In this document: positions 1 to 64,000 of the stretch, one piece after another
Layout of the letters: the number at the start of each line of letters is the position of its first letter
Position numbering within the stretch: position 1 is the stretch's first letter
Origin: Solimonas sp. K1W22B-7
GTDB taxonomy: Bacteria > Pseudomonadota > Gammaproteobacteria > Nevskiales > Nevskiaceae
Direction: 5' to 3'
Length of the DNA stretch: 64,000 bases
Assembly (NCBI RefSeq): GCF_003428335.1
Contig: NZ_CP031704.1
Span: forward strand, 1,240,001-1,304,000
The notes under the pieces: model-generated
Told to the model about the DNA's origin: nothing
The model's database searches: none
What the model saw: the letters and a program-made list of their open reading frames with translations, nothing else
Translations under genes and position numbers: made by a program

Positions 1-789
1 GAGATGAACCGCCAGGCACAGGTGCAGGCCAGTGCGGTCGGCCGCATCCTGAGCCGCAACGGCGAGCAGCAGGATGGTGGCGGCGTGCGCCACTTCACCG
101 GCACCGCCGGCACCCTGATGAACAGCCTGGTGGAGGCGCTGGCCCAGGCCAGCCGCCAGAGCGCCGCCAGCGCCGGCCAGATCGACGAGATGGTCAAGCA
201 TCTCGATGCGATCTTCGACCTGCTGGGCGACGTCAAGACCATTGCCGACCAGACCAACCTGCTGGCGCTGAACGCGGCGATCGAGGCGGCGCGCGCCGGC
301 GAGGCCGGCCGCGGCTTCGCGGTGGTGGCCGAGGAGGTGCGCAACCTGTCCGAGCGTTCCACCAGCTTCAACGAACAGATCCGCAAGCTGGTTTCCAGCT
401 CGCGCGACGCCGTGGCCAAGGTCCGCGAGACGGTCGGCGAGATGGCCTCGCGCGACATGAGCGCCAGCACCGAGGCCCGCGACGAGGCCGGCCGCCTGCT
501 GCGCCAGGTCGAGGAGGTCAACGGCAGCCTCACCGCCGGCATCCGAGAGGTCTCCGCCTCCCGCGAACATATCGCCCAATCGGTGGGTCAAGCGGTCCGT
601 TGCCTGCAGTTCGAAGACATTGTCACCCAGGCCCTGGGTTCCGCCGAGCGCCACCTGCGGCGTATCGAGGCGATCCAGGCCGAGGGTTCAGGCCAGCCGG
701 TTCCGGCGGCCACGGAGAATTGGCGCCAGCCGGCACACAAGCCGGTGGCGCAGGTATCGATGCAGTCGGGAGCCGTTGAGCTTTTCTGA
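1..789 (+). CDS. Methyl-accepting chemotaxis protein, signalling domain (5' end outside window)
   Basis: This is the C-terminal part of a chemotaxis transducer that would pass ligand signals to CheW and CheA. The reading frame is open to the first base of the window, so the true start probably lies upstream; the ATG at 4 is probably internal. The hairpin tip of the signalling domain is plain: an [20 protein letters not shown]-type block at about residues 81-100 followed by [15 protein letters not shown]. Long coiled-coil arms flank it. A terminal [10 protein letters not shown] stretch is common in transducers linked to flagellar or type IV pilus systems. No HAMP domain, membrane segment or sensor domain is visible here. 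It ends in a strong terminator, separating it from the flagellar block downstream. Confidence 0.88.
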
Positions 790-821
790 CGAGTCCACTG
801 TCCAAGAGTGGGGTGTACTTG

Positions 822-846
822 GCGCCGGTCTCCGGCGCTTTTTTTA
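822..846 (+). terminator. Rho-independent terminator of the chemotaxis gene
   Basis: A perfect 7-bp GC stem (GCGCCGG / CCGGCGC) with a 3-nt loop is followed directly by seven T residues. It begins about 30 bp after the stop codon of the chemotaxis gene, as expected for its transcript end. Confidence 0.85.
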
Positions 847-1114
847 TGTCTGGAATAAACCTGCCGCACCGGACCCCTGCAGCCCGGCGGGCAGTGAAGC
901 TAGCTTGTTAAAGAAGCCAGACGAGTCCGCGACCTATTCGCGGATGCGTCAGCAGAGCCCTACTCGGTCAGCCCGGGTCGTCTGGTGCGGCGCCATACGC
1001 AGCGCCTGGAGGAGAGAGGCCTCTCGCAGCTCGTGGGACTATTTTAATTTCTGGCGGGTGTGATCTCCTAACGGAGTTCCGTATTTTTGCTGGGGTTAAT
1101 ATCTTCGGGCCTCC

Positions 1115-1199
1115 CCCTCTCTCGGCAACTGCTCCATGCGTTGCCCTACCTCGGGAATCCATTCCCTCGCCAACCCCTCTCCCACGAGGGGAGAGGGGC
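1115..1199 (-). repeat. Dispersed repeat, copy 1 (second copy near 58.6 kb)
   Basis: Read on the minus strand, this 85-bp block closely matches 58611-58694. Both start with a GGGAGAGGGG hairpin and continue with GGATGCCCGAGGTAGGGCAA-like sequence (one or two substitutions here). They end near an ATTGCCGAG-like motif. The hairpin module also occurs alone at 8358, 17285 and 27120. It is an intergenic repeat with no coding capacity. Confidence 0.8.
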
Positions 1200-1248
1200 T
1201 CAAGTTCCTTGCGAACTGGCAACGATCAGGTGAAGCCTGTTTGGGATC

Positions 1249-1664
1249 ACTCTTCCGAAGGCTTGATGAGCGTGAGCGAATGCTTTTGACGTTGGGCCCC
1301 TGTTGTGCGGGTGCCTGCGCGGGGGGCGGGCGCAGGGTCGAGCCGGACAGGACGTCCGGCCGAGGACACGCAGGCCATGGATGGCCTGTGTGTCCGACCC
1401 GTCGCGCTCGACCACCGTGCAGGTTGCCCCGCTTCAGCGGGGCCGCCCGCACCCAGGGTGTGCTTTCTTTGGTTACTTTCTTTGCACAAGCAAAGAAAGT
1501 GACTCGCCCTTAGGCGAAATAAACCAACAGGGATCCACGGCTCCCGACCGGCGTAGTCGCCGGCATCACCGCTGTGCGCGCCCTCGATACACCGCTACGC
1601 GGCACTCGGGATGAACGGTTCGGTGGGAATAGAGGAAGGTCGTGAGCAAGCTCGCTCCTACATT
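1249..1664 (+). repeat. 0.42-kb composite hairpin repeat, copy 1
   Basis: The sequence aligns end to end with the reverse complement of 52894-53319. It is a string of short inverted repeats: a GCCGGAC/GTCCGGC stem, a GGCCAT/ATGGCC-centred stem, CCCCGCTTCAGCGGGG, a 14-bp stem at 1472-1503, CGCCCTTAGGCG, CCGGCG/CGCCGG, and a terminal GAGCAAGCTCGCTCCTAC motif. The stem at 1472-1503 has a different sequence from its counterpart in the other copy but is still self-complementary. No coding role is evident. Confidence 0.85.
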
Positions 1665-1741
1665 CCGGGCCTTTCGACACGCCGTGAGAGGGAGAACTGC
1701 GGTGGGTGTAAACTCAGCGCATCGACCGCAGCTTTTGACTC

Positions 1742-2074
1742 ATGCCCACCAAACCCCGCCTCTACCGCATCCAGTTCACCAACCGCGACCAGGTCTACGA
1801 GATCTACGCGCGCGAAGTCAGCCATGGCTCGATGCTGGGCTTCGTCGAGATCGGCAAGCTGGTGTTTGGCGAGCGCAGCAGCATCGTCGTCGACCCGGGC
1901 GAGGAGAAGCTGAAGAACGAGTTCGAGAACGTCGAGCGCTTCTACGTGCCGGTGCATGCGGTGATCCGCATCGACGAGGTCAACAAGCAGGGCACGGCGC
2001 GCATCCTCGGCGAGGGCGGCAAGGTCACGCCGTTCCCGACGCCGTACAGCTTCGGCGGCGAACCGCGTAAGTAA
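1742..2074 (+). CDS. DUF1820 family protein
   Basis: A 110-residue cytosolic protein that I recognise as the DUF1820 family of gammaproteobacteria; its function is unknown. Diagnostic stretches are YRIQFTNRDQVYEIYARE near the N-terminus, FGERSSIVVDPGEEKLKNEF in the middle and a VPVHAVIRIDEV block near residue 80. The length is normal for the family. The ATG at 1742 gives a protein starting at the usual family position. It stands alone between a repeat region and a bidirectional terminator, so it is probably a single-gene unit. A small, possibly regulatory or nucleic-acid-associated role is only a guess. Confidence 0.85.
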   Translation: MPTKPRLYRIQFTNRDQVYEIYAREVSHGSMLGFVEIGKLVFGERSSIVVDPGEEKLKNEFENVERFYVPVHAVIRIDEVNKQGTARILGEGGKVTPFPTPYSFGGEPRK

Positions 2075-2087
2075 AGCACCGCACATG

Positions 2088-2115
2088 AAAAAGCCCGCCT
2101 TCCGGCGGGCTTTTT
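2088..2115. terminator. Bidirectional terminator between convergent genes
   Basis: A five-A run, stem GCCCGCC, loop TTCC, stem GGCGGGC and a five-T run form a symmetrical hairpin. It can end both the DUF1820 gene (plus) and the lipoprotein gene at 2134 (minus). Confidence 0.88.
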
Positions 2116-2133
2116 CGTTTCAGCCAGCACGCA

Positions 2134-4527
2134 TCACGGCGTCGGATCAAACCCCTTGGTCGTGCAGGGCTCGCTGCCGCAGACGTTGACCACGCGGCCG
2201 TTGGAGCGCAGGAAGGCGCCCTTCTGGGCCTGGGCTCTCGGGTCCTTGCGCGGGAAGCTGTGCGGGTCGGCGCCGTAGCCCAGTTCCGGGCGCGGCGGGC
2301 GGTTGTCGATCGGCGGGGTGGCGACGCCGTCCGGGTTCGGCGAGCCGTCGAGCTTGAACAGCGGGCCGCTGTCCCAGACCACCAGCGCCGAGCCGTTGTG
2401 CGGGTAGCTCAGGCAGGGGATGCCGTAGTAGGGCTCGTCGTCGGCATGGCGGCGGTGGATGTTGAGTCCCTCCGGCTCCATCTCCACCTGCGGGTGCACG
2501 CCCGCCAGCACCTTGTCGCCGCGCTGTGCGCGCGAGCCGCCGACCACGGCCGGGCAATGCAGCTTGGCGCCGATGGTGCGCGCCGCGACCTCGGCGGTGG
2601 TCATCGATACTTGGTGATCGCCGAAGGCCGGGTGCAGCAGCACGCGCTTGGGCGGCGTGTTGGGCAGCGGGTCGTCGGCGCGCAGGTGCTGCACGTAGCC
2701 GTTCATCTCCGAACGGTCCCACAGCAGCTGGATCAGCGACAGCGTGAAGGCCTGGTCCAGCGAGGCAGGGTAGGCGGTGTAGAAGAATGCGGCGTAGGTG
2801 TCGAAGTCGACGCTGCGCTGCAGCAGCGTGGAGTAGTTCATGCCCGGCACGCCGAGCACGCCGGCGCGGATGTCCGGCGACAGCGCCACCAGCGAGCCGC
2901 CCATGATGCCGCCCTGCGAGTTGCCGTCGTAGAACAGCTCGCGGCGGTCGATCACGCACTTGTCGCCGACGCGGAAGGCGGCGTTGGAGCAGAAGCCGCC
3001 GGCGTGGATCATCGCGCGGCCGATGAACATCCAGTTGAGGAAGCCCTGCTGGCCGCGGTCGGTGAGCGTGGTGAAGTTGCTCATGTCGAGCAGCAGCGTC
3101 AGCACGTTGAGCACGTCGGCTTCGGCCATGCCGATCCAGTCCGGTGCGCAGAACATCATGCGCTGGTTCTGCGCGGTGTCGCCGATGTGGCCGCCGCCGA
3201 CCTCGCCCTGGCTGCCGAGCAGGCCATGGCCGTACATCGAGGGGCGCACCAGGTTCACGCTGATGGCATCGGCCGCATTGGCGGCGTTGCCGAAGGCGAC
3301 GCGCGGGATGCGGCAGGTGAACGTGGCGCTCATCGTGCCGTTCTGCGTCGGCAGGCCGTCGCTGCTGCCGCTGGTGTTGAAACGCGAGCCCGGGGCGCCG
3401 CTGCCGGTCAGGAAGTTCGGCACGGTGACGCTGCCGGTGACCTGGCGTGCGATGGTGGCGTTTTCCTCGGCGCTGAAGTCGGTGACCGCGTCGATGGTGA
3501 ATTCCGGCGCGGCGTTGCCGAGGTCGCCGAAGGCGGTGTCGCGGATCTTCAGCGCGCGTTCGCTGAGGTTGCGCTCGCTGGCCACGGTGAAGTCCCAGGC
3601 CAGGTAGAGATCGGAGCGGCCGATGCCGGCGCGGCCCAGCTTCTCGAAGATCTCTTCCATGTGGGCGCGGCGGTCATTGATCGCGGCGCGCTCGCTGACG
3701 TGGTTGTCGCGGTAGATGCGGAAGGCGGTGGAGGGTTCGATGATCTCGCCCGCGCCGTCCTTCATGCGGCGCAGCGCCACGATGTAGCGGTGACCCTCTT
3801 CGAAGTTCTTGGCCGGGCGCACGATCAGCGCCGGGCCCGGGTCGTTCAGCGGGTTCTCCGGCAGCGGCACGACGTCGCACAGCGATTCGAGCGTGTGCAG
3901 CAGGTCGGTGATCTGGTCGATCTCCAGCAGGCCGCTGACCACGGCCAGCGGATCGGGAGCGTCGCAGAGACTGGCCTTGGTGAGGTTGGCGTCCAGCTCC
4001 GACCAGATCAGGTGGCGCTCCAGCGTGTCGGCGTCGATCACCACGATCGGCTGGTCGGCACGCAGGCTGGCGCCGATGTCGGTGATCGGCACGGCACCGG
4101 TCTTGGCCAGGTCCAGGCCCGGGATGCGCGTGAGGATCGCATTGCCCGGCGAGAAGCCGTCGTTGCGGTTGAAGTCGGTCGGCGTGATCGGCTTGCCGGT
4201 GATGTTGCGCGGCATCGACAGCAGCTTCAGGTTGACGTGGCGGCCGGTGTCGGTGCTGTCGTCGGCGACCGTGAAGTAGTCGTTGGGCCAGGGGAAGGTG
4301 CAGTAGTGCGGGTCCAGCGGATCGCAGCGGCTGGCGAACAGCAGGTCGGTGCCCAGTTCGCTGTCGATGGAGGCCTGCTCGGCCGGGATCGGTTCCGGCG
4401 TGCCGCCGCCGGGGTTCTCGCCGGGCGTCGCGCTGACCTCGGAGCTGCTGTGGCAGCCGGCCAGCGCGGCGAACAGCAATGCGAAAGCGAGACGGCCGAG
4501 GCCGCCGGGAGTGAATGTCGACACCAT
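2134..4527 (-). CDS. Large lipase-like lipoprotein with alpha/beta-hydrolase motif
   Basis: A 797-residue exported protein. The first 25 residues form a lipoprotein signal peptide with lipobox LAGC (Cys25), so the mature protein should be acylated and held in the outer or inner membrane. A GNSQGG motif with candidate nucleophile Ser537 fits an alpha/beta-hydrolase nucleophile elbow. The N-terminal half, with phrases such as FPWPNDYF, IPGLDL and RYIVALR, resembles the N-terminal domain of secreted Pla-1/Cef-type bacterial lipases. The substrate is unknown; lipids or esters are plausible given the neighbouring lipid genes. A GAGGAG ribosome-binding site precedes the ATG at 4527. The assignment to the hydrolase fold is good, but the exact family is inference. 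Confidence 0.65.
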   Translation of the reverse strand: MVSTFTPGGLGRLAFALLFAALAGCHSSSEVSATPGENPGGGTPEPIPAEQASIDSELGTDLLFASRCDPLDPHYCTFPWPNDYFTVADDSTDTGRHVNLKLLSMPRNITGKPITPTDFNRNDGFSPGNAILTRIPGLDLAKTGAVPITDIGASLRADQPIVVIDADTLERHLIWSELDANLTKASLCDAPDPLAVVSGLLEIDQITDLLHTLESLCDVVPLPENPLNDPGPALIVRPAKNFEEGHRYIVALRRMKDGAGEIIEPSTAFRIYRDNHVSERAAINDRRAHMEEIFEKLGRAGIGRSDLYLAWDFTVASERNLSERALKIRDTAFGDLGNAAPEFTIDAVTDFSAEENATIARQVTGSVTVPNFLTGSGAPGSRFNTSGSSDGLPTQNGTMSATFTCRIPRVAFGNAANAADAISVNLVRPSMYGHGLLGSQGEVGGGHIGDTAQNQRMMFCAPDWIGMAEADVLNVLTLLLDMSNFTTLTDRGQQGFLNWMFIGRAMIHAGGFCSNAAFRVGDKCVIDRRELFYDGNSQGGIMGGSLVALSPDIRAGVLGVPGMNYSTLLQRSVDFDTYAAFFYTAYPASLDQAFTLSLIQLLWDRSEMNGYVQHLRADDPLPNTPPKRVLLHPAFGDHQVSMTTAEVAARTIGAKLHCPAVVGGSRAQRGDKVLAGVHPQVEMEPEGLNIHRRHADDEPYYGIPCLSYPHNGSALVVWDSGPLFKLDGSPNPDGVATPPIDNRPPRPELGYGADPHSFPRKDPRAQAQKGAFLRSNGRVVNVCGSEPCTTKGFDPTP

Positions 4528-5023
4528 GACTCTCCTCAGGTCGCAGCTTCATTGCTGCGCCGGTTCTGGCTGCGGCGGGATGCCGCGCCGGCCTGCCGTA
4601 CATCGCGGCGGCTTGTCATGGAATGGTAATGATTGGCCGCTGCCCCCGCAGTGGTAGTTTTTGCCCTTTGTGACAAATGTTTGCGGAGTGTCCGCGGCGG
4701 AATGCGCGCCGCCTTTCCGGCGCCGGCACCTGGTCGCGATCCTGCATTGGCAGGGGCGCAGAACCCCTACAAGCAGGCCCGACCCAGTAGTTTTTAACGA
4801 CAGCGCCGGGGGTGGCCCGGGCATGGCCTGATTTGCTGCATTGCGATCTTCATTCGATACAAGCACTTGAATGGTGCAACTCCCTTCGGGCCAAGCCGGA
4901 TGATCGTCAGAAATCCGTCATATGTGGGGTAAATCCCTACAATGCGTAGGGAATGTTCCGCTACGGACGTAAGCCATCCTCGCCAACTATGGGCCCCATA
5001 GAAGAAGCGGCGAGGAGAGAGGA
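4528..5023. other. Divergent regulatory region, lipoprotein gene / rpoN2
   Basis: A roughly 500-bp gap between the divergent lipoprotein and rpoN2 genes with no credible gene. It must hold both promoters. The right end contains the operator-like palindrome at 4934-4952, with a TACAAT that could be a -10 element inside it, and a short palindrome (CTATGGG-C-CCCATAG, 4987-5001) just before the rpoN2 ribosome-binding site. A GTAGTTTTT motif occurs twice, in about 4650-4665 and about 4785-4800. Confidence 0.6.
4934..4952. promoter_or_regulatory. Operator-like inverted repeat upstream of rpoN2
   Basis: TCCCTAC-AATGC-GTAGGGA is a perfect 7-bp inverted repeat with a 5-bp spacer. It overlaps a TACAAT hexamer that could be a -10 box and lies about 70 bp before the rpoN2 start. 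Its position would suit a repressor or activator site. The binding protein is unknown. Confidence 0.45.
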
Positions 5024-6472
5024 ATGAAGACCAACATGCACCTGCGGACCAGCCAGAACATGGCGATGACGCCGCAACTGCTGCAGTCGATCCGGCTGCT
5101 GCAGCTGTCCTCCCTGGAGCTCGAGCAGGAGCTGCGCCAGACCCTGGAAACCAACGTCATGCTGGAGCAGGACGAGGCCGAGGGTTCCGACGAGGAGCCG
5201 GTGCCGCAGGAAGCGCCCGCCGACGAGCTGCACGCCGAGGTCACCGGCATCGATGCCGGCGCCCACGACAAGGTCGAGGCCGACTTCGACTGGAGCAGCG
5301 CCGAGAGCTGGTCCGGCGGAGAGCCCTCCGACGACGACGACCGTCCCTGGCAGGAGCGCCACGCCAGTGCCGCCCAGACCGACGCCCGCATCGCGGCGCT
5401 GGAGCAGCTGCAGCTGACCATCGAAGGCCGCCGCGAGGCCCTGATCGCCGAGGCGATCATCGAGGCGATCGACGACAACGGTTACCTGGAACAGCCGCTG
5501 GACGCGATCATCGCGCGCCTCGGGCCCAACTTCGCCGCCGGCCTCGACGAGGTCGAGATGGTGCTGGACAAGGTGCAGGCGGTGGAGCCCAGCGGTTTCG
5601 GCGCACGCAACCTCGCCGAGTGCCTGTGCCTGCAGCTGCGCATGCTGCCGCCGAAGACCCCGGGCCGCGATCTCGCCGAATTCATCGCCGCCGCCGCGCT
5701 GGACCTGGTCGCCGCGGGCCGCACCCAGGAACTGCAGGCGCTGCTGGGCGTCAGCCGTGCCGAGATCGGCCAGGCGGTGGCCCTGATCCGCACCCTCAAC
5801 CCCAAGCCCGCCGCCGCACTGTCGGCCCCGGCCGAGGCGGTGACGCCGGACCTGCTCGTCACCGGCACGGCCGGTGCCTGGAAGGTGGAACTCAATGCCG
5901 AGCGCCTGCCGCGCGTGCGCGTCAACAAGCTGTACGAGCGCCTGCTGACGCAGAGCGGCACGCACCGGGGGCTGCGCGACCAGCTGCAGGAAGCGCGCTG
6001 GCTGGTGCGCGGCCTGGAGATTCGCCACCAGACGCTGCTGCGCACCGTGCGCGTGATCTTCCAGCGCCAGCGGGCCTTCCTCGAAAGCGGTGAAGTCGGC
6101 ATGGCGCCGCTGACGCTGCGCGAGGTGGCCGAGGCCATCGGCATGCACGAGTCCACCGTCTGCCGCGTCACCAGCAACAAGTGGGTGCAGACCCCCTGGG
6201 GCGTGTACGAACTGAAGGCCTTCTTCCCGAGCCAGATCACCGGCCTGGCCGGCGAGACCTCGGGCACGGCGGTGAAGGCGATGATCCGCCGCATCATCGA
6301 CGGCGAAGGCCGCGGCACGCCGCTGTGCGACGGCGACATCGCCGCGCTGCTGGCGCGCCAGGGCATCCGTGTCGCCCGCCGCACCGTCGCCAAGTACCGC
6401 GAAGCCATGAAGATCGCGCCCGCCAAAGAGCGCGGTATCCCGTCCCCCCGCACCGCCGCGATGGCGGGTTGA
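5024..6472 (+). CDS. rpoN: RNA polymerase sigma-54 factor (flagellar-locus copy)
   Basis: The 482-residue sigma factor directs RNA polymerase to -24/-12 promoters and needs an ATP-driven activator. Region I is the Gln/Leu-rich first 45 residues (MTPQLLQSIRLLQL), followed by an acidic region II to about residue 120, the core-binding region, and a helix-turn-helix around LREVAEAIGMHESTVCR. The diagnostic RpoN box ARRTVAKYRE is at 451-460. GGAGAGAGG precedes the ATG. Its position directly before a receiver gene and fleQ matches the rpoN2 locus of Xanthomonas rather than the usual lptB-rpoN-hpf locus, so a second rpoN elsewhere in the genome is likely. It probably serves the flagellar genes that follow. 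Confidence 0.93.
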   Translation: MKTNMHLRTSQNMAMTPQLLQSIRLLQLSSLELEQELRQTLETNVMLEQDEAEGSDEEPVPQEAPADELHAEVTGIDAGAHDKVEADFDWSSAESWSGGEPSDDDDRPWQERHASAAQTDARIAALEQLQLTIEGRREALIAEAIIEAIDDNGYLEQPLDAIIARLGPNFAAGLDEVEMVLDKVQAVEPSGFGARNLAECLCLQLRMLPPKTPGRDLAEFIAAAALDLVAAGRTQELQALLGVSRAEIGQAVALIRTLNPKPAAALSAPAEAVTPDLLVTGTAGAWKVELNAERLPRVRVNKLYERLLTQSGTHRGLRDQLQEARWLVRGLEIRHQTLLRTVRVIFQRQRAFLESGEVGMAPLTLREVAEAIGMHESTVCRVTSNKWVQTPWGVYELKAFFPSQITGLAGETSGTAVKAMIRRIIDGEGRGTPLCDGDIAALLARQGIRVARRTVAKYREAMKIAPAKERGIPSPRTAAMAG

Positions 6473-6496
6473 GCTGCAAGAGACAGAAGCAGGAGC

Positions 6497-6875
6497 ATGA
6501 ACATGAACAACCTCCGGACGTTGCTGATCGACGACAACAAGGCCTTCGTGGTGCTCGCGCGCCACCTGCTGGCGGGCACGCAGGTGGAGGTCGTCGGCGA
6601 GGGTTACGACGGCTACGACGCCGTGCGCCTGGCCGAGGAGATTCGCCCGGACCTGATCATCATGGACCTGGCCATGCCCGGCATGGGCGGCCTGCAGGCC
6701 ACGCGCCTGATCAAGGCCCAGGACCATCCGCCGCGGGTGGTCATCGCCAGCCACTACGACGACGCCGCGCACCGCGAGTTCGCCGCGCAGTCCGGCGCCG
6801 ACGGCTTCATCAACAAGCAGGACTACGAACACAACATCGCCCAGCTGCTGCGCGAGTTCTCCCGTGGAGAAGCCC

Positions 6876-6883
<8 letters not shown>
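6497..6883 (+). CDS. Stand-alone response-regulator receiver (VieA-like position)
   Basis: A 128-residue single-domain receiver. The acidic pair Asp12/Asp13, the phosphoacceptor Asp57 (in [12 protein letters not shown]), Ser85 and Lys107 are all in place, so it should be phosphorylatable. No output domain follows. It lies between rpoN2 and fleQ, the same place as the short vieA-type receiver in Xanthomonas rpoN2 clusters. The gene starts 24 bp after rpoN2 and its last 8 bp overlap the likely fleQ start, so the three are probably one transcript and translationally coupled. A role in tuning FleQ or sigma-54 activity is inference from context. No cognate histidine kinase is seen in the window. 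Confidence 0.85.
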
Positions 6884-8345
<1,462 letters not shown>

Positions 8346-8357
8346 GGGTGTTTTTTT

Positions 8358-8383
8358 CCCCTCTCCCGCTTGCGGGAGAGGGG
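8358..8383. repeat. CCCTCTCCCGC-type palindromic repeat
   Basis: A perfect 12-bp inverted repeat (CCCCTCTCCCGC / GCGGGAGAGGGG) with a 2-nt loop lies 12 bp after fleQ. The same module recurs at 17285-17414, 27120-27143 and 58611-58771. It may also slow or end transcription after fleQ, but there is no T-run downstream on the plus strand. Confidence 0.8.
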
Positions 8384-8450
8384 AACTGAAGCCCCGCCAA
8401 ATCCTTGACGACTCAAGCCCCGGAAACCGCGCCATGAATCCGTTTTCCCC

Positions 8451-8466
8451 GGGAACAGGTCTTGCA
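8451..8466 (+). promoter_or_regulatory. Predicted sigma-54 promoter of the fliE operon
   Basis: GG at 8452-8453 and GC at 8464-8465 are separated by exactly 10 bp, with GGAAC at -24 and TTGCA at -12. This is close to the TGGCAC-N5-TTGC consensus. Transcription would start near 8477, about 22 bp before the fliE ATG. Placement just after fleQ makes the fli operon a natural FleQ/sigma-54 target. Confidence 0.75.
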
Positions 8467-8498
8467 CCCTTCCTCTCAAACCCATCCGGAAAACCGCG

Positions 8499-8831
8499 AT
8501 GAACGAGATCGGCATCAACAATGTACTCGCGCAGATCCGCGCGATGCAGACCCAGGCGACGCAGCGTCCGGCCGGCGTGCCGGCGGCTGCGCAGCCTGCG
8601 GCGCAGAAGGCCGGCTTCGAGTCGGTGCTGCAGGGCGCCGTCAACCGTGTCAACGAAGCGCAGCAGGACAGCTCGCGCCTGCAGACCGCCTTCGCCATGG
8701 GCGACCGGAACACCGACCTGGCCTCCGTGATGGTGGCCGGCGCCCGTGCGCAGGTGCAGTTCAAGGGAATGGTCGAAGTCCGCAATCGCCTGGTAAGTGC
8801 TTACCAGGACATCATGAACATGCCGATCTAG
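8499..8831 (+). CDS. fliE: Flagellar hook-basal body protein FliE
   Basis: A 110-residue protein forming the junction between the MS ring and the proximal rod; it is exported through the flagellar type III system. The C-terminal half carries the FliE signature, with helices around AGARAQVQFKGMVEVRNRL and the ending AYQDIMNMPI. The N-terminal half is Ala/Gln/Pro-rich and unstructured, as usual. It is the first gene of the fliEFGHIJK operon, 22 bp downstream of the predicted sigma-54 transcript start. fliF follows after 17 bp. The ribosome-binding site (CCGGA) is weak. Confidence 0.93.
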   Translation: MNEIGINNVLAQIRAMQTQATQRPAGVPAAAQPAAQKAGFESVLQGAVNRVNEAQQDSSRLQTAFAMGDRNTDLASVMVAGARAQVQFKGMVEVRNRLVSAYQDIMNMPI

Positions 8832-8848
8832 TTCGGGAATAACACGCC

Positions 8849-10504
8849 ATGGCCGAACTCGCTCTTTCTCCCCCGCGCAGCCTCAGGGACCTCCCGGCGC
8901 TGCGCCAGCTGCTCATGCTGGTCGGCGTGGCGCTGGCGGTTGCCGCCGGCTTCATGATGTTCACCTGGTCGCAGAAGCCGGATCTCACCCCGCTCTACGG
9001 CAATCTCGCCGACAAGGACGCCGCCGAGATCGGCGAGGCCCTGCGTGCGGCCAACATCCCCTTCCAGGTCGATACCGTCAGCGGTGCCGTCTCGGTGCCG
9101 GCCGACCAGGTGCACGAGGCGCGCCTCAAGCTGGCTTCGCAGGGCCTGCCGCGCGGCAGCGCCCAGGGCTTCGAGATGATCCAGCAGGAGCAGGGCTTCG
9201 GCACCAGCCAGTTCATCGAGACCGCGCGCTACCAGCACGCGCTGGAAACCGAGCTGGCGCGCAGTGTCTCCACGCTGCAGCCGGTGCGCGCCGCCCGCGT
9301 CCACCTGGCGCTGCCCAAGGCCTCCGCCTTCACCCGCAACCGCGAGGCCGCCAGCGCCTCGGTGCTGGTGGAACTGCATGCCGGCCGCTCGCTGGAGCCC
9401 GACCAGGTCGCTTCCATCGTGCACATGGTCGCCAGCAGCGTGTCCAACCTGCAGCCCTCCGCCGTCACCGTGGTGGACCAGAACGGCCGCCTGCTGACGC
9501 GCGACGACGCCAGCAGCCCGCTGGGCCAGAGCGGCGAGCAGTTCGACTATGCGCGCCGCGTCGAGTCCGACTACGTGCGCCGCATCGAGCAGCTGCTGAC
9601 GCCGATGCTCGGTGCCGGCCGCGTCAGCGCCCAGGTCAGCGCCGACCTGGATTTCTCGGTGACCGAGGAGGCGCGCGAGACCTACAAGCCCGACTCCGCC
9701 ACCGTGCGCAGCGAGCAGGTGTCCGAGGAGCAGCAGCGCAGCGCTTCCGGCCAGGCCGGCGGCATTCCCGGCGCCACCAGCAACCAGCCGCCGCCGCAGA
9801 CCGCCAACCCGCCGCTGAACCAGCTCACGGGCGCCAATGGCAGCGCCGAAACGCCGCTGTCGCAGAGCAAGCAGTCCTCGCGCAGCTACGAGATCGACCG
9901 CACCCTGAGCCACACGCGCCAGCCGGTGGGCAACATCCGCCGTCTCTCGGTGGCGGTGCTGGTGGACTACGTGCCGCGCGTCGGTGCCGACAAGAAAGCC
10001 ACGATGGTGGCCCTGAACAAGGCCGAACTGGAGAAGGTCAACGCCCTGGTGCGCGAGGCCGTCGGCTTCGACCCGCAGCGCGGCGACAGCCTCAGCGTGC
10101 AGAACGCGCCCTTCGTGCAGCCCGACGCCGTGACGCCGGAAGACCTGCCGCTGTGGCAGAACCCGCAGCTGCGCGACGGCCTGCGCCATGTCGGCGGTGC
10201 GCTGATCGTGCTGGCCTTGATCTTCGCGGTGCTGCGCCCGGTGCTGCGCCAGCTGCTGGCCACGCCGCTGTCGGCACGCGCGGCCACCGCGCTGCCGGGA
10301 CCGGGTGGTGCCGGTGGCCTGGGCTCCGACGACGTGCGCGTGGTGTCCGACGGGCCCATTGCCCTGGGACGCGGCGCCGGCAACGCCGCGGTCGCGGCCT
10401 TGCCCGACCCCTATGACCAGAAGCTGCAGACCGCGCGCGCCGCGGTCGGCCAGGATCCCAAGCGCGTCGCGCAGGTCGTCAAGAACTGGATTGGGCAAGA
10501 ATGA
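8849..10504 (+). CDS. fliF: Flagellar MS-ring protein FliF
   Basis: A 551-residue inner-membrane protein that builds the MS ring at the base of the flagellum. A first membrane segment lies near residues 22-42 and a second near 446-468. Between them is the periplasmic YscJ/FliF region, with PLYGNLADKDAAEIGEAL and a GFEMIQQEQGFGTSQFIE stretch, and a low-complexity Ser/Gln/Pro linker near residues 300-335. The cytosolic tail binds FliG: its last residues (KRVAQVVKNWIGQE) match the FliG-binding helix. The stop codon overlaps the fliG start by 4 bp (ATGA), so the two partners are translationally coupled. Confidence 0.95.
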   Translation: MAELALSPPRSLRDLPALRQLLMLVGVALAVAAGFMMFTWSQKPDLTPLYGNLADKDAAEIGEALRAANIPFQVDTVSGAVSVPADQVHEARLKLASQGLPRGSAQGFEMIQQEQGFGTSQFIETARYQHALETELARSVSTLQPVRAARVHLALPKASAFTRNREAASASVLVELHAGRSLEPDQVASIVHMVASSVSNLQPSAVTVVDQNGRLLTRDDASSPLGQSGEQFDYARRVESDYVRRIEQLLTPMLGAGRVSAQVSADLDFSVTEEARETYKPDSATVRSEQVSEEQQRSASGQAGGIPGATSNQPPPQTANPPLNQLTGANGSAETPLSQSKQSSRSYEIDRTLSHTRQPVGNIRRLSVAVLVDYVPRVGADKKATMVALNKAELEKVNALVREAVGFDPQRGDSLSVQNAPFVQPDAVTPEDLPLWQNPQLRDGLRHVGGALIVLALIFAVLRPVLRQLLATPLSARAATALPGPGGAGGLGSDDVRVVSDGPIALGRGAGNAAVAALPDPYDQKLQTARAAVGQDPKRVAQVVKNWIGQE

Positions 10505-11517
10505 TGGGTGACTCGACTCCCGCTGCGGATATCGGAGGCGCCGAGCGCGCCGCGATCCTGCTGATGTCGCTGGGCGAGACCGAGGCCGCCGAGGTGCTCA
10601 AGCACATGGGCGCCAAGGACGTGCAGAAGGTCGGCCAGGCCATGGCCTCGCTGAGCAATGTCTCGCGCGAGCGCGCCAACGAGGTGATCGACCGCTTCGT
10701 GATGGAGCTGGACAACCAGACCGCGATCGGCGTGGGTGCCGACGACTACGTGCGCCGCGTGCTGGTGGGTGCGCTGGGGGAGGACAAGGCCTCGGGCCTG
10801 ATCGACCGCATCCTGCTGGGCCGCAACAGCAAGGGCCTGGAAGCGCTCAAGTGGATGGAGACCCGCGCCGTTGCGGATCTCGTGCGCAACGAGCACCCGC
10901 AGATCGTCGCCATCGTGCTGGCCTACCTCGACCCGGACCAGGCCGCCGAGGTGCTGGAATTGTTGCCCGAGCGCATGCGCGGCGACGTGCTGATGCGCAT
11001 CGCGCGGCTCGACGGCATCCAGCCGGCGGCGCTGCGCGAGCTCGACGAAATCATGGAGAAGCAGTTCTCCGGCGGCGGCAATCTCAAGTCCTCGAGCGTC
11101 GGCGGCATCAAGGTCGCCGCCGGCATCCTCAACCTGATGGACTCGGCGCTGGAGCAGTCCATCGTCAGCAAGATCGGCGAGGTCGATGCCGACCTGTCGC
11201 AGCGCATCCAGGACCTGATGTTCGTGTTCGACGACCTCGGCGAGGTCGACGACCGCGGCATCCAGACCCTGCTGCGCGACCTGTCCACCGAAACCCTGGG
11301 CATGGCGCTGAAGGGCGCCGACGCGCGCGTCAAGGACAAGTTCGTGCGCAACATGTCCAAGCGCGCCGGCGAGATGCTGCTGGAAGACATGGAAGCCAAG
11401 GGGCCGGCGCGCGTCGCCGACGTCGAGGCGGCGCAGAAGGAAATCCTGGCGGCCGCGCGCCGCCTGGCCGACGCCGGCACGATTTCGCTGGGCGGCAAGG
11501 GAGAGGAATTTGTCTGA
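10501..11517 (+). CDS. fliG: Flagellar motor switch protein FliG
   Basis: A 338-residue C-ring protein that links FliF to FliM and carries the torque-generating face that meets the MotA stator. Visible landmarks are the N-terminal ERAAILLMSLGE, the middle-domain EHPQ motif near residue 131, the GG hinge before the C-terminal domain, and the charged torque helix (around LMFVFDDLGEVDDRG and FVRNMSKRAGE). The length is typical. It is coupled to fliF by a 4-bp overlap, and its last 8 bp overlap the TTG start of fliH. Confidence 0.95.
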   Translation: MMGDSTPAADIGGAERAAILLMSLGETEAAEVLKHMGAKDVQKVGQAMASLSNVSRERANEVIDRFVMELDNQTAIGVGADDYVRRVLVGALGEDKASGLIDRILLGRNSKGLEALKWMETRAVADLVRNEHPQIVAIVLAYLDPDQAAEVLELLPERMRGDVLMRIARLDGIQPAALRELDEIMEKQFSGGGNLKSSSVGGIKVAAGILNLMDSALEQSIVSKIGEVDADLSQRIQDLMFVFDDLGEVDDRGIQTLLRDLSTETLGMALKGADARVKDKFVRNMSKRAGEMLLEDMEAKGPARVADVEAAQKEILAAARRLADAGTISLGGKGEEFV

Positions 11518-12103
11518 GCTGACGCTGCCCTTGCGCTGGGAGCCGCCGGTCTTCCCGGGCCCCGGGCACTGTCCCGAGGACGTGGTGCTGCACACCGCGC
11601 AGCAGCTCGACGAAATGGAAGCCGCGGCCTACCAGGACGGCTTCGCCCGCGGCCACGGCGAGGGTTATGCCGCCGGCCTGCAGCAGGCACGCGCCGAGGC
11701 CGCGCGCCTGCGTGAGCTGGTCGCGCACCTGGCGCGGCCGCTGGCCCAGATCGACGAGGAAGTGGAGCGCACCCTGGTGGCGATGACCGTGGAGGTCGCG
11801 CGCCGCCTGGTGCAGCAGGAACTGGAACTGGACCCGACGCGCGTGCTCGGCGTGGTGCGCGAAGCCATCGGCGCGCTCGACGGCAATGCGCGGCAGATGC
11901 GCGTGATGGCACATCCGGAGGACGCAAAGTTGCTGCAGGAACACCTGGTGGCGCCGCCGGACGTGGCCGAACTGCGGGTGGTTGCCGATCCCGGCCTGAT
12001 GCGCGGCGATTGCCGCGTGGTCAGCGATGCCGCCCAGGTGGATGCTCGCCTCGATACGCGCCAGGCGAACCTGGCGCAGAGTCTGATCGGAGAAGCGGAG
12101 TGA
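11510..12103 (+). CDS. fliH: Flagellar assembly protein FliH
   Basis: A 197-residue negative regulator and adaptor of the export ATPase FliI. It has the FliH pattern: a variable N-terminus, a central GxxxG-like region (ARGHGEGYAAGLQQA) forming a coiled coil, and a C-terminal domain with MTVEVARRLVQQEL and VHPEDAK-like sequence. The start is a TTG at 11510 inside the end of fliG, preceded by a strong GGAGAGGAA site. No in-frame ATG exists near the N-terminus. A 54-bp perfect palindrome lies between this gene and fliI. Confidence 0.88.
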   Translation: MSELTLPLRWEPPVFPGPGHCPEDVVLHTAQQLDEMEAAAYQDGFARGHGEGYAAGLQQARAEAARLRELVAHLARPLAQIDEEVERTLVAMTVEVARRLVQQELELDPTRVLGVVREAIGALDGNARQMRVMAHPEDAKLLQEHLVAPPDVAELRVVADPGLMRGDCRVVSDAAQVDARLDTRQANLAQSLIGEAE

Positions 12104-12123
12104 TCGACACGAGCGTTTCTTTT

Positions 12124-12177
12124 GTAGGAGCGGCTGTTAGCCGCGAACGCGCGTTCGCGGCTAACAGCCGCTCCTAC
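12124..12177. repeat. Perfect 54-bp palindrome inside the fli operon (GTAGGAGCGGCT family)
   Basis: Two 27-nt arms starting GTAGGAGCGGCTGTTAGCCG are exactly complementary with no loop. Related palindromes are at 22003-22072, 37585-37658 and 56445-56507. In this copy the repeat sits within an operon, between fliH and fliI, where an RNA hairpin could affect mRNA stability or expression of fliIJK. Confidence 0.92.
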
Positions 12178-12194
12178 GAGTCTGGGGATTTCGC

Positions 12195-13544
12195 ATGAGC
12201 GAGTGGGCCGCCGCGAGGAACAGGACTCTCACGCGCCGCCTGCGTGCCGAAACCGCCCGCATTCCCGCCGCGCGTACGCTGATGGTGGAGGGCACGCTCA
12301 AGCGTGTCGTCGGCCTGACGCTGGAAGCCGTCGGTTGCCAGGTGCAGATCGGCGCGCGCTGCCGCGTCGCCAATGCCGACGGCACCGGCCTGGAGGCCGA
12401 GGTGGTCGGCTTCTCCGGTGACCGCACCTTCCTGATGCCCATCGGCGACATGCAGGGACTCAAGCCCAATGCGCGCGTGATCCCGATCCGCCATGCCGCC
12501 GAGGTGGCAGTGGGCGAGGGCCTGCTGGGCCGCGTGCTCGACGGTGAGGGCCGCCCCCTGGATGGCAAGGGCCGCCTCGACTGCAACGCCTACGCGAGGC
12601 TGCAGGGCACCCAGATCAACCCGCTGTCGCGCAGCCCGATCAGCGAGCCGCTGGACGTCGGCGTGCGCACCATCAACTCCCTGCTCAGCGTCGGCCGCGG
12701 CCAGCGCCTGGGCCTGTTCGCCGGCACCGGCGTCGGCAAGTCGACGCTGCTGGGTATGATGACCCGCTTCACCAAGGCCGACGTCATCGTCGTCGGCCTG
12801 GTCGGCGAGCGCGGTCGCGAAGTCCGCGACTTCCTCGACCACAATCTCGGCCCCGAGGGCCTGCGCCGCGCGGTGGTGGTGGCCACGCCCGCCGACCGTT
12901 CGCCGCTGATGCGCCTGCGCGGTGCGTACCTGGCCACCGCCATCGCCGAGTACTTCCGCGACCAGGGCCGCCACGTGCTGCTGCTGATGGATTCATTGAC
13001 GCGCTTCGCCCAGGCGCAGCGCGAGATCGGCCTGGCCGTGGGCGAGCCGCCGACCACGCGCGGCTATCCGCCCTCGGTGTTCGCCAAGCTGCCGGCCCTG
13101 GTCGAGCGCGCCGGCAACGGCATCGACGGCGCCGGCTCGATCACTGCCTTCTATACCGTGCTGACAGAGGGCGACGATCCCAACGACCCGATCGCCGATA
13201 CCGCGCGCGGCATCCTCGACGGCCATATCGTGCTGTCGCGCGCCATCGCCGATGCCGGGCTCTACCCGGCGATCGACATCGAGGCTTCGATCTCGCGTGT
13301 CGCCAACGAGATCACCGTGCCCGAACACCAGCAGCGCATGCGCCAGTTCAAGGCGCTGTTCAGCGCCTACCAGCGCAACCGCGACCTGATCAATATCGGC
13401 GCCTACCAGAAGGGCTCCGATGCCCGCGTCGATGCCGCGATCGCGCGCTGGCCGCGCATCGAGGAATTCCTGCGCCAAGACGTGCGCGAGCCGGCCGGCT
13501 TCGACGCCAGCCGCCGTGCCCTTGATGCTCTGCTGACCACATAA
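12195..13544 (+). CDS. fliI: Flagellar export ATPase FliI
   Basis: A 449-residue ATPase of the F1-beta family that powers or primes export of flagellar substrates. The Walker A motif GTGVGKST is at residues 177-184; the region around [17 protein letters not shown] is the Walker B and type III ATPase signature. The [17 protein letters not shown] block is also typical. It starts at an ATG 18 bp after the palindrome and is followed by fliJ after 9 bp. It works with FliH and FliJ at the base of the export gate. Confidence 0.95.
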
Positions 13545-13553
13545 GGACAATCC

Positions 13554-13991
13554 ATGAACTCGCGTCGCCTGGTGCCGCTGCAAACGCTCGCCGAAACCCG
13601 CGAGGACGAGGCGGCCCGCCGCCTGGCCGAGGTGCAGCGCCGCCATGCCGACCAGGAAGCGCGCCTGGCCGAGCTGCGCCGCTATGCCGACGAATACGCC
13701 CACGCGCCGGCCGGCCCCACGGCGGTGCTGATGCTCAACCGGCAGGCCTTCCTGTCGCGCCTGCGCGATGCCGAACGCTTCCAACTGCAGGCGGTGGAGG
13801 ACGCGCGGCTGGCGGTGGAAGCCGAGCGCGCCGCCTGGCTGCTGAAGCGCCGCGATGTCTCGGTGCTGGACCAGCTGGCCGCCTGCTATCGCGGCCGTGA
13901 GCAACGCCAGGACGAGCGCCGCGAGCAGCGCGGTGCCGACGAACTGGCGCTGCGCCGCTTCGTTGCCACCCAGAAAGACCCGATCTCATGA
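13554..13991 (+). CDS. fliJ: Flagellar export chaperone FliJ
   Basis: A 145-residue, almost wholly alpha-helical coiled-coil protein rich in Arg, Glu, Ala and Leu, as expected for FliJ, the central stalk of the export ATPase. The sequence is poorly conserved between species, so position is the main evidence: it is directly between fliI and fliK. It overlaps the fliK start by 4 bp (ATGA). Confidence 0.82.
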   Translation: MNSRRLVPLQTLAETREDEAARRLAEVQRRHADQEARLAELRRYADEYAHAPAGPTAVLMLNRQAFLSRLRDAERFQLQAVEDARLAVEAERAAWLLKRRDVSVLDQLAACYRGREQRQDERREQRGADELALRRFVATQKDPIS

Positions 13992-14860
13992 GCCCGCTGC
14001 CCGCCATCGGCAGCGTTGCCGCTGCCGCAACGCCGCCGGCCGCCAGCCTGCCGGCTCTCGACGCCGAGTCGCTGCTGCTGTTCAGCCTGCCGGCTACCGT
14101 CGTGGACGAGACGCCGGCCGCCCCGGCGGCCGAGGCGCCGGAGCCGCCGGTGCAGGATGAAGCCGCGGCGCCTCCCGCCGCCCTGGTCAACTGGCTGCTG
14201 GCCCTGGTGCCGCTGCCGCCGCCCCCCGGCAAGCTGCCGTCCACGGCGGCTGCGAACGACGCCACGGTCCCTGCCGCGGGCACGGACGATGTTTCCGCCG
14301 GGGTCACCGCGTCCCTGCCGAAACCGGCCGAGACCCCGCTGCCGCTGGCGACAGCCGAAATTCCCGTGCCATCGGTCCCGCCGGCCCTGCTGATTCCGCA
14401 GCCGCCTGCGTCCCTGCCGCTTGTCGTTGCCTCGCAGGCTTCGGCTCCCGCCGTGCCGTCCGCAGCGGTGCCCCTGGCGCCGCTGGCGCTGAGCGATCCC
14501 GACTGGAGCGCCGGCCTGGGCGAGCGCGTCAGCTGGGCCACGGAGTTGGGCCTGTCCGAAGCCACCATCGACCTGCATCCTGAGGAACTGGGCCCGATCC
14601 GCATCCGCATCGAGACCCAGGGCCAGGTTGCCGAGGTCTCCTTCCAGGCCGCGCATGCGGCGACGCGCGAACTGCTGTCGCAGTCGCTGCCGCAGCTGCG
14701 CGAGCTGCTGAACGGGCAGGGGCTGGACATGGCGCGCTCGCAGGTCGCCGCGCTGCCGCCGCCGCGCCGCGGCGATCCGCGCAGTTTGCCGGCGGACATC
14801 GGCAACGGTGGCCCGCGCCGCCGTCTCTACCGTCTTGGTTTGGTCGACGACTACGCCTGA
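13988..14860 (+). CDS. fliK: Flagellar hook-length control protein FliK
   Basis: A 290-residue protein that measures hook length and switches export specificity. The N-terminal two thirds are an extended Ala/Pro/Val-rich ruler. The conserved C-terminal domain starts near residue 165, with LDLHPEELGPIRIRIE-type sequence (here ATIDLHPEELGPIRI), then AHAATRELLSQSLPQLRELL. It ends tail-to-tail with the minus-strand GYF gene, overlapping it by 10 bp. The flagellar block stops here: fliL and the export-gate genes that often follow are not in this window. Confidence 0.88.
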   Translation: MSPLPAIGSVAAAATPPAASLPALDAESLLLFSLPATVVDETPAAPAAEAPEPPVQDEAAAPPAALVNWLLALVPLPPPPGKLPSTAAANDATVPAAGTDDVSAGVTASLPKPAETPLPLATAEIPVPSVPPALLIPQPPASLPLVVASQASAPAVPSAAVPLAPLALSDPDWSAGLGERVSWATELGLSEATIDLHPEELGPIRIRIETQGQVAEVSFQAAHAATRELLSQSLPQLRELLNGQGLDMARSQVAALPPPRRGDPRSLPADIGNGGPRRRLYRLGLVDDYA

Positions 14861-15723
14861 GCGTCGCCGGAAGGGATGGCGTGCGGCATGGCCACCGGCG
14901 CGGAACGGCCGGGCTTGCGCCGCTGCCCGGAGTTCTCCTCCTCCGGCTCCTCCTCGATGAATGAGCCGAGCACCGCCATCACCATCAGCAGGCCGCCGAT
15001 GACGATCGTGGCGATGTTGGCGCCGCTGTAGCGCTCGTTGCGCTCGTGTCCCGGAGCCACGGCGGCATTGATCCGGTTTGCCAGCGCCTGCACCGGCAGC
15101 AGCACGAAGACATGCATCGCCGAAATCCAGTCCCAGGGGTCCGGCAGCCTCCAGGTCAATGCCATCACGATGAACAGCGTGGTCAGCAGGGCGACGCTGT
15201 ACGAGGGAGACAGGCCGGCGGCCTCGGCATCGTCCCGGACCCGCCGGAACAGCACGTGGACGAAGAAGATGCCGAACAGGGTCCTGGCGACGGGCGAGAT
15301 GTCGCTGCGATCGCGCTGCCGGATCCGCAGCCAGTTCTGGTACAGCCAGTAGAGGTTGTAGAAGGTCAGCGTGCAGAACGACATCACCAGCAGCTTGGTG
15401 GTGGAGACGGCGAACCATGGCGCCTCGTTGCTTGCGGGGCCGGGCGGCGCCGGGGCCGCCCAGGTTCCCGGTGTCGCCTCCCGCTGGGGCGAGACGGGTG
15501 GGGGAGGCGGCGGTGGCGGCGCGGTTGCCGCCGCAGGCAGCAGCCCCCGCACGGAGGCCGCCGTGATCCACTCCGCCATGCCCTCGCGCCAGACCAGCGC
15601 ATCCTGGCGCAGGCCGCCCCCGGCGGCGATGCGCTTGAGCTCCGGGCCGCTCACCGGGCCGTGCTGCTCGCTGCCGTTGGCATACCACCAGACCCTGGCG
15701 CCGCTGTCCTGTGATTCCTGCAT
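14851..15723 (-). CDS. GYF_2 (DUF4339)-domain membrane protein
   Basis: A 290-residue inner-membrane protein of unknown role. Residues about 10-55 are a GYF_2/DUF4339 module (WWYANGSEQHGPVSGPELKR ... LVWREGMAEW), a fold that binds proline-rich peptides. A Pro-rich linker (eight consecutive prolines near residue 75) follows. The rest has about four hydrophobic segments, beginning with LLVMSFCTLTFYNLYWLYQNW, similar to DUF4234-type membrane domains. The tail is charged. The ATG at 15723 is preceded closely by the stop of the isomerase-like gene, so both are probably co-transcribed. Confidence 0.7.
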   Translation of the reverse strand: MQESQDSGARVWWYANGSEQHGPVSGPELKRIAAGGGLRQDALVWREGMAEWITAASVRGLLPAAATAPPPPPPPPVSPQREATPGTWAAPAPPGPASNEAPWFAVSTTKLLVMSFCTLTFYNLYWLYQNWLRIRQRDRSDISPVARTLFGIFFVHVLFRRVRDDAEAAGLSPSYSVALLTTLFIVMALTWRLPDPWDWISAMHVFVLLPVQALANRINAAVAPGHERNERYSGANIATIVIGGLLMVMAVLGSFIEEEPEEENSGQRRKPGRSAPVAMPHAIPSGDAQA

Positions 15724-15734
15724 GGATTCCGTCC

Positions 15735-16334
15735 TCAGGCCGCCAGCTTGCCCTTGAGGTAGTCCTCCAGCAGCACCAGGCGGTCGTTGCCCCAGAACAT
15801 CTGCTCGCCGACGAAGAAGGTCGGTGCGCCGAACACGCCGCGTTCCACCGCCTCGTCGGTGTTGGCGCGCAGCAGGTCCTTGGCGGGCTGCTCCTGCGCC
15901 CCCGCCAGCAGCGCCGCGCCGTCGAAGCCGGCGGCATCGGCCACGCCCTTGAGCACCTCGGCCTGGCTGATGTCGGCGTCGCGGGTCCAGTAGGCGTCCA
16001 TCACGGCCTTGGCCCAGGCCCCGACCCGTTCCGGCGGCAGCGCGCAGGCGATGCGCCCGGCGGTCAGGCTGTTGACCGGGAACACGCGCGGGAAGAACAG
16101 CGGCACGCCGTAGTGCCTGGCCCAGAGGCGCAGGTCCTTGAACAGGTACTTGCCCTTGGCCGGGATCATGGCCGGCGCGCGGTTGCCGGTGGCCTCGAAG
16201 GCCTTGCCCAGCACGAACGGCCGCCACTGCAGCTTGCAGCCGCAGCGCTCGGCCAGGGCCTCGATCTGCGTGGCCGCCAGGTAGGTATAGGGACTGGCCG
16301 CATCCCAGAAGAATTCGATGGTCCGCTCGGTCAT
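15735..16334 (-). CDS. 2-hydroxychromene-2-carboxylate isomerase / DsbA-family protein
   Basis: A 199-residue thioredoxin-fold protein of the HCCA isomerase (kappa-class GST-like) family. The N-terminus IEFFWDAASPYTYLAA carries the serine of the family's active site in place of a CxxC pair. A middle RPFVLGKAF block and a C-terminal GVFGAPTFFVGEQMFWGNDR block complete the signature. Family members isomerise glutathione-linked aromatic intermediates or act as glutathione transferases; the real substrate here is unknown. The ATG at 16334 has a GGGAGAA site. It is the first gene of a two-gene unit with the GYF protein. Confidence 0.85.
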   Translation of the reverse strand: MTERTIEFFWDAASPYTYLAATQIEALAERCGCKLQWRPFVLGKAFEATGNRAPAMIPAKGKYLFKDLRLWARHYGVPLFFPRVFPVNSLTAGRIACALPPERVGAWAKAVMDAYWTRDADISQAEVLKGVADAAGFDGAALLAGAQEQPAKDLLRANTDEAVERGVFGAPTFFVGEQMFWGNDRLVLLEDYLKGKLAA

Positions 16335-16488
16335 TGCTGGTTCTCCCAAGGTCTATGCCCGCATACTAGCGGGGACCGGTAGTCGATGGCATGGCGTGTG
16401 CTTCCTCCTGCGGCACGGCCATTTGCGCTGCGCCGGGGTGGACCTACAATGCCGCCCCCGCCGAAGAACCTTGCGAGACGAGAGGGCA

Positions 16489-17271
16489 ATGACGTACTGC
16501 GTAGCGATCAAGGTGAATGACGGACTCGTCTTCGCCGGCGACACCCGCACCACGGCGGGGGTGGACGACGTCCGCTCGCACCCCAAGCTGCACAGCTTCG
16601 AGCTGCCCGGCGAACGCGTATTCGTGCTGCTGTCGGCCGGCAACCTGGCCACCACCCAGTCGGTGCTGAACCATGCCTGGCGCGACTGGAACAGCGCGGC
16701 CCCGCCGGAACTGAGCCTGCGCGGCGCGCGGCACATGTACGACGCCGCCGAGTACATCGGCCAGCTGCTGGTGCGCGCCCAGCGCGATTTCTCCCAGGGC
16801 GGCCAGTACAGCAACGTCGATTTCCGCGCCACGCTGATCCTGGGGGGGCAGATCCTCGGCGAGGAGCCGGCGCTGTACCTGGTCTACCCGGAAGGCAACT
16901 GCATCGCCACCTCGCCGGAGACGCCCTACCTGCAGATCGGCGAGAGCAAGTACGGCAAGCCGATCCTGGACCGCATGATCAAGATGAGCCAGACCTCGCT
17001 GGAGGACGCGGCCCGCTGCGCCCTGGTGTCGCTGGACTCGACGATGAAATCCAACCTCACGGTCGGCCCGCCGCTGGACGTGGCGATCCTGCCGCGCGAC
17101 GCGCTGGAGATCGGCCATCGCCTGCGCCTGGACCTGGACACGCCGTACTACGCCGCCCTGAAGAAGGCCTGGGGCGAGCAGCTGGAAAAGGTGTTCCGCG
17201 AGACCCTGCCGAAGTTCGAGTGGGAAGCGGATCCGAATCAGCAGACGCTGCCGTTGAATCACGGGCACTAG
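16489..17271 (+). CDS. Anbu, proteasome-like beta-subunit peptidase
   Basis: A 260-residue member of the Ntn-hydrolase proteasome superfamily, the ancestral beta-subunit (Anbu) group. After removal of Met1 the N-terminal nucleophile would be Thr2 (MTYCVAIKVNDGLVFAGDTR). The GDTRTTAGVDDVRSHPKL region is typical. Anbu forms open helical rings and its peptidase role is still debated. In many genomes it is linked to an alpha-E protein, a circularly permuted ATP-grasp protein and a transglutaminase; here the first two lie just downstream on the opposite strand. The ATG at 16489 is preceded by GAGAGGGC. Confidence 0.88.
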   Translation: MTYCVAIKVNDGLVFAGDTRTTAGVDDVRSHPKLHSFELPGERVFVLLSAGNLATTQSVLNHAWRDWNSAAPPELSLRGARHMYDAAEYIGQLLVRAQRDFSQGGQYSNVDFRATLILGGQILGEEPALYLVYPEGNCIATSPETPYLQIGESKYGKPILDRMIKMSQTSLEDAARCALVSLDSTMKSNLTVGPPLDVAILPRDALEIGHRLRLDLDTPYYAALKKAWGEQLEKVFRETLPKFEWEADPNQQTLPLNHGH

Positions 17272-17284
17272 CTCCGCCTTTTCT

Positions 17285-17414
17285 CCCCTCGCCCGCTTGC
17301 GGGAGAGGGGCAGGGGAGAGGGTTTCTGTGTATGGCGGGATGGCCAGCCTGGCCACGATTTACAGAAACCCTCTCCCGCCCTCCGGGCACCCTCTCCCGC
17401 AAGCGGGCGAGGGG
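17285..17414. repeat. Paired CCCTCTCCCGC-type repeats in inverted arrangement
   Basis: Two GGGAGAGGG hairpin modules face each other, with TTTCTGT and ACAGAAA at the inner ends, so the whole block folds into a long imperfect inverted repeat. It lies between the convergent anbu and alpha-E genes and may act as a bidirectional transcription end. Confidence 0.78.
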
Positions 17415-17430
17415 ACAGAAGCTCAGAAGC

Positions 17431-18363
17431 TCAAAGCTTGAAGTAAGCCTCGCTCACACCCTCATGAACGCTCGCCAGGCCCACCTGGATCTCGTCCATG
17501 ACTTCGCTGATGCCGCCCAGCATCAGGCGATCCACGTCGGCGTCCATCACCAGTGCCCGTGCCCGGTCCAGGGTGCGCTGCAGCGGGCGGTCCGGCGGCA
17601 GCTTGGGCAGGGTGTGGGAGATGTAGTTGAGGCAGTACATCACGCTGCGCGGGAACTCGCGGTTCTGCAGCAGGAAGCGCAGCACGTTGGGGCCGTTGAC
17701 GCGGCCGCGCACGTGGCGGCGGAACATCTGGTAGGCCATCAGCGAGCGCAGCACGCCCATCCACTGGATGTTCTGGAACGGCGCCAGTTCCTCGGCGGCC
17801 TTGGGCTTGATCAGGCTGGAGGAGCGCACGTCGATGATGCGCGTGGTCATGTCGGCCTGCTCGATGGCACTGCCGATGCGCATGAAGTGGAAGCCCACGT
17901 CCTTGCTCATGTTGGCGCCGATCATGCCGTAGATCACCAGCGCGCCGTCGACGATCTGCTGCAGGAAGTCCTGGCGCTTGGAGCGCGTCAGGGCCTTGTC
18001 GCCCTTCTCCTGCACCAGGTAGTGCAGGTCGTTGAGCCGCTCCCAGACCTCGCGCGGCGCGCATTCGCGGATCGTGCGCAGGATCTCGCGGGCGTGGTGC
18101 AGCGAGCGGATGATCGAGGCCGGGTTCTCCTCGTCCAGCAGCAGGAAGCGCATGATCTGCGCCTCGCCGGATTCGCCGGCGTAGCGGGCGTTGAACTCTT
18201 CTTCCTGGCCCAGGATCTGCACCAGCGGCAGCCAGCCGAATTCCACCTGGCGCGGCAGGTCGAAGATCAGGTGGCCGTGGACGTTGACGATGCGGGCGGT
18301 GTTTTCGGCACGCTGCAGGTAGCGTCCGAACCAGTAGAGGTTGTCGGCGACGCGCGAGAGCAT
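17431..18363 (-). CDS. Alpha-E domain protein
   Basis: A 310-residue mostly helical cytosolic protein of the alpha-E family. It begins MLSRVADNLYWFGRYLQRAE, the conserved family N-terminus, and repeats similar helix patterns through the chain. The function is not established; the family is nearly always next to circularly permuted ATP-grasp proteins and predicted to take part in synthesis of a small peptide or amino-acid conjugate. It starts 28 bp after the ATP-grasp gene on the same strand and is convergent with anbu. Confidence 0.88.
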   Translation of the reverse strand: MLSRVADNLYWFGRYLQRAENTARIVNVHGHLIFDLPRQVEFGWLPLVQILGQEEEFNARYAGESGEAQIMRFLLLDEENPASIIRSLHHAREILRTIRECAPREVWERLNDLHYLVQEKGDKALTRSKRQDFLQQIVDGALVIYGMIGANMSKDVGFHFMRIGSAIEQADMTTRIIDVRSSSLIKPKAAEELAPFQNIQWMGVLRSLMAYQMFRRHVRGRVNGPNVLRFLLQNREFPRSVMYCLNYISHTLPKLPPDRPLQRTLDRARALVMDADVDRLMLGGISEVMDEIQVGLASVHEGVSEAYFKL

Positions 18364-18391
18364 CAGTTGCTCTCCTGGAACGAAGTGGGCA

Positions 18392-19957
18392 TCAGGCGGC
18401 CTCCGCGCCGGAAGACTGCGACTGGGACTGCGATTGCGACTGGCCGGTCTCGATCGAGCCCAGGGTCGGCTGCTGGCCTTCCATGTCGACGATCCAGGTG
18501 TCCTTGGCGCCGCCGCCCTGCGAGCTGTTGACCACCAGCGAGCCCTTGACCATGGCCACGCGGGTCAGCCCGCCGGTGGTGACGTAGGTGCTGTCGCCGC
18601 GCGACAGGATGAAGGGCCGCAGGTCGAGGTGGCGCGGCTCGATGCCGCCTTCCTCGGTCATGGTCGGGGCGGTCGACAGCGACAGCGTCGGCTGGGCCAT
18701 GTAGTTGCGCGGGTTGGCCAGGATCAGCTCGCGGAATTTCTCGCGCTGTGCCTTGGTGGACGCGGGCCCGATCAGCATGCCGTAGCCGCCGGACTCGTTG
18801 GCCGGCTTGACCACCAGCTGGTCGAGGTTGGCCAGCACGTAGTCGCGCTGCTTGGGGTCCATGCACAGGTAGCTGGGCACGTTCGGCAGGATCGCGTCCT
18901 CGCCGAGGTAGTACTTGATCATCTGCGGCACGAAGGCGTAGACCACCTTGTCGTCGGCCACGCCGGCGCCGGGGGCGTTGACCAGGGCCACCTTGCCCTT
19001 GAGCCAGGCGCGCATCACGCCCTTGACCCCCAGCATCGAGTCGGGGTTGAAGGCCTCCGGGTCGAGGAACAGGTCGTCGATGCGGCGGTAGATCACGTCG
19101 ACCCGCTGCGGGCCGTAGATCGTGCGCATGTAGACGCAGTCGTCGTCGCCCACCGACAGGTCCTGGCCTTCCACCAGCTCGATGCCCATCTGCTGGGCCA
19201 GCCAGCAGTGCTCGAAATAGGCCGAGTTGTAGATGCCCGGCGTCAGCAGGACGATGTTGGGGACTTCGCCCGGGCGCGGCGACATCGCTGCCAGGGTGTC
19301 GTAGAGCTGGGCCGGGTAGTCGTCCACCGGCAGGATGTTCATGTTCTCGAAGATTTCCGGGAACACGCGCTTGGTCACCAGGCGGTTTTCCACCATGTAG
19401 CTGACGCCCGAGGGCACCCGCAGGTTGTCCTCCAGCACGTACAGGGTGCCGTCGGAATGGCGCACCAGGTCGCTGCCGCAGATATGCGCCCAGACCCCGC
19501 CCTTGGGGCGCATGCCGACGCACTGCGAGCGGAAATTGACCGATTCTTCCAGCAGGTCGGCCGGGAAGATCTTGTCCTTGATGATTTTCTGCTCGCCGTA
19601 GATGTCCTGGATGAAGTGGTTCAGGGCCTGGACGCGCTGCTTGAGGCCGGCCTCGGTGTGCTGCCACTCGGTCCGCGGGATCGTGCGGGGGATGATGTCG
19701 AAGGGCCAGGCACGGTCGACGTTCTTGCCCTCGGTGTAGACCGTGAAGGTGATGCCCATGACCCGGATCGCCAGTTCCGCCGCCAGCCGGCGCTCGGACA
19801 GCTCGGTCTCGGACAGGTCGTCCAGGTATTCCGCCAGCTGCTGCGCCGCCGCCCGGGGGACCCCTGGCGCTGCGAACAGCTCGTCATAGAACTTCTCGCA
19901 GCGATACTTCCGCCAGTCGATCCCTGATCCCATCGGTAGGCCTGCCAAGGCTGTCAT
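18392..19957 (-). CDS. Circularly permuted ATP-grasp protein
   Basis: A 521-residue ATP-grasp ligase-like protein of the circularly permuted type 2 group. Family landmarks include GITFTVYTEGKNVDRAWPFD, the PRTEW motif (where PRII is also common), YVLEDNLRVPSGVSYM, and the VVKPANESGGYGMLIGP nucleotide-binding loop. It probably makes an amide or peptide bond on an unknown substrate, with the alpha-E protein. The tail holds a QSQSQSQSQS run. I chose the ATG at 19957 (MTALAGLP) with CAGG before it; the ATG at 19933 is possible. The open frame continues upstream across the min genes, but that part is antisense and not coding. Confidence 0.87.
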   Translation of the reverse strand: MTALAGLPMGSGIDWRKYRCEKFYDELFAAPGVPRAAAQQLAEYLDDLSETELSERRLAAELAIRVMGITFTVYTEGKNVDRAWPFDIIPRTIPRTEWQHTEAGLKQRVQALNHFIQDIYGEQKIIKDKIFPADLLEESVNFRSQCVGMRPKGGVWAHICGSDLVRHSDGTLYVLEDNLRVPSGVSYMVENRLVTKRVFPEIFENMNILPVDDYPAQLYDTLAAMSPRPGEVPNIVLLTPGIYNSAYFEHCWLAQQMGIELVEGQDLSVGDDDCVYMRTIYGPQRVDVIYRRIDDLFLDPEAFNPDSMLGVKGVMRAWLKGKVALVNAPGAGVADDKVVYAFVPQMIKYYLGEDAILPNVPSYLCMDPKQRDYVLANLDQLVVKPANESGGYGMLIGPASTKAQREKFRELILANPRNYMAQPTLSLSTAPTMTEEGGIEPRHLDLRPFILSRGDSTYVTTGGLTRVAMVKGSLVVNSSQGGGAKDTWIVDMEGQQPTLGSIETGQSQSQSQSQSSGAEAA

Positions 19958-20092
19958 CCTGAATGTCCCATGTAAGCTAGCACAGCCATAGCAAAACACA
20001 GGCCATCGCCGGTGCCTGCTGCATCCAATGCGGGGCAGGGGCCCCCAAGCTGTCACGGGCGTGTAAAATCGCCGTGACTCCCAGGCTTCTCC

Positions 20093-20854
20093 ATGACGTC
20101 TACCAAAGCGCTTGAATTCAAGGGGCGCATGCTGTCGGTCAGCCGGCTGCGTGTCCTCGTCCACGATCCCCTCACGGTGGAAGAGCAGATTCGCGACTTC
20201 GCGAAATCGATGCCGCCGGCGATGCAGGGCATGCCCGTGGTGATCGAGTCGGACCAGGCGCTGGAACTGGGCGGCATCCTGTCGGCACTGCGCACCGCCG
20301 GCCTGCAGCCGCTGGGGGTCAGCGACGGTCCCCTCAACGAGTCGGCGCGCAACTGGGGCCTGGCGGTGTTGCCGCCGGAAGGCCGCGGTGCCCGACCGGC
20401 CCCCGCGCCCCGGGCGGAAGTCGCGGCCGCGGAGGCGCCCGCTCCGGCCCCTGCGCCCGCGGCCGCAGCCCCGGCTCCCGCGCCGGCCCCTGCGCCGGCA
20501 GCGGCCCCGGCCGCCCAGCGGGCCCCCACCCGGATTGTCACCGAGCCGGTCCGTTCGGGCCAGCAGATCTATGCCGCCGGGGCCGACCTGGTGGCCATGA
20601 ACATTGTCGGTGCCGGCGCCGAGGTGGTGGCCGACGGCTGCATCCACGTCTACGGCGCGGCGCGCGGGCGGGTCATCGCCGGTGCCAGCGGCGACATCCA
20701 GGCGCGGATTTTCTGCCGCCGTTTCGAGGCGGAACTGGTGGCCATCGCCGGCGTCTACGCCGTGGCCGACCAGATGGCGGGCGACCTGCGCGGCAAGCCG
20801 GTGCAGGCCTGGCTTGCCGACGGCAAGCTGAAATTGGAAAGATTGGACTGGTAG
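20093..20854 (+). CDS. minC: Septum site-determining protein MinC
   Basis: A 253-residue inhibitor of FtsZ polymerisation, recruited to the membrane by MinD to block polar division. The N-terminal FtsZ-binding domain covers about residues 1-105. A long Ala/Pro-rich linker (about 100-150) is unusually low in complexity. The C-terminal beta-helix domain starts at RSGQQIYAAGADLVAMNIVG and includes HVYGAARGRVIAG. It is the first gene of minCDE and is divergent from the ATP-grasp gene. A TAAAAT at 20064-20069 could be its -10 element. Confidence 0.93.
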   Translation: MTSTKALEFKGRMLSVSRLRVLVHDPLTVEEQIRDFAKSMPPAMQGMPVVIESDQALELGGILSALRTAGLQPLGVSDGPLNESARNWGLAVLPPEGRGARPAPAPRAEVAAAEAPAPAPAPAAAAPAPAPAPAPAAAPAAQRAPTRIVTEPVRSGQQIYAAGADLVAMNIVGAGAEVVADGCIHVYGAARGRVIAGASGDIQARIFCRRFEAELVAIAGVYAVADQMAGDLRGKPVQAWLADGKLKLERLDW

Positions 20855-20908
20855 TGGCCCCCGGCCGCGCCAACACGTATTCGAGCAAGACTTTTTAAAG
20901 GGAAACCC

Positions 20909-21718
20909 GTGGCGAAAATCGTCGTAGTGACTTCCGGCAAGGGTGGCGTGGGCAAAACCACCACCAGTGCCTCCTTTGCCACCGGCCTGGCCATGCGCGG
21001 CAAGAAGACCGTGGTCATCGACTTCGACGTCGGTCTGCGCAACCTCGACCTGATCATGGGCTGCGAGCGCCGCGTGGTGTTCGACTTCGTCAACGTGATC
21101 CACGGCGAGGCCAACCTGCGCCAGGCCCTGATCAAGGACAAGCAGATCGACAATCTCTACATCCTCGCCGCCAGCCAGACCCGCGACAAGGATGCGCTGA
21201 GCGTCGAGGGCGTCGAGAAGGTCCTCAACGAGCTGGCGCAGGACTTCGACTACATCGTCTGCGACTCGCCGGCCGGCATCGAGAAGGGCGCGCACCTGGC
21301 GATGTACTTCGCCGACGAGGCCCTGGTGGTGACCAACCCGGAAGTCTCCTCGGTGCGCGACTCCGACCGCGTGCTCGGCCTGCTGGCCAGCAAGACCCGC
21401 AAGGTGGAATCCGGCGCCGGGCGGGTCAAGGAGCACCTGGTGCTGACCCGCTACAACCCGGCCCGCGTCGAAAAGGGCGAGATGCTGTCGGTGGAGGACG
21501 TCAGGGAAATCCTGGGCATCCCCCTGCTGGGCGCCATCCCTGAATCCCCGGCGGTGCTGACCTCGTCCAACGCCGGTACCCCGGTCATCGCCGCGCGCGA
21601 GACCGACGCCGGACAGGCCTACGACGACCTGGTGGCGCGTTTCCTCGGCGAGGAGCGCCCGCACCGTTTCATGACCGCGGAGAAGAAGGGCTTCTTCACC
21701 AAGCTCTTCGGGACCTGA
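20909..21718 (+). CDS. minD: Septum site-determining ATPase MinD
   Basis: A 269-residue ParA-family ATPase that binds the membrane with ATP and oscillates from pole to pole with MinE. The deviant Walker A motif is at residues 10-18, with the signature Lys11 and catalytic Lys16. The C-terminus (KKGFFTKLFGT) is the amphipathic membrane-targeting helix. It lies 54 bp after minC and 3 bp before minE. The ATG is preceded by AAAGGGAAA. Confidence 0.96.
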   Translation: MAKIVVVTSGKGGVGKTTTSASFATGLAMRGKKTVVIDFDVGLRNLDLIMGCERRVVFDFVNVIHGEANLRQALIKDKQIDNLYILAASQTRDKDALSVEGVEKVLNELAQDFDYIVCDSPAGIEKGAHLAMYFADEALVVTNPEVSSVRDSDRVLGLLASKTRKVESGAGRVKEHLVLTRYNPARVEKGEMLSVEDVREILGIPLLGAIPESPAVLTSSNAGTPVIAARETDAGQAYDDLVARFLGEERPHRFMTAEKKGFFTKLFGT

Positions 21719-21721
21719 TCG

Positions 21722-21988
21722 ATGGACTGGCTCAAATTTTTCAGGGCGGAGCCCAGCAAGAACTCGGCGAACCTCGCCAAGGAGCGGCTCAAGGTGGTCG
21801 TCGCGCACCAGCGCGACGGACGCATGGGCGGTGGCCCGGCCTACATCGGCCAGCTGCGCGAGGAAATCCTCGCCGTGGTGCGCAAGTACGTGCAGGTGCC
21901 GGACAGCGCCGTCAACGTGCAGCTGCAGCGCGAGGACGGGCTGGAAGTGCTGGAGATGAATATCGCGCTGCCGGAGACGCAGCGCTGA
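21722..21988 (+). CDS. minE: Cell division topological specificity factor MinE
   Basis: An 88-residue protein that stimulates the MinD ATPase and keeps MinC off midcell. The N-terminus MDWLKFFR is the membrane-targeting sequence, followed by the anti-MinCD segment ANLAKERLKVVVAHQR and the dimerising C-terminal domain with LREEILAVVRKYV. The length is typical. A palindromic repeat follows 14 bp later and may mark the operon end. Confidence 0.95.
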   Translation: MDWLKFFRAEPSKNSANLAKERLKVVVAHQRDGRMGGGPAYIGQLREEILAVVRKYVQVPDSAVNVQLQREDGLEVLEMNIALPETQR

Positions 21989-22002
21989 GGGTTGATTGCT
22001 GT

Positions 22003-22072
22003 TGTGGGAGCGGCTTTAGCCGCGATCTTTTTGGCGTGTGCGCAAAAGATCGCGGCTAAAGCCGCTCCCACA
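22003..22072. repeat. Long palindrome (TGTGGGAGCGGCT family)
   Basis: Arms of 29 nt starting TGTGGGAGCGGCTTTAGCCG are exactly complementary around a short loop. It lies between convergent minE and the SDR gene. The inner arm differs from the copies at 12124 and 37585 but stays paired, so base-pairing is conserved across copies. Confidence 0.92.
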
Positions 22073-22084
22073 TTTCATTATCTC

Positions 22085-22912
22085 CTAAAGCGGCTGGTCG
22101 AGCCTGAACTTCTTCCGCAGCACCCAATCCAGCAGCCCCGTCGGAACCAGCCGCTTCACCAGCGGCATCGCGCGGCTGCCGTTGCCGATGCGGACCTGTG
22201 CCGCCGGACGCCGCGCCAGCATCGCGTCCGCCAGCACCCGCGCGAACTTCTCCGCCGTCGTCGAATGCTGCTGCGAGGCGCCGGCGCGGGCCATCACCGC
22301 ATCGGCTACCGCGGCGTAGGCCGAGACGCCGCGCGCGGCAATACCCGCCGTCGCCGTGGCGCCGAACTGCGACTGGATCGCCCCGGGCTGCACCGTCATC
22401 ACGTGGATGCCGAAGGGCGCCAGCTCCATGCGCAGTGCATCGGACAGCGCATGCACCGCCGCCTTGGTCGCGCAGTAGGCACCGGAGAACGGCGTCACCA
22501 GCACGCCGGAGACGCTGCCGAGGTTGACCACCATGCCGCTGCGGCGCCGCATCATCGGCGGCAGCAGGGCCTGGGTCAGGGCCATCAGCGACAGCACATT
22601 GGTATCGAACTGGCGGCGCAGTTCCGCCGCCGGCATCTCGGCCAGCGGGCCCATGGCGCCGTAGCCGGCGTTGTTGACCAGCACGTCCAGGGCCACGCCT
22701 TCGCTGTCCAGCCGCGCCGCCAGGGCGGCGATGCTGTCGGGGGAGTCCACGTCGAGCGCCGCGCAGCGGATGCCGCGGTCTTCAAGATCCTTCAGGGTCT
22801 CGGGCCGGCGCGCCGTGGCCCACACGGCCAGGCCGCGAGCCTGCAGTTCCAGCGCCAGCGCCCGGCCGATCCCGCTGGAGCAGCCGGTGATCAGGATCGT
22901 GCGCGGCTTCAT
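22085..22912 (-). CDS. Short-chain dehydrogenase/reductase
   Basis: A 275-residue NAD(P)-dependent oxidoreductase of the classical SDR family. The cofactor motif TGCSSGIG is at residues about 9-16, NNAG near 90, and the catalytic YxxxK is in GAYCATKAA. An extended C-terminal region follows. The substrate is not predictable; similarity in organisation to fatty-acid or retinol-type SDRs and its coupling to fadD suggest lipid metabolism. Its ATG overlaps the stop of fadD by 4 bp, so the two are translated together. Confidence 0.85.
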   Translation of the reverse strand: MKPRTILITGCSSGIGRALALELQARGLAVWATARRPETLKDLEDRGIRCAALDVDSPDSIAALAARLDSEGVALDVLVNNAGYGAMGPLAEMPAAELRRQFDTNVLSLMALTQALLPPMMRRRSGMVVNLGSVSGVLVTPFSGAYCATKAAVHALSDALRMELAPFGIHVMTVQPGAIQSQFGATATAGIAARGVSAYAAVADAVMARAGASQQHSTTAEKFARVLADAMLARRPAAQVRIGNGSRAMPLVKRLVPTGLLDWVLRKKFRLDQPL

Positions 22913-24591
22913 TTCAGGTCGCGCAGGTCCTTGCGCAGGATCTTGCCGACGTTGGTCTTGGGCAGGGACTCGACGAAGACCACGTGCTTCGGAATCTTGT
23001 AGCCGGTGAGGTTGTCGCGGCAGTGCTGCAGCAGCGCCTCGGCGGTGAGGGCGGGGTCCTTGCGCACCACGAACAGCTTGGGCGCTTCGCCGGACCGGTC
23101 GTCGGGCACGCCGATGCAGGCGCACTCCAGCACGCCCGGGTGCAGCGCGGCGACCGCCTCGATCTCGTTGGGGTATACGTTGAAGCCGGACACCAGGATC
23201 ATGTCCTTCTTGCGGTCGACGATGCGGAAGTAGCCCTTGTCGTCCATCACCGCGACGTCGCCGGTGCGCAGCCAGCCGTCGGGCGTGAAGACCTTGGCGT
23301 TCTCCTCCGGCTTCTGCCAGTAGCCCTGCATCACCTGCGGGCCCTTGACGCAGAGTTCGCCGGCCTCGCCCTGCGCCAGCGAGCGGTTGTCGTCGTCGCG
23401 GATGTCGACGAGCGTTGACGGCAGGGGCAGGCCGATGGTGCCGTTCCAGTCGGGCTTGTGCAGCGGGTTGAAGCAGACGCCGGGCGAGCATTCGGTGAGG
23501 CCGTAGGCCTCGGTCAGCGGCTTGCCGGTGACCTCGCGCCAGCGCTCCGCCACCGCCTGCTGCACCGCGGTGCCGCCGCCCAGGCTCAGCTTCAGTGCCG
23601 AGAAATCCAGCTCGGCGAAGCCCTTGGTATTGAGCAGGCCGTTGAACAGGGTGTTGACGCCGGTGAGCGCGGTGAAGCGGCTGCGCGACAGCTCGCCGAC
23701 GAAGCCCGGCAGGTCGCGCGGATTGGTGATCAGGACGTTGCGCGCGCCCAGCGACATGAACACCAGGCAGTTCGCGACCAGGGCGAAGATGTGGTACAGC
23801 GGCAGCGCCGTGACGATGGTCTCCTCGCCCTCGCACAGCAGCGGCGACAGCCAGGCGCGGCACTGCAGCAGGTTGCCGACGATGTTGCCGTGCGTCAGCG
23901 TCGCGCCCTTGGACAGGCCGGTGGTGCCGCCGGTGTACTGCAGGAAGGCGATGTCCTGCGCGCCCAGCTCGATGCGCATGTAGGGCTGCGCCTTGCCGCG
24001 CGCCAGGGCCGTGCGCAGCGGCGTCGTACGCTTGATGTTCCAGGCCGGTACCAGCTTCTTGATGTACTTGACCGCGGTGTTGACCAGCAGGCCCTTGGGA
24101 AAGGGCAGCAGGTCGCCGACCTGGGTGGTGATGACGCATTCCACCGGCGTCTGCTTCAGTACCTTCTCCAGCGTGGCGCAGAAGTTCTCCACGATCACGA
24201 TGGCGCGGGCGCCGCTGTCGCGCAGCTGGTGCTCCAGTTCGCGCGGCGTGTACAGCGGGTTGACGTTCACCACCGTCATGCCGGCGCGCAGGATGCCGAA
24301 CAGCACCACCGGGTACTGCAGCAGGTTCGGCATCATCACGGCGACGCGGTCGCCCTTGTGGAAGCCGAGCACGTTCTGCAGGTAGGAGGCGAAATCCTGG
24401 GTGGAGCGGTCGAGCTCGTCGTAGCTCAGGCTGGCGCCCATGCAGTCGAAGGCCACGCGCTCGCGGAAGCGCGCGATGCTCTGCTCCAGCAAGTCCACCG
24501 CCGAGGCGTAGGTGCTGGTGTCGATGTCGGCGGGAACGCCCTCGCTGTACTCCTGCAGCCAGGGGCGCTCGACCCGGTCTCCTGTGCTCAT
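22909..24591 (-). CDS. fadD: Long-chain-fatty-acid-CoA ligase
   Basis: A 560-residue acyl-CoA synthetase, the length of E. coli FadD. It activates fatty acids to acyl-CoA with ATP through an acyl-adenylate. The P-loop YTGGTTGLSKGA, the YGLTECSP motif, the WLRTGDVAVMD hinge-side motif and the catalytic C-terminal lysine in KTNVGKILRK are all present. The ATG at 24591 (MSTGDRVERPW) gives the usual family N-terminus. It leads a two-gene unit with the SDR gene. Confidence 0.92.
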   Translation of the reverse strand: MSTGDRVERPWLQEYSEGVPADIDTSTYASAVDLLEQSIARFRERVAFDCMGASLSYDELDRSTQDFASYLQNVLGFHKGDRVAVMMPNLLQYPVVLFGILRAGMTVVNVNPLYTPRELEHQLRDSGARAIVIVENFCATLEKVLKQTPVECVITTQVGDLLPFPKGLLVNTAVKYIKKLVPAWNIKRTTPLRTALARGKAQPYMRIELGAQDIAFLQYTGGTTGLSKGATLTHGNIVGNLLQCRAWLSPLLCEGEETIVTALPLYHIFALVANCLVFMSLGARNVLITNPRDLPGFVGELSRSRFTALTGVNTLFNGLLNTKGFAELDFSALKLSLGGGTAVQQAVAERWREVTGKPLTEAYGLTECSPGVCFNPLHKPDWNGTIGLPLPSTLVDIRDDDNRSLAQGEAGELCVKGPQVMQGYWQKPEENAKVFTPDGWLRTGDVAVMDDKGYFRIVDRKKDMILVSGFNVYPNEIEAVAALHPGVLECACIGVPDDRSGEAPKLFVVRKDPALTAEALLQHCRDNLTGYKIPKHVVFVESLPKTNVGKILRKDLRDLK

Positions 24592-24656
24592 TCTGATGAA
24601 TCCGTCTTCGGGGCGCGCAGTGTAGCGGTTTGGCGAAGGGGGCCGGGAGCGCCGGT

Positions 24657-25967
24657 TCAGGGCTTGGGGCCGGCCAGCCACTGGCGCAGGGTCATGCCCT
24701 CGCAATGGCGCTCGAAAGCCAGCTCGGCCTCGTCCAGCAGTTTCTGTACTTCCGGCGCCAGTGCGTCGCGGCTGTGCGGCATCACGTCGTTGCCGGCCCG
24801 GGCCAGGCGCCACAGCCGCGACAGGGCGATCGAGTCCAGGTCCATGGCCGGGATCAGCTGCGTCCGGTCGATTCCGGCCTCCGTCAGCAGGCCGTGATAG
24901 ATCAGGTTGTCGGTCACCCGGGCGACATGCTCCGGGGCGGCGTTGAGCGCCAGGCTCAGCTCTTCCTCGGTATACGCGGGTTCACCCGCCAGGAAGCGGC
25001 GGCCGGTCATGCCCATGATCATCAGCGCCAGGTACTCGATCTGCTTGCCGGACAGCAGCGGCGGGACCTTGTGCGGCTTGATCTGCTCGGGATGCTGCAC
25101 GTAGTAGGCCAGCTGGCAACCGGTCAGCAGGATCAGCCAGGCCAGGTACAGCCAGATCAGCAGCAGGATCACGATCGCGAAACCGGAGTAGATCGCGTTG
25201 TAGCTGGTGGCGCTGACCACCACCGAAGCGAAGACCGCGGCCCCGGTCTGCCACAGGACGCCCGCCAGGGCGCCGCCGTAGAACGCCGGGCGCAGTTTCA
25301 CCCGCGTGTTCGGCATGAAGCTGTAGAGGAAGGTGAACAGCCCCACGATCAGCAGATAGGGCAGCAGCTTGGTCAGCATGAACACCAGCAGACCGAAGGG
25401 TTCGATCGACACCAGCCAGGTCGCCACCTTGCTGCTCATCATGCTGCCGGTGGCGCCCAGCGCCAGCACCACCAGCAGCGGCCCCACCGTGATCACCGCC
25501 AGATACTCGCCCAGGCGCTGCGACAGCGGCCGCGCCCGTTCGATGCGCCAGATGAAATTGAAGCTCTCCTCGACCTTGCGGATCATCGAGATCACGGAGA
25601 AGAACAGCAGCGCCACGCCGAAGAAGCCCAGCACGCTGACGTTGATCTTCTCGACGAAGCCGACGATGTTGTCGGTGATGACGTAGGCCTGGCTGCCGAG
25701 CGGGCGCAGGGCCTCCAGCAGCACCGGCTGCAGCGAGTTGTGCACGCCCAGGGCCTTGAGCATCGAGAAGGCCAGGGCCAGCAGCGGCACGATCGACAGC
25801 AGCGTGGTGTAGACCAGGCCCATGGCCCGCATGTTGAGCTGGCCCTCCAGCAGGTCCCGCGCCAGCACGAAGGCATAGCGCGCGCAGCGCACCAGAACCT
25901 GCGGGTGCCTGGCGGCCCGATCGAGGTCCCAAAGTCCATGGAGGAGGTGCCGGAAGCGCTCTTTCAT
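24657..25967 (-). CDS. YihY/UPF0761-type inner-membrane protein
   Basis: A 436-residue multi-pass membrane protein of the YihY family, once called ribonuclease BN. The membrane part occupies about residues 25-290 with about six hydrophobic segments, including GLVYTTLLSIVPLLALAFS, the family hallmark. A soluble winged-helix-like C-terminal region of about 140 residues follows, as in the longer proteobacterial members. Actual function is unknown; RNase BN activity belongs to a different protein. It is a single gene, separated from fadD by 65 bp. Confidence 0.86.
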   Translation of the reverse strand: MKERFRHLLHGLWDLDRAARHPQVLVRCARYAFVLARDLLEGQLNMRAMGLVYTTLLSIVPLLALAFSMLKALGVHNSLQPVLLEALRPLGSQAYVITDNIVGFVEKINVSVLGFFGVALLFFSVISMIRKVEESFNFIWRIERARPLSQRLGEYLAVITVGPLLVVLALGATGSMMSSKVATWLVSIEPFGLLVFMLTKLLPYLLIVGLFTFLYSFMPNTRVKLRPAFYGGALAGVLWQTGAAVFASVVVSATSYNAIYSGFAIVILLLIWLYLAWLILLTGCQLAYYVQHPEQIKPHKVPPLLSGKQIEYLALMIMGMTGRRFLAGEPAYTEEELSLALNAAPEHVARVTDNLIYHGLLTEAGIDRTQLIPAMDLDSIALSRLWRLARAGNDVMPHSRDALAPEVQKLLDEAELAFERHCEGMTLRQWLAGPKP

Positions 25968-26082
25968 GCCTCAACGATACCTTATGCAGAGGCAAAAATC
26001 CTCTGGAATCCGTGGGTTCCGAGGCATTCTTGCGAATTTGCAGGGGTTTTTTGCCGTTCGTCGGCATGTGGCCCCTATCGCG

Positions 26083-26130
26083 TTGACATCCCCAGGGGTC
26101 ATGAATATGATGCGTTGCAACAAATGTTGC
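26083..26130 (+). promoter_or_regulatory. Near-consensus sigma-70 promoter and inverted repeat for the phasin gene
   Basis: TTGACA (26083-26088), a 17-bp spacer and TATGAT (26106-26111) make the best sigma-70 promoter I see in the window. The predicted start near 26118 falls in the inverted repeat GCAACA-AA-TGTTGC (26117-26130). The left half, GCAACAAAT, resembles the Ralstonia PhaR site (GCAMMAAWT...). A PHA-responsive repressor site is therefore plausible but unproven. Confidence 0.7.
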
Positions 26131-26187
26131 GGTGCAGCATTGGTTGGGGAAAGTACTGGGAACTTGTTGCTATCAGGAGCGAAATTT

Positions 26188-26655
26188 ATGAACGTTGAAA
26201 CCATCATCACCGATGTCAAAGCCCGCGGCGAAGTCGTCGTGGTCCGTGGCCAGGAAGTTGTCGAGTCCGGCTTCGAAACCCTCAAGGCCGCCAACGCGAT
26301 CGTTGTCGAAGGCGTGAAGACGCTGCTCGACACCAACGTCGCCGCCGGCAAGGATCTGCTCGCCGTTGCGCAGACCAGCTTCAGCAAGGCCAAGACCGAT
26401 GGCGTGAAGGCTGTTGCCGCCAACCCGGTTGCCTACCTGCCGGAAGGCAAGGACCGCGTCGTCGCTGCCTACAACGACAGCGTTGCCGTCGTGACCAAGA
26501 CCAGCGACGAGCTGGTGAAGACGATCAAGGCTGGCTACGAGACCATCTCCGCCAAGATCGCCGGCGAAGAAGTTGCCGTTGCCGAAGTCGCCGCCGAAGC
26601 CAAGAAGACCGTGAAGAAGACGGTTTCCAAGGCCAAGAAGGCCGTGAAGGCCTAA
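26188..26655 (+). CDS. Phasin-like protein with basic Lys/Ala tail
   Basis: A 155-residue acidic, helical protein with a basic tail, most like phasin-family proteins that coat polyhydroxyalkanoate granules. The body is Ala/Val/Lys-rich with heptad-like repeats (VVVRGQEVVESGFETLKAAN, VKTLLDTN). The last 20 residues (KKTVKKTVSKAKKAVKA) resemble the DNA-binding tail of PhaF-type phasins. AGGAG lies 9 bp before the ATG, and a strong sigma-70 promoter and terminator flank it, pointing to high expression as a single gene. The phasin assignment is moderate; a structural, granule- or nucleoid-associated protein is the broader call. No PHA synthase gene is in the window. Confidence 0.6.
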   Translation: MNVETIITDVKARGEVVVVRGQEVVESGFETLKAANAIVVEGVKTLLDTNVAAGKDLLAVAQTSFSKAKTDGVKAVAANPVAYLPEGKDRVVAAYNDSVAVVTKTSDELVKTIKAGYETISAKIAGEEVAVAEVAAEAKKTVKKTVSKAKKAVKA

Positions 26656-26705
26656 ACCGGCCCGGGAACTGAGTTCCCTCGCCATCTGACGTGGATGGCG
26701 CCTGA

Positions 26706-26733
26706 GGGCCGGGGGAAACTCCGGCCCTTTTTT
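26706..26733 (+). terminator. Rho-independent terminator after the phasin-like gene
   Basis: Stem GGGCCGG / CCGGCCC with an 8-nt loop is followed by six T residues. It lies 50 bp after the phasin-like gene and just before the next gene's ribosome-binding site. Confidence 0.85.
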
Positions 26734-26750
26734 GTCAGGAGAAGTTACCG

Positions 26751-27050
26751 ATGAGTCAGATACGCGAAACGGGCCAGGGCAAGGGCGAGATCTATCTCGA
26801 CCGCGTCCTCGGCGGCGTCGCGCTCATCGCGCTGCACGAGGCCGGCTCCCTCCAGGGGCACCTGGAAGGGGTCAGCGAACGCCTGCGGGTCGCGCGCCGC
26901 GCGCGCAACCTCGGCGAGCTGCTGCGCGACCAGATCGACCTGCTGCCGGAAACCCGCAACCGCTTCGTGCGTGATCATCACGTGCGGCGGGGCTTGTGGA
27001 GCGGGTTTGTGGAGGACCTTACTGCGGTGGTTGAGAAGAAGGCCGCGTAA
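26751..27050 (+). CDS. Small hypothetical protein
   Basis: A 99-residue soluble, probably helical protein I do not recognise. It is rich in Leu, Arg and Glu, with a hydrophobic patch at GGVALIALHEAG (about 21-32) and a DQIDLLPETRNRFVRDHHVRRG stretch near residue 60. CAGGAGAA precedes the ATG, which supports real translation. It starts 18 bp after the phasin terminator, so its transcription may depend on read-through. Proximity suggests, but does not show, a link to the phasin-like protein. No signal peptide or membrane span. Confidence 0.6.
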   Translation: MSQIRETGQGKGEIYLDRVLGGVALIALHEAGSLQGHLEGVSERLRVARRARNLGELLRDQIDLLPETRNRFVRDHHVRRGLWSGFVEDLTAVVEKKAA

Positions 27051-27119
27051 CGATTGCTGTGGGGCCGGCGCGGGTCCCAGTACTTACCCGCTCGCGTCGG
27101 TCTTTTTGGCTTTTTTGTT

Positions 27120-27143
27120 CCCTCTCCCGCTGGCGGGAGAGGG
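27120..27143. repeat. CCCTCTCCCGC-type palindromic repeat
   Basis: A perfect 11-bp inverted repeat with a 2-nt loop, the same module as at 8358-8383. Confidence 0.8.
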
Positions 27144-27198
27144 AACTGGTTCAGGGTCGCCATCCATGGCGGGGCTTCACTTCCTGATCTAGCCCCGG

Positions 27199-27267
27199 CC
27201 CGGCCATCCATGGCCGGGCGTTCAGCAACGCAGGCAATGCCATTTAGGCATTGCCAAAGCGCGTTGC
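27199..27267. repeat. Two consecutive hairpins in the intergenic space
   Basis: CCCGGCCA-TCCA-TGGCCGGG (27199-27218) is followed by a double stem: outer GCAACGC/GCGTTGC and inner GGCAATGCC-ATTTA-GGCATTGCC (27224-27267). There is no T-run. Function unknown; the pattern resembles the hairpin chain of the 0.42-kb repeat. Confidence 0.7.
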
Positions 27268-27278
27268 TTCACCCGCTC

Positions 27279-27311
27279 GGCTGAAAAACGTCCTTTGGAC
27301 GTTTTTCAGCC
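27279..27311. terminator. 15-bp perfect hairpin, bidirectional terminator
   Basis: Fifteen-nt arms with a TTT loop contain A5 on one side and T5 on the other (AAAAACGTCC / GGACGTTTTT), so either strand reads as stem plus T-run. It overlaps the stop codon of the minus-strand DUF6489-like gene and closes the spacer after the small plus-strand gene. Confidence 0.82.
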
Positions 27312-27659
27312 TCCCCCCACCTCACTCTCCCGCGGCCCCGACTCATCCACCTCGCTGCGCTTGCCCGCGGCCTTCTTGGCTGCCGCCCGCTTGCGCGGCG
27401 ACTTGCGGGCCGCGGCGGCCGGGGCTTCTTCCTCGTCGTCGCCCGGCAGCACGCGGGCCACGATGTTCTTCCAGGGGCCGCGCTTGCGCAGGTTGTCGAG
27501 GTTCTGCTTGACGAAGCTGGCGGCGTCGAACTCGCCGGCGGCGCCGACCTTGTCGCGCAGGAAGGCGACGATGTCGTCCTGCAGGCCGGAGACGTCGGGC
27601 AGGCCCAGGAAGCGGCGCAGTTCCTCGGGCTTCACGTCGATCTCGATCTTGATCTGCAT
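27306..27659 (-). CDS. DUF6489-like protein with basic tail
   Basis: A 117-residue protein whose first 70 residues (MQIKIEIDVKPEELRRFLGL, PDVSGLQDDIVAFLRDK, GPWKNIV) match what I recall of the DUF6489 family. This is often found near PHA or phasin genes and has no assigned function. The tail is Lys/Arg/Ala-rich (RKSPRKRAAAKKAAGKR). The ATG at 27659 is well placed; longer readings add an unrelated Arg/Pro-rich segment. It follows the MAPEG gene by 10 bp and ends inside a terminator hairpin. Confidence 0.6.
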   Translation of the reverse strand: MQIKIEIDVKPEELRRFLGLPDVSGLQDDIVAFLRDKVGAAGEFDAASFVKQNLDNLRKRGPWKNIVARVLPGDDEEEAPAAAARKSPRKRAAAKKAAGKRSEVDESGPRESEVGGG

Positions 27660-27669
27660 GTGATGTTCC

Positions 27670-28041
27670 TCAGGCGGCGGAAATGAAGATGGCGATCGTG
27701 CAGCCGATGGCGGCGGTCCAGACCAGCGAGCGCACGGTCGGCTTGTCGGCAATGTAGAGCAGGCCGTAGGCCGCGCGCAGGCCGATGAAGGCCAGGGCCA
27801 GGCAGTTCACCGTCTCGCTGGGGCCCTTGACGATATGGGCGACGATCACCGCGGCGGCGAAGGCGGGGAAGGCCTCGAAGCTGTTGAGCTGGGCCCAGTT
27901 GGCGCGCTGGCGCCAGCCTTCGTTCTGCTCCAGCGAACTGCGCGGCCGGGCGTTGTCGAAGCGGCGCGACCACTTGGCCGCCAGCGTGAACGGGAAGGGC
28001 AGCAGGGCCGCGACAAACACGCACCACAGGGCAACCGTCAT
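27670..28041 (-). CDS. MAPEG family membrane protein
   Basis: A 123-residue inner-membrane protein with about four hydrophobic segments. It belongs to the MAPEG family of membrane-associated glutathione/eicosanoid proteins. Signature pieces are RRFDNARPRSSLE after the first helix, then RANWAQLNSFEAFPAFAAAVI and the AFIGLRAAYGLLYIAD helix. Bacterial members often have unknown activity. GGGGAA before the ATG at 28041 makes that start likelier than the ATG 24 bp upstream. It is grouped with the DUF6489-like gene. Confidence 0.8.
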   Translation of the reverse strand: MTVALWCVFVAALLPFPFTLAAKWSRRFDNARPRSSLEQNEGWRQRANWAQLNSFEAFPAFAAAVIVAHIVKGPSETVNCLALAFIGLRAAYGLLYIADKPTVRSLVWTAAIGCTIAIFISAA

Positions 28042-28097
28042 TGCGTCATTCCCCGATGTCTTCATGAACCGGGTTTATAGCATGACGGAGCCGGCCG

Positions 28098-28982
28098 TCA
28101 GACTCCCGTCAGGCGGCGCTGGGCTTCGCGGTAGCGGGCGGCGGTGCGCTCGACGATCTCGTCCGGCAGGGCCGGGCCGGGGGCCTTCTTGTCCCAGTCC
28201 AGGGTTTCCAGGTAGTCGCGCACGATCTGCTTGTCGAAGCTCGGCGGGCTGATGCCGGGGCGGTAGCCTTCGGCGTCCCAGAAGCGCGAGGAATCCGGCG
28301 TCAGCACCTCGTCGATCAGGTGCAGGCGGCCGTCCTCGTCCAGGCCGAACTCGAACTTGGTGTCGGCGATGATGATGCCGCGCCCCAGGGCGTATTCCGA
28401 GGCCTGGCGGTAGATGGTCAGGGTGACCTCGCGCAGCTGCGCGGCCAGGTCCTTGCCGATCTTGGCCTCGACCTCGGCCAGGGAGATGTTCTCGTCGTGC
28501 TGGCCCGCCGGGGCCTTGTCGGCCGGGGTGAAGATCGGTTCGGGCAGCGCTTCCGCCAGCTGCAGGCCGGCGGGCAGGGGGATGCCGCAGACCGCGCCGC
28601 TGCGCTGGTAGTCCTTCCAGCCGCTGCCGATCAGATAGCCGCGGGCGACGCATTCCACCGGGATCGCCTTGAGCTTCTTCACCACCACCGCGCGGCCCTC
28701 GCACTCGGCCAGCTCGGCCGGGGTCAGCCAGTCGGCCAGGCGGATTTCCGGGGCGGAGTGATTGGGGATCAGGCTGGTGTAGCGCTGCATCCAGAACTCA
28801 GTCACGGCGTTGAGCACCGCGCCCTTGCCCGGGATGGGGCGGGGCATGATCACGTCGAAGGCGGACAGGCGGTCGCTGGTGACGATCAGCATGTGCCTGT
28901 CGCCGAGGGCGAAGATGTCGCGCACCTTGCCTCCGTGGATGCGGGGCAGGCTGGTGATCGTCGATTCGTAGAGGGCGGGCAT
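28098..28982 (-). CDS. purC: Phosphoribosylaminoimidazole-succinocarboxamide synthase (SAICAR synthase)
   Basis: A 294-residue cytosolic enzyme of purine synthesis that joins aspartate to CAIR using ATP. Signature regions are [27 protein letters not shown] near the N-terminus, [16 protein letters not shown] in the middle and [14 protein letters not shown] near residue 205. The length places it with the longer (about 295-residue) type found in Xanthomonas and yeast-like enzymes, not the 237-residue E. coli type. It is divergent from rpe. Confidence 0.94.
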
Positions 28983-29041
28983 GGGGACTGCGATTGAGAG
29001 GAAACTCGCGGATAATACGCGCCCGTCCAATGGTGCCGCCA

Positions 29042-29734
29042 ATGTCCAAGAGCAAACTGCCGCCCCTGATCGCGCCCTCGATCCTGTCCGCCGACCTGGC
29101 CCGCCTGGGCGAGGACGTGCAGCGCGTGCTGGCGGCCGGCGCCGACATCGTCCACTTCGACGTCATGGACAATCACTACGTGCCGAACCTGACCTTCGGC
29201 CCGACGATCTGCGAGGCCCTGCGCAAGTACGGCATCAAGGCGCCGATCGACGTGCACCTGATGGTGGAGCCGGTGGATGCCCTGGCGCAGCTGTTCGTCA
29301 AGGCCGGTGCCGACTACGTCACCTTCCACCCGGAGGCGACGAAGCACGTGGACCGCAGCCTGCAGGCGATCCGCGACGCCGGCTGCAAGTCCGGCCTGGT
29401 GTTCAACCCGGCCACGCCGCTCTCCTACCTGGACTACGTCATGGACAAGGTCGACATGGTGCTGCTGATGTCGGTCAACCCCGGCTTCGGCGGCCAGTCC
29501 TTCCTGCCGTCTGCGCTGACCAAGCTGAGCCAGGCCCGCGCCATGATCGACGCCTATACCGCGTCCACCGGCCGCGAAGTGCGCCTGGAGATCGACGGCG
29601 GGGTGAAGGTGGACAACATCCGCGAGATCGCCGCCGCCGGCGCCGATACCTTCGTGGCCGGCTCGGCGATCTTCAATTCCAAGGACTATGCGGCCACGAT
29701 CCAGGCGATGCGCAGCGCCATCGCCTCCGGCTAG
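29042..29734 (+). CDS. rpe: Ribulose-phosphate 3-epimerase
   Basis: A 230-residue TIM-barrel enzyme of the pentose phosphate pathway interconverting ribulose 5-phosphate and xylulose 5-phosphate. Metal and catalytic motifs are clear: [44 protein letters not shown] and EIDGGV. The ATG at 29042 fits the family start. It directly precedes the trp leader; in Pseudomonas an rpe-gph-trpE order is common, but gph is absent here. Confidence 0.95.
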
Positions 29735-29743
29735 AATGAGCGC

Positions 29744-29800
29744 ATGAAGACCTTCCACAACCCCGCAGCGCAGCCGCCGTCGGCACGATGGCGCTGGTGA
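29744..29800 (+). CDS. trpL: trp operon leader peptide
   Basis: An 18-codon open frame (MKTFHNPAAQPPSARWRW) ends in TGG-CGC-TGG-TGA, 81 bp before trpE. Two Trp codons at the very end of a tiny frame in front of trpE are the mark of a tryptophan-sensing leader. It begins only 9 bp after rpe. I see no classical GC stem with a T-run between this frame and trpE. A GCCGCCGT within the leader can pair with ACGGCGGC near 29855. A TAGAAT hexamer at 29732-29737 would place transcription start at the leader ATG, but its -35 match is poor. Confidence 0.75.
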   Translation: MKTFHNPAAQPPSARWRW

Positions 29801-29881
29801 CTATTGCTTAGTTGAAACGATAAAGTTCAATCAATAATCACACTTGTCGCCACGGCGGCGGGCGCGTTCAAAGGAAGTCTG

Positions 29882-31318
29882 ATGTCTCCAACCTACAACC
29901 GCATCGCGCTGACGCGCGAACTGCCGGGCGATCTCGACACCGCCGTCGGGGTCTATCTCAAGCTTGCCCACAAGCCCTATTCCTACCTGCTGGAATCCGT
30001 CCATGGCGGCGACCAGTGGGGCCGCTACAGCTTCATCGGCCTGCCCTGCCGCGAGGTGCTGAAGGTGCGCGGCCACCACGTGCTGGTGGAGCGCGACGGC
30101 CGCATGATCGAGGAGGCCGAGGTGGCCGACCCGATCGACTTCGTGCGCCAGTACCAGCGCCGCGTGCGCCTGCAGCCGCGCGAGCTGCCGCTGCGCTTCA
30201 GCGGCGGCCTGGTGGGCTACTTCGGCTACGACTGCGTGCGCTACTTCGAGCCGCGCCTGGACCGGCCCAAGCCGGATCCGCTGGGTACGCCGGACATCCT
30301 GCTGATGCTGTCGGACGAGGTCATCGTGTTCGACAACCTGCGCGCGACCATGACCCTGGTGGTGCACGCCGACCCGGCCTCGAAGGAAGACCTGGAGCGC
30401 GGCGAGCGCCGCCTGGACGAGATCGCCGCCAAGCTGTCCGAGCCCCTGGCCCTGCCGCGCGCGCCGTACCACAGCAGTCCCGCCAAGCCGCTGGCCTTCA
30501 CCTCGGGCTTCAGCGAGGAGCGCTTCTGCGCCGCGGTGGAGCGGGTCAAGGACTACATCGCCGCCGGTGACTGCATGCAGGTGGTGCCTTCGCAGCGCCT
30601 GTCGGCACCGTTCAAGGCCGACCCGGCGCGTCTCTACCGCGCCATCCGCCGCCTCAATCCCTCGCCCTACATGTACTGCATGGACCTGGGTGATCACCAT
30701 GTCGTCGGTTCCAGCCCGGAGATCCTGGTGCGGGTGCAGGACGGCACCGCGACCGTGCGTCCCATCGCCGGCACGCGCAAGCGCGGCGCCACGCCGGAGG
30801 AGGACCACGCCCTGGAGCAGGAGCTGCTGGCCGATCCCAAGGAGATCGCCGAGCACCTGATGCTGATCGACCTGGGCCGCAACGACGTCGGCCGCGTGTC
30901 CCAGACCGGCAGCGTCAAGCTGACCGACAAGATGGTGATCGAGCGCTACAGCCACGTGATGCACATCGTCAGCAACGTCACCGGCCAGCTCAAGCCCGGC
31001 GTCGATGCGCTCGACGCGCTGGCCGCGACCTTTCCGGCCGGCACCCTGTCGGGTGCGCCCAAGGTGCGGGCGATGGAGATCATCCAGGAGCTGGAGCCGG
31101 TCAAGCGCGGCATCTACGGCGGCGCCGTGGGCTATCTCGGCTGGGACGGCAACATGGATACGGCGATCGCGATCCGAACCGCGGTGATCAAGGACGGCCA
31201 GGTCCACGTACAGGCCGGCGCCGGTGTCGTTGCCGACTCGGTGCCTGCGTCCGAGTGGACCGAAACCATGACCAAGGCCCGGGCGATGATGAATGCCGCG
31301 GCGGAGGCCTCGTCATGA
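29882..31318 (+). CDS. trpE: Anthranilate synthase component I
   Basis: A 478-residue chorismate-binding subunit that makes anthranilate with ammonia from TrpG. The N-terminal region has the tryptophan feedback site ([18 protein letters not shown]). The catalytic C-terminal region has [40 protein letters not shown] and [22 protein letters not shown] precedes the ATG. The stop overlaps the trpG start by 4 bp (ATGA), coupling the two subunits. Confidence 0.96.
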
Positions 31319-31899
31319 TCGTCATGATCGACAACTACGACAGCTTCACCTACAACCTCGTGCAGTACTTCGGGGAGCTGGGTGCGGACGTCGTCGTGCA
31401 TCGCAACGACCAGATCACGGTGGACGAGGTGGCGGCGCTCAAGCCCAGCCATATCATCCTCTCGCCCGGCCCCTGCACGCCGAACGAGGCGGGCATCTGC
31501 CTGGAGCTGATCGACCGTCTCAAGGGGCAGTTCCCGATCCTGGGCGTGTGCCTGGGCCACCAGTCCATCGGCCAGGCCTTCGGCGGCGTGGTGAAGCGTG
31601 CCCGCGAGGTCATGCACGGCAAGGTCAGCCCGATCCATCATGCCGATACCGGCATGTTCCACGGCCTGCCTTCGCCCTACACGGCCACCCGTTACCACTC
31701 GCTGATCGTCGAGGAATCGACGCTGCCGAAGGAACTGGAAGTGACGGCCTGGACGCAGAAGGCCGATGGCAGCCGCGACGAGATCATGGGCCTGCGCCAC
31801 CGGACGCTGCCGATCGAGGGTGTGCAGTTCCACCCGGAGTCGATCCTGACCGAGCACGGCCACCAGCTGCTGAAGAATTTCCTGGAGGCTCACAAGTGA
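31315..31899 (+). CDS. trpG: Anthranilate synthase component II (glutamine amidotransferase)
   Basis: A 194-residue class I glutamine amidotransferase supplying ammonia to TrpE. The nucleophile Cys is in [12 protein letters not shown], and the His/Glu pair is in [10 protein letters not shown]. It begins [20 protein letters not shown]. Related enzymes can also serve PabB in folate synthesis; no pabA/pabB is seen here. It overlaps trpE by 4 bp and trpD by 4 bp (GTGA). Confidence 0.95.
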
Positions 31900-32930
31900 G
31901 CATCACCCCGCAGGAGGCGCTGCAGCGCCTGATCGAGCATCGCGAGATATTCCCGGACGAGATGGTCGACCTGATGCGTCAGGTCATGCGCGGCGAGGTG
32001 TCGCCGGTCATGACCGCGGCCATCCTCACCGGCCTGCGCGTGAAGAAGGAAACCGTCGGCGAGATCGCCGCCGCCGCGCAGGTGATGCGCGAGTTCGCGC
32101 TCAAGGTCGAGGTGGCGCCGCATCCGCATTTCGTCGACATCGTCGGCACCGGCGGCGACGGCGCGCATACCTTCAACATTTCCACCGCCTCGATCTTCGT
32201 GGCGGCGGCGGCCGGCGCGCGCGTGGCCAAGCACGGCAACCGCAGCGTCTCCTCCAAGTCCGGCTCCGCCGACGTGCTGGAGGCCCTGGGCGCGGTGATC
32301 GAGCTGCAGCCGGCGCAGGTCGCCGCGTGCATCGAGCGCTGCGGCATCGGCTTCATGTTCGCGCCGATCCACCACCCGGCGATGAAGGCGGTGGGTCCGG
32401 TGCGCAAGGAAATGGGCGTGCGCACGGTGTTCAACATCCTCGGCCCGCTGACCAACCCGGCCGGCGCGCCGAACATGCTGATGGGCGTGTTCCACCCCGA
32501 TCTCGTCGGCATCCAGGTGCGGGCGCTGCAGAAGCTCGGCGTGCAGCGTGCCCTGGTGGTCTGGGGCAAGGACAACCTCGACGAAATCACCCTGGGCGCC
32601 GGCACCCTGGTGGGCGAGCTGATCGACGGCCAGGTGCGCGAGTACGAGATCCACCCGGAGGACTTCGGCCTGGCCATGGCCTCCACCCGCCAGCTGCGCG
32701 TCGCCGATGCGCAGGAGTCCAAGGCGCGGCTGCTGGAGGCGCTGGACAACCGGGATGGCGTCGCCCGCGACATCGTCGCGCTCAACGCCGGCGCCGCGCT
32801 CTACGCCGCCAACCTCGTCGGCAGCATCCACGACGGCATCGCCAAGGCGCGCCACGCGATCGCCAGCGGCGCGGCCCGCGCCCGGCTGGACGAGTTCGTG
32901 GCCACCACCCGCAGCATCGCAGGCAAGTAA
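31896..32930 (+). CDS. trpD: Anthranilate phosphoribosyltransferase
   Basis: A 344-residue enzyme transferring anthranilate to PRPP. The PRPP-binding GTGGDG is present in [18 protein letters not shown], with [21 protein letters not shown] next and a C-terminal ALNAGAALY motif. The start is a GTG at 31896 inside the trpG stop, with CTGGAGG upstream. Its stop shares one base with the trpC ATG (TAATG). Confidence 0.95.
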
Positions 32931-33727
32931 TGGCCGACATCCTCGAACGTATTCTCGAAGTCAAGAAAGACGAAATCCGCGATCTCAAGCGGCGCTACTC
33001 GCTGTCCGCGCTGGAAGACCTGGCGGGTGCCGCCGATCGCGTGCGCGGTTTTGGTGCATCCCTGCGCTCTGTTGTTGCATCCGGCCGCGCCGGTGTCATC
33101 GCCGAGATCAAGAAGGCCTCGCCCAGCAAGGGCGTGATCCGCGCCGACTTCAACCCGGCCTGGATCGCCGGCGAGTACGCCGCCCATGGCGCCGCCTGCC
33201 TGTCGGTGCTGACCGATGAGCGCTTCTTCCAGGGGCACAACGACTTTCTCGTCGCCGCCCGCAAGGCGGTGGCACTGCCGGCGATCCGCAAGGACTTCCT
33301 GGTCGATCCGCTGCAGGTCATCGAGGCCCGTGCGATCGGCGCCGACGCCATCCTGCTGATCGCCGCCTGCCTGTCGGTGACGCAGATGCGCGAGCTCTAC
33401 AGCCTGGCGCAGTCGCTGGGCCTGGACGTCCTCGTGGAGATCCACGACGGCATGGAGCTGGACCAGGTGCTGTCGGCGCAGCTCGCCGGCCCGGTGCTGC
33501 TGGGCATCAACAACCGCAACCTGCGGACCTTCGAGACCCGCCTGGACACGACGCTGGACCTGTTGCCGCGCCTGCCCAAGGACTACGAGGTGGTCACCGA
33601 GAGCGGGATTGCGGCGCCGGATGACGTGAAGCGCATGCGCGACGCCGACGTGAACCGCTTCCTGATCGGCGAGTCGCTGATGCGCCAGCCGAGCCCGGGC
33701 AAGGCGCTGGCGGCGCTGCTGGCCTGA
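32930..33727 (+). CDS. trpC: Indole-3-glycerol-phosphate synthase
   Basis: A 265-residue TIM-barrel enzyme of tryptophan synthesis. Signature motifs are AEIKKASPSKGVI (catalytic Lys), LSVLTDERFFQG, RKDFLVDPLQV, EIHDGMELD, GINNRNLRTF and VTESGI. It is monofunctional, without a fused TrpF. It is the last gene of trpEGDC, and trpF, trpB and trpA are not in this window, a split-operon layout usual for Pseudomonas and Xanthomonas. Confidence 0.95.
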   Translation: MADILERILEVKKDEIRDLKRRYSLSALEDLAGAADRVRGFGASLRSVVASGRAGVIAEIKKASPSKGVIRADFNPAWIAGEYAAHGAACLSVLTDERFFQGHNDFLVAARKAVALPAIRKDFLVDPLQVIEARAIGADAILLIAACLSVTQMRELYSLAQSLGLDVLVEIHDGMELDQVLSAQLAGPVLLGINNRNLRTFETRLDTTLDLLPRLPKDYEVVTESGIAAPDDVKRMRDADVNRFLIGESLMRQPSPGKALAALLA

Positions 33728-33737
33728 GGCAGGCCGG

Positions 33738-33761
33738 GCCTGTCAGGATAAGCTGACAGGC
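33738..33761 (+). terminator. Stem-loop after trpC
   Basis: GCCTGTCA and TGACAGGC form a perfect 8-bp stem around an 8-nt loop, 10 bp after trpC. No T-run follows, so it may protect the mRNA end or be a weak or Rho-assisted terminator. Confidence 0.5.
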
Positions 33762-33850
33762 TGTTCAGGTTGACGGACCGGAGGCTTGTGGTCCAGCCTG
33801 CGGCGGAGTCGTGGACGGGACCCGTCCGCGCAGAGCCAGGGAGAGGCCAG

Positions 33851-35425
33851 ATGCAACTCAGCCGCCGTTTCCGCCAGGGACTGCTCGCGCTTGCCGGCGC
33901 TGCCGCCCTTCTCGCCGCGATACCCGCATCGGCGCAGCTGGCGCCGCAACCCTCTTCGGATACCTTCGTCAGCGGAACTTTCACGCCGGCCTTCGGCGGC
34001 GCGCGGCCACCGCATGCCGCGCGCGTGGCAACCAATGCCGCCGGCCAGGTCGTGGTGGTCTACGGCGCCGTGACGGGATCCGGTTCGGCCGACAGTCGTC
34101 TCATGGCGCGCCTCTACGACGCCGGCGGCAACGCCGCCCTGGGTGCGCCGTTCACGGTCGCCAGCGGGGCCATCGGCAACGGCATTCGCAACCGTGCCGA
34201 CGTCGCCATGGATACCGCCGGCAACTTCGTCGTGGTCTATACCCGCGACACCTTCACCACGGGGCCGTTCGTCGCCACCTCCTCGGTGGAGGCGCGGCGC
34301 TACGACGCCGCCGGCCTGCCGCTGGGCGCGCCCTTCACGGTGGCCGTCGCCTCGGTGCGATCGCTGACCTCGGAACCCGACCCGGCCGTGGCGATCGCCG
34401 CCGACGGCAGCGTCGCCGTGGCCTGGACCACCGAGATCGGTGTGGTGCAGCCGCCGCCCAGCACGGGGTCGAATCCGAACACTGCGGTGGCCCTGCGCGT
34501 GTACTCCCCGGCCCTGGTCGGTGGCCCGGAGCAACTCCTCTCCAACCCCGCCGACGCCGAGGAGCGCCAGGCCACAGAGGTCGCCGTCGCGGCCACGGGC
34601 AACGGTTTCGCGGTCGCCTGGACCGGCAGCAGCCAGAACTTCCAGGCGCCGGGCGAGTTGCGCCGGGCAGTGATCCGCGCCCGCCTGGCCGACGCCGCCG
34701 GCGCTCCTGCCGGGCCGGTGCGGGCGGCCAGTGCCACCCTGCTCAACGAGGGGCGCAAGACCTTCGGGCGCGGCTTTCCCGCGGTGGCCGGCGGCGCCGG
34801 CAACGAGTTCGCGGTCAGCTGGAACGAGGTGGCCAACACCACGCTGTTCAGCAGCACCACGCGCCGCAGCTCGATCCTGTTCAACGCCTACGACAACGCC
34901 GGTCTATCGAAGCAGGGCATCGTGCAGGCGGCGTCCACCCCGGCCGTGATCCAGCGCCAGTCGGCGCTGGCCTTCCGCGACGACGGCGGGCTGACGCTGG
35001 CCTGGGACTCGCTCTCGATATTGCCCGGGGTTTCCACGATCCTGCCCCTGGTCGTGGTGACGGACGTGGTCCACGCCGTGCTGATCGCCGTCTTCGGCGA
35101 GGGTGCCCTGGGCATTGTCCAGGTGATCGACCAGATCGTCTCGACGATCCTGCCCAATGGTTTTCCGCTGCCGCCGGTGATCGGCACCGGCTTCCCCACC
35201 GACATCTTCGCGCGGCAGTACGACGCCAGTGCGCAGCCACAGGGCCAGGCCGTCCGCGTGAACAACCGCACCAACAACGGGGTGGAGGCGGCACCGGACC
35301 TGGCGATCGCCGCCGGTGGCGGGCGCGCCGCAGTGGCCTGGGAGTTCGCCGTGCTGAGCGACCGCAACACCCCGCGCAGCTCGGCGCAGGACGGGATCTA
35401 CCTGAAGGTCCTGCAAGAACCCTAG
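33851..35425 (+). CDS. Secreted hypothetical protein, possible beta-propeller-like repeats
   Basis: A 524-residue exported protein. A Sec signal peptide spans about residues 1-29 (basic MQLSRRFRQG, then LLALAGAAALLAAIPASAQ). The mature chain repeats a motif of the type 'DTAGNFVVVYTRD / ADGSVAVAWTTE / GNGFAVAWTGS / GNEFAVSWNEV / DDGGLTLAWDS / GGRAAVAWEF' about every 55-70 residues, as in beta-propeller blade or FG-GAP-like proteins. A hydrophobic insert (about 393-445: ILPLVVVTDVVHAVLIAVFG and following) interrupts the pattern. I do not recognise a family. The ATG at 33851 has GAGAGG before it. It is convergent with crp. Confidence 0.65.
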   Translation: MQLSRRFRQGLLALAGAAALLAAIPASAQLAPQPSSDTFVSGTFTPAFGGARPPHAARVATNAAGQVVVVYGAVTGSGSADSRLMARLYDAGGNAALGAPFTVASGAIGNGIRNRADVAMDTAGNFVVVYTRDTFTTGPFVATSSVEARRYDAAGLPLGAPFTVAVASVRSLTSEPDPAVAIAADGSVAVAWTTEIGVVQPPPSTGSNPNTAVALRVYSPALVGGPEQLLSNPADAEERQATEVAVAATGNGFAVAWTGSSQNFQAPGELRRAVIRARLADAAGAPAGPVRAASATLLNEGRKTFGRGFPAVAGGAGNEFAVSWNEVANTTLFSSTTRRSSILFNAYDNAGLSKQGIVQAASTPAVIQRQSALAFRDDGGLTLAWDSLSILPGVSTILPLVVVTDVVHAVLIAVFGEGALGIVQVIDQIVSTILPNGFPLPPVIGTGFPTDIFARQYDASAQPQGQAVRVNNRTNNGVEAAPDLAIAAGGGRAAVAWEFAVLSDRNTPRSSAQDGIYLKVLQEP

Positions 35426-36051
35426 CTGCCCGGCCTCTTGATCCCCAGGATCAGGATGCTGCGGCCCTGGGAGGCGACCATGCCGTCTTCTTCCAGCTTC
35501 TTGAGCACGCGGCCGGCCATTTCGCGCGAGCAGCCGACGATGCGCGCCAGTTCCTGGCGGCTGACCTTGACCATCACGCCACGGGCATGCGGCAGCGCGT
35601 CGGGGTTCTTGCTCAGGTCCAGCAGGGCGTGGGCGAGGCGGCCGGCGACGTCGAGGAAGGCCAGGTCGCCGAGGCGGCGGCTGGTGTCGCGCAGGCGCTC
35701 GGACAGCTGGCCGGCGACCTCGAACATGATTTCCGGGTACTGGCGTACGAAGCCGCGGAAGGCGTGGTAGCCGATTTCCGCCACCAGGGTGGGGCTGCGG
35801 GTGCGCACGATGGCGGTGCGGGTCTGCTGCTCCGGGAACAGGCACATCTCGCCGAAGAAGTCGCCGGGGTTGAGGTAGGCCAGCACGATCTCCCGGCCGT
35901 CCGTGTCCTCCAGCATGATGCTGACCGAGCCTTCGAGGATGTAGTACAGGGACTGCGGTTCGTCCCCGGCGTGGATCAGCGTGTGCTTCGGCGGAAAACT
36001 CTTTTTATGCGCCTGCGCGACGAAGGCCTGTACGGCCGGCTTGTCCAGCAT
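35422..36051 (-). CDS. crp: CRP/Vfr/Clp-type global transcription regulator
   Basis: A 209-residue CRP-family regulator. The cyclic-nucleotide domain has GDFFGEMCLF with Glu of the ribose site, followed by QTRTA where E. coli CRP has the Arg-Ser phosphate pair. DTSRRLG keeps the Thr-Ser pair of the dimer helix. The DNA helix SRQELARIVGCSREMAGRVLKKLEE is nearly that of CRP, Vfr and Xanthomonas Clp. Whether the ligand is cAMP (Vfr/CRP) or c-di-GMP (Clp) cannot be settled here. AAGGAG precedes the ATG at 36051. The gene is divergent from an osmC-like gene, as crp and yhfA are in E. coli. Confidence 0.9.
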   Translation of the reverse strand: MLDKPAVQAFVAQAHKKSFPPKHTLIHAGDEPQSLYYILEGSVSIMLEDTDGREIVLAYLNPGDFFGEMCLFPEQQTRTAIVRTRSPTLVAEIGYHAFRGFVRQYPEIMFEVAGQLSERLRDTSRRLGDLAFLDVAGRLAHALLDLSKNPDALPHARGVMVKVSRQELARIVGCSREMAGRVLKKLEEDGMVASQGRSILILGIKRPGS

Positions 36052-36139
36052 CGGAAAACTCCTTCCCCAAAAGTGCTTCAGTGCTTGATTTGGACGAAAA
36101 TACCACAATGATCAACGACTCAACGAACCGGGAGCCAGG

Positions 36140-36562
36140 GTGAAAGCACGCATCAAGTGGGCCGAAAAGGCCACGTTCATCGCCGAAAGCGGCAGCGGAC
36201 ACGCGGTTGTCGTCGACGGTCCGCCCGATATCGGCGGCCGCAACCTGGGCCCCCGGCCCATGGAATTGCTGCTGATGGGGGTGGGCGCCTGCTCCACCGT
36301 GGATGTGATCTACATCCTGCAGAAAGCGCGCCAGACCGTGACCGACTGCTGGTGCGAGCTGGACAGCAAGCGCGCCGAGACCGACCCGAAGGTTTTTACG
36401 GACATTCACCTGCATTTCGTGGTGACGGGCCGGAATCTGGCCGAAAACCACGTCAAGAGGGCCGTGGAACTGTCCGCCGAGAAGTATTGCTCGGCCTCCA
36501 TCATGCTCAAGAAGGGTGGGGTCAACGTCAGCTACGACTACGAGATCCGTGCGGCGGAATGA
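36140..36562 (+). CDS. OsmC family protein (YhfA-like)
   Basis: A 140-residue OsmC/Ohr-fold protein. The two conserved cysteines are in LMGVGACSTVDVIY (Cys51) and AEKYCSASIML, the pattern of thiol-dependent peroxidase relatives. YhfA-type members next to crp have no proven substrate. The start is a GTG at 36140 with GGAGCCAGG upstream. The 88-bp gap to crp must hold promoters for both genes. Confidence 0.88.
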   Translation: MKARIKWAEKATFIAESGSGHAVVVDGPPDIGGRNLGPRPMELLLMGVGACSTVDVIYILQKARQTVTDCWCELDSKRAETDPKVFTDIHLHFVVTGRNLAENHVKRAVELSAEKYCSASIMLKKGGVNVSYDYEIRAAE

Positions 36563-36605
36563 ACGCCGGCAGGCCCCCTGTCGTCAAACTGACGCGGTTT
36601 CGGGG

Positions 36606-36656
36606 TAAAATTACCGATTGCTGCTCCCACGGTATGGGCCGTGGGGGTCCGTTTTT
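36606..36656 (+). promoter_or_regulatory. Putative speD promoter and leader hairpin
   Basis: TAAAAT at 36606-36611 could be a -10 element. The next bases hold a CCCACGG / CCGTGGG stem (36626-36632 with 36639-36645, extendable by two pairs) and then GTTTTT. A terminator-like hairpin thus ends only about 20 bp before the speD start. It is either the end of the osmC transcript or an attenuator in the speD leader. Confidence 0.45.
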
Positions 36657-36676
36657 GTATTTCTGAGGACAGATCC

Positions 36677-37507
36677 TTGGCCAAGGCTAGAACCAAACCC
36701 ACCAACAACCCGAAGCTGAAGCTGCTGGGTTTCAACAACCTGACCAAGTCGCTGTCGTTCAACATCTACGACATCTGTTATGCCCGTTCGCGCGAGCACC
36801 AGCAGGAATACATCGAGTACATCGACGAGGCCTATAACGCCGAGCGCCTCACCCATATCCTGACCGAGGTCGCCAACATCATCGGCGCCAACATCCTCAA
36901 CGTCGCCCGCCAGGACTACGATCCGCAGGGTGCCTCGGTGACGATGCTGATCTCGGAAGGCCACCTCGACGGCCTGCCGACCCCCGGCAAGCCGGCCCCG
37001 GGCAAGGCCAAGGGCAAGAAGGATTCGGTGGTCGCGCACCTCGACAAGTCGCACATCACGGTCCACACCTACCCGGAAACCCACCCGGACAACGGCATCT
37101 CGACCTTCCGCGCCGACATCGACGTGTCCACCTGCGGCAAGATTTCGCCGCTGAAGGCCCTGAACTACCTGATCAAGTCCTTCGAGTCCGACATCGTGGT
37201 GATGGACTACCGCGTGCGCGGCTTCACCCGCAACGTGCGCGGCATGAAGCACTTCATCGACCACCAGGTGGACTCGATCCAGAACTTCATCGCGCCGGAC
37301 CTGGGCGACAAGTACCAGATGGTCGACGTGAACGTGTACCAGGAATACATCTTCCACACCAAGATGCGCCTGAAGGAAATGGACCTGGAGAACTACCTCT
37401 TCGGCGAGGGCGTTTCCGAGCTGCCGCCGCGCGAAGCGCGCCGCATCCGCGATCGCGTCAACCACGAGATCATGGAAATCTTCTACGGCAAGAACATCCA
37501 GCGCTGA
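36677..37507 (+). CDS. speD: S-adenosylmethionine decarboxylase proenzyme
   Basis: A 276-residue pyruvoyl enzyme giving decarboxylated SAM for spermidine synthesis. It is the longer E. coli-type SpeD. Self-cleavage would occur before Ser125 in [12 protein letters not shown], making the pyruvoyl group. [52 protein letters not shown] and the RVRGFTR motif are strongly conserved. A short Gly/Pro/Lys insert ([14 protein letters not shown]) precedes the cleavage site. I prefer the TTG at 36677, with GAGGA 7 bp upstream, over a GTG at 36641 that lies inside a hairpin. No speE is seen beside it. Confidence 0.93.
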
Positions 37508-37526
37508 GGTCGGGCGCGGGACGTGG

Positions 37527-37553
37527 AAAAGGCGGCCTTCGGGCCGCCTTTTT
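37527..37553 (+). terminator. Rho-independent terminator of speD
   Basis: A four-A run, stem GGCGGCC, loop TTCG, stem GGCCGCC and five T residues follow the speD stop by about 20 bp. Confidence 0.9.
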
Positions 37554-37584
37554 CGTTGCTGGTCACGATGCTCGCTGTTGCTGT

Positions 37585-37658
37585 TGTAGGAGCGGCTGTT
37601 AGCCGCGAAGGAAGGTGATCATGATGAACTCCCTTCGCGGCTAACAGCCGCTCCTACA
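37585..37658. repeat. Long palindrome (TGTAGGAGCGGCT family)
   Basis: Two 27-nt arms starting TGTAGGAGCGGCTGTTAGCC are complementary around a 20-nt loop. It lies between convergent speD and coq7, next to the speD terminator. The outer arms are identical to those of the palindrome at 12124; the inner parts differ but stay paired. Confidence 0.92.
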
Positions 37659-37670
37659 TTCGTTGTGTTC

Positions 37671-38306
37671 TCAGAACCTGTAAGCGCCCTTCTTCATGAA
37701 GCCCGCCACCTTGCGCATCAGCTCGCGCACCGGGTAGGGCAGGGGGCGGGCGCCGGCTTCCTGCGCTTCGCTGGCGTGGCGGGCCTCGTCGTCGCGCATG
37801 GTCTTGAGGATCGCGCGGCTGCGCTGGTCGGCTTCCGGCAGTTCGCGCAGGTGCTCGTCGAGATGCTCGGAGACCTGCTTCTCGGTCTCCTCGACGAAGC
37901 CCAGGCTCCAGCGGTCGCCGGCCAGGCCGGCGGCGGCGCCGATGGCGAAGGAGCCGGCGTACCACAGCGGCTGCAGGCGGCTGGGGGAGGAGCCCAGCTC
38001 GCGCAGGCGCTCCTCGCACCACTGCAGGTGGTCCTGCTCCTCGTGGGCGGCGGCCAGCAGGTGGTCGCGGACCTTGCCGTCGCGGGCGACGAAGGCCTGG
38101 CCGTGGTACAGGGCCTGGGCGGCGATCTCGCCGGCATGGTTGACGCGCATCAGCCCGGCGGTGTGGCGGCGCTGCTCGTCCTGCAGTTCGGCCTCCGGCA
38201 GGCGGTCGGCGGGGTTGCTGCGCTGCGCCGTCTTCGGCGCCAGCAGGGCCAGGCCCTGGCCCAGGCGGCTCAGCAGGCGGTCGGCGGGGGTGTAGTCGCG
38301 GCTCAT
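37671..38306 (-). CDS. coq7: 2-polyprenyl-3-methyl-6-methoxy-1,4-benzoquinone monooxygenase
   Basis: A 211-residue membrane-associated di-iron hydroxylase of ubiquinone synthesis. The iron ligands are visible in two repeated sets: LMRVNHAGEIAAQALY with AHEEQDHLQWC, and FVEETEKQVSEHL with DDEARHASEA. The length and the terminal KKGAYRF fit proteobacterial Coq7. It is divergent from holA. Confidence 0.94.
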   Translation of the reverse strand: MSRDYTPADRLLSRLGQGLALLAPKTAQRSNPADRLPEAELQDEQRRHTAGLMRVNHAGEIAAQALYHGQAFVARDGKVRDHLLAAAHEEQDHLQWCEERLRELGSSPSRLQPLWYAGSFAIGAAAGLAGDRWSLGFVEETEKQVSEHLDEHLRELPEADQRSRAILKTMRDDEARHASEAQEAGARPLPYPVRELMRKVAGFMKKGAYRF

Positions 38307-38404
38307 GAGTGAAGTTTAGAGCCTATCCGCCGACATTTTTCGTTCATGCCGCCGAACGGTGCCGGCCGGGTAGAATGGCCGACCCTCATTTCCCGGTTTT
38401 CGCC

Positions 38405-39427
38405 TTGCGCCTGACCCTCAACCAGCTGTCCACGCATCTCGCCCAGGGGCTCGCGCCGCTGTACGTCGTGGCGGGCGAGGAGCCGCTGCTGATGCAGGAG
38501 TCGCTGGACGCGATCCGCGCCGCGGCGCGCAAGGCCGGCTTTTCCGAGCGCGAGGTGCTGGACGTCGAGCGCGGGTTCAACTGGCAGCAGCTGGCCGATT
38601 CCTGCGCCAGCATGTCGCTGTTCGCCAGCCAGCGCATCGTCGAGCTGAACCTGCCCACCGGCGCCCCGGGCGTGGAAGGCAGCAAGCTGATGCAGCAGCT
38701 GATCCCGCAGCTGTCGCGCGACACCCTGTTCATCCTGCACAGCGGTCCGATCGAGTGGCGCTCGCGCCAGGGCGGCTGGTACCAGGCCCTGGAGAACGCC
38801 GGCGCGGCGCTGTACTTCGAGCCGATGAAGCCGGCCGAATTCCCCGGCTGGCTGGCCGGCCGTGCCAAGGCCGCGAAGCTGCAGCTCGACCCCGACGCCA
38901 TGAAGCTGCTGGTGGAACGCACCGAGGGCAACCTGCTGGCGGCAGCGCAAGACATCGAAAAGCTCAAGCTGCTGTTCCCGGGCCAGGCCATCGGCCTGGA
39001 GCAGCTGGAGCAGGCGGTGGCGGACAGCGCGCGCTACGAGGCCTTCGACCTCAACGCCCGTGCCCTGGCCGGCGATGGCGCCGGCGCGGTGCGCAGTCTG
39101 GAGCGCCTGCGCGAGGAAGGCGTGGCGGCGCTGGAAATCCTCGGTGCCCTGGTCTGGAGCCTGCGCCAGCTGTCCAAGGCCTCGATGGCCTTTGCCCGCT
39201 CGCGTGATGCCAATGCCGCCTGCTACGACGCCGGTATCCAGAAGGCCCGCGCCGAGCCCTACATCAAGGCCCTGCCGCGCAGCCGGCCGGGCGAGATCAT
39301 GGAGTGGCTGCGCCTCTGCGCGCGCATCGATCAGGGCGTGAAGACCGGGCAGGAAGCGGCGGCCTGGGAAGACTTGCTAACATTGGTGCTCAACATCAGT
39401 GGCACCCGGAAAACCGAAGCCGTATGA
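38405..39427 (+). CDS. holA: DNA polymerase III delta subunit
   Basis: A 340-residue clamp-loader subunit that opens the beta clamp. The N-terminus [29 protein letters not shown] matches family starts, so I place the start at the TTG at 38405. An in-frame ATG at 38375 would add ten residues. TAGAAT at 38371-38376 looks like a -10 box, which would put the transcript start after that [16 protein letters not shown] near residue 25 is the beta-interacting area. It usually follows lptE; here it opens the operon holA-proA-nadD-rsfS-rlmH and overlaps proA by 4 bp. Confidence 0.88.
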
Positions 39428-40719
39428 GTCCCTCAGCAAACACCAAGGCAAAAGCGGCCAAAGTCGACGATATTGCCGCCTACATGCGCGAAAAAGGCGC
39501 CAAAGCCCGCGCTGCCAGCCGTGCGCTGGCGCGTGCCGACACCGGCGCCAAGAACGCCTGCCTGTTCGCGCTGGCCGAAATCCTGCTGGCCGAGTCCAAG
39601 GCGATCCTCGAAGCCAACGCTGCCGACATGCGCGAGGGCCGCTCGCGCAAGCTCGACGACGCGCTGCTGGACCGCCTGGAACTGAACCCCGACCGCGTTG
39701 CCGCCATGGCCGACGGCGTGCGCCAGGTCGCCAACCTGCCGGACCCGGTGGGTGAGTTGAGCGATCTCAAGCAGCGTCCCTCCGGCATCCAGGTCGGCCG
39801 CATGCGCGCGCCGCTGGGCGTGGTCGGCATCATCTACGAGTCGCGTCCCAACGTGACCGCCGACGCCGCCGCCCTGTGCCTGAAGTCCGGCAATGCCGCG
39901 ATCCTGCGCGGCGGCTCCGAGGCGCTGCAGTCCAACCTGGCGATCGCCCGCTGCATCGAGCGCGCGCTGGTCGAAACCGGCCTGCCGCGCGAGGCGGTGC
40001 AGGTACTCGACATCACCGACCGCCGCACCGTCACCGAGATGGTGGCGATGCCGGAGTTCATCGACGTCATCATCCCGCGCGGCGGCAAGGGCCTGGTCGC
40101 GGCCGTGGCCGAGGCCGCGCGCGTGCCGGTGATCAAGCACCTGGACGGCATCTGCCACGTCTACATCGACGCCGACGCCGACCTGGAGAAGGCGGTGGCG
40201 GTGGCGGTCAACGCCAAGACCCAGCGCTACGGCACCTGCAACACCATGGAGACCCTGCTGGTCGACGTGGCGATCGCCGAGCGCGTGCTGCCGACCCTGG
40301 GCGAGATCTACGCCGAGGCCGGCGTGGAGATCCGCGGCTGCGAGCGCACCCGCCGCATCCTCACCGACGCCCGCCCGGCGACCGAGGAAGACTGGCGCAC
40401 GGAATACCTGGCGCCGATCCTGTCGGTGCGCGTGGTCGACAGTCTCGACCAGGCCATCGACCACATCGAGACCTACGGCTCGCACCACACCGACGCCATC
40501 GTCACCGAGAACTACAGCAAGGTGCGCCGCTTCCTGCGGGAAGTGGACTCCAGTTCCGTGATGGTCAATGCCTCGACCCGCTTCGCCGACGGCTACGAGT
40601 ACGGCCTGGGCGCGGAGATCGGCATCAGCACCGACAAGTTCCACGCCCGCGGCCCGGTCGGCCTGGAGGGCCTGACCTCGCTGAAGTGGGTGGTGCTGGG
40701 TGACGGTAGTGTGCGCTGA
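39424..40719 (+). CDS. proA: Gamma-glutamyl phosphate reductase
   Basis: A 431-residue NADPH enzyme of proline synthesis in the aldehyde dehydrogenase superfamily. The catalytic Cys272 is in [43 protein letters not shown] and the C-terminal [19 protein letters not shown] stretch are family signatures. It overlaps the end of holA (ATGA). Only 12 bp separate its stop from the nadD start. proB is elsewhere. Confidence 0.95.
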
Positions 40720-40731
40720 AGGAATGAGCGT

Positions 40732-41397
40732 CTGAAAAGCCCCATCGGCATCTTCGGCGGCGCTTTCGCGCCCTTCCACCATGGCCACCTGCGCCTGGCG
40801 ATCGAGGCGCGCGAGCGCCTGGGCCTGGAGCAGGTGCGCCTGGTGCCCACCGCCTTCCCGGCACATCGCCCGGCCTCGCGGGTGTCGCCGCAGCGGCGCC
40901 TGGAATGGCTGCGCCTGGGCCTGCGCCGCGAGCACGGACTGGTCGCCGACGACTGCGAAATCCGCCGCGGCGGTGCCTCCTACACCGTCGATACCCTGGC
41001 CGGGCTGCGCGCCGAAAACCCGGATACGCCGCTGGTGCTGCTGATGGGTGCCGATGCCTTTGCCCACCTGCATTGCTGGAACCGCTGGCCGCAGCTGCTG
41101 GAGCTGGCGCACCTGGTGGTGATCGCTCGCGCCGATGTGCCGCTGGAGCCGCCACCGGAAACGCTGTCGGTGCTGGCGGGCCGCGAGACCGACGATGCGG
41201 CCCTGCTGCACCAGTCCGTGGCCGGCCGCTGGTTGCGCCTGGACGTGCCGGTGCTGGATATTTCCTCCACGCGCATCCGGCGCCTGCTCAAGCTGGGGCA
41301 GTCGCTGCGGGGCCTGGTGCCCGATGCCATACTCAATTCGCTTACCGCCGCCGATACCGCGGCGCTGACACAGGATGACGATGCCAAAACCCACTAA
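40732..41397 (+). CDS. nadD: Nicotinate-nucleotide adenylyltransferase, apparent CTG start
   Basis: A 221-residue enzyme of NAD synthesis. The nucleotidyltransferase motif HxGH is in GGAFAPFHHGHLR (the common GTFDP is changed to GAFAP), and the second motif is ISSTRIRR near the C-terminus. The frame is closed upstream by the proA stop at 40717, and the only initiator-like codon before the conserved IGIFGG is CTG at 40732, with AAGGA 8 bp before it. An ATG at 40724 is in another frame (ATG-AGC-GTC-TGA). Either CTG is used or one base is missing in the sequence. A start at 40834 would cut off the active site. Confidence 0.85.
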   Translation: MKSPIGIFGGAFAPFHHGHLRLAIEARERLGLEQVRLVPTAFPAHRPASRVSPQRRLEWLRLGLRREHGLVADDCEIRRGGASYTVDTLAGLRAENPDTPLVLLMGADAFAHLHCWNRWPQLLELAHLVVIARADVPLEPPPETLSVLAGRETDDAALLHQSVAGRWLRLDVPVLDISSTRIRRLLKLGQSLRGLVPDAILNSLTAADTAALTQDDDAKTH

Positions 41398-41932
41398 GCT
41401 CGTGCAGATCGCCAAGAATGCCCTCGAGGATCTCAAGGGCTTCGACATCAAGGTTCTCGATGTCGCCCACCTCACCACGGTGACGGACTGGATGATCGTC
41501 TGCACCGGCACCTCCACCCGCCACGTCAAATCGCTGGCCGACAACGTCGCCGACGAGGCGCGTGCGTCCGGCCACCGCCCGCTGGGCCTGGAAGGCGCGG
41601 ACGGCAGCGACTGGGTGCTGGTGGACCTGGGCAGCGTGGTGGTGCACGTGATGCAGGCGCAGGCGCGCATCCACTACCAGCTGGAAAAGCTCTGGGACAT
41701 CGCTCCGCCGGAAGAGCCCGCGGAAGCCAAGCCGAAGAAGAAGGCCGCGGCCAAGCCCAAGACAGCAGCCAAGCCGGCGGCGAAGAAGCCCGCCGCGAAG
41801 AAGGCCCCGGCAAAGAAGGCCGCCGTGAAGAAGTCCGCCCCGGCGAAGAAGGCCGCAGCAAAGAAGCCGGCCGCGAAGAAGACCGGCGCGGTGGCGAAGA
41901 AAGCCCCGGCGCGCAAGCCCGCCAAGCGCTGA
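41375..41932 (+). CDS. rsfS: Ribosome silencing factor RsfS with histone-H1-like tail
   Basis: A 185-residue protein. Residues about 1-110 are the RsfS/DUF143 domain (KNALEDLKGFDIKVLDV, TTVTDWMIVCTGTSTRHVKSLAD, DWVLVDLGSVVVHVM) that binds ribosomal protein uL14 and blocks subunit joining. Residues about 115-185 are a tail of Lys, Ala and Pro repeats (KKAAAKPK, AAKKPAAKKAPAKK), as in AlgP and histone H1. E. coli RsfS has only 105 residues, so the tail is extra. It overlaps the end of nadD by 23 bp; an ATG 6 bp later is also possible. Confidence 0.92.
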   Translation: MTMPKPTKLVQIAKNALEDLKGFDIKVLDVAHLTTVTDWMIVCTGTSTRHVKSLADNVADEARASGHRPLGLEGADGSDWVLVDLGSVVVHVMQAQARIHYQLEKLWDIAPPEEPAEAKPKKKAAAKPKTAAKPAAKKPAAKKAPAKKAAVKKSAPAKKAAAKKPAAKKTGAVAKKAPARKPAKR

Positions 41933-41950
41933 TCCGCGGCGGCGCCGGCG

Positions 41951-42421
41951 GTGAAGATCCACCTGATCGCGGTCGGCACGCGCATGCCCGGCTGGGTGGA
42001 GACCGCCTACGAGGACTACGCCGGCCGCATGCCGCGCGAATGCCGCATCCAGCTGGTCGAGATTGCCGTGGCCGAGCGCGGCAAGAACGCCGACATCGCC
42101 CGCCTCAAGCAGGCCGAGGGCGAGAAGATCCTCAAGGCGATCCCGCGCGACTCGGCGGTGATCGCGCTGGACGAGAACGGCGAAGCCCTGTCGAGCAAGG
42201 AATGGTCGCGCGACATGAAGGCCTGGCTGGGCTCCGGCCGCGACACCTGCCTGCTGATCGGCGGCCCCGACGGCCACGCGCCGGAGGTGCTGCAGCGCGC
42301 CGACCGCCGCTGGTCGCTGTCGCGCCTGACGCTGCCGCACAGCATGGTGCGGGTGATGGTGGCCGAGCAGCTCTATCGGGCCTGGACCCTGCTCGGCAAT
42401 CACCCGTATCACCGGGCCTGA
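41951..42421 (+). CDS. rlmH: 23S rRNA pseudouridine(1915)-N3-methyltransferase
   Basis: A 156-residue SPOUT methyltransferase modifying helix 69 of 23S rRNA. The SAM-binding knot appears in LLIGGPDGHAPEVL and SLSRLTLPHSMVRVMVAEQLYRAW. The end (LLGNHPYHRA) is the usual RlmH C-terminus. The start is a GTG at 41951 in KIHLIAVGTRMP. It is the last gene of the holA operon, and a palindromic repeat follows 7 bp later. Confidence 0.95.
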   Translation: MKIHLIAVGTRMPGWVETAYEDYAGRMPRECRIQLVEIAVAERGKNADIARLKQAEGEKILKAIPRDSAVIALDENGEALSSKEWSRDMKAWLGSGRDTCLLIGGPDGHAPEVLQRADRRWSLSRLTLPHSMVRVMVAEQLYRAWTLLGNHPYHRA

Positions 42422-42428
42422 GCGTTCC

Positions 42429-42495
42429 GTAGGGTGCGCATCGCGCACCATTGCTTCTGGCGAGGCTTGCTCCGCGTGCGCGGTGCGCACCCTAC
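42429..42495. repeat. GTAGGGTGCGCA palindromic repeat
   Basis: GTAGGGTGCGCA at the left and TGCGCACCCTAC at the right face each other across a loop that itself holds GCGCA/TGCGC pieces. It is a separate palindrome family and lies between rlmH and maf. Confidence 0.82.
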
Positions 42496-42649
42496 AGTCT
42501 GCTGGCGACAAGGTGGGTGAACTGAACGACCAGGTCGCGAGTCCCACGGGGATTTCCTTCGGTCACAAGCTCACTCCTACCATCGTCGGTTACGTTCATT
42601 TCGTCGGAGGCGGGAGCTTTTCCCGGGCCGGCGGGGCAGAATCGCGCCC

Positions 42650-43234
42650 ATGACCGACTTTTATCTTGCTTCCCGTTCACCCCGGCGCCAGGAACTGCTG
42701 CGGCAGCTGGGCCTCGATTTCGAGGTGTTGCCGGCTGACATTCCCGAACAGCCCGGCGCCGCCGAAGCTCCTGCCGACTACGCGCTGCGCATGGCGCGCG
42801 ACAAGGCGCTGGCCGCGCAGGCGCAGGCGCCGCTGCCGCTGCCGGTGCTGGGCGCCGACACCGACGTGGTGCTGGACGGCCGCATCCTCGGCAAGCCGCG
42901 CGACCGCGCGCACGCGCTGGAGATGCTGGCGGCCCTGGCGGAGCGCGAGCACGAGGTCTATTCGGCGGTGGCGGTGGTGCAGGGCGCGCGCGTGGCAACC
43001 GCGCTGTCGGTGACGCGCGTGCGCTTCGGCGCGGTGTCACCCAGCGCCGCCGCGGCCTACTGGGACAGCGGCGAGCCGGCGGACAAGGCCGGTGGCTACG
43101 GCATCCAGGGCCTGGGCGCGCAGTTCGTGCGCGAGATCCAGGGCAGCTACAGCGGGGTGGTGGGGCTGCCGCTGTACGAGACGGTGGAACTGCTGGGCGC
43201 CTTCGGCATCGGCACCGGGACGGTGACTCCGTGA
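42650..43234 (+). CDS. maf: Maf/YhdE family nucleotide pyrophosphatase
   Basis: A 194-residue house-cleaning hydrolase that degrades non-canonical or dTTP/UTP nucleotides. The N-terminal LASRSPRRQELLRQLG, the LGADTDVVLDGRILGKPRD metal site, and GGYGIQGLGAQFVREIQGSYSGVVGLPL are clear. The GGYGIQG form fits the dTTP/UTPase (YhdE) branch. Together with rng it mirrors the E. coli yhdE-rng-yhdP order. The stop overlaps the GTG start of rng by 4 bp. Confidence 0.94.
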   Translation: MTDFYLASRSPRRQELLRQLGLDFEVLPADIPEQPGAAEAPADYALRMARDKALAAQAQAPLPLPVLGADTDVVLDGRILGKPRDRAHALEMLAALAEREHEVYSAVAVVQGARVATALSVTRVRFGAVSPSAAAAYWDSGEPADKAGGYGIQGLGAQFVREIQGSYSGVVGLPLYETVELLGAFGIGTGTVTP

Positions 43235-44697
43235 GCACCGAGATCCTGGTCAACATCGGCCAGCAGGAAACCCGCGTCGCCCTGGTCGAGGGTGGCGCCA
43301 CGCAGGAAGTGCACATGCAGCGCGCCTCGCGCCATGGCCTCACCGGCAACATCTACAAGGGCGTGGTGCAGCGCGTGCTGCCCGGCATGCAGGCGGCCTT
43401 CGTCGAGATCGGCCTGGAGCGCACCGCCTTCCTGCACGTGGCCGACATGCTGCCTTCCACCGGCGGCAACGGTCATGCGGCGGAACTGCCGCCGATCACC
43501 CAGCTGGTCCTCGAGGGACAGCAGGTGCTGGTGCAGGTGGTCAAGGACCCCATCGGCAGCAAAGGGGCACGCCTCACGAAGCTGCTGTCCGTGCCCTCGC
43601 GCTACCTGGTGCTGCTGCCGCACGAGCGCAATGTCGGTGTCTCGGCGCGCATCGAGTCGGAGTCGGAGCGGCAGCGCCTGAAGGGCATCCTCGACCAGGC
43701 GCAGAAGGAGCTGGCGCCCAACTTCGGCGTGATCGCCCGCACCGCGGCGGAGAACGCCGAGGCCGGGGCACTGGCCGACGACCTGCGCTTCCTGCTGCGC
43801 CTCTGGGCCTCCATCAGCGAGCTGTCGCTGACCGCCAAGGCCGGCACCATGGTGCATGGCGACCTGCCGCTGTCGATGCGCATCCTGCGCGACCTGATGG
43901 GCACCGACGTCGAGCGCATCCGCATCGACAACGTCGCCGAGTTCCACCGCGTGCAGCAGTTCGCGCAGATCTTCGTGCCGCATGCGGCGCCCAAGATCGA
44001 GCTGTACCAGGGCAAGGCGCCGATCTTCGATCTCTATGGCGCCGAGGACGACATCAGCCGCGCGCTGGACCGGCGCGTCGAGCTCAAGTCCGGCGGCCAC
44101 ATCGTCATCGACCAGACCGAGGCGATGACCACGGTCGACGTCAATACCGGCGCCTATACCGGCCACCGCAACCTGGAGGAGACGGTCCTGAAGACCAACC
44201 TCGAGGCGGCGCAGGCGATCGCGCGCCAGCTGCGGCTGCGCAATCTCGGCGGCATCATCATCCTGGACTTCATCGACATGAGGTCCGACGACCACCGCGC
44301 CCAGGTGCTGCGCGCGCTGGAGCGGGCCCTGCTCGGCGACCATGCCCGTACCCAGGTCTATCCGTTCTCGCCGCTGGGCCTGGTGGAGATGACACGCAAG
44401 CGCACGCGCGACTCGCTGGGCCACATCCTCTGCGAGCCCTGTCCGACCTGCGAGGGCCGCGGCACGGTCAAGACGGTGGAGACCGTGTGCCACGAGATCG
44501 CGCGCGAGGTGCAGCGCGCGGCGCGGCAGTTCGAGGCCAAGGGTTTCCTGGTGCTGGCGGCGCCGGACGTGATCCAGCGCCTGATCGGCGAGGAATCGCT
44601 GGGCCTGGCGGAACTCGAAGCCAGTCTCAACCGTCCCATACGCCTGCAGTCCGAATCCGCCTACGGCCAGGAAAGCTTCGACGTGGTGCCGCTGTAA
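43231..44697 (+). CDS. rng: Ribonuclease G
   Basis: A 488-residue endoribonuclease for 5' maturation of 16S rRNA and mRNA decay. The S1 domain is near residues 35-120 (GNIYKGVVQRVLPGMQAAFVEIG). The catalytic metal site is in IVIDQTEAMTTVDVNTG and IILDFIDM. The zinc-link motif CPTC is in CEPCPTCEGRG. It lacks the long C-terminal scaffold of RNase E. The start is GTG at 43231, overlapping maf. Confidence 0.94.
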   Translation: MSTEILVNIGQQETRVALVEGGATQEVHMQRASRHGLTGNIYKGVVQRVLPGMQAAFVEIGLERTAFLHVADMLPSTGGNGHAAELPPITQLVLEGQQVLVQVVKDPIGSKGARLTKLLSVPSRYLVLLPHERNVGVSARIESESERQRLKGILDQAQKELAPNFGVIARTAAENAEAGALADDLRFLLRLWASISELSLTAKAGTMVHGDLPLSMRILRDLMGTDVERIRIDNVAEFHRVQQFAQIFVPHAAPKIELYQGKAPIFDLYGAEDDISRALDRRVELKSGGHIVIDQTEAMTTVDVNTGAYTGHRNLEETVLKTNLEAAQAIARQLRLRNLGGIIILDFIDMRSDDHRAQVLRALERALLGDHARTQVYPFSPLGLVEMTRKRTRDSLGHILCEPCPTCEGRGTVKTVETVCHEIAREVQRAARQFEAKGFLVLAAPDVIQRLIGEESLGLAELEASLNRPIRLQSESAYGQESFDVVPL

Positions 44698-44900
44698 CGC
44701 GGCGCCACGGCCGCCGGGCGGCTGCAAAGAGCTGTTTTTCCGTCGTTTGCTGCGGGGTGCATGCTCTACAATATGCGCTCGCGGGGATATTTTTTGTTCG
44801 TGTTCCGCATGTTTTGTAAATAAAAAGTCACATTTCTCCGTCGTCCCCCTCCGCCCCGCGGTGTTCACCAGCCCAGCTTGATGTCTGACGCAGTCTCCTG

Positions 44901-47900
44901 ATGGAACGGGTAAGGCGCCGCTATTGGACCTGGGCAGTGACCCTGTTCGCCGGCACGGTGATCTTTGCCGCGGCCATCAGCGGCGTGTTCCAGCTGGCCG
45001 TGCTGGCGCTGCCCAGCTACCGCGAGGAAATCTCCGCCTGGGTGACGCGCGTCGCCGACCGTCCGGTGGATATCGGCGGCATCGGCCTGGTCTGGCGTGG
45101 TGTCTACCCGCGGCTGGATCTCACCGACATCACGCTCTACGACGAGGACGGCAGCGAGGCGCTGACCGCCGACCGCGTCAGCCTGGGGTTCTCCAGCACG
45201 CGCCTGCTGCTGGGCGAGCTGATGCCCACCCGCATCGAGCTCAATGGCCTGAGCCTGGCCGCGGACATCGACGAGGAGGGCCGTCTCAGCGTCGCCGGCT
45301 TCGATGCCCTGGGCGGCGAGGCCTTTCCGAAGAACGATCGCCTGCTCAAGGAGCTGCGCCGCTTCCAGCGCGTGCGCCTGCGCAACTGCGAGGTGCGGTT
45401 CACCCACGCCGGCCTGGGCCGCAGCCCGCTGGAGTTCACCCTGGTCGACGGCGAGATCGACCGTACCCGTTCCGGTTTCGACGCCGAGGCCGACATCAAG
45501 CTGCCGCCGGCCTACGGCGAGCGCGTGGATCTGGCTGCCAGCATCGACGGCGACATCGCCGACCCGCGCAGCTGGAGCGGCGATTTCAGCGCCGAGATGC
45601 TGCGCCTGGCGCCGCAGGCCTGGCTGCGCAACTGGCTGCTGCCGGGTGCCCAGGTGCAGGCGACGGAACTGGGCCTGCACGCCGAGGGTGAACTCGGCCA
45701 GGGCCGCCTGCAGAAGATGCAGCTGCGTGCCGAGAGCGATGCCTTCGTCGTCGCCCGCGCCGGGCGCGCCTGGCAGGGCAAGGAGCTGGATGCCGAGGTC
45801 ACGGTTGCTGCCGACGGCGCCGGCTGGCGCCTGGACATCGACCACTTCGAGCAGGACGACCTGCCGCTGCTGCGCGGCGGCCTGCGTTACCGCCGGCTGG
45901 CCGATGAAGGCTACGAACTGGACGCCGACGTCGACGACCTGCAGCTGGGCCGCCTGACGCCCTGGCTGGCCTACCTGCGCGCCGCGCCGCCGGAACTGCG
46001 CCGCGCCGCTGGCCTCGGCGGCGAGCTCGATGGCCTGGTGCTGCGCCTGCGCAAGGCCGGCGACGGCCTGCACTATTCGCTGCGCTCGGACTTCCGCGAC
46101 ATCGCCCTGGCCGCCGATCCCGCCCTGGGCCTGCGCAAGCTCAATGGCCAGTTCAGCACCACCGAGGCCGAAGGCCGCCTGAAGCTGGCCGGCACGCCGG
46201 TGGAGCTGCGCCTGCCGCGGCTGTTCGCGGCGCCGTTGCCTTTCGATGCGCTGTCGGCGGAACTGCAGTGGCAGCGCACGGCCGCGGGCTGGACCCTGCG
46301 CGCGCCCGACTTCGCCTGGCGTCTGGCGGGCAGCAAGGGCAGTGGCCGCCTGGAGCTGCAGCTGCCGCAGGACGAGGCCGCGGCGCCGGTGATGGACCTG
46401 GCGGCGCGCTTCAGCGCCGACGACGCCACCGCGCTGAAGCCCTGGATGCCGCTGCACTGGGGCGAGCACACCCGCGAGTGGCTGCAGCGCGCGATCCAGG
46501 CCGGGCGGGTGCCGCGCGCCGACCTGTTGATCCGCGGCGCCCTGCCGGACTTCCCCTTCACCAGGAAGAACGATGGCGAATGGAAGCTGGACATCGACGT
46601 CAGCGGCGCCCGCCTCGCCTATGCCCCCGACTGGCCGGCGCTGACCGACGTCGACGCCCATCTGGCGTTCCGCGGCAATGGCCTGGAAGTCCGTGCCGAT
46701 TCGGCGAAGATCTCCGGCAACCAGGTAGACCAGGCGCGTGCCGTGATCGCCGACTTCCACGACAGCCTGCTGCAGGTGGACGGTTCGGTGGCCGGCGAGA
46801 CCGCACGCTTCTACGACTTCCTGCGCAACTCGCCGCTGCGCCACAACCTCGCCGGATTGATCAACCGCACCCGCGCCTCCGGCCCGGCGCGGGTCGGCGT
46901 GCATCTGGACATCCCGCTGCACAAGGTCGACGACACCCAGGTCTCCGGCACGGTCGGCCTGGACGGCGTGCAGCTGTTCTACGAGGGCCTGGAGCAGCCG
47001 GTCGATGACATTCGCGGCGAGCTCAGCTTCACCGGCCACGGCCTGCAGTCGCCGCACCTGGACGCGCGCTTCAGCGACCTGGTGCTGGATGCACGCATCG
47101 AGCCGCGCCCGAAGACCGCGGGCGTGGTGGTGGTGGAGTTCCCGTTTGCGCCGAAGGCTTCCGGCGGCGTCAGCGACTTCATCCCGGACATCGTCCGCGG
47201 ACGCCTCAGCGGCGAGTCGCGCTGGCGCGCCGAGCTGCCGCTGGATGCCGCCGACGCCGCACTGGTGCTGAACAGCGACCTGCGCGGTACCGCCGTGCAG
47301 CTGCCGCCGCCGCTGGGCAAGCTGGCGGCGGAAACCTCGCCGATCCGCCTGAGCCTGGGCTCCGACGCGACCGCGCCGCTGCGCATCAAGCTCGACTACG
47401 GCCAGCGCCTGGGCGTCGATGTCGCCTATGCCCGCGAAGGCCAGGCGGTGAAGCCGCGCGCCGCGCAGCTCAGGCTGGGCGGCGGCATGCCGCCGCCCGC
47501 CGAGGGTCGCGGCATGGTCGTCAGCGGCGACCTGCCGGAGCTGGAGGTAGGCCTCTGGGGGGCGGTGCTTTCCGCGCCCGGCCCTGGCGCAAGCGCCGGG
47601 GGCAAGGCGGGGGGAATGGAGGGCCTGGCGCTGCGCGAGGTCGATCTCAATGTCAGCCGCTGGCTGTTCGACGACGCCATCGTCGGGGCGGCGCGCATGC
47701 GCTGGACGCCGACCCCCGAGGGCTGGCGTGCCGAATTGGGCGGCGACGGCGTCGAGGGCGAGCTGCGCTACGCCCAGGCGGGTGCCGGCGCACTCAGCGC
47801 GCGGCTCAAGCGCCTGAGCCTGCAGGTGCGCCCGCCGCCCGCCATCGCCAGCGGCGCGCAGGCGGAACCCAGCCCACGCGATCCGCGGCAGTGGCCGCTG

Positions 47901-48692
47901 CTCGACTTCGACGTCCAGCGCCTGCAGGCGGCAGACCTGGAGCTGGGTCGCCTGCAGATGCGCAGCTCGCGCATCAGCGACGGCCAGCGGCTCGACCTGA
48001 TGTCGATCTCCGGCGGCAAGCTCAGCCTGGACGCCAGCGGCAGCTGGCAGCGCAATGCCTCGGGCTCGACCGCCACGCTGAAGTTCGAGCTGGCCAGCCC
48101 GGAGGTTGCGGCGGTGCTGCAGGCGCTGGGTTACAACCCGACACTCAGTGCCAAGTCCAGCCGCTTCACCGGCGAGCTGGGCTGGACCGCCGCGCCACGG
48201 CTGGACTGGCAGCAGGCCAGCGGCCGCATCCGGCTGGACGTGGAGAACGGCGCGCTCAAGGCAGTGGAGCCGGGCGCCGGGCGCGTGCTCGGCCTGCTCA
48301 ATCTCTACGCCATTCCGCGGCGCCTGCTGCTGGATTTCCGCGACGTGGTCAGCTCGGGCCTGGGCTTCGACAAGCTCAGCGGCAGCTTCCAGCTCGGCGA
48401 GGGCCAGGCGCGCACCAGCGACATGGAAATCCGCAGCACCTCGCTGCGCATGGAAATCCGTGGCCGCATCGGCCTGGCGGCACGCGATCTCGACCAGGCG
48501 ATCAAGGTCTACCCGGACGTGTCTTCCGGCGTCACCCTGGGCGCGGCCCTGCTGGCCGGTCCCGCGGTCGGCGCGCTGGTGCTGGTGGCGCAGCAGGTGC
48601 TGGACAAGCCGATCGAGCAGGTGACGCAGCTGAGCTACCGCGTGACCGGCAACTGGGACAACCCGCGCGTGGAGCGCGGTTCCGGAAACTAG
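44901..48692 (+). CDS. yhdP: YhdP family AsmA-like phospholipid transport protein
   Basis: A 1263-residue envelope-spanning protein of the AsmA/TamB/YhdP group, which moves phospholipids from inner to outer membrane. One N-terminal membrane anchor lies at about residues 12-35 (AVTLFAGTVIFAAAISGVFQ). A very long periplasmic beta-rich region with many short amphipathic strands follows. The C-terminal segment LDLSTRIRLDVENG-like (here RIRLDVENGALKAVEPGAGRVLGLLNLYAIPRRL) is the AsmA_2 signature. A TACAAT at 44767-44772 may be its -10 box. It precedes a nitrilase gene and tldD, a conserved gammaproteobacterial cluster. Confidence 0.92.
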   Translation: MERVRRRYWTWAVTLFAGTVIFAAAISGVFQLAVLALPSYREEISAWVTRVADRPVDIGGIGLVWRGVYPRLDLTDITLYDEDGSEALTADRVSLGFSSTRLLLGELMPTRIELNGLSLAADIDEEGRLSVAGFDALGGEAFPKNDRLLKELRRFQRVRLRNCEVRFTHAGLGRSPLEFTLVDGEIDRTRSGFDAEADIKLPPAYGERVDLAASIDGDIADPRSWSGDFSAEMLRLAPQAWLRNWLLPGAQVQATELGLHAEGELGQGRLQKMQLRAESDAFVVARAGRAWQGKELDAEVTVAADGAGWRLDIDHFEQDDLPLLRGGLRYRRLADEGYELDADVDDLQLGRLTPWLAYLRAAPPELRRAAGLGGELDGLVLRLRKAGDGLHYSLRSDFRDIALAADPALGLRKLNGQFSTTEAEGRLKLAGTPVELRLPRLFAAPLPFDALSAELQWQRTAAGWTLRAPDFAWRLAGSKGSGRLELQLPQDEAAAPVMDLAARFSADDATALKPWMPLHWGEHTREWLQRAIQAGRVPRADLLIRGALPDFPFTRKNDGEWKLDIDVSGARLAYAPDWPALTDVDAHLAFRGNGLEVRADSAKISGNQVDQARAVIADFHDSLLQVDGSVAGETARFYDFLRNSPLRHNLAGLINRTRASGPARVGVHLDIPLHKVDDTQVSGTVGLDGVQLFYEGLEQPVDDIRGELSFTGHGLQSPHLDARFSDLVLDARIEPRPKTAGVVVVEFPFAPKASGGVSDFIPDIVRGRLSGESRWRAELPLDAADAALVLNSDLRGTAVQLPPPLGKLAAETSPIRLSLGSDATAPLRIKLDYGQRLGVDVAYAREGQAVKPRAAQLRLGGGMPPPAEGRGMVVSGDLPELEVGLWGAVLSAPGPGASAGGKAGGMEGLALREVDLNVSRWLFDDAIVGAARMRWTPTPEGWRAELGGDGVEGELRYAQAGAGALSARLKRLSLQVRPPPAIASGAQAEPSPRDPRQWPLLDFDVQRLQAADLELGRLQMRSSRISDGQRLDLMSISGGKLSLDASGSWQRNASGSTATLKFELASPEVAAVLQALGYNPTLSAKSSRFTGELGWTAAPRLDWQQASGRIRLDVENGALKAVEPGAGRVLGLLNLYAIPRRLLLDFRDVVSSGLGFDKLSGSFQLGEGQARTSDMEIRSTSLRMEIRGRIGLAARDLDQAIKVYPDVSSGVTLGAALLAGPAVGALVLVAQQVLDKPIEQVTQLSYRVTGNWDNPRVERGSGN

Positions 48693-48716
48693 GACCTGCT
48701 AGCCTAAAAAATCAGC

Positions 48717-48850
48717 AGTCCGCAAATGAACGCAAAGAACGCAAATAAAAGCATGCGTTGCTGCCGCTACGGTGGCGCGCCTCCTGGTGCAGCCAGAGGG
48801 TGGCGTTTCTTGTTGATCCATTCGCGTTTATTTGCGTTCATTTGCGGACC
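48717..48850. repeat. GCAAATGAACGCAAA inverted repeat pair
   Basis: A 36-bp left unit starting AGTCCGCAAATGAACGCAAA and its reverse complement at the right (48815-48850) flank about 62 bp. Each unit is itself made of repeats of AACGCAAAT. It fills the yhdP-nitrilase gap and is AT-richer than the surroundings. It differs from the GC-rich palindrome families. Confidence 0.85.
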
Positions 48851-48893
48851 AATTGTTGTTTCTGGCGCTAAGAGTCCCTAGGACGGAGAGCAC

Positions 48894-49712
48894 ATGAACC
48901 CGGCGATCGCGGCAATCCAGATGAACAGCTCCGACCGGCTGTCGGAGAACCTCGCGGTGGCCGAGCAGATGCTGCGCGAGGCCGCGCGGCAGGGCGCCTG
49001 GCTGGCGGTACTGCCGGAGAACTTCGCCTTCATGGGCGCGCGCGAGCGCGACAAGCTGGCGCATGCGGAACTGCCGGGCAAGGGGCCGATCCAGGCCTTC
49101 CTGTCGGCGATCTCGCGCGAGCTGCGCCTGTGGGTGGTGGCCGGCACCATCCCGCAGGCGGTGCCGGAAGACCCCGAGCGCGTGCTGGCCGCCAGCCTGG
49201 TCTATGCCGCCGACGGCACGCTGGCCTCGCGCTACGACAAGATCCACCTGTTTGACGTGGAAGTGCCGGGCGGCGAGAGCTACCGCGAGTCGCGCAGCAT
49301 CCGCCCCGGCGAGCCGAACACCGTGGTCGCCGCCACCGCGGTCGGCAATGTCGGCCTGTCGGTGTGCTACGACCTGCGCTTTCCCGAGCTGTATCGCCTG
49401 CTGGCCACCGCCGGCGCCGACATCCTCTGCGTGCCCTCGGCCTTCACCGCCAGGACCGGCGAGGCGCACTGGGAGACGCTGCTGCGCGCCCGCGCCATCG
49501 AGAACCAGTGCTACGTCGTGGCGCCCAACCAGTGGGGTGAGCATGCCGGCGGCCGCCGTACCTGGGGCCACAGCATGATCGTCGGCCCCTGGGGCGAGGT
49601 GCTGGCCTGCCAGGACGACGGCAGCGGCGTGGTGCTGGCGCGGCCCGACCGTGCCGCGCAGGCGAAGCTGCGGCAGGATTTTCCGGTGCTGTCGCACCGC
49701 CGGCTGGCGTGA
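48894..49712 (+). CDS. Carbon-nitrogen hydrolase (Nit2 / deaminated glutathione amidase type)
   Basis: A 272-residue nitrilase-superfamily amidase. The catalytic triad Glu42 (LPENFAF), Lys116 (YDKIHLFD) and Cys158 ([13 protein letters not shown]) is complete. The YDKIHLFDV form and the length point to the Nit1/Nit2 group, which repairs deaminated glutathione; omega-amidase activity is an alternative. GGACGGAGAGC precedes the ATG. It sits between yhdP and tldD, 12 bp before the latter. Confidence 0.9.
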
Positions 49713-49724
49713 GACCATGAAACC

Positions 49725-51173
49725 ATGACGAATACACCCATCGCTGTCGCACGCCAGACCCTGCTGGAACCCACCGGCCTCGACGACTCCGCGCTGATGC
49801 ACCTGCTCGACGGCCTGATGAAGCCGGGCATCGAGGAGGCGGACCTGTACTTCCAGCATTCGCTGACCGAGGCCTGGTCGCTGGAGGACGGCATCATCAA
49901 GAGCGGCTCGCACCACGTCGAGCAGGGCGTGGGCGTGCGCGCCGTCGCCGGCGACAAGCAGGGCCTGGCCTACTCCGACGAACTGCGCCTGGAGGCCCTG
50001 AGCGATGCCGCCGGCGCCGCCGGTGCGATCGTGCGACAGGGCCAGCAGGGCGCGGTGCAGGCCTTCAGCCGCGGCGTGCTGCCCAAGCCGCTGTATCCCG
50101 CGGCCAACCCGATCCAGTCGATGGCCACGCCGGAGAAGCTGGCGCTGCTGCACCGCGCCGATGCCGCCGCGCGCGCCGCCGACAACCGCGTGCAGCAGGT
50201 CAACGTCAACCTCGCGGTGAACTTCGAGACCGTGCTGATCGCGGCCACCGACGGCACCCTGGCCGGCGACGTGCGCCCGCTGGTGCGCATGGACGTCAGT
50301 GTCATCGTCGAGCAGGGCGGCAAGCGCGAGCAGGCCCATGCCGGCAGCGGTGGCCGCGGCAGCATCTCCGACTTCCTCGGCGGCGAGCAGCCCGAGCAGC
50401 TGGCGCTGCAGGCCGTGCGCCAGGCGCTGGTGCAGCTCGACGCGGTGCCGGCGCCGGCCGGCACCATGACCGTGGTACTCGGCCCCGGCTGGCCCGGCGT
50501 GCTGTTGCACGAGGCGGTCGGCCACGGCCTGGAGGGCGACTTCAACCGCAAGGGCACCTCGGCCTTCTCCGGCCGCATCGGCCAGCAGGTGGCGTCACCG
50601 CTGTGCACCATCGTCGACGACGGCACCCTGCTCAACCGCCGCGGCTCGCTGAGCATCGACGACGAGGGCACGCAGACGCAGTGCACCACGCTGATCGAGA
50701 ACGGCATCCTGCGCGGCTACATCCAGGACAAGCTCAATGCGCGCCTGATGGGCGTGCGACCCACCGGCAACGGCCGCCGCGAATCCTATGCCGCGCTGCC
50801 GATGCCGCGCATGACCAACACCTACATGCTGCCCGGCCCGCACGATCCGCAGGAGATCGTCGCTTCGGTCAAGAAGGGCATCTATGCCGTCAATTTCGGC
50901 GGTGGCCAGGTCGACATCACCTCCGGCAACTTCGTGTTCTCGGCCAACGAGGCCTACCTGATCGAGGACGGTCGCATCACCCGCCCGGTCAAGGGGGCCA
51001 CGCTGATCGGCAATGGCCCCGAGGCGCTGAACCGCGTCAGCATGGTCGGGCATGATCTCAAGCTCGACAGCGGCGTCGGCATCTGCGGCAAGGATGGCCA
51101 GAGCGTGCCGGTGGGCGTCGGCCAGCCGACCCTGAAGATCGACGGCCTCACCGTCGGTGGCACGCAGGGATGA
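49725..51173 (+). CDS. tldD: Metalloprotease TldD
   Basis: A 482-residue subunit of the TldD/TldE (PmbA) zinc protease that degrades unfolded peptides and matures microcins. The zinc site HEAVGH is at residues 262-267 in [17 protein letters not shown], with the third ligand expected downstream. Typical sequences are [20 protein letters not shown] and [14 protein letters not shown]. It overlaps the SRPBCC-like gene by 4 bp. The partner pmbA is not in this window. Confidence 0.95.
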
Positions 51174-51631
51174 TCCGGCTGCGCTTCGAAAGCCGCCTCG
51201 CCGCGCCGGCGCAGGATGTGCTGGCCGAGGCGCTGACCATGCGCGGCGTCAACGCCGAACTGATGCCGCTGTTGCGCATGAGCTATCCGCGCGAGGCGGA
51301 GAACTTCGACCTGCAGCAAGCCCCGGTCGGCCAGACGCTGTTCCACAGCTGGCTGCTGCTAGGCGGCCTGCTGCCGGTGGACCGGCACTCCCTGGCCTTC
51401 GAGACGCTGCATGCCAATGGCTTCGACGAGCGCTCCACGTCCTGGGTGCAGCGCGTGTGGATCCATCGCCGCCGCGTGATCGAAAGCGGCAAGGGCTGCA
51501 TCGTCAGCGACGAGCTGGAATTCCAGCCGCGCCTGCCGCTGGGCGCCACGCTTCCCGCCGCCCTGGCCAGCCGCGTGTTCAAGCATCGCCATGCCCGCCT
51601 GCGCAAGCGCTACGGCCTGCTGTCCGACTGA
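51170..51631 (+). CDS. SRPBCC-like / ligand-binding family hypothetical protein
   Basis: A 153-residue soluble protein with a pattern suggesting the START/SRPBCC fold: [20 protein letters not shown] at the N-terminus and [13 protein letters not shown] late, then a C-terminal helix with [20 protein letters not shown]. The fold call is my inference and no function is known. It overlaps the tldD stop (ATGA), so it is expressed with it. No signal peptide. Confidence 0.6.
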
Positions 51632-51673
51632 AGGCGGTTGACCGGACTGCCGGTTCTTGTTTAATTGGCAGCC

Positions 51674-52249
51674 ATGGCGAAACGGCCTCCAGGGAAATTG
51701 CGGATCATCGGTGGGGAGTGGGGTAGCCGCATCGTCGAGTTCGACGGTGACAGCGGCGCCCGCCCGACCCCCGACCGCGTGCGCCAGACGGTGTTCGACT
51801 GGCTGGCGCCGACCATCCAGGGCACGCGCTGCCTGGATCTGTTCGCCGGCAGTGGCGCGATGGGCATGGAGGCCTTGTCGCGCGGCGCCGCGCATTGCAC
51901 CTTCGTCGAGAATGGCAACCGCCAGGCCACGCTGATCAAGGCCGCGCTGCTGCACTTCAAGGCGCCCTCCACGCGCTGGGACGTCACCGGCATGGACGCG
52001 GTGTATTTCCTCGACCAGAGCTGGCACCGCTACCACGTGGTGTTCCTCGATCCGCCCTATGCCAGCCCGCTGCTGGATCGCGCCCTGCAGGAACTGCCGC
52101 GCGTGCTGGTGCAGGACCAGAACCGCATCTACCTGGAATGGCCCGACGGCAAGCCGCCGGTACTGCCGCCGGGCTACGAACTGCTGAAGGAAAAACAGGC
52201 CGGTCAGGTATGCTTCGGCCTGGCGCGCTACCAGCATCCCCCCAAGTAA
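51674..52249 (+). CDS. rsmD: 16S rRNA (guanine(966)-N(2))-methyltransferase
   Basis: A 191-residue methyltransferase acting on G966 of 16S rRNA. The start region LRIIGGEWGSRIV and TPDRVRQTVFDWL, the SAM loop LDLFAGSGAMGMEALSRGA and the catalytic VVFLDPPYASPLL are all present. The ATG at 51674 is preferred; a TTG 9 bp upstream is also open. It is followed by coaD after 40 bp, the conserved rsmD-coaD pair. Confidence 0.94.
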   Translation: MAKRPPGKLRIIGGEWGSRIVEFDGDSGARPTPDRVRQTVFDWLAPTIQGTRCLDLFAGSGAMGMEALSRGAAHCTFVENGNRQATLIKAALLHFKAPSTRWDVTGMDAVYFLDQSWHRYHVVFLDPPYASPLLDRALQELPRVLVQDQNRIYLEWPDGKPPVLPPGYELLKEKQAGQVCFGLARYQHPPK

Positions 52250-52289
52250 ACCCGTCGTCCGTACGGCGACGTCTCCACCCGAGAAACGC

Positions 52290-52784
52290 ATGCCCGTCAC
52301 TGCGGCTTACAGCGGCACCTTCGACCCCATCACGCTGGGTCATTCCGACATCATCACGCGTGCTTCGAAGATGTTCCCGAAGCTGATCGTGGCGGTCGGC
52401 TACAACATCGCCAAGAATCCCAAGTTCAGCCCCGACGAGCGCGTCGCGCTGATCCGCGAGGTGGTGCGCGACCTGCCCAACGTCGAGGTCAAGAGCTTCA
52501 GCGGCCTGGTGGTGGACTTCGCCCGCGAGAACGGTGTCACCGTGCTGGTGCGCGGCGTGCGCACGGTGGCCGACGTGGAGTACGAAAAGCAGATGGCGGT
52601 GATGAACCGCGATCTCTACGCCAACCTCGACACCGTGATGCTGGCGCCGTCGCCGGAATACGCCCACCTGTCGTCCTCGCTGGTGCGCGAACTTGCGGGC
52701 CTGGGTGCGCCGGTGGAGAAGCTGGTGCCGAAGGCGGTGGTGCCGGTGCTGTTGCAGCGGTTTGGGCGCGACGGGAAAAAGTGA
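52290..52784 (+). CDS. coaD: Phosphopantetheine adenylyltransferase
   Basis: A 164-residue enzyme of coenzyme A synthesis. The nucleotidyltransferase motif TLGH is in YSGTFDPITLGHSDII, and the second motif SSSLVREL is near residue 130. VLVRGVRTVADVEYEKQMAVMNR is strongly conserved. It ends in a 9-bp stem-loop that includes its stop codon. Confidence 0.96.
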   Translation: MPVTAAYSGTFDPITLGHSDIITRASKMFPKLIVAVGYNIAKNPKFSPDERVALIREVVRDLPNVEVKSFSGLVVDFARENGVTVLVRGVRTVADVEYEKQMAVMNRDLYANLDTVMLAPSPEYAHLSSSLVRELAGLGAPVEKLVPKAVVPVLLQRFGRDGKK

Positions 52785-52805
52785 TCTGCCCTAAATGGCA
52801 GATCA
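52782..52805 (+). terminator. Stem-loop overlapping the coaD stop codon
   Basis: TGATCTGCC / GGCAGATCA form a perfect 9-bp stem around a 6-nt loop. There is no T-run on the plus strand, so termination strength is uncertain. Confidence 0.55.
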
Positions 52806-53485
52806 TCCCGTCGCGCGCCCGGCCATGGATGGCGTCACCGCTTGTCCCTTTCTCCTTGCTGACAGAAGTTCGGGTATCTAACCCTTTGCCGTGATTGTAG
52901 GAGCGAGCTTGCTCGCGACTCCGTTCGATTCTCACCGAACCGTTCATCCCGAGTGCCGCGTAGCGGTGTATCGAGGGACGCGCACAGCTGGTGGTGCCGG
53001 CGACTACGCCGGTCAGGGTCTGTTGTCCTCTGGAGGTTTATTTCGCCCAAGGGCGAGTTACTTCTCTTTGATATACGTCAAAGAGAAGTAACCAAGAGAA
53101 AACGTACCCTTGTATCGGCGCCCCGCTGAAGCGGGGTTCCCCGCCCAGTGGTCGGTCGCCGAGGGGTCGGACACACAGGCCATCCATGGCCTGCGTGTCC
53201 TCGGCCGGACCTCCTGTCCGGCTCGACCCCTGCGCCCGACCCCTGTGCGGGCGCCGCTACGAGGGAACCCGGAACATCAAAAGCATTCGCCTTGCTCACC
53301 AAGACTTCGGAAGAGGAGTCGGTTTCGGGCGTTAAACGATTGGCCAATTCGATCGGCGATCCAAAGTCGCTTCTGTCTGTGCGCCTCCTCCACCTGTCCC
53401 AATCTATCAATCCACTGGCCGCGCCTCCCATTGGTTGCCCCTGAGCCGCCCTTCACCATGGCGGCGAACTCAGGGAGAGAGCGGG
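52806..53485. other. Repeat-filled intergenic region before the wax ester synthase gene
   Basis: About 0.7 kb with no credible gene. The 0.43-kb composite repeat takes up 52894-53319. The remaining 53320-53485 should hold the promoter of the acyltransferase gene. I see no convincing -35/-10 pair there. The short frames on both strands are inside the repeat and match those in the other copy only through the shared DNA. Confidence 0.7.
52894..53319 (-). repeat. 0.43-kb composite hairpin repeat, copy 2 (inverted)
   Basis: The reverse complement aligns with 1249-1664 over its full length. It shows the same order of hairpins, including an identical 16-nt CCCCGCTTCAGCGGGG. Its 15-bp stem at 53057-53092 (GTTACTTCTCTTTGA with its exact complement) replaces the different stem of copy 1, so pairing is kept while sequence changed. 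One end is TGTAGGAGCGAGCTTGCTCG. Confidence 0.85.
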
Positions 53486-54871
53486 ATGGCGACACTGATC
53501 AAGCCGAACGACGCTGCATGGCTGTACATGGAGAAGAGCGAGATGCCGACGCACATCGGCTGCCTGGCGATCTTCTCGCTGCCGCCGGATGCGCCTTCGG
53601 ATTTTCTGCTGCAACTGGCGGCGCGCTTCCGCGCCACGCGCATCTTTGCGCCGCCGTTCAACTACCGCCTGCAGCGTGGCGCGCTGCGGCGCGTGCTGCC
53701 GGCCTGGGAGGAGCTGACGGCGGAGCAGATCGACCTGGACTACCACTTCCGCCACTCCGCGCTGCCGCAGCCGGGCGGCGAGCGTGAGCTGGGTACGCTG
53801 GTCTCGCGCCTGCATTCCTACCCGCTGGATCGCCGCCGCCCACTGTGGGAAGTGCACCTGATCGAGGGGCTGGAGAACCGCCGCTTCGCGCTCTACACCA
53901 AGATGCACCACTCGCAGGTGGATGGCGTCGGCGGCGCGCGCCTGATCCAGGGCACCATGTCGCCCGATCCGGATGCGCGCAACTGCGCGCCACCCTGGGA
54001 AGGGCGCAAGGGTGACGCCCGCCGCGAGCGGCCCAAGGCACCGCCACTGCGGCAGATCCTGCGAGAGCAGATGGATGCGCTGGTGCCGGCGGTGAAGACC
54101 CTGGTGGCCAAACCTGCAGTGGAGCACCTCGACGAAACCGCGCGGCCCTTCGTGGCGCCGATGACGCCTTTCAACGGCCGCATCCATGGAAAGCGCCGCT
54201 TCGCCACGCAGAACTACGAACTGGACCGCATCAAGCGCGTGGCCCGCGCCGCCGGCGTCACGCTCAACGACGTGTTCATGGCGCTGTGCTCGGGCTCGCT
54301 GCGGCGTTATCTCGGGGAACTGGGGCAGCTGCCGGAGGCCTCGCTCACCGCCGGCATGCCGGTGTCGGTGCGCCCGGCCGGCGACGAGTCCGTGGGTAAC
54401 GCCATCAGTTTCATCCTGGCGCAGCTGCATACCGAGATCGCCGATCCGCGCGAGCGGCTGATGGCCTGCCATGCTTCGGCGCAGGCGGCCAAGCAGCCGC
54501 TGCTGCAACTGCCCAAGGCGGCGATCAATCACTACACGATGATGCTGATGACGCCGCAGATGCTGCAGGTGAGCCTGGGCCTGGGCGGCTACACGCGGCC
54601 GATGTACAACCTGATCATCTCCAACGTGCCGGGGCCGGCCGAGACGCTGTACCTCAACGGGGCGCGGCTGGAACAGATCTACCCGATCTCGCTGCTGTTC
54701 AACGGCCAGGCGCTCAATATCTCCGTGGTCAGCTACGGCGGACGCTTCAACCTCGGCTTCACCGGCTGCCGCGACAGCCTGCCCAGCATGCAGAAGATCG
54801 CCGTCTATACCGGCGAGGCGCTGGAGGAACTGGAGCGTGTGCTGGGTATCGGCGCGGAGAAGGCGGCATGA
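53486..54871 (+). CDS. Wax ester synthase / acyl-CoA:diacylglycerol acyltransferase (WS/DGAT)
   Basis: A 461-residue acyltransferase making wax esters or triacylglycerol from acyl-CoA. The catalytic HHxxxDG is HHSQVDG at 141-147. Conserved later motifs are NDVFMALCSGSLRRYL, the PVSVRP stretch, and NLIISNVPGP with YPISLLFNGQALNISVVSY. The N-terminal LIKPNDAAWLYMEKSEMPTHIG is the usual start. GGGAGAGA precedes the ATG at 53486. It implies neutral lipid storage. The SDR gene overlaps its end by 4 bp. Confidence 0.92.
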   Translation: MATLIKPNDAAWLYMEKSEMPTHIGCLAIFSLPPDAPSDFLLQLAARFRATRIFAPPFNYRLQRGALRRVLPAWEELTAEQIDLDYHFRHSALPQPGGERELGTLVSRLHSYPLDRRRPLWEVHLIEGLENRRFALYTKMHHSQVDGVGGARLIQGTMSPDPDARNCAPPWEGRKGDARRERPKAPPLRQILREQMDALVPAVKTLVAKPAVEHLDETARPFVAPMTPFNGRIHGKRRFATQNYELDRIKRVARAAGVTLNDVFMALCSGSLRRYLGELGQLPEASLTAGMPVSVRPAGDESVGNAISFILAQLHTEIADPRERLMACHASAQAAKQPLLQLPKAAINHYTMMLMTPQMLQVSLGLGGYTRPMYNLIISNVPGPAETLYLNGARLEQIYPISLLFNGQALNISVVSYGGRFNLGFTGCRDSLPSMQKIAVYTGEALEELERVLGIGAEKAA

Positions 54872-55650
54872 GCAAGGAGACGGTCCTGATCACGGGCGCC
54901 TCCGCCGGTATAGGCCTCGCATTGGCCGAGGAATTCGCCGCCAACGGCCATCCGCTGGTGCTGGTGGCGCGTTCCGCCGGCAAGCTCAAGGAGATCGCCG
55001 CCGACCTGCGTGAGCGCCGCGGCGTTGCCTGCGAGTGGATCGCGGCCGACCTGTCGCAGCCACAGGCGCCGCAGCAGCTCTACGACGAAACCGTCCGCCG
55101 CGGGCTGTCGGTGGGCATCCTGGTCAACAACGCCGGCGTGCTGTGGGAAGGCGAGTTCGACTCCATCGCACTCGAAAATCACCTGGGCCTGGTCCAGGTG
55201 AACATCGCCGCGCCCACCGCGCTGGCGCATCTGTTCCTGAAGCCCATGCTGGAGCGCCGGGCGGGGCGCATCCTCAACATCGCCTCCACCTCGGCCTTCA
55301 ACCCGGTGCCCTCATTGGCGACCTATGCCGCCAGCAAGGCCTACCTGATGTCCTGGAGCGAGGCGCTGGCGCTGGAGACGCGCGGCCGCGGCGTCACCGT
55401 GACGGCGGTCTGCCCGGGTTTCACCGAGACCGCGATGATCGCGCCGGAAGGCCGCAAGCCCATGACCCTGCCGCTGGTGCCCAACCTGACGCCGCAGCAG
55501 GTGGCGCGCGAGTCCTACGAGGCCTGCATGGCGGGCAGGGCCTTGCGCGTCAACGGCCTGATGAACCGTCTCGCGATCGAAGGCCTGCGCCACCAGCCGT
55601 TCTGGCTGCGGCGCGAGCTGGTGGGCCTGATGGAGAAGTGGGGTATCTGA
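54868..55650 (+). CDS. Short-chain dehydrogenase/reductase linked to WS/DGAT
   Basis: A 260-residue SDR of the 'classical, YqjQ/DltE-like' type. The cofactor loop is TGASAGIGLALAEEFA, with NNAG near residue 88 and the catalytic YAASKAY near 152. An acyl-reducing or ketoacyl-reducing role connected to wax ester or TAG metabolism is suggested only by the 4-bp overlap with the WS/DGAT gene. The C-terminus carries a longer helical end. Confidence 0.86.
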   Translation: MSKETVLITGASAGIGLALAEEFAANGHPLVLVARSAGKLKEIAADLRERRGVACEWIAADLSQPQAPQQLYDETVRRGLSVGILVNNAGVLWEGEFDSIALENHLGLVQVNIAAPTALAHLFLKPMLERRAGRILNIASTSAFNPVPSLATYAASKAYLMSWSEALALETRGRGVTVTAVCPGFTETAMIAPEGRKPMTLPLVPNLTPQQVARESYEACMAGRALRVNGLMNRLAIEGLRHQPFWLRRELVGLMEKWGI

Positions 55651-55709
55651 GGCCCACGGCGGCACCATTGTCCGCTACAGTTTCACCGGCCCCTGCCGGA
55701 GCGACTCGC

Positions 55710-56426
55710 GTGATTGCCAAGCAATATCCCGCCGCATCTCCCCACGATCCCATTCGCGAGCTGTTTCCCGGTGTCTGGTGGGTGCACGGCAGCGTCCGTG
55801 TCGGCCCTGGGCTGAGCATGAACCGCAACATGCTGATCCTGGCGCAGAAGGGCGAACTGACGCTGGTCAACCCGGTGCGCCTGCAGGACACCGAGCTGGC
55901 GCGCCTGGAGCAGCTGGGCCGCGTGCGCCACGTGCTGCGCCTGGGCGATTTCCACGGCATGGACGACGCCTTCTACATCGACCGCTACGGTGCCGAGTTC
56001 TGGTGCCAGCCGGGGCAGGAGACCTACAAGCTGCCGGAGCCGCGCCATGCCATCACCGCGGCCACGGCACCGCCGCTGCGCAATGCGCAGTTCTTCGTGT
56101 TCGCCACGGCGACGTGTCCGGAAGCGGCCCTGCTGCTGCGCGATCACGGCCTGCTGATCACCACGGACGCTTTGCAGAATCACGTCGACTGGAGCTACTG
56201 CACGCTGCCGACGAAGCTGGTGCTGCGAATGCTGGGCTTCCATATCGGCCTGCTGATCGGCCCGCCCTGGCGCAAGCGTGTGACGCCCAAAGGCGGCAGC
56301 CTGCGCGGCGATTTCGAGAAGCTGCTGGAGCTGGACTTCGATCACCTGATCGCCGCGCACGGCGGGCTGCTGCGCGGTGGGGCCAAGGCCGAGGTGCGCC
56401 GGGTGGTCGAGGCGACCTTCGGGTAA
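55710..56426 (+). CDS. MBL-fold-like (DUF4336-like) protein
   Basis: A 238-residue protein resembling metallo-beta-lactamase-fold relatives of the DUF4336 type. It starts with LFPGVWWVHGSVRVGPGLSMNRNM, then LVNPVRLQDTELARLEQLGRVRHVLRLGDFHGMDD, and has a DHLIAAHGGLLRGGAK motif near the end. The usual HxHxDH zinc motif is absent, so it may not be a metal hydrolase. The start is GTG at 55710 with GGAG upstream. It lies 59 bp after the SDR gene and could be in the same operon. Confidence 0.65.
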   Translation: MIAKQYPAASPHDPIRELFPGVWWVHGSVRVGPGLSMNRNMLILAQKGELTLVNPVRLQDTELARLEQLGRVRHVLRLGDFHGMDDAFYIDRYGAEFWCQPGQETYKLPEPRHAITAATAPPLRNAQFFVFATATCPEAALLLRDHGLLITTDALQNHVDWSYCTLPTKLVLRMLGFHIGLLIGPPWRKRVTPKGGSLRGDFEKLLELDFDHLIAAHGGLLRGGAKAEVRRVVEATFG

Positions 56427-56444
56427 AAACAGCTGAAGTCTTTC

Positions 56445-56507
56445 GTAGGAGCGACGCAAGTCGCGATCTCTGGGCTGGGAAAAGATCGCGACTTGCGTCG
56501 CTCCCAC
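56445..56507. repeat. GTAGGAGCGACGC palindrome
   Basis: Arms of about 25 nt (GTAGGAGCGACGCAAGTCGC on the left) pair with one G-T mismatch around a short loop. The outer GTAGGAGCG is shared with the family at 12124; the inner arm reads differently but pairs. It lies between convergent genes. Confidence 0.9.
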
Positions 56508-56520
56508 AACAGCGGCTCCG

Positions 56521-57567
56521 TTACTCCACGCCCGCTACTTCCGCCCCCGGCCGCTTCGACTGCCGGTAAGCGGTCGGCGACATGCCCTTCCAGCGCTTGA
56601 AGGCGCTGATGAAGGCGGCGGGCTCGGTGTAGCCCAGGCGGCTGGCGATCTCGGCCAGCTTCATGTGTGCGGAGAGCAGCAGTTCCTCGGCCAGCGCCTG
56701 GCGCACTTCGTCGACCAGGGCGCGGAAGGTGGTGCCTTCCTCGTCGAGCCGGCGGCGCAGGCTGCGCGAGGCCATGTGCAGTTCCTCGGACACCGCTTCC
56801 AGCGAGGGCATCTCGCCGGGGTTGCGCAGCAGGCGGTCACGGATCTGGCCGGCAAGTCCTGAGCGCACACGGCGCTTGGCCAGCAGCTGGCGGCACTGTT
56901 CCTCGCACATGCGCGCCATCATCGGGTTGGCCTGCGGCAAGGGCGTGTCCAGGTCCTTGGCGGCGATCTGGATGGCGTTGAGCGGCGCGTCGAAGCTGGG
57001 GCGCACGCCGCAGATGCGGTCGAAGCGCCAGGCGTAGTCGGGGCGCGGGAAGCGGAACTGTGCGGCACGCCCGGGGAAACCGCCGGGGCGCATTTCCCAG
57101 GCGGCATTGGCCCAGGCGGTGAAGTCGCGCTCCACCAGGAACTGCCGCACGTCGTCCGGCACGTTGCTGTCGTCCAGGATGATCAGCAGGTCCTTGCCGA
57201 CGTTCTCCAGGCGATAGCGCGCGAAGGCGTAGCTCAGGTCCAGGTAGCGCACCGCGATCTCGGCGGCGCTGCGGAAGGTGGGGCTGCTGAGCAGGGCGAA
57301 ACCCCAGATGCCGTAGGCGGACAGGTGATAGCGCAGGCCGGCATCCAGTCCCAGGCCCTGGCTCGCCACCGGCCCCAGGCCGCGCAGCAGGTTGCGGATC
57401 AGCTGCAGTTCCTGCTCGGCGGTGATCTCGGTGGCCGGGTTGGACAGCGTCGCGGCGTCGATGCCGGTATCGCGCAGGCAGTCTTCCACCGGCAGGCCGC
57501 GCTCGGCGCCGAGCCGCGTGAGCAGCTGCGCGCTGATGACCGGACGGCGTACGTCGACGACGGACAT
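56521..57567 (-). CDS. AraC family transcriptional regulator (arabinose-binding-like N-domain)
   Basis: A 348-residue regulator. The N-terminal 240 residues are the AraC/OruR-type ligand domain ([32 protein letters not shown] is typical). The C-terminal 100 residues contain two helix-turn-helices, with [27 protein letters not shown] as the second. Such regulators often control lipid or alcohol catabolism beside SDR and thiolase genes, so the divergent SDR operon at 57833 is the likely target. The ATG at 57567 is preceded by GGAGCC. Confidence 0.9.
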
Positions 57568-57598
57568 GGAGGGCTCCGGGACGATCCTGAGGGTGTCT

Positions 57599-57715
57599 TG
57601 GCCGCAATTATCAGTCAGTTGGCCGAAAACGTCATTTCTACGACTTTTCCCTCGGAGATGGCGCCCGGGAGCCCGGATTCGAGGTCGTCATCTGGCCGCA
57701 ATCATTAACTGTTTG
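57599..57715. promoter_or_regulatory. Paired direct repeats in the AraC/SDR divergent region
   Basis: TGGCCGCAATTATCA (from 57599) and TGGCCGCAATCATTA (from 57693) are two 23-bp imperfect direct repeats, 16 of 23 positions identical, starting 94 bp apart (about nine helical turns). They sit between the AraC gene and its divergent SDR gene. They are candidate operators for the AraC protein. This is inference. Confidence 0.45.
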
Positions 57716-57832
57716 TCCCTTCTGCTCATTCCCGGGGGATGGCGACGGGCGGCAGCATTCGGGTCATGCGAACACAGGCCGGCCTGCCGCGATCCCGCGG
57801 CTCGCCGGCGTCTTCTTATTGGGGAGCTTTGG

Positions 57833-58600
57833 ATGCAAGTGGAAAATCGTGTCTTCCTTGTCACCGGTGGTGCATCCGGTCTGGGTGCCGCCACCGCGCG
57901 CGCCCTGGTGGCGCGCGGCGGCAAGGTGGTGATCGCCGATCTCAACGACAAGCTCGGTGCCGCGCTGGCGCAGGAACTGGGCGCCGGCGCGCGCTATGCC
58001 CACGTCGATGTCGCCAGCGAGGCCGACGTGCAGCAGGCCGTGGCCCTGGCCATCGCCGAGCTGGGCGGCCTGCATGGCGCGGTCAACTGTGCCGGCATTG
58101 GCGCCGCCGAGAAGGCGCTGGGCAAGGAAGGCCCGCTGGCGCTGGACCGTTTCGCGCGCATCATCAACGTCAACCTGCTGGGCAGCTTCAACGTCATCCG
58201 CCTGGCCGCGCATGCCATGAGCCTGCAGGTGCCCGATGCCGAGGGCGAGCGCGGCGTGATCATCAACACCGCCTCGGTCGCGGCCTTCGACGGCCAGATC
58301 GGCCAGCCGGCGTACTCCGCCTCCAAGGCCGGCGTGGTCGGCATGACGCTGCCGCTGGCGCGCGAGTTCGCGCGCATCGGCATCCGCGTGATGACCATCG
58401 CTCCCGGCATCTTCGAGACGCCGATCCTCGCCGGCCTGTCGCCGGAAGCACTGGATTCGCTGAACAAGTCGGTGCCGTTCCCGCCGCGCCTGGGCCGCCC
58501 ACACGAGTTCGCGCAGCTGGCCGTGCAGATCGTGGAGAACACCATGCTCAACGGCGAGTGCATCCGCCTGGATGGCGCCATCCGCATGGCGCCGCGTTAG
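57833..58600 (+). CDS. SDR, 3-hydroxyacyl-CoA dehydrogenase type 2-like
   Basis: A 255-residue SDR most like the HSD10 type that oxidises 3-hydroxyacyl-CoA. The cofactor motif TGGASGLG is at residues 11-18, NCAG replaces the usual NNAG near 85, and catalytic [10 protein letters not shown] is near 165. [22 protein letters not shown] and the ending GAIRMAPR are characteristic of this group. GGGGAGC lies 8 bp before the ATG at 57833. It is divergent from the AraC gene and precedes a thiolase and fadB, so it likely works in beta-oxidation. Confidence 0.88.
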
Positions 58601-58610
58601 CCGATCCATT

Positions 58611-58771
58611 CCCTCTCCCGCTTGCGGGAGAGGGGCAGGCGAGGGCATGGATGCCCGAGGTAGGGCAATGCATGGAGCAATTGCCGAGGAGAGGGTTGCT
58701 GTAACGCTCGAGAGATTCACAGAAGCCCTCTCCCGGCCTCCGGCCACCCTCTCCCGCCAGCGGGAGAGGGG
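58611..58771. repeat. Two CCCTCTCCCGC modules with a dispersed repeat between
   Basis: A GGGAGAGGGG hairpin starts the block. The following 60 bp match the dispersed repeat at 1115-1199, and a second hairpin module (CCCTCTCCCGCCAGCGGGAG) ends it. It lies in the 209-bp gap between the SDR and thiolase genes and may weaken co-transcription. Confidence 0.82.
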
Positions 58772-58809
58772 ACAACTTCAAGATTTCCATTTCTTAACCA
58801 GAGAACACC

Positions 58810-60018
<1,209 letters not shown>

Positions 60019-60047
60019 AGCGCCCCCAGACTTACGGAATTCCTGAA

Positions 60048-62207
60048 ATGACCACTTCGCTGAAATTCGACATCGACCGCAACGGCTTCGCCGTCCTCAC
60101 CATCGACGTGCCCGAGCGCCCGATGAACGTCATCACCCCGGAACTGACCGCCGAGCTGGCGCAGGCCGTGGAGCGCATCGCCACCGACGCCGCCATCAAG
60201 GGCGCCATCATCACCTCCGGCAAGCCCGGCGCCTTCGTCGCCGGCGCCGACCTCAAGGACCTGGTCACCGCCTTCGACAAGGGCATCGACGCGCTCGAAG
60301 GCTCCAAGTCCTCCCACGAGCTGTCGGCCCTGTTCCGCCGCATGGAAACCTGCGGCAAGCCCTTCGCCGCCGCGATCAACGGCCTGGCCCTGGGCGGCGG
60401 CCTGGAGCTGTGCCTGGCTTGCCACTACCGCGTTCTGGGCGACGATCCCAAGACCGTCATCGGCCTGCCGGAAGTCAGCGTCGGCCTGCTGCCGGGTGCC
60501 GGCGGCACCCAGCGCCTGCCGCGCCTGATCGGCATCCCCAACTCGCTGCCGTTGCTGCTGCAGGGCAAGCAGGTGCAGCCGGCCGAAGCGCTGAAGCTCG
60601 GCATCGTCCACGCCGTCGCCGCGCCGGACCAGCTGCTGGAGAAGGCCCGCGAGTGGCTGCTGGCCACGCCCAGTGCCGAACAGCCCTGGGACAAGAAGAA
60701 CTTCCGCATCCCCGGCGGCGCCGGCCCCATGGCCGCGCACGCCAGCCAGACTTTCGTCGCCGGCAACGCGCTGACCTCGGCCAACACCCACGGCAACTAC
60801 CCGGCGCCCAACGCCATCATGTCCTGCGTGTTCGAGGGCACCCAGGTGTCGATCGACACCGGCCTGCGCATCGAGAGCAAGTACTTCGGCAAGCTGCTGT
60901 CCGGTGCCGTGGCGCGCAACCTGATCCGCACGATGTTCATCAACAAGGGCGCCGCCGACAAGCTCGCCAGCCGCCCCAAGGGCGTGCCGAAGTCCAAGGT
61001 GCAGAAGCTCGGCGTGCTCGGCGCCGGCATGATGGGCGCGGGCGTGGCGCATGTCAGCGCCAAGGCCGGCATGCAGGTGGTGCTGCTCGACTCCACCCTG
61101 GAGCAGGCCGAGAAGGGCCTGGCCGGGATCAAAGCGCTGCAGGCCAAGGACCTCGCCAAGGGCAAGACGACGCAGGACAAGATCGACGCGATCCTGGGCC
61201 GCATCAAGGCCACCGCCGACTACGCCGACCTGGAAGGCTGCGACCTGATCGTCGAGGCCGTGTTCGAGAAGCGCGAGATCAAGGCCGACGTCACCGCCAG
61301 GACCGAGGCCGTGATCCCCGAGACCGCGACCTTCGGCTCCAACACCTCGACGCTGCCGATCACCGGCCTGGCCAAGGCCTCGAAGCGCCCGACGCAGTTC
61401 ATCGGCATCCATTTCTTCTCGCCGGTCGAGAAGATGCCGCTGGTCGAGATCATCCTCGGCGAACAGACCTCCGACGAGACCCTGGCCAAGGCCCTGGACT
61501 ACGTCGGCCAGATCAGGAAGACGCCGATCGTGGTGCGCGACTACCCGGGCTTCTACACCAGCCGCGTGTTCGGCACCTTCTGCTCGGAAGGCCAGCGCAT
61601 GCTGCTCGACGGCATCGAGCCGGCGCTGATCGACAACGGCGCCCGGCTTGCCGGCTTCCCGGTCGGTCCCCTGGCCGTGTCCGACGAAGTCACCATGTTC
61701 CTGCAGCAGAGCATCTACAGGCAGCAGGAAGCCGACAACCTGCCGGAGAAGTACCGCGGCAAGCTGGGTCGCCCGGTGGTCGACAAGATGGTGGACGAAC
61801 TCAAGCGCCCGGGCCGCCGCTTCGGCGCCGGCTTCTACGACTACCCGGAGGGTGGCGCCAAGAAGCTGTGGCCGGGCCTGAAGGACGCCTTCCCGCTGAA
61901 GGCCGAGCAGCCGGACGTGTCCGAGATCAAGGCGCGCTTCCTGACGATCATGGCGCTGGAGACGGCGCGCTGCTTCGAGGAGGGCGTGATCGCCAGCCCC
62001 ATCGACGCCGACATCGGCTCGATCCTCGGCATCGGCTATCCGGCCTGGACCGGCGGCACGCTGTCCTACATCGACACGCAGGGCCCCAGGGCCTTCGCCG
62101 ACGAGTGCTCGCGCCTGGCCGCCTCCTGGGGCCCGCGCTTCGAGCCTTCCGAGTGGCTGAAGGCGCGCGGCGCGTCCGGCGAGCTGTTCTACGCCAGCAA
62201 GGGCTGA
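60048..62207 (+). CDS. fadB: Multifunctional fatty-acid oxidation complex alpha subunit (FadB/FadJ-like)
   Basis: A 719-residue enzyme with an N-terminal enoyl-CoA hydratase and C-terminal 3-hydroxyacyl-CoA dehydrogenase. In the hydratase half, [10 protein letters not shown] and [18 protein letters not shown] carry the oxyanion hole and first Glu, and [21 protein letters not shown] the second. The NAD loop [15 protein letters not shown] lies near residue 323, and the dehydrogenase His is in [15 protein letters not shown]. The C-terminal half follows with [12 protein letters not shown]. It pairs with the upstream thiolase. Confidence 0.93.
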
Positions 62208-62241
62208 AAGGGCCTGCGCCACAACGAGGAGGAATCGTCCC

Positions 62242-63720
62242 ATGTCCGCTGCTGCTGAAACCCTTGCAAGGCTGGTCGCCGCTCCGGCGAACGACAACGC
62301 GCTGCTGAGCCTGCTGGCGCGCCAGCGTGCGGCATTCGGCGCACGGGGTGAACCCTCCTCGCTGGCCGAGCGCCGCGAGATGCTGCACAAGCTGGAGCAG
62401 GCGCTGATGGACCGGCGCCTGGCCCTGGCCGATGCCATGGCCGCGGACTTCGGCGGCCGTGCGCGCCAGGAGTCGATGCTGGAACTGTTCGTGGTGATCG
62501 ACGACCTGCGCTACGCGCAGGCCAGGCTGAAACGCTGGATGCGTACGCGCCGCGTCTCCGCCAACTGGCAGTTCCAGCCGAGTCGCGCGGCGCTGATGCC
62601 GCAGCCGCTGGGCGTGATCGGCGTGATCGGTGCCTACAACTACCCGGTGATGACGACGCTGTCGCCGGTGGTGGGCGCGATCGCGGCCGGCAACCACGTG
62701 ATGATGAAGCCTTCGAGCCTGACGCCGCACAGTACCGAACTGATGCGGCAGATCGTCTCGGAGCTGTATCCGGAGGAACAGGTGGCGGTGGTCACCGGCG
62801 ACAGCAGCGTGGCCAAGCAGTTCTCCAAGCTGCCCTTCGACCACCTGGTGTTCACCGGCTCCACGCGCGTCGGCAAGCTGATCATGCGCGACGCCGCCGA
62901 GAACCTGGTGCCGGTGACGCTGGAGCTGGGCGGCAAGTGCCCGGCCATCGTCGGCGAAGGCTACGACCTCAAGGTCGCCGCCGAGACCATCGTGCAGACC
63001 AAGTTCCTCAACGCCGGCCAGACCTGCGTCACCGGCGACTACGCCCTGGTGCCAGAGGCTGCGGTGCCGGAGTTCCTGGAGCATGCGCGCGCGGCGATCC
63101 GCCGGTTCTATCCGAAGCTGGTGGACAACCAGGACTACGGCCGCGTGCTGATCCGCAGCGACTGGACGCGCCTGTCGGACTGGGTGGAGGAGGCCAAGGG
63201 TCGCGGCGCGACCGTGGAGACCTTCAACCCGGCCAACGAAAGCTTCAGCCCCGACAACCGCGTATTCCCGCCGACCCTGGTGTCGGATTGCCCCACCGAT
63301 ACCACGCTGTGCCGCGAGGAGATCTTCGGGCCGGTGCTGCCGGTACTGGGCTACAAGTCGCTGGACGGCGCGATCGCGCACGTCAACGCCGGTGACCGTC
63401 CGCTGGCGCTGTACTTCTTCAGCAACCGCGGCGCCGAGGTGGAGCGCGTGCTCAGGCGCACCCTTTCCGGCGGCGTCAGCATCAACGGCTGCGGCTACCA
63501 CGCCATCCAGCACAACCTGCCTTTCGGCGGTGTCGGCGCCAGCGGCATCGGCGCCTACCACGGCCAGGCCGGGTTCGACCGCTTCTCCCATCTCAAGCCC
63601 GTGCTGTTCATGAGCAAGCTGACCAAGGCCAGCGTGTTCCTGCGCCCGCCCTTCGGCGTGCTCGCCGCCTGGGTGCTGGGCTTCATGCTGCACAACCGTC
63701 CGCGTCGCGAGGAACTCTGA
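62242..63720 (+). CDS. Aldehyde dehydrogenase (coniferyl/fatty aldehyde type)
   Basis: A 492-residue NAD(P)-dependent aldehyde dehydrogenase. The catalytic Cys262 is in [11 protein letters not shown] and the general-base Glu in LELGGKCP. The [13 protein letters not shown] substitution for the usual SPWNFP, and the [14 protein letters not shown] region, fit the coniferyl-aldehyde/fatty-aldehyde group (class 3-like). The last 30 residues hold a hydrophobic stretch ([11 protein letters not shown]), which could anchor the enzyme in the membrane, as in mammalian fatty aldehyde dehydrogenase. AGGAGGAA precedes the ATG. It fits fatty-aldehyde or alkane oxidation. Confidence 0.88.
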
Positions 63721-63758
63721 TGACACAGTCCGCCGTTATCCAGGAACCGGGGAGTTCC

Positions 63759-64000
63759 ATGAATTTCCAGAACATCCTGTACGCCGTCGACCAGGGCGTC
63801 GCCGTGATCCGCTTCAACCGTCCCAAGGCGCTCAACGCCATGACGATGGACCTGATGGGGGAACTGGGGCAGGCCTTCGACGCCGCTGCCGCCGACAAGG
63901 CGGTGCGCGTCATCGTGCTGACCGGTGAAGGCCGTGCCTTCTCCACCGGCGCCGATCTCGCCGCCACCGGCGACAAGCCGCCGCTGGACCTGCAGGGCCG
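63759..64000 (+). CDS. Enoyl-CoA hydratase/isomerase family protein (3' end outside window)
   Basis: The first 80 residues of a crotonase-family enzyme. IRFNRPKALNAMTMDLMGEL and VLTGEGRAFSTGADLAA are the substrate-binding and oxyanion-hole regions. The window ends before the catalytic glutamates. The ATG at 63759 has GGGGAG upstream and starts at MNFQNILYAV, the usual family N-terminus. An in-frame ATG at 63720, overlapping the aldehyde dehydrogenase stop, would add 13 residues and also has a good ribosome-binding site. It extends the beta-oxidation group. Confidence 0.82.
   Translation, partial: MNFQNILYAVDQGVAVIRFNRPKALNAMTMDLMGELGQAFDAAAADKAVRVIVLTGEGRAFSTGADLAATGDKPPLDLQG

Follow-up and report, generated by a model that had tools for sequence, protein, structure and literature searches.

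The chain of hairpins at positions 1,249 to 1,664 of the 64,000-nucleotide stretch analysed here (the window) belongs to a real and widespread element. Its RNA motif is already known as the Rfam family TwoAYGGAY (RF01731), while the mobile composite that carries it, the tail that recurs across phyla, and the orientation linked to replication in some genomes are new. With somewhat less than even confidence, it is interpreted here as a REP-associated non-autonomous element, inserted strand-specifically at replication and carrying a CsrA/RsmA-type RNA.

Searching the whole genome of Solimonas sp. K1W22B-7 (one contig of 5.37 Mb) returned 64 matches, 22 of them covering at least 194 query bases, and yielded approximately 22 near-full copies of the hairpin-chain repeat. 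A sequence-only reading of the window had aligned 1249-1664 with the reverse complement of 52894-53319 over the full length, and this inverted alignment was recovered (83% identity over 416 query bases); it had also named a genome search as a check, and the 22 copies dispose of the possibility that only these two exist. The single 0.42-kb unit that it described was mistaken: the repeat is module A, of approximately 326 bp, and the remainder is a mosaic tail. Module A is common to the 22 genomic copies, spanning 1250..1575 on the + strand in copy 1 and, from the sequence and the genome search, 52990..53315 on the - strand in copy 2. The element starts at 1250 and 53315, respectively, and TCTTCC opens 16 of the 22 copies, with a near form in most others and a divergent start in L007. 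When the 22 copies were aligned, a common body extended to approximately 1575, beyond which the copies differ, with module B, REP hairpins, and CCCTCTCCC-type repeats in mosaic arrangement, and the succession of module B and REP after module A was missing, shifted, or substituted in many copies. Module B, which occurs apart from module A too, lies at 1580..1624 (+) in copy 1 and at 52932..52979 (-) in copy 2, the latter placed by sequence and alignment. The REP-type hairpins were located by sequence at 1639..1662 (+), where the - strand reads a GTAG-hairpin at its 5' end, and at 52896..52919 (-). Other repeats in the window include CCCTCTCCC-type units at 8359-8391, 17286-17318, 27120-27152, and 58611-58643, an inverted REP pair at 37585-37658, and a 71-nt inverted repeat pair, 87% complementary, at 1121-1191 (just left of copy 1) and 58618-58688.

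On the + strand of copy 1, the predicted fold consists, in order, of an outer stem, a long inner stem, two loop hairpins, a GC hairpin, the tail hairpin, and two small hairpins. The outer stem P1, which contains covarying pairs, joins 1296-1313 with 1444-1461 (1296..1461), and the long stem P2 joins 1314-1333 with 1404-1423 and then 1335-1339 with 1396-1400 (1314..1423). Hairpin 1 (1342..1360) exposes the loop AGGAC at 1349-1353 and hairpin 2 (1364..1395) the loop ATGGAT at 1377-1382, followed by the GC-rich hairpin 3 (1426..1443). The tail module (1463..1503, +), delimited by its cross-phylum conservation, comprises CTTTCTTTG (1463-1471) and hairpin 4 (1472-1503); hairpin 5 (1504..1517) coincides with a terminator-like site found by scanning the - strand (1518-1503), and hairpin 6 (1548..1563) is seen in both alignment and fold. 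Compensatory change had been claimed for the stem at 1472-1503, and this was observed: it has 14 bp with one T-G pair, and its counterpart in copy 2 (53057..53092, -) forms 15 bp with both arms changed.

Covariation was assessed in 31 copies from this genome and three genomes of the same genus. Of 57 predicted pairs, 54 were counted; 21 showed changes on both sides, pairing was kept in 97.0% of cells, and P2 alone had double changes in 9 of 17 pairs, although these counts are not independent events since the copies are related. The covariation score, a check that the sequence-only reading had proposed, was 0.238, compared with 0.119 for shuffles, none of 500 of which scored as high, and with no more than 0.050 for controls with slid partners. 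The RNA fold of module A in copy 1 reached z = -8.2 on the + strand and a likewise good z = -6.2 on the - strand. In DNA, one arm of a palindrome can serve to correct the other, so covariation alone is no proof of an RNA; of the earlier claim that the fold is under selection, the part that stands is that the fold is kept while the sequence changes, with repair of the fold as an alternative cause. In four copies (L172, L173, L174, and L175) the apical half of hairpin 2 is swapped for a similar stretch of approximately 110-130 nt with its own hairpins.

The core of the element matches RF01731 at 1333..1403 (+) in copy 1, with 48.8 bits against a cut-off of 43, and at 53163..53229 (-) in copy 2, where loop 1 is AGGAG and the score of 40.3 bits falls below the cut-off; 20 of the 22 genomic hits pass it. 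The defining TwoAYGGAY arrangement is present, namely an adjacent pair of hairpins with AYGGAY-type loops on a common stem, loop 1 having the shorter AGGAN form. The Rfam family has the same core, with two A(N)GGA-loop hairpins and a shared stem, but its model comprises core and outer stem, whereas here the core sits within a longer composite with a tail and in tens of copies. Matches occurred in 36 of 85 genomes of the order, representing 10 of 21 genera, and ranged within one family from 0 to at least 28, the maximum being found in one genome of the order (G039) in which only 28 candidates were scored. In the phylum survey, in which six candidates were scored per genome, 35 of 398 sampled genomes were positive, 34 of them, this genome counted, in the same class; none of 14 control genomes had a match. 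BLAST found 43-61 matches in each of four genomes termed Pseudomonas-like, a guess from copy type and REP sequence, and some genomes contained head-to-head RF01731 pairs approximately 130-300 nt apart. One Pseudomonas-like genome (G274) held 120 RF01731 matches, some as head-to-head pairs. The available text of one source lists TwoAYGGAY for human gut, gamma-Proteobacteria, and Clostridiales (PMC2864571). Matches to Antizyme_FSE and MIR1883 were rejected as chance. Identity with RsmU of Xanthomonas was also rejected, since the accessible part of the source gives no Rfam match for that RNA (PMC7694677).

Loop sequences were surveyed in 66 copies from the genus, retrieved by BLAST with the whole module. 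Hairpin 1 carried GGA in all 59 loops read by script (AGGAT 40, AGGAA 6, AGGAC 4, AGGAG 3, AGGA 3, ATGGAT 3) and in four more by eye; the seven left unread consist of these four (AGGA or ATGGA), L180, in which the hairpin is lost, and L176 and L184, which are without the core. Hairpin 2 carried GGA in 57 loops read by script (ATGGAT 40, AGGGAT 11, ATGGAC 5, AGGGAC 1) and in two mis-parsed loops that are ATGGAT and AGGGAT by eye, the seven unread being L162 with AAGCAT and no GGA, L172-L175 with the hairpin replaced, and again the two copies without a core. All 59 Pseudomonas-like copies had GGA in both loops (two hairpin-1 loops by eye), as read by a script that sought loops starting with A. 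Across genera, ACGA-form loops, without GGA, made up 12 of 224 in a motif scan built on (G/C)GA, which left 12 of 111 loci undetected. Within the genus the stems of hairpin 1 are almost invariant, so it is mainly by comparing genera that loops are seen to be fixed and stems free. Around tails, A(N)GGA hairpins were found within 300 nt upstream in 29 of 130 cases on the + strand against 2 of 130 on the other strand, and downstream in 4 of 139; each of eight control loops scored 0-5 of 130 upstream on the + strand, and on the - strand one reached 16 of 130.

Paired GGA hairpin loops, a feature of RNAs that sequester CsrA/RsmA, are present, with L162 and the ACGA loops as exceptions, and the retention of GGA in the loops suggests a protein-binding element. 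The small RNAs CsrB, CsrC, RsmX, RsmY, and RsmZ likewise carry GGA in hairpin loops, but the element has only two sites, many dispersed copies, and no promoter-like site found; to our knowledge, no transcript of it has been described. One csrA gene is present in this genome. Since sequestration of CsrA by TwoAYGGAY had been proposed before, in the available text of PMC4333381, the idea is not new, and no later test of it was found in the accessible parts of the literature on TwoAYGGAY, CsrA, sponges, and repeats. According to the available text on Pseudomonas putida KT2440, RsmA, RsmE, and RsmI pull down intergenic sequences beside ISPpu8, one Rsm target being a long palindromic region (PMC7937890); ISPpu8 is assigned to the IS4 family in the part of PMC3056050 that was available. 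Like the element, these sequences are intergenic and at least one is palindromic, a likeness taken from the published description, and if they were RF01731 elements, Rsm binding would already have been observed.

Genome contigs were scanned for the tail hairpin and its CTTTCTTTG repeat as an exact pattern of 30 bases, and at least 120 stretches across phyla contained it, among them Caballeronia, Lysobacter, Xanthomonas, Stenotrophomonas, Thiobacillus, Marinobacterium, Selenomonas, Chitinophaga, Segetibacter, and others, with Ilyobacter as well and three viral contigs. In Selenomonas a two-GGA-loop core precedes the tail, as here; the Caballeronia and Bacteroidota copies that were read have a different sequence before it. 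New here is that core and 3' tail hairpin make up a single composite, and that the tail is found again in several phyla, frequently beside different cores. A pattern of 30 exact bases shared across phyla calls for a factor that recognises it, and the literature returned nothing relevant for the letters of the tail. Inverted tail pairs approximately 400-570 bp apart, with the tails outward, were seen in L211, L213, L223, L263, L270, and others; in Caballeronia and other beta-proteobacteria they enclose long palindromes whose cores differ. In L241 and L282, the 4.5 kb between two tails, where ORFs are present, was considered as a possible autonomous form of the element, which led nowhere. A short insert in the tail-hairpin loop of L016, L113, L176, and L179 recurs inverted in L098, L178, and L186, as if hairpin loops flip.

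Insertion of the element is well supported by comparison, at one site, of a 12-kb stretch of G370, a Pseudomonas-like genome, containing one copy with three relatives. Where G370 has the element, G428 has an ordinary REP pair, G394 a single fused REP, and G321 a different short stretch without the element; as the G370 copy lies within the REP pair, one insertion is simpler than three losses. The L018 query gave no clean empty site. Among the three identities that the sequence-only reading had offered, the mobile unit gains from this empty site and the structured RNA from the known Rfam family, protein binding being suggested by the GGA loops. Many copies are nevertheless old and retained: when 16 copies from the same genus were compared with those of this genome, 11 had a long flank in common with one of them on at least one side; both long flanks are shared in four of those 11, the site of copy 1 included, and a twelfth match (L116) is weak.

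A right-hand REP stands at one fixed distance in 51 of the 59 Pseudomonas-like copies, and a left forward REP in only 22 of 59, the left ends abutting REPs in many copies but not all. In the window, a REP was seen to the right of each of the two copies, and the aligned stretch includes a right-hand GTAG-type REP in only six of the 22 copies here. The placement at the 3' side, the REP pair as empty site, and a single-stranded DNA route that would fit the orientation bias recall REPINs and their RAYT/TnpA-REP transposases, from which the element differs in its structured internal part of approximately 400 bp, in the scarcity of the left forward REP, and in that REPs themselves are unbiased. The P. 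fluorescens repeats R200 (320 bp) and R26 (352 bp) are similar in size and genus, a lead taken from their description only, and a Tail-repeat-Tail placement, described for P. fluorescens repeats as a group, resembles the element (PMC2718517, in its available text). A MITE of a DDE transposon was rejected: no target-site duplication recurred consistently when the ends of 59 copies were inspected by eye, and the alignment showed no inverted ends for single copies. Phage and plasmid origins were also discarded, the window copy having no phage match and matching six plasmid records by the tail only (Caballeronia replicons of 0.67-1.7 Mb and one Ilyobacter plasmid). Two Pseudomonas-like copies matched one and no plasmid records, and a longer Pseudomonas-like stretch matched three phage records, the best being a Pseudomonas phage (35% of the query at 92%).

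GC skew places the origin near the contig start in G370 and G394 and, only weakly, in this genome; with the origin taken there, copies lie mostly on the - strand in replichore 1 and mostly on the + strand in replichore 2. This rule was followed by 19 of 22 copies here, 30 of 41 in G370, and 30 of 41 in G394 (Fisher p 0.0015, 0.0028, and 0.008). Convergent gene pairs provide the informative test, as gene direction is symmetric there and cannot decide orientation; 28 of 33 copies between such pairs followed the rule (p = 6.6e-5; 14 of 16 in G370 and 14 of 17 in G394, which are related genomes), and 11 of 13 did so in this genome. A two-arc test without an assumed origin was applied to eight genomes, G456 having too few copies; G142 (p 0.0025), G000 (0.035), G370 (0.022), and G394 (0.035) fitted, and no pattern appeared in G146 (p = 0.25), G003 (0.98), G274 (0.63), and G270 (0.84, seven copies). 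Replication-linked orientation bias is thus a real feature of some genomes that others (four of the eight) lack, and where present it offers a direct handle on how the element moves. Single REPs showed no replichore bias, so the bias is not a general property of REPs.

In the preferred reading, the element would be a non-autonomous, REP-associated repeat copied strand-specifically into intergenic DNA at the replication fork; most likely, a Y1 (TnpA-REP/RAYT-like) transposase would recognise the REP at its 3' side and move it as single-stranded DNA. In the observed orientation the lagging-strand template is the - strand, whose 5' end bears the canonical REP, and a Y1 transposase acting on single strands would on that account give such an orientation. 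IS608 and REPINs are compared in the available text of PMC3116915, and TnpA-REP recognises GTAG and ssREP according to that of PMC8266576. This genome has 11 Y1_Tnp matches, nine over the cut-off, but none was found in G039 despite its at least 28 copies; for this reason, and because REPs are unbiased and the GTAG-type REP is infrequent here, the enzyme is only a proposal. The + strand would give a branched RNA presenting two A(N)GGA hairpin loops of the CsrA/RsmA recognition form, so that a transcript through the element could bind a single RsmA dimer and contribute to titrating RsmA. A bolder version, doubtful in our estimate, is that of a transposable CsrA sponge, in which one family, joined by a tail hairpin common to Proteobacteria, Bacteroidota, Negativicutes, and Fusobacteria, spreads predicted paired CsrA-binding hairpins as replication-oriented insertions and titrates a global regulator. 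If true, a mobile repeat would be carrying an RNA family of unknown function as its cargo, and transposition would make strains differ in how many CsrA/RsmA sites they have. For Xanthomonas, where no CsrB/RsmXYZ homologue is reported in the accessible part of PMC7694677, relatives could possess in the element a possible source of RsmA titration.

The strongest competitor, still rather unlikely, is an element acting as DNA only, with hairpins that serve transposition or repair in single strands and have no RNA role, its loops and stems being kept by an enzyme or by arm-to-arm correction. Structured RNAs are expected to show commoner GT wobble than these stems, which within the genus are nearly all Watson-Crick (1319 cells against 15 GT and 12 AC), and this rarity speaks for DNA, as does an orientation that, where biased, tracks replication rather than gene direction. 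DNA energies point the same way, the + strand being the stabler DNA in 20 of 22 copies here, 57 of 59 Pseudomonas-like copies, and 52 of 78 from other genera; RNA energies argue against it in the other genera, where the + strand is the stabler RNA in 70 of 78 copies, while the corresponding counts of only 8 of 22 here and 35 of 59 Pseudomonas-like copies tell against the preferred reading. In the strand-symmetric wobble test, GT to AC was 15:12 in the genus, hence no strand signal there, and 8:7 in the 22 copies with tail, but GT exceeded AC across genera (24:2 in other genera of the order, 12:4 in Pseudomonas-like copies), contrary to a DNA-only role; counts of 52:12 and 43:3 came from structures or loops chosen on one strand, and the symmetric test is the trusted one. 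One pair of the tail stem, counted in 67 oriented hairpins after leaving out a multi-phylum row biased by the search pattern, was T-A in 27, T-G in 39, C-G in 1, and C-A in none, which likewise disfavours DNA only. The kept loop motif is moreover the CsrA one, with one loop position free (AGGA followed by T, A, C, or G). The evidence is mixed: the + strand is favoured between genera and not clearly inside the genus, and RNA and single-stranded DNA are not separated.

Gene context, obtained with our own gene caller, bears on a further and improbable explanation, that of a bidirectional terminator or mRNA 3'-end stabiliser kept between converging genes. Thirteen of the 22 copies lie between convergent genes, seven have both neighbours against the element, so that neither transcribes its + strand, two have both along it, and none is divergent, and the Pseudomonas-like copies are similar (33 of 59 convergent, 4 divergent), as a terminator would predict. 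The same placement would, however, be expected if insertions in promoters and operons were purged, as is argued for other repeats in the available text of PMC2718517. Terminator-like sites number five in window positions 900-2000 against 0.7 expected, four of them inside the element and on both strands, but the T-tracts are poor, the L333 stretch has two sites against 1.1 expected with only one in the element, and neither the GGA loops nor the replichore bias is explained. Least probable of all is a stable family of small regulatory RNAs at fixed loci, which the flanks common to 11 of 16 same-genus copies would suit and which is weakened by the empty site in relatives, the 0 to at least 28 matches within one family, the mosaic tails, and the lack of a promoter-like site at the element.

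In the window, copy 1 is flanked by an MCP-type gene at the window edge and a DUF1820 gene, and copy 2 by a cytidylyltransferase-like gene and a wax ester synthase-type gene. A 797-aa open frame at 2134-4527 on the - strand, for which Pfam gave no match at E 0.001, may come from reading a true gene on its opposite strand.
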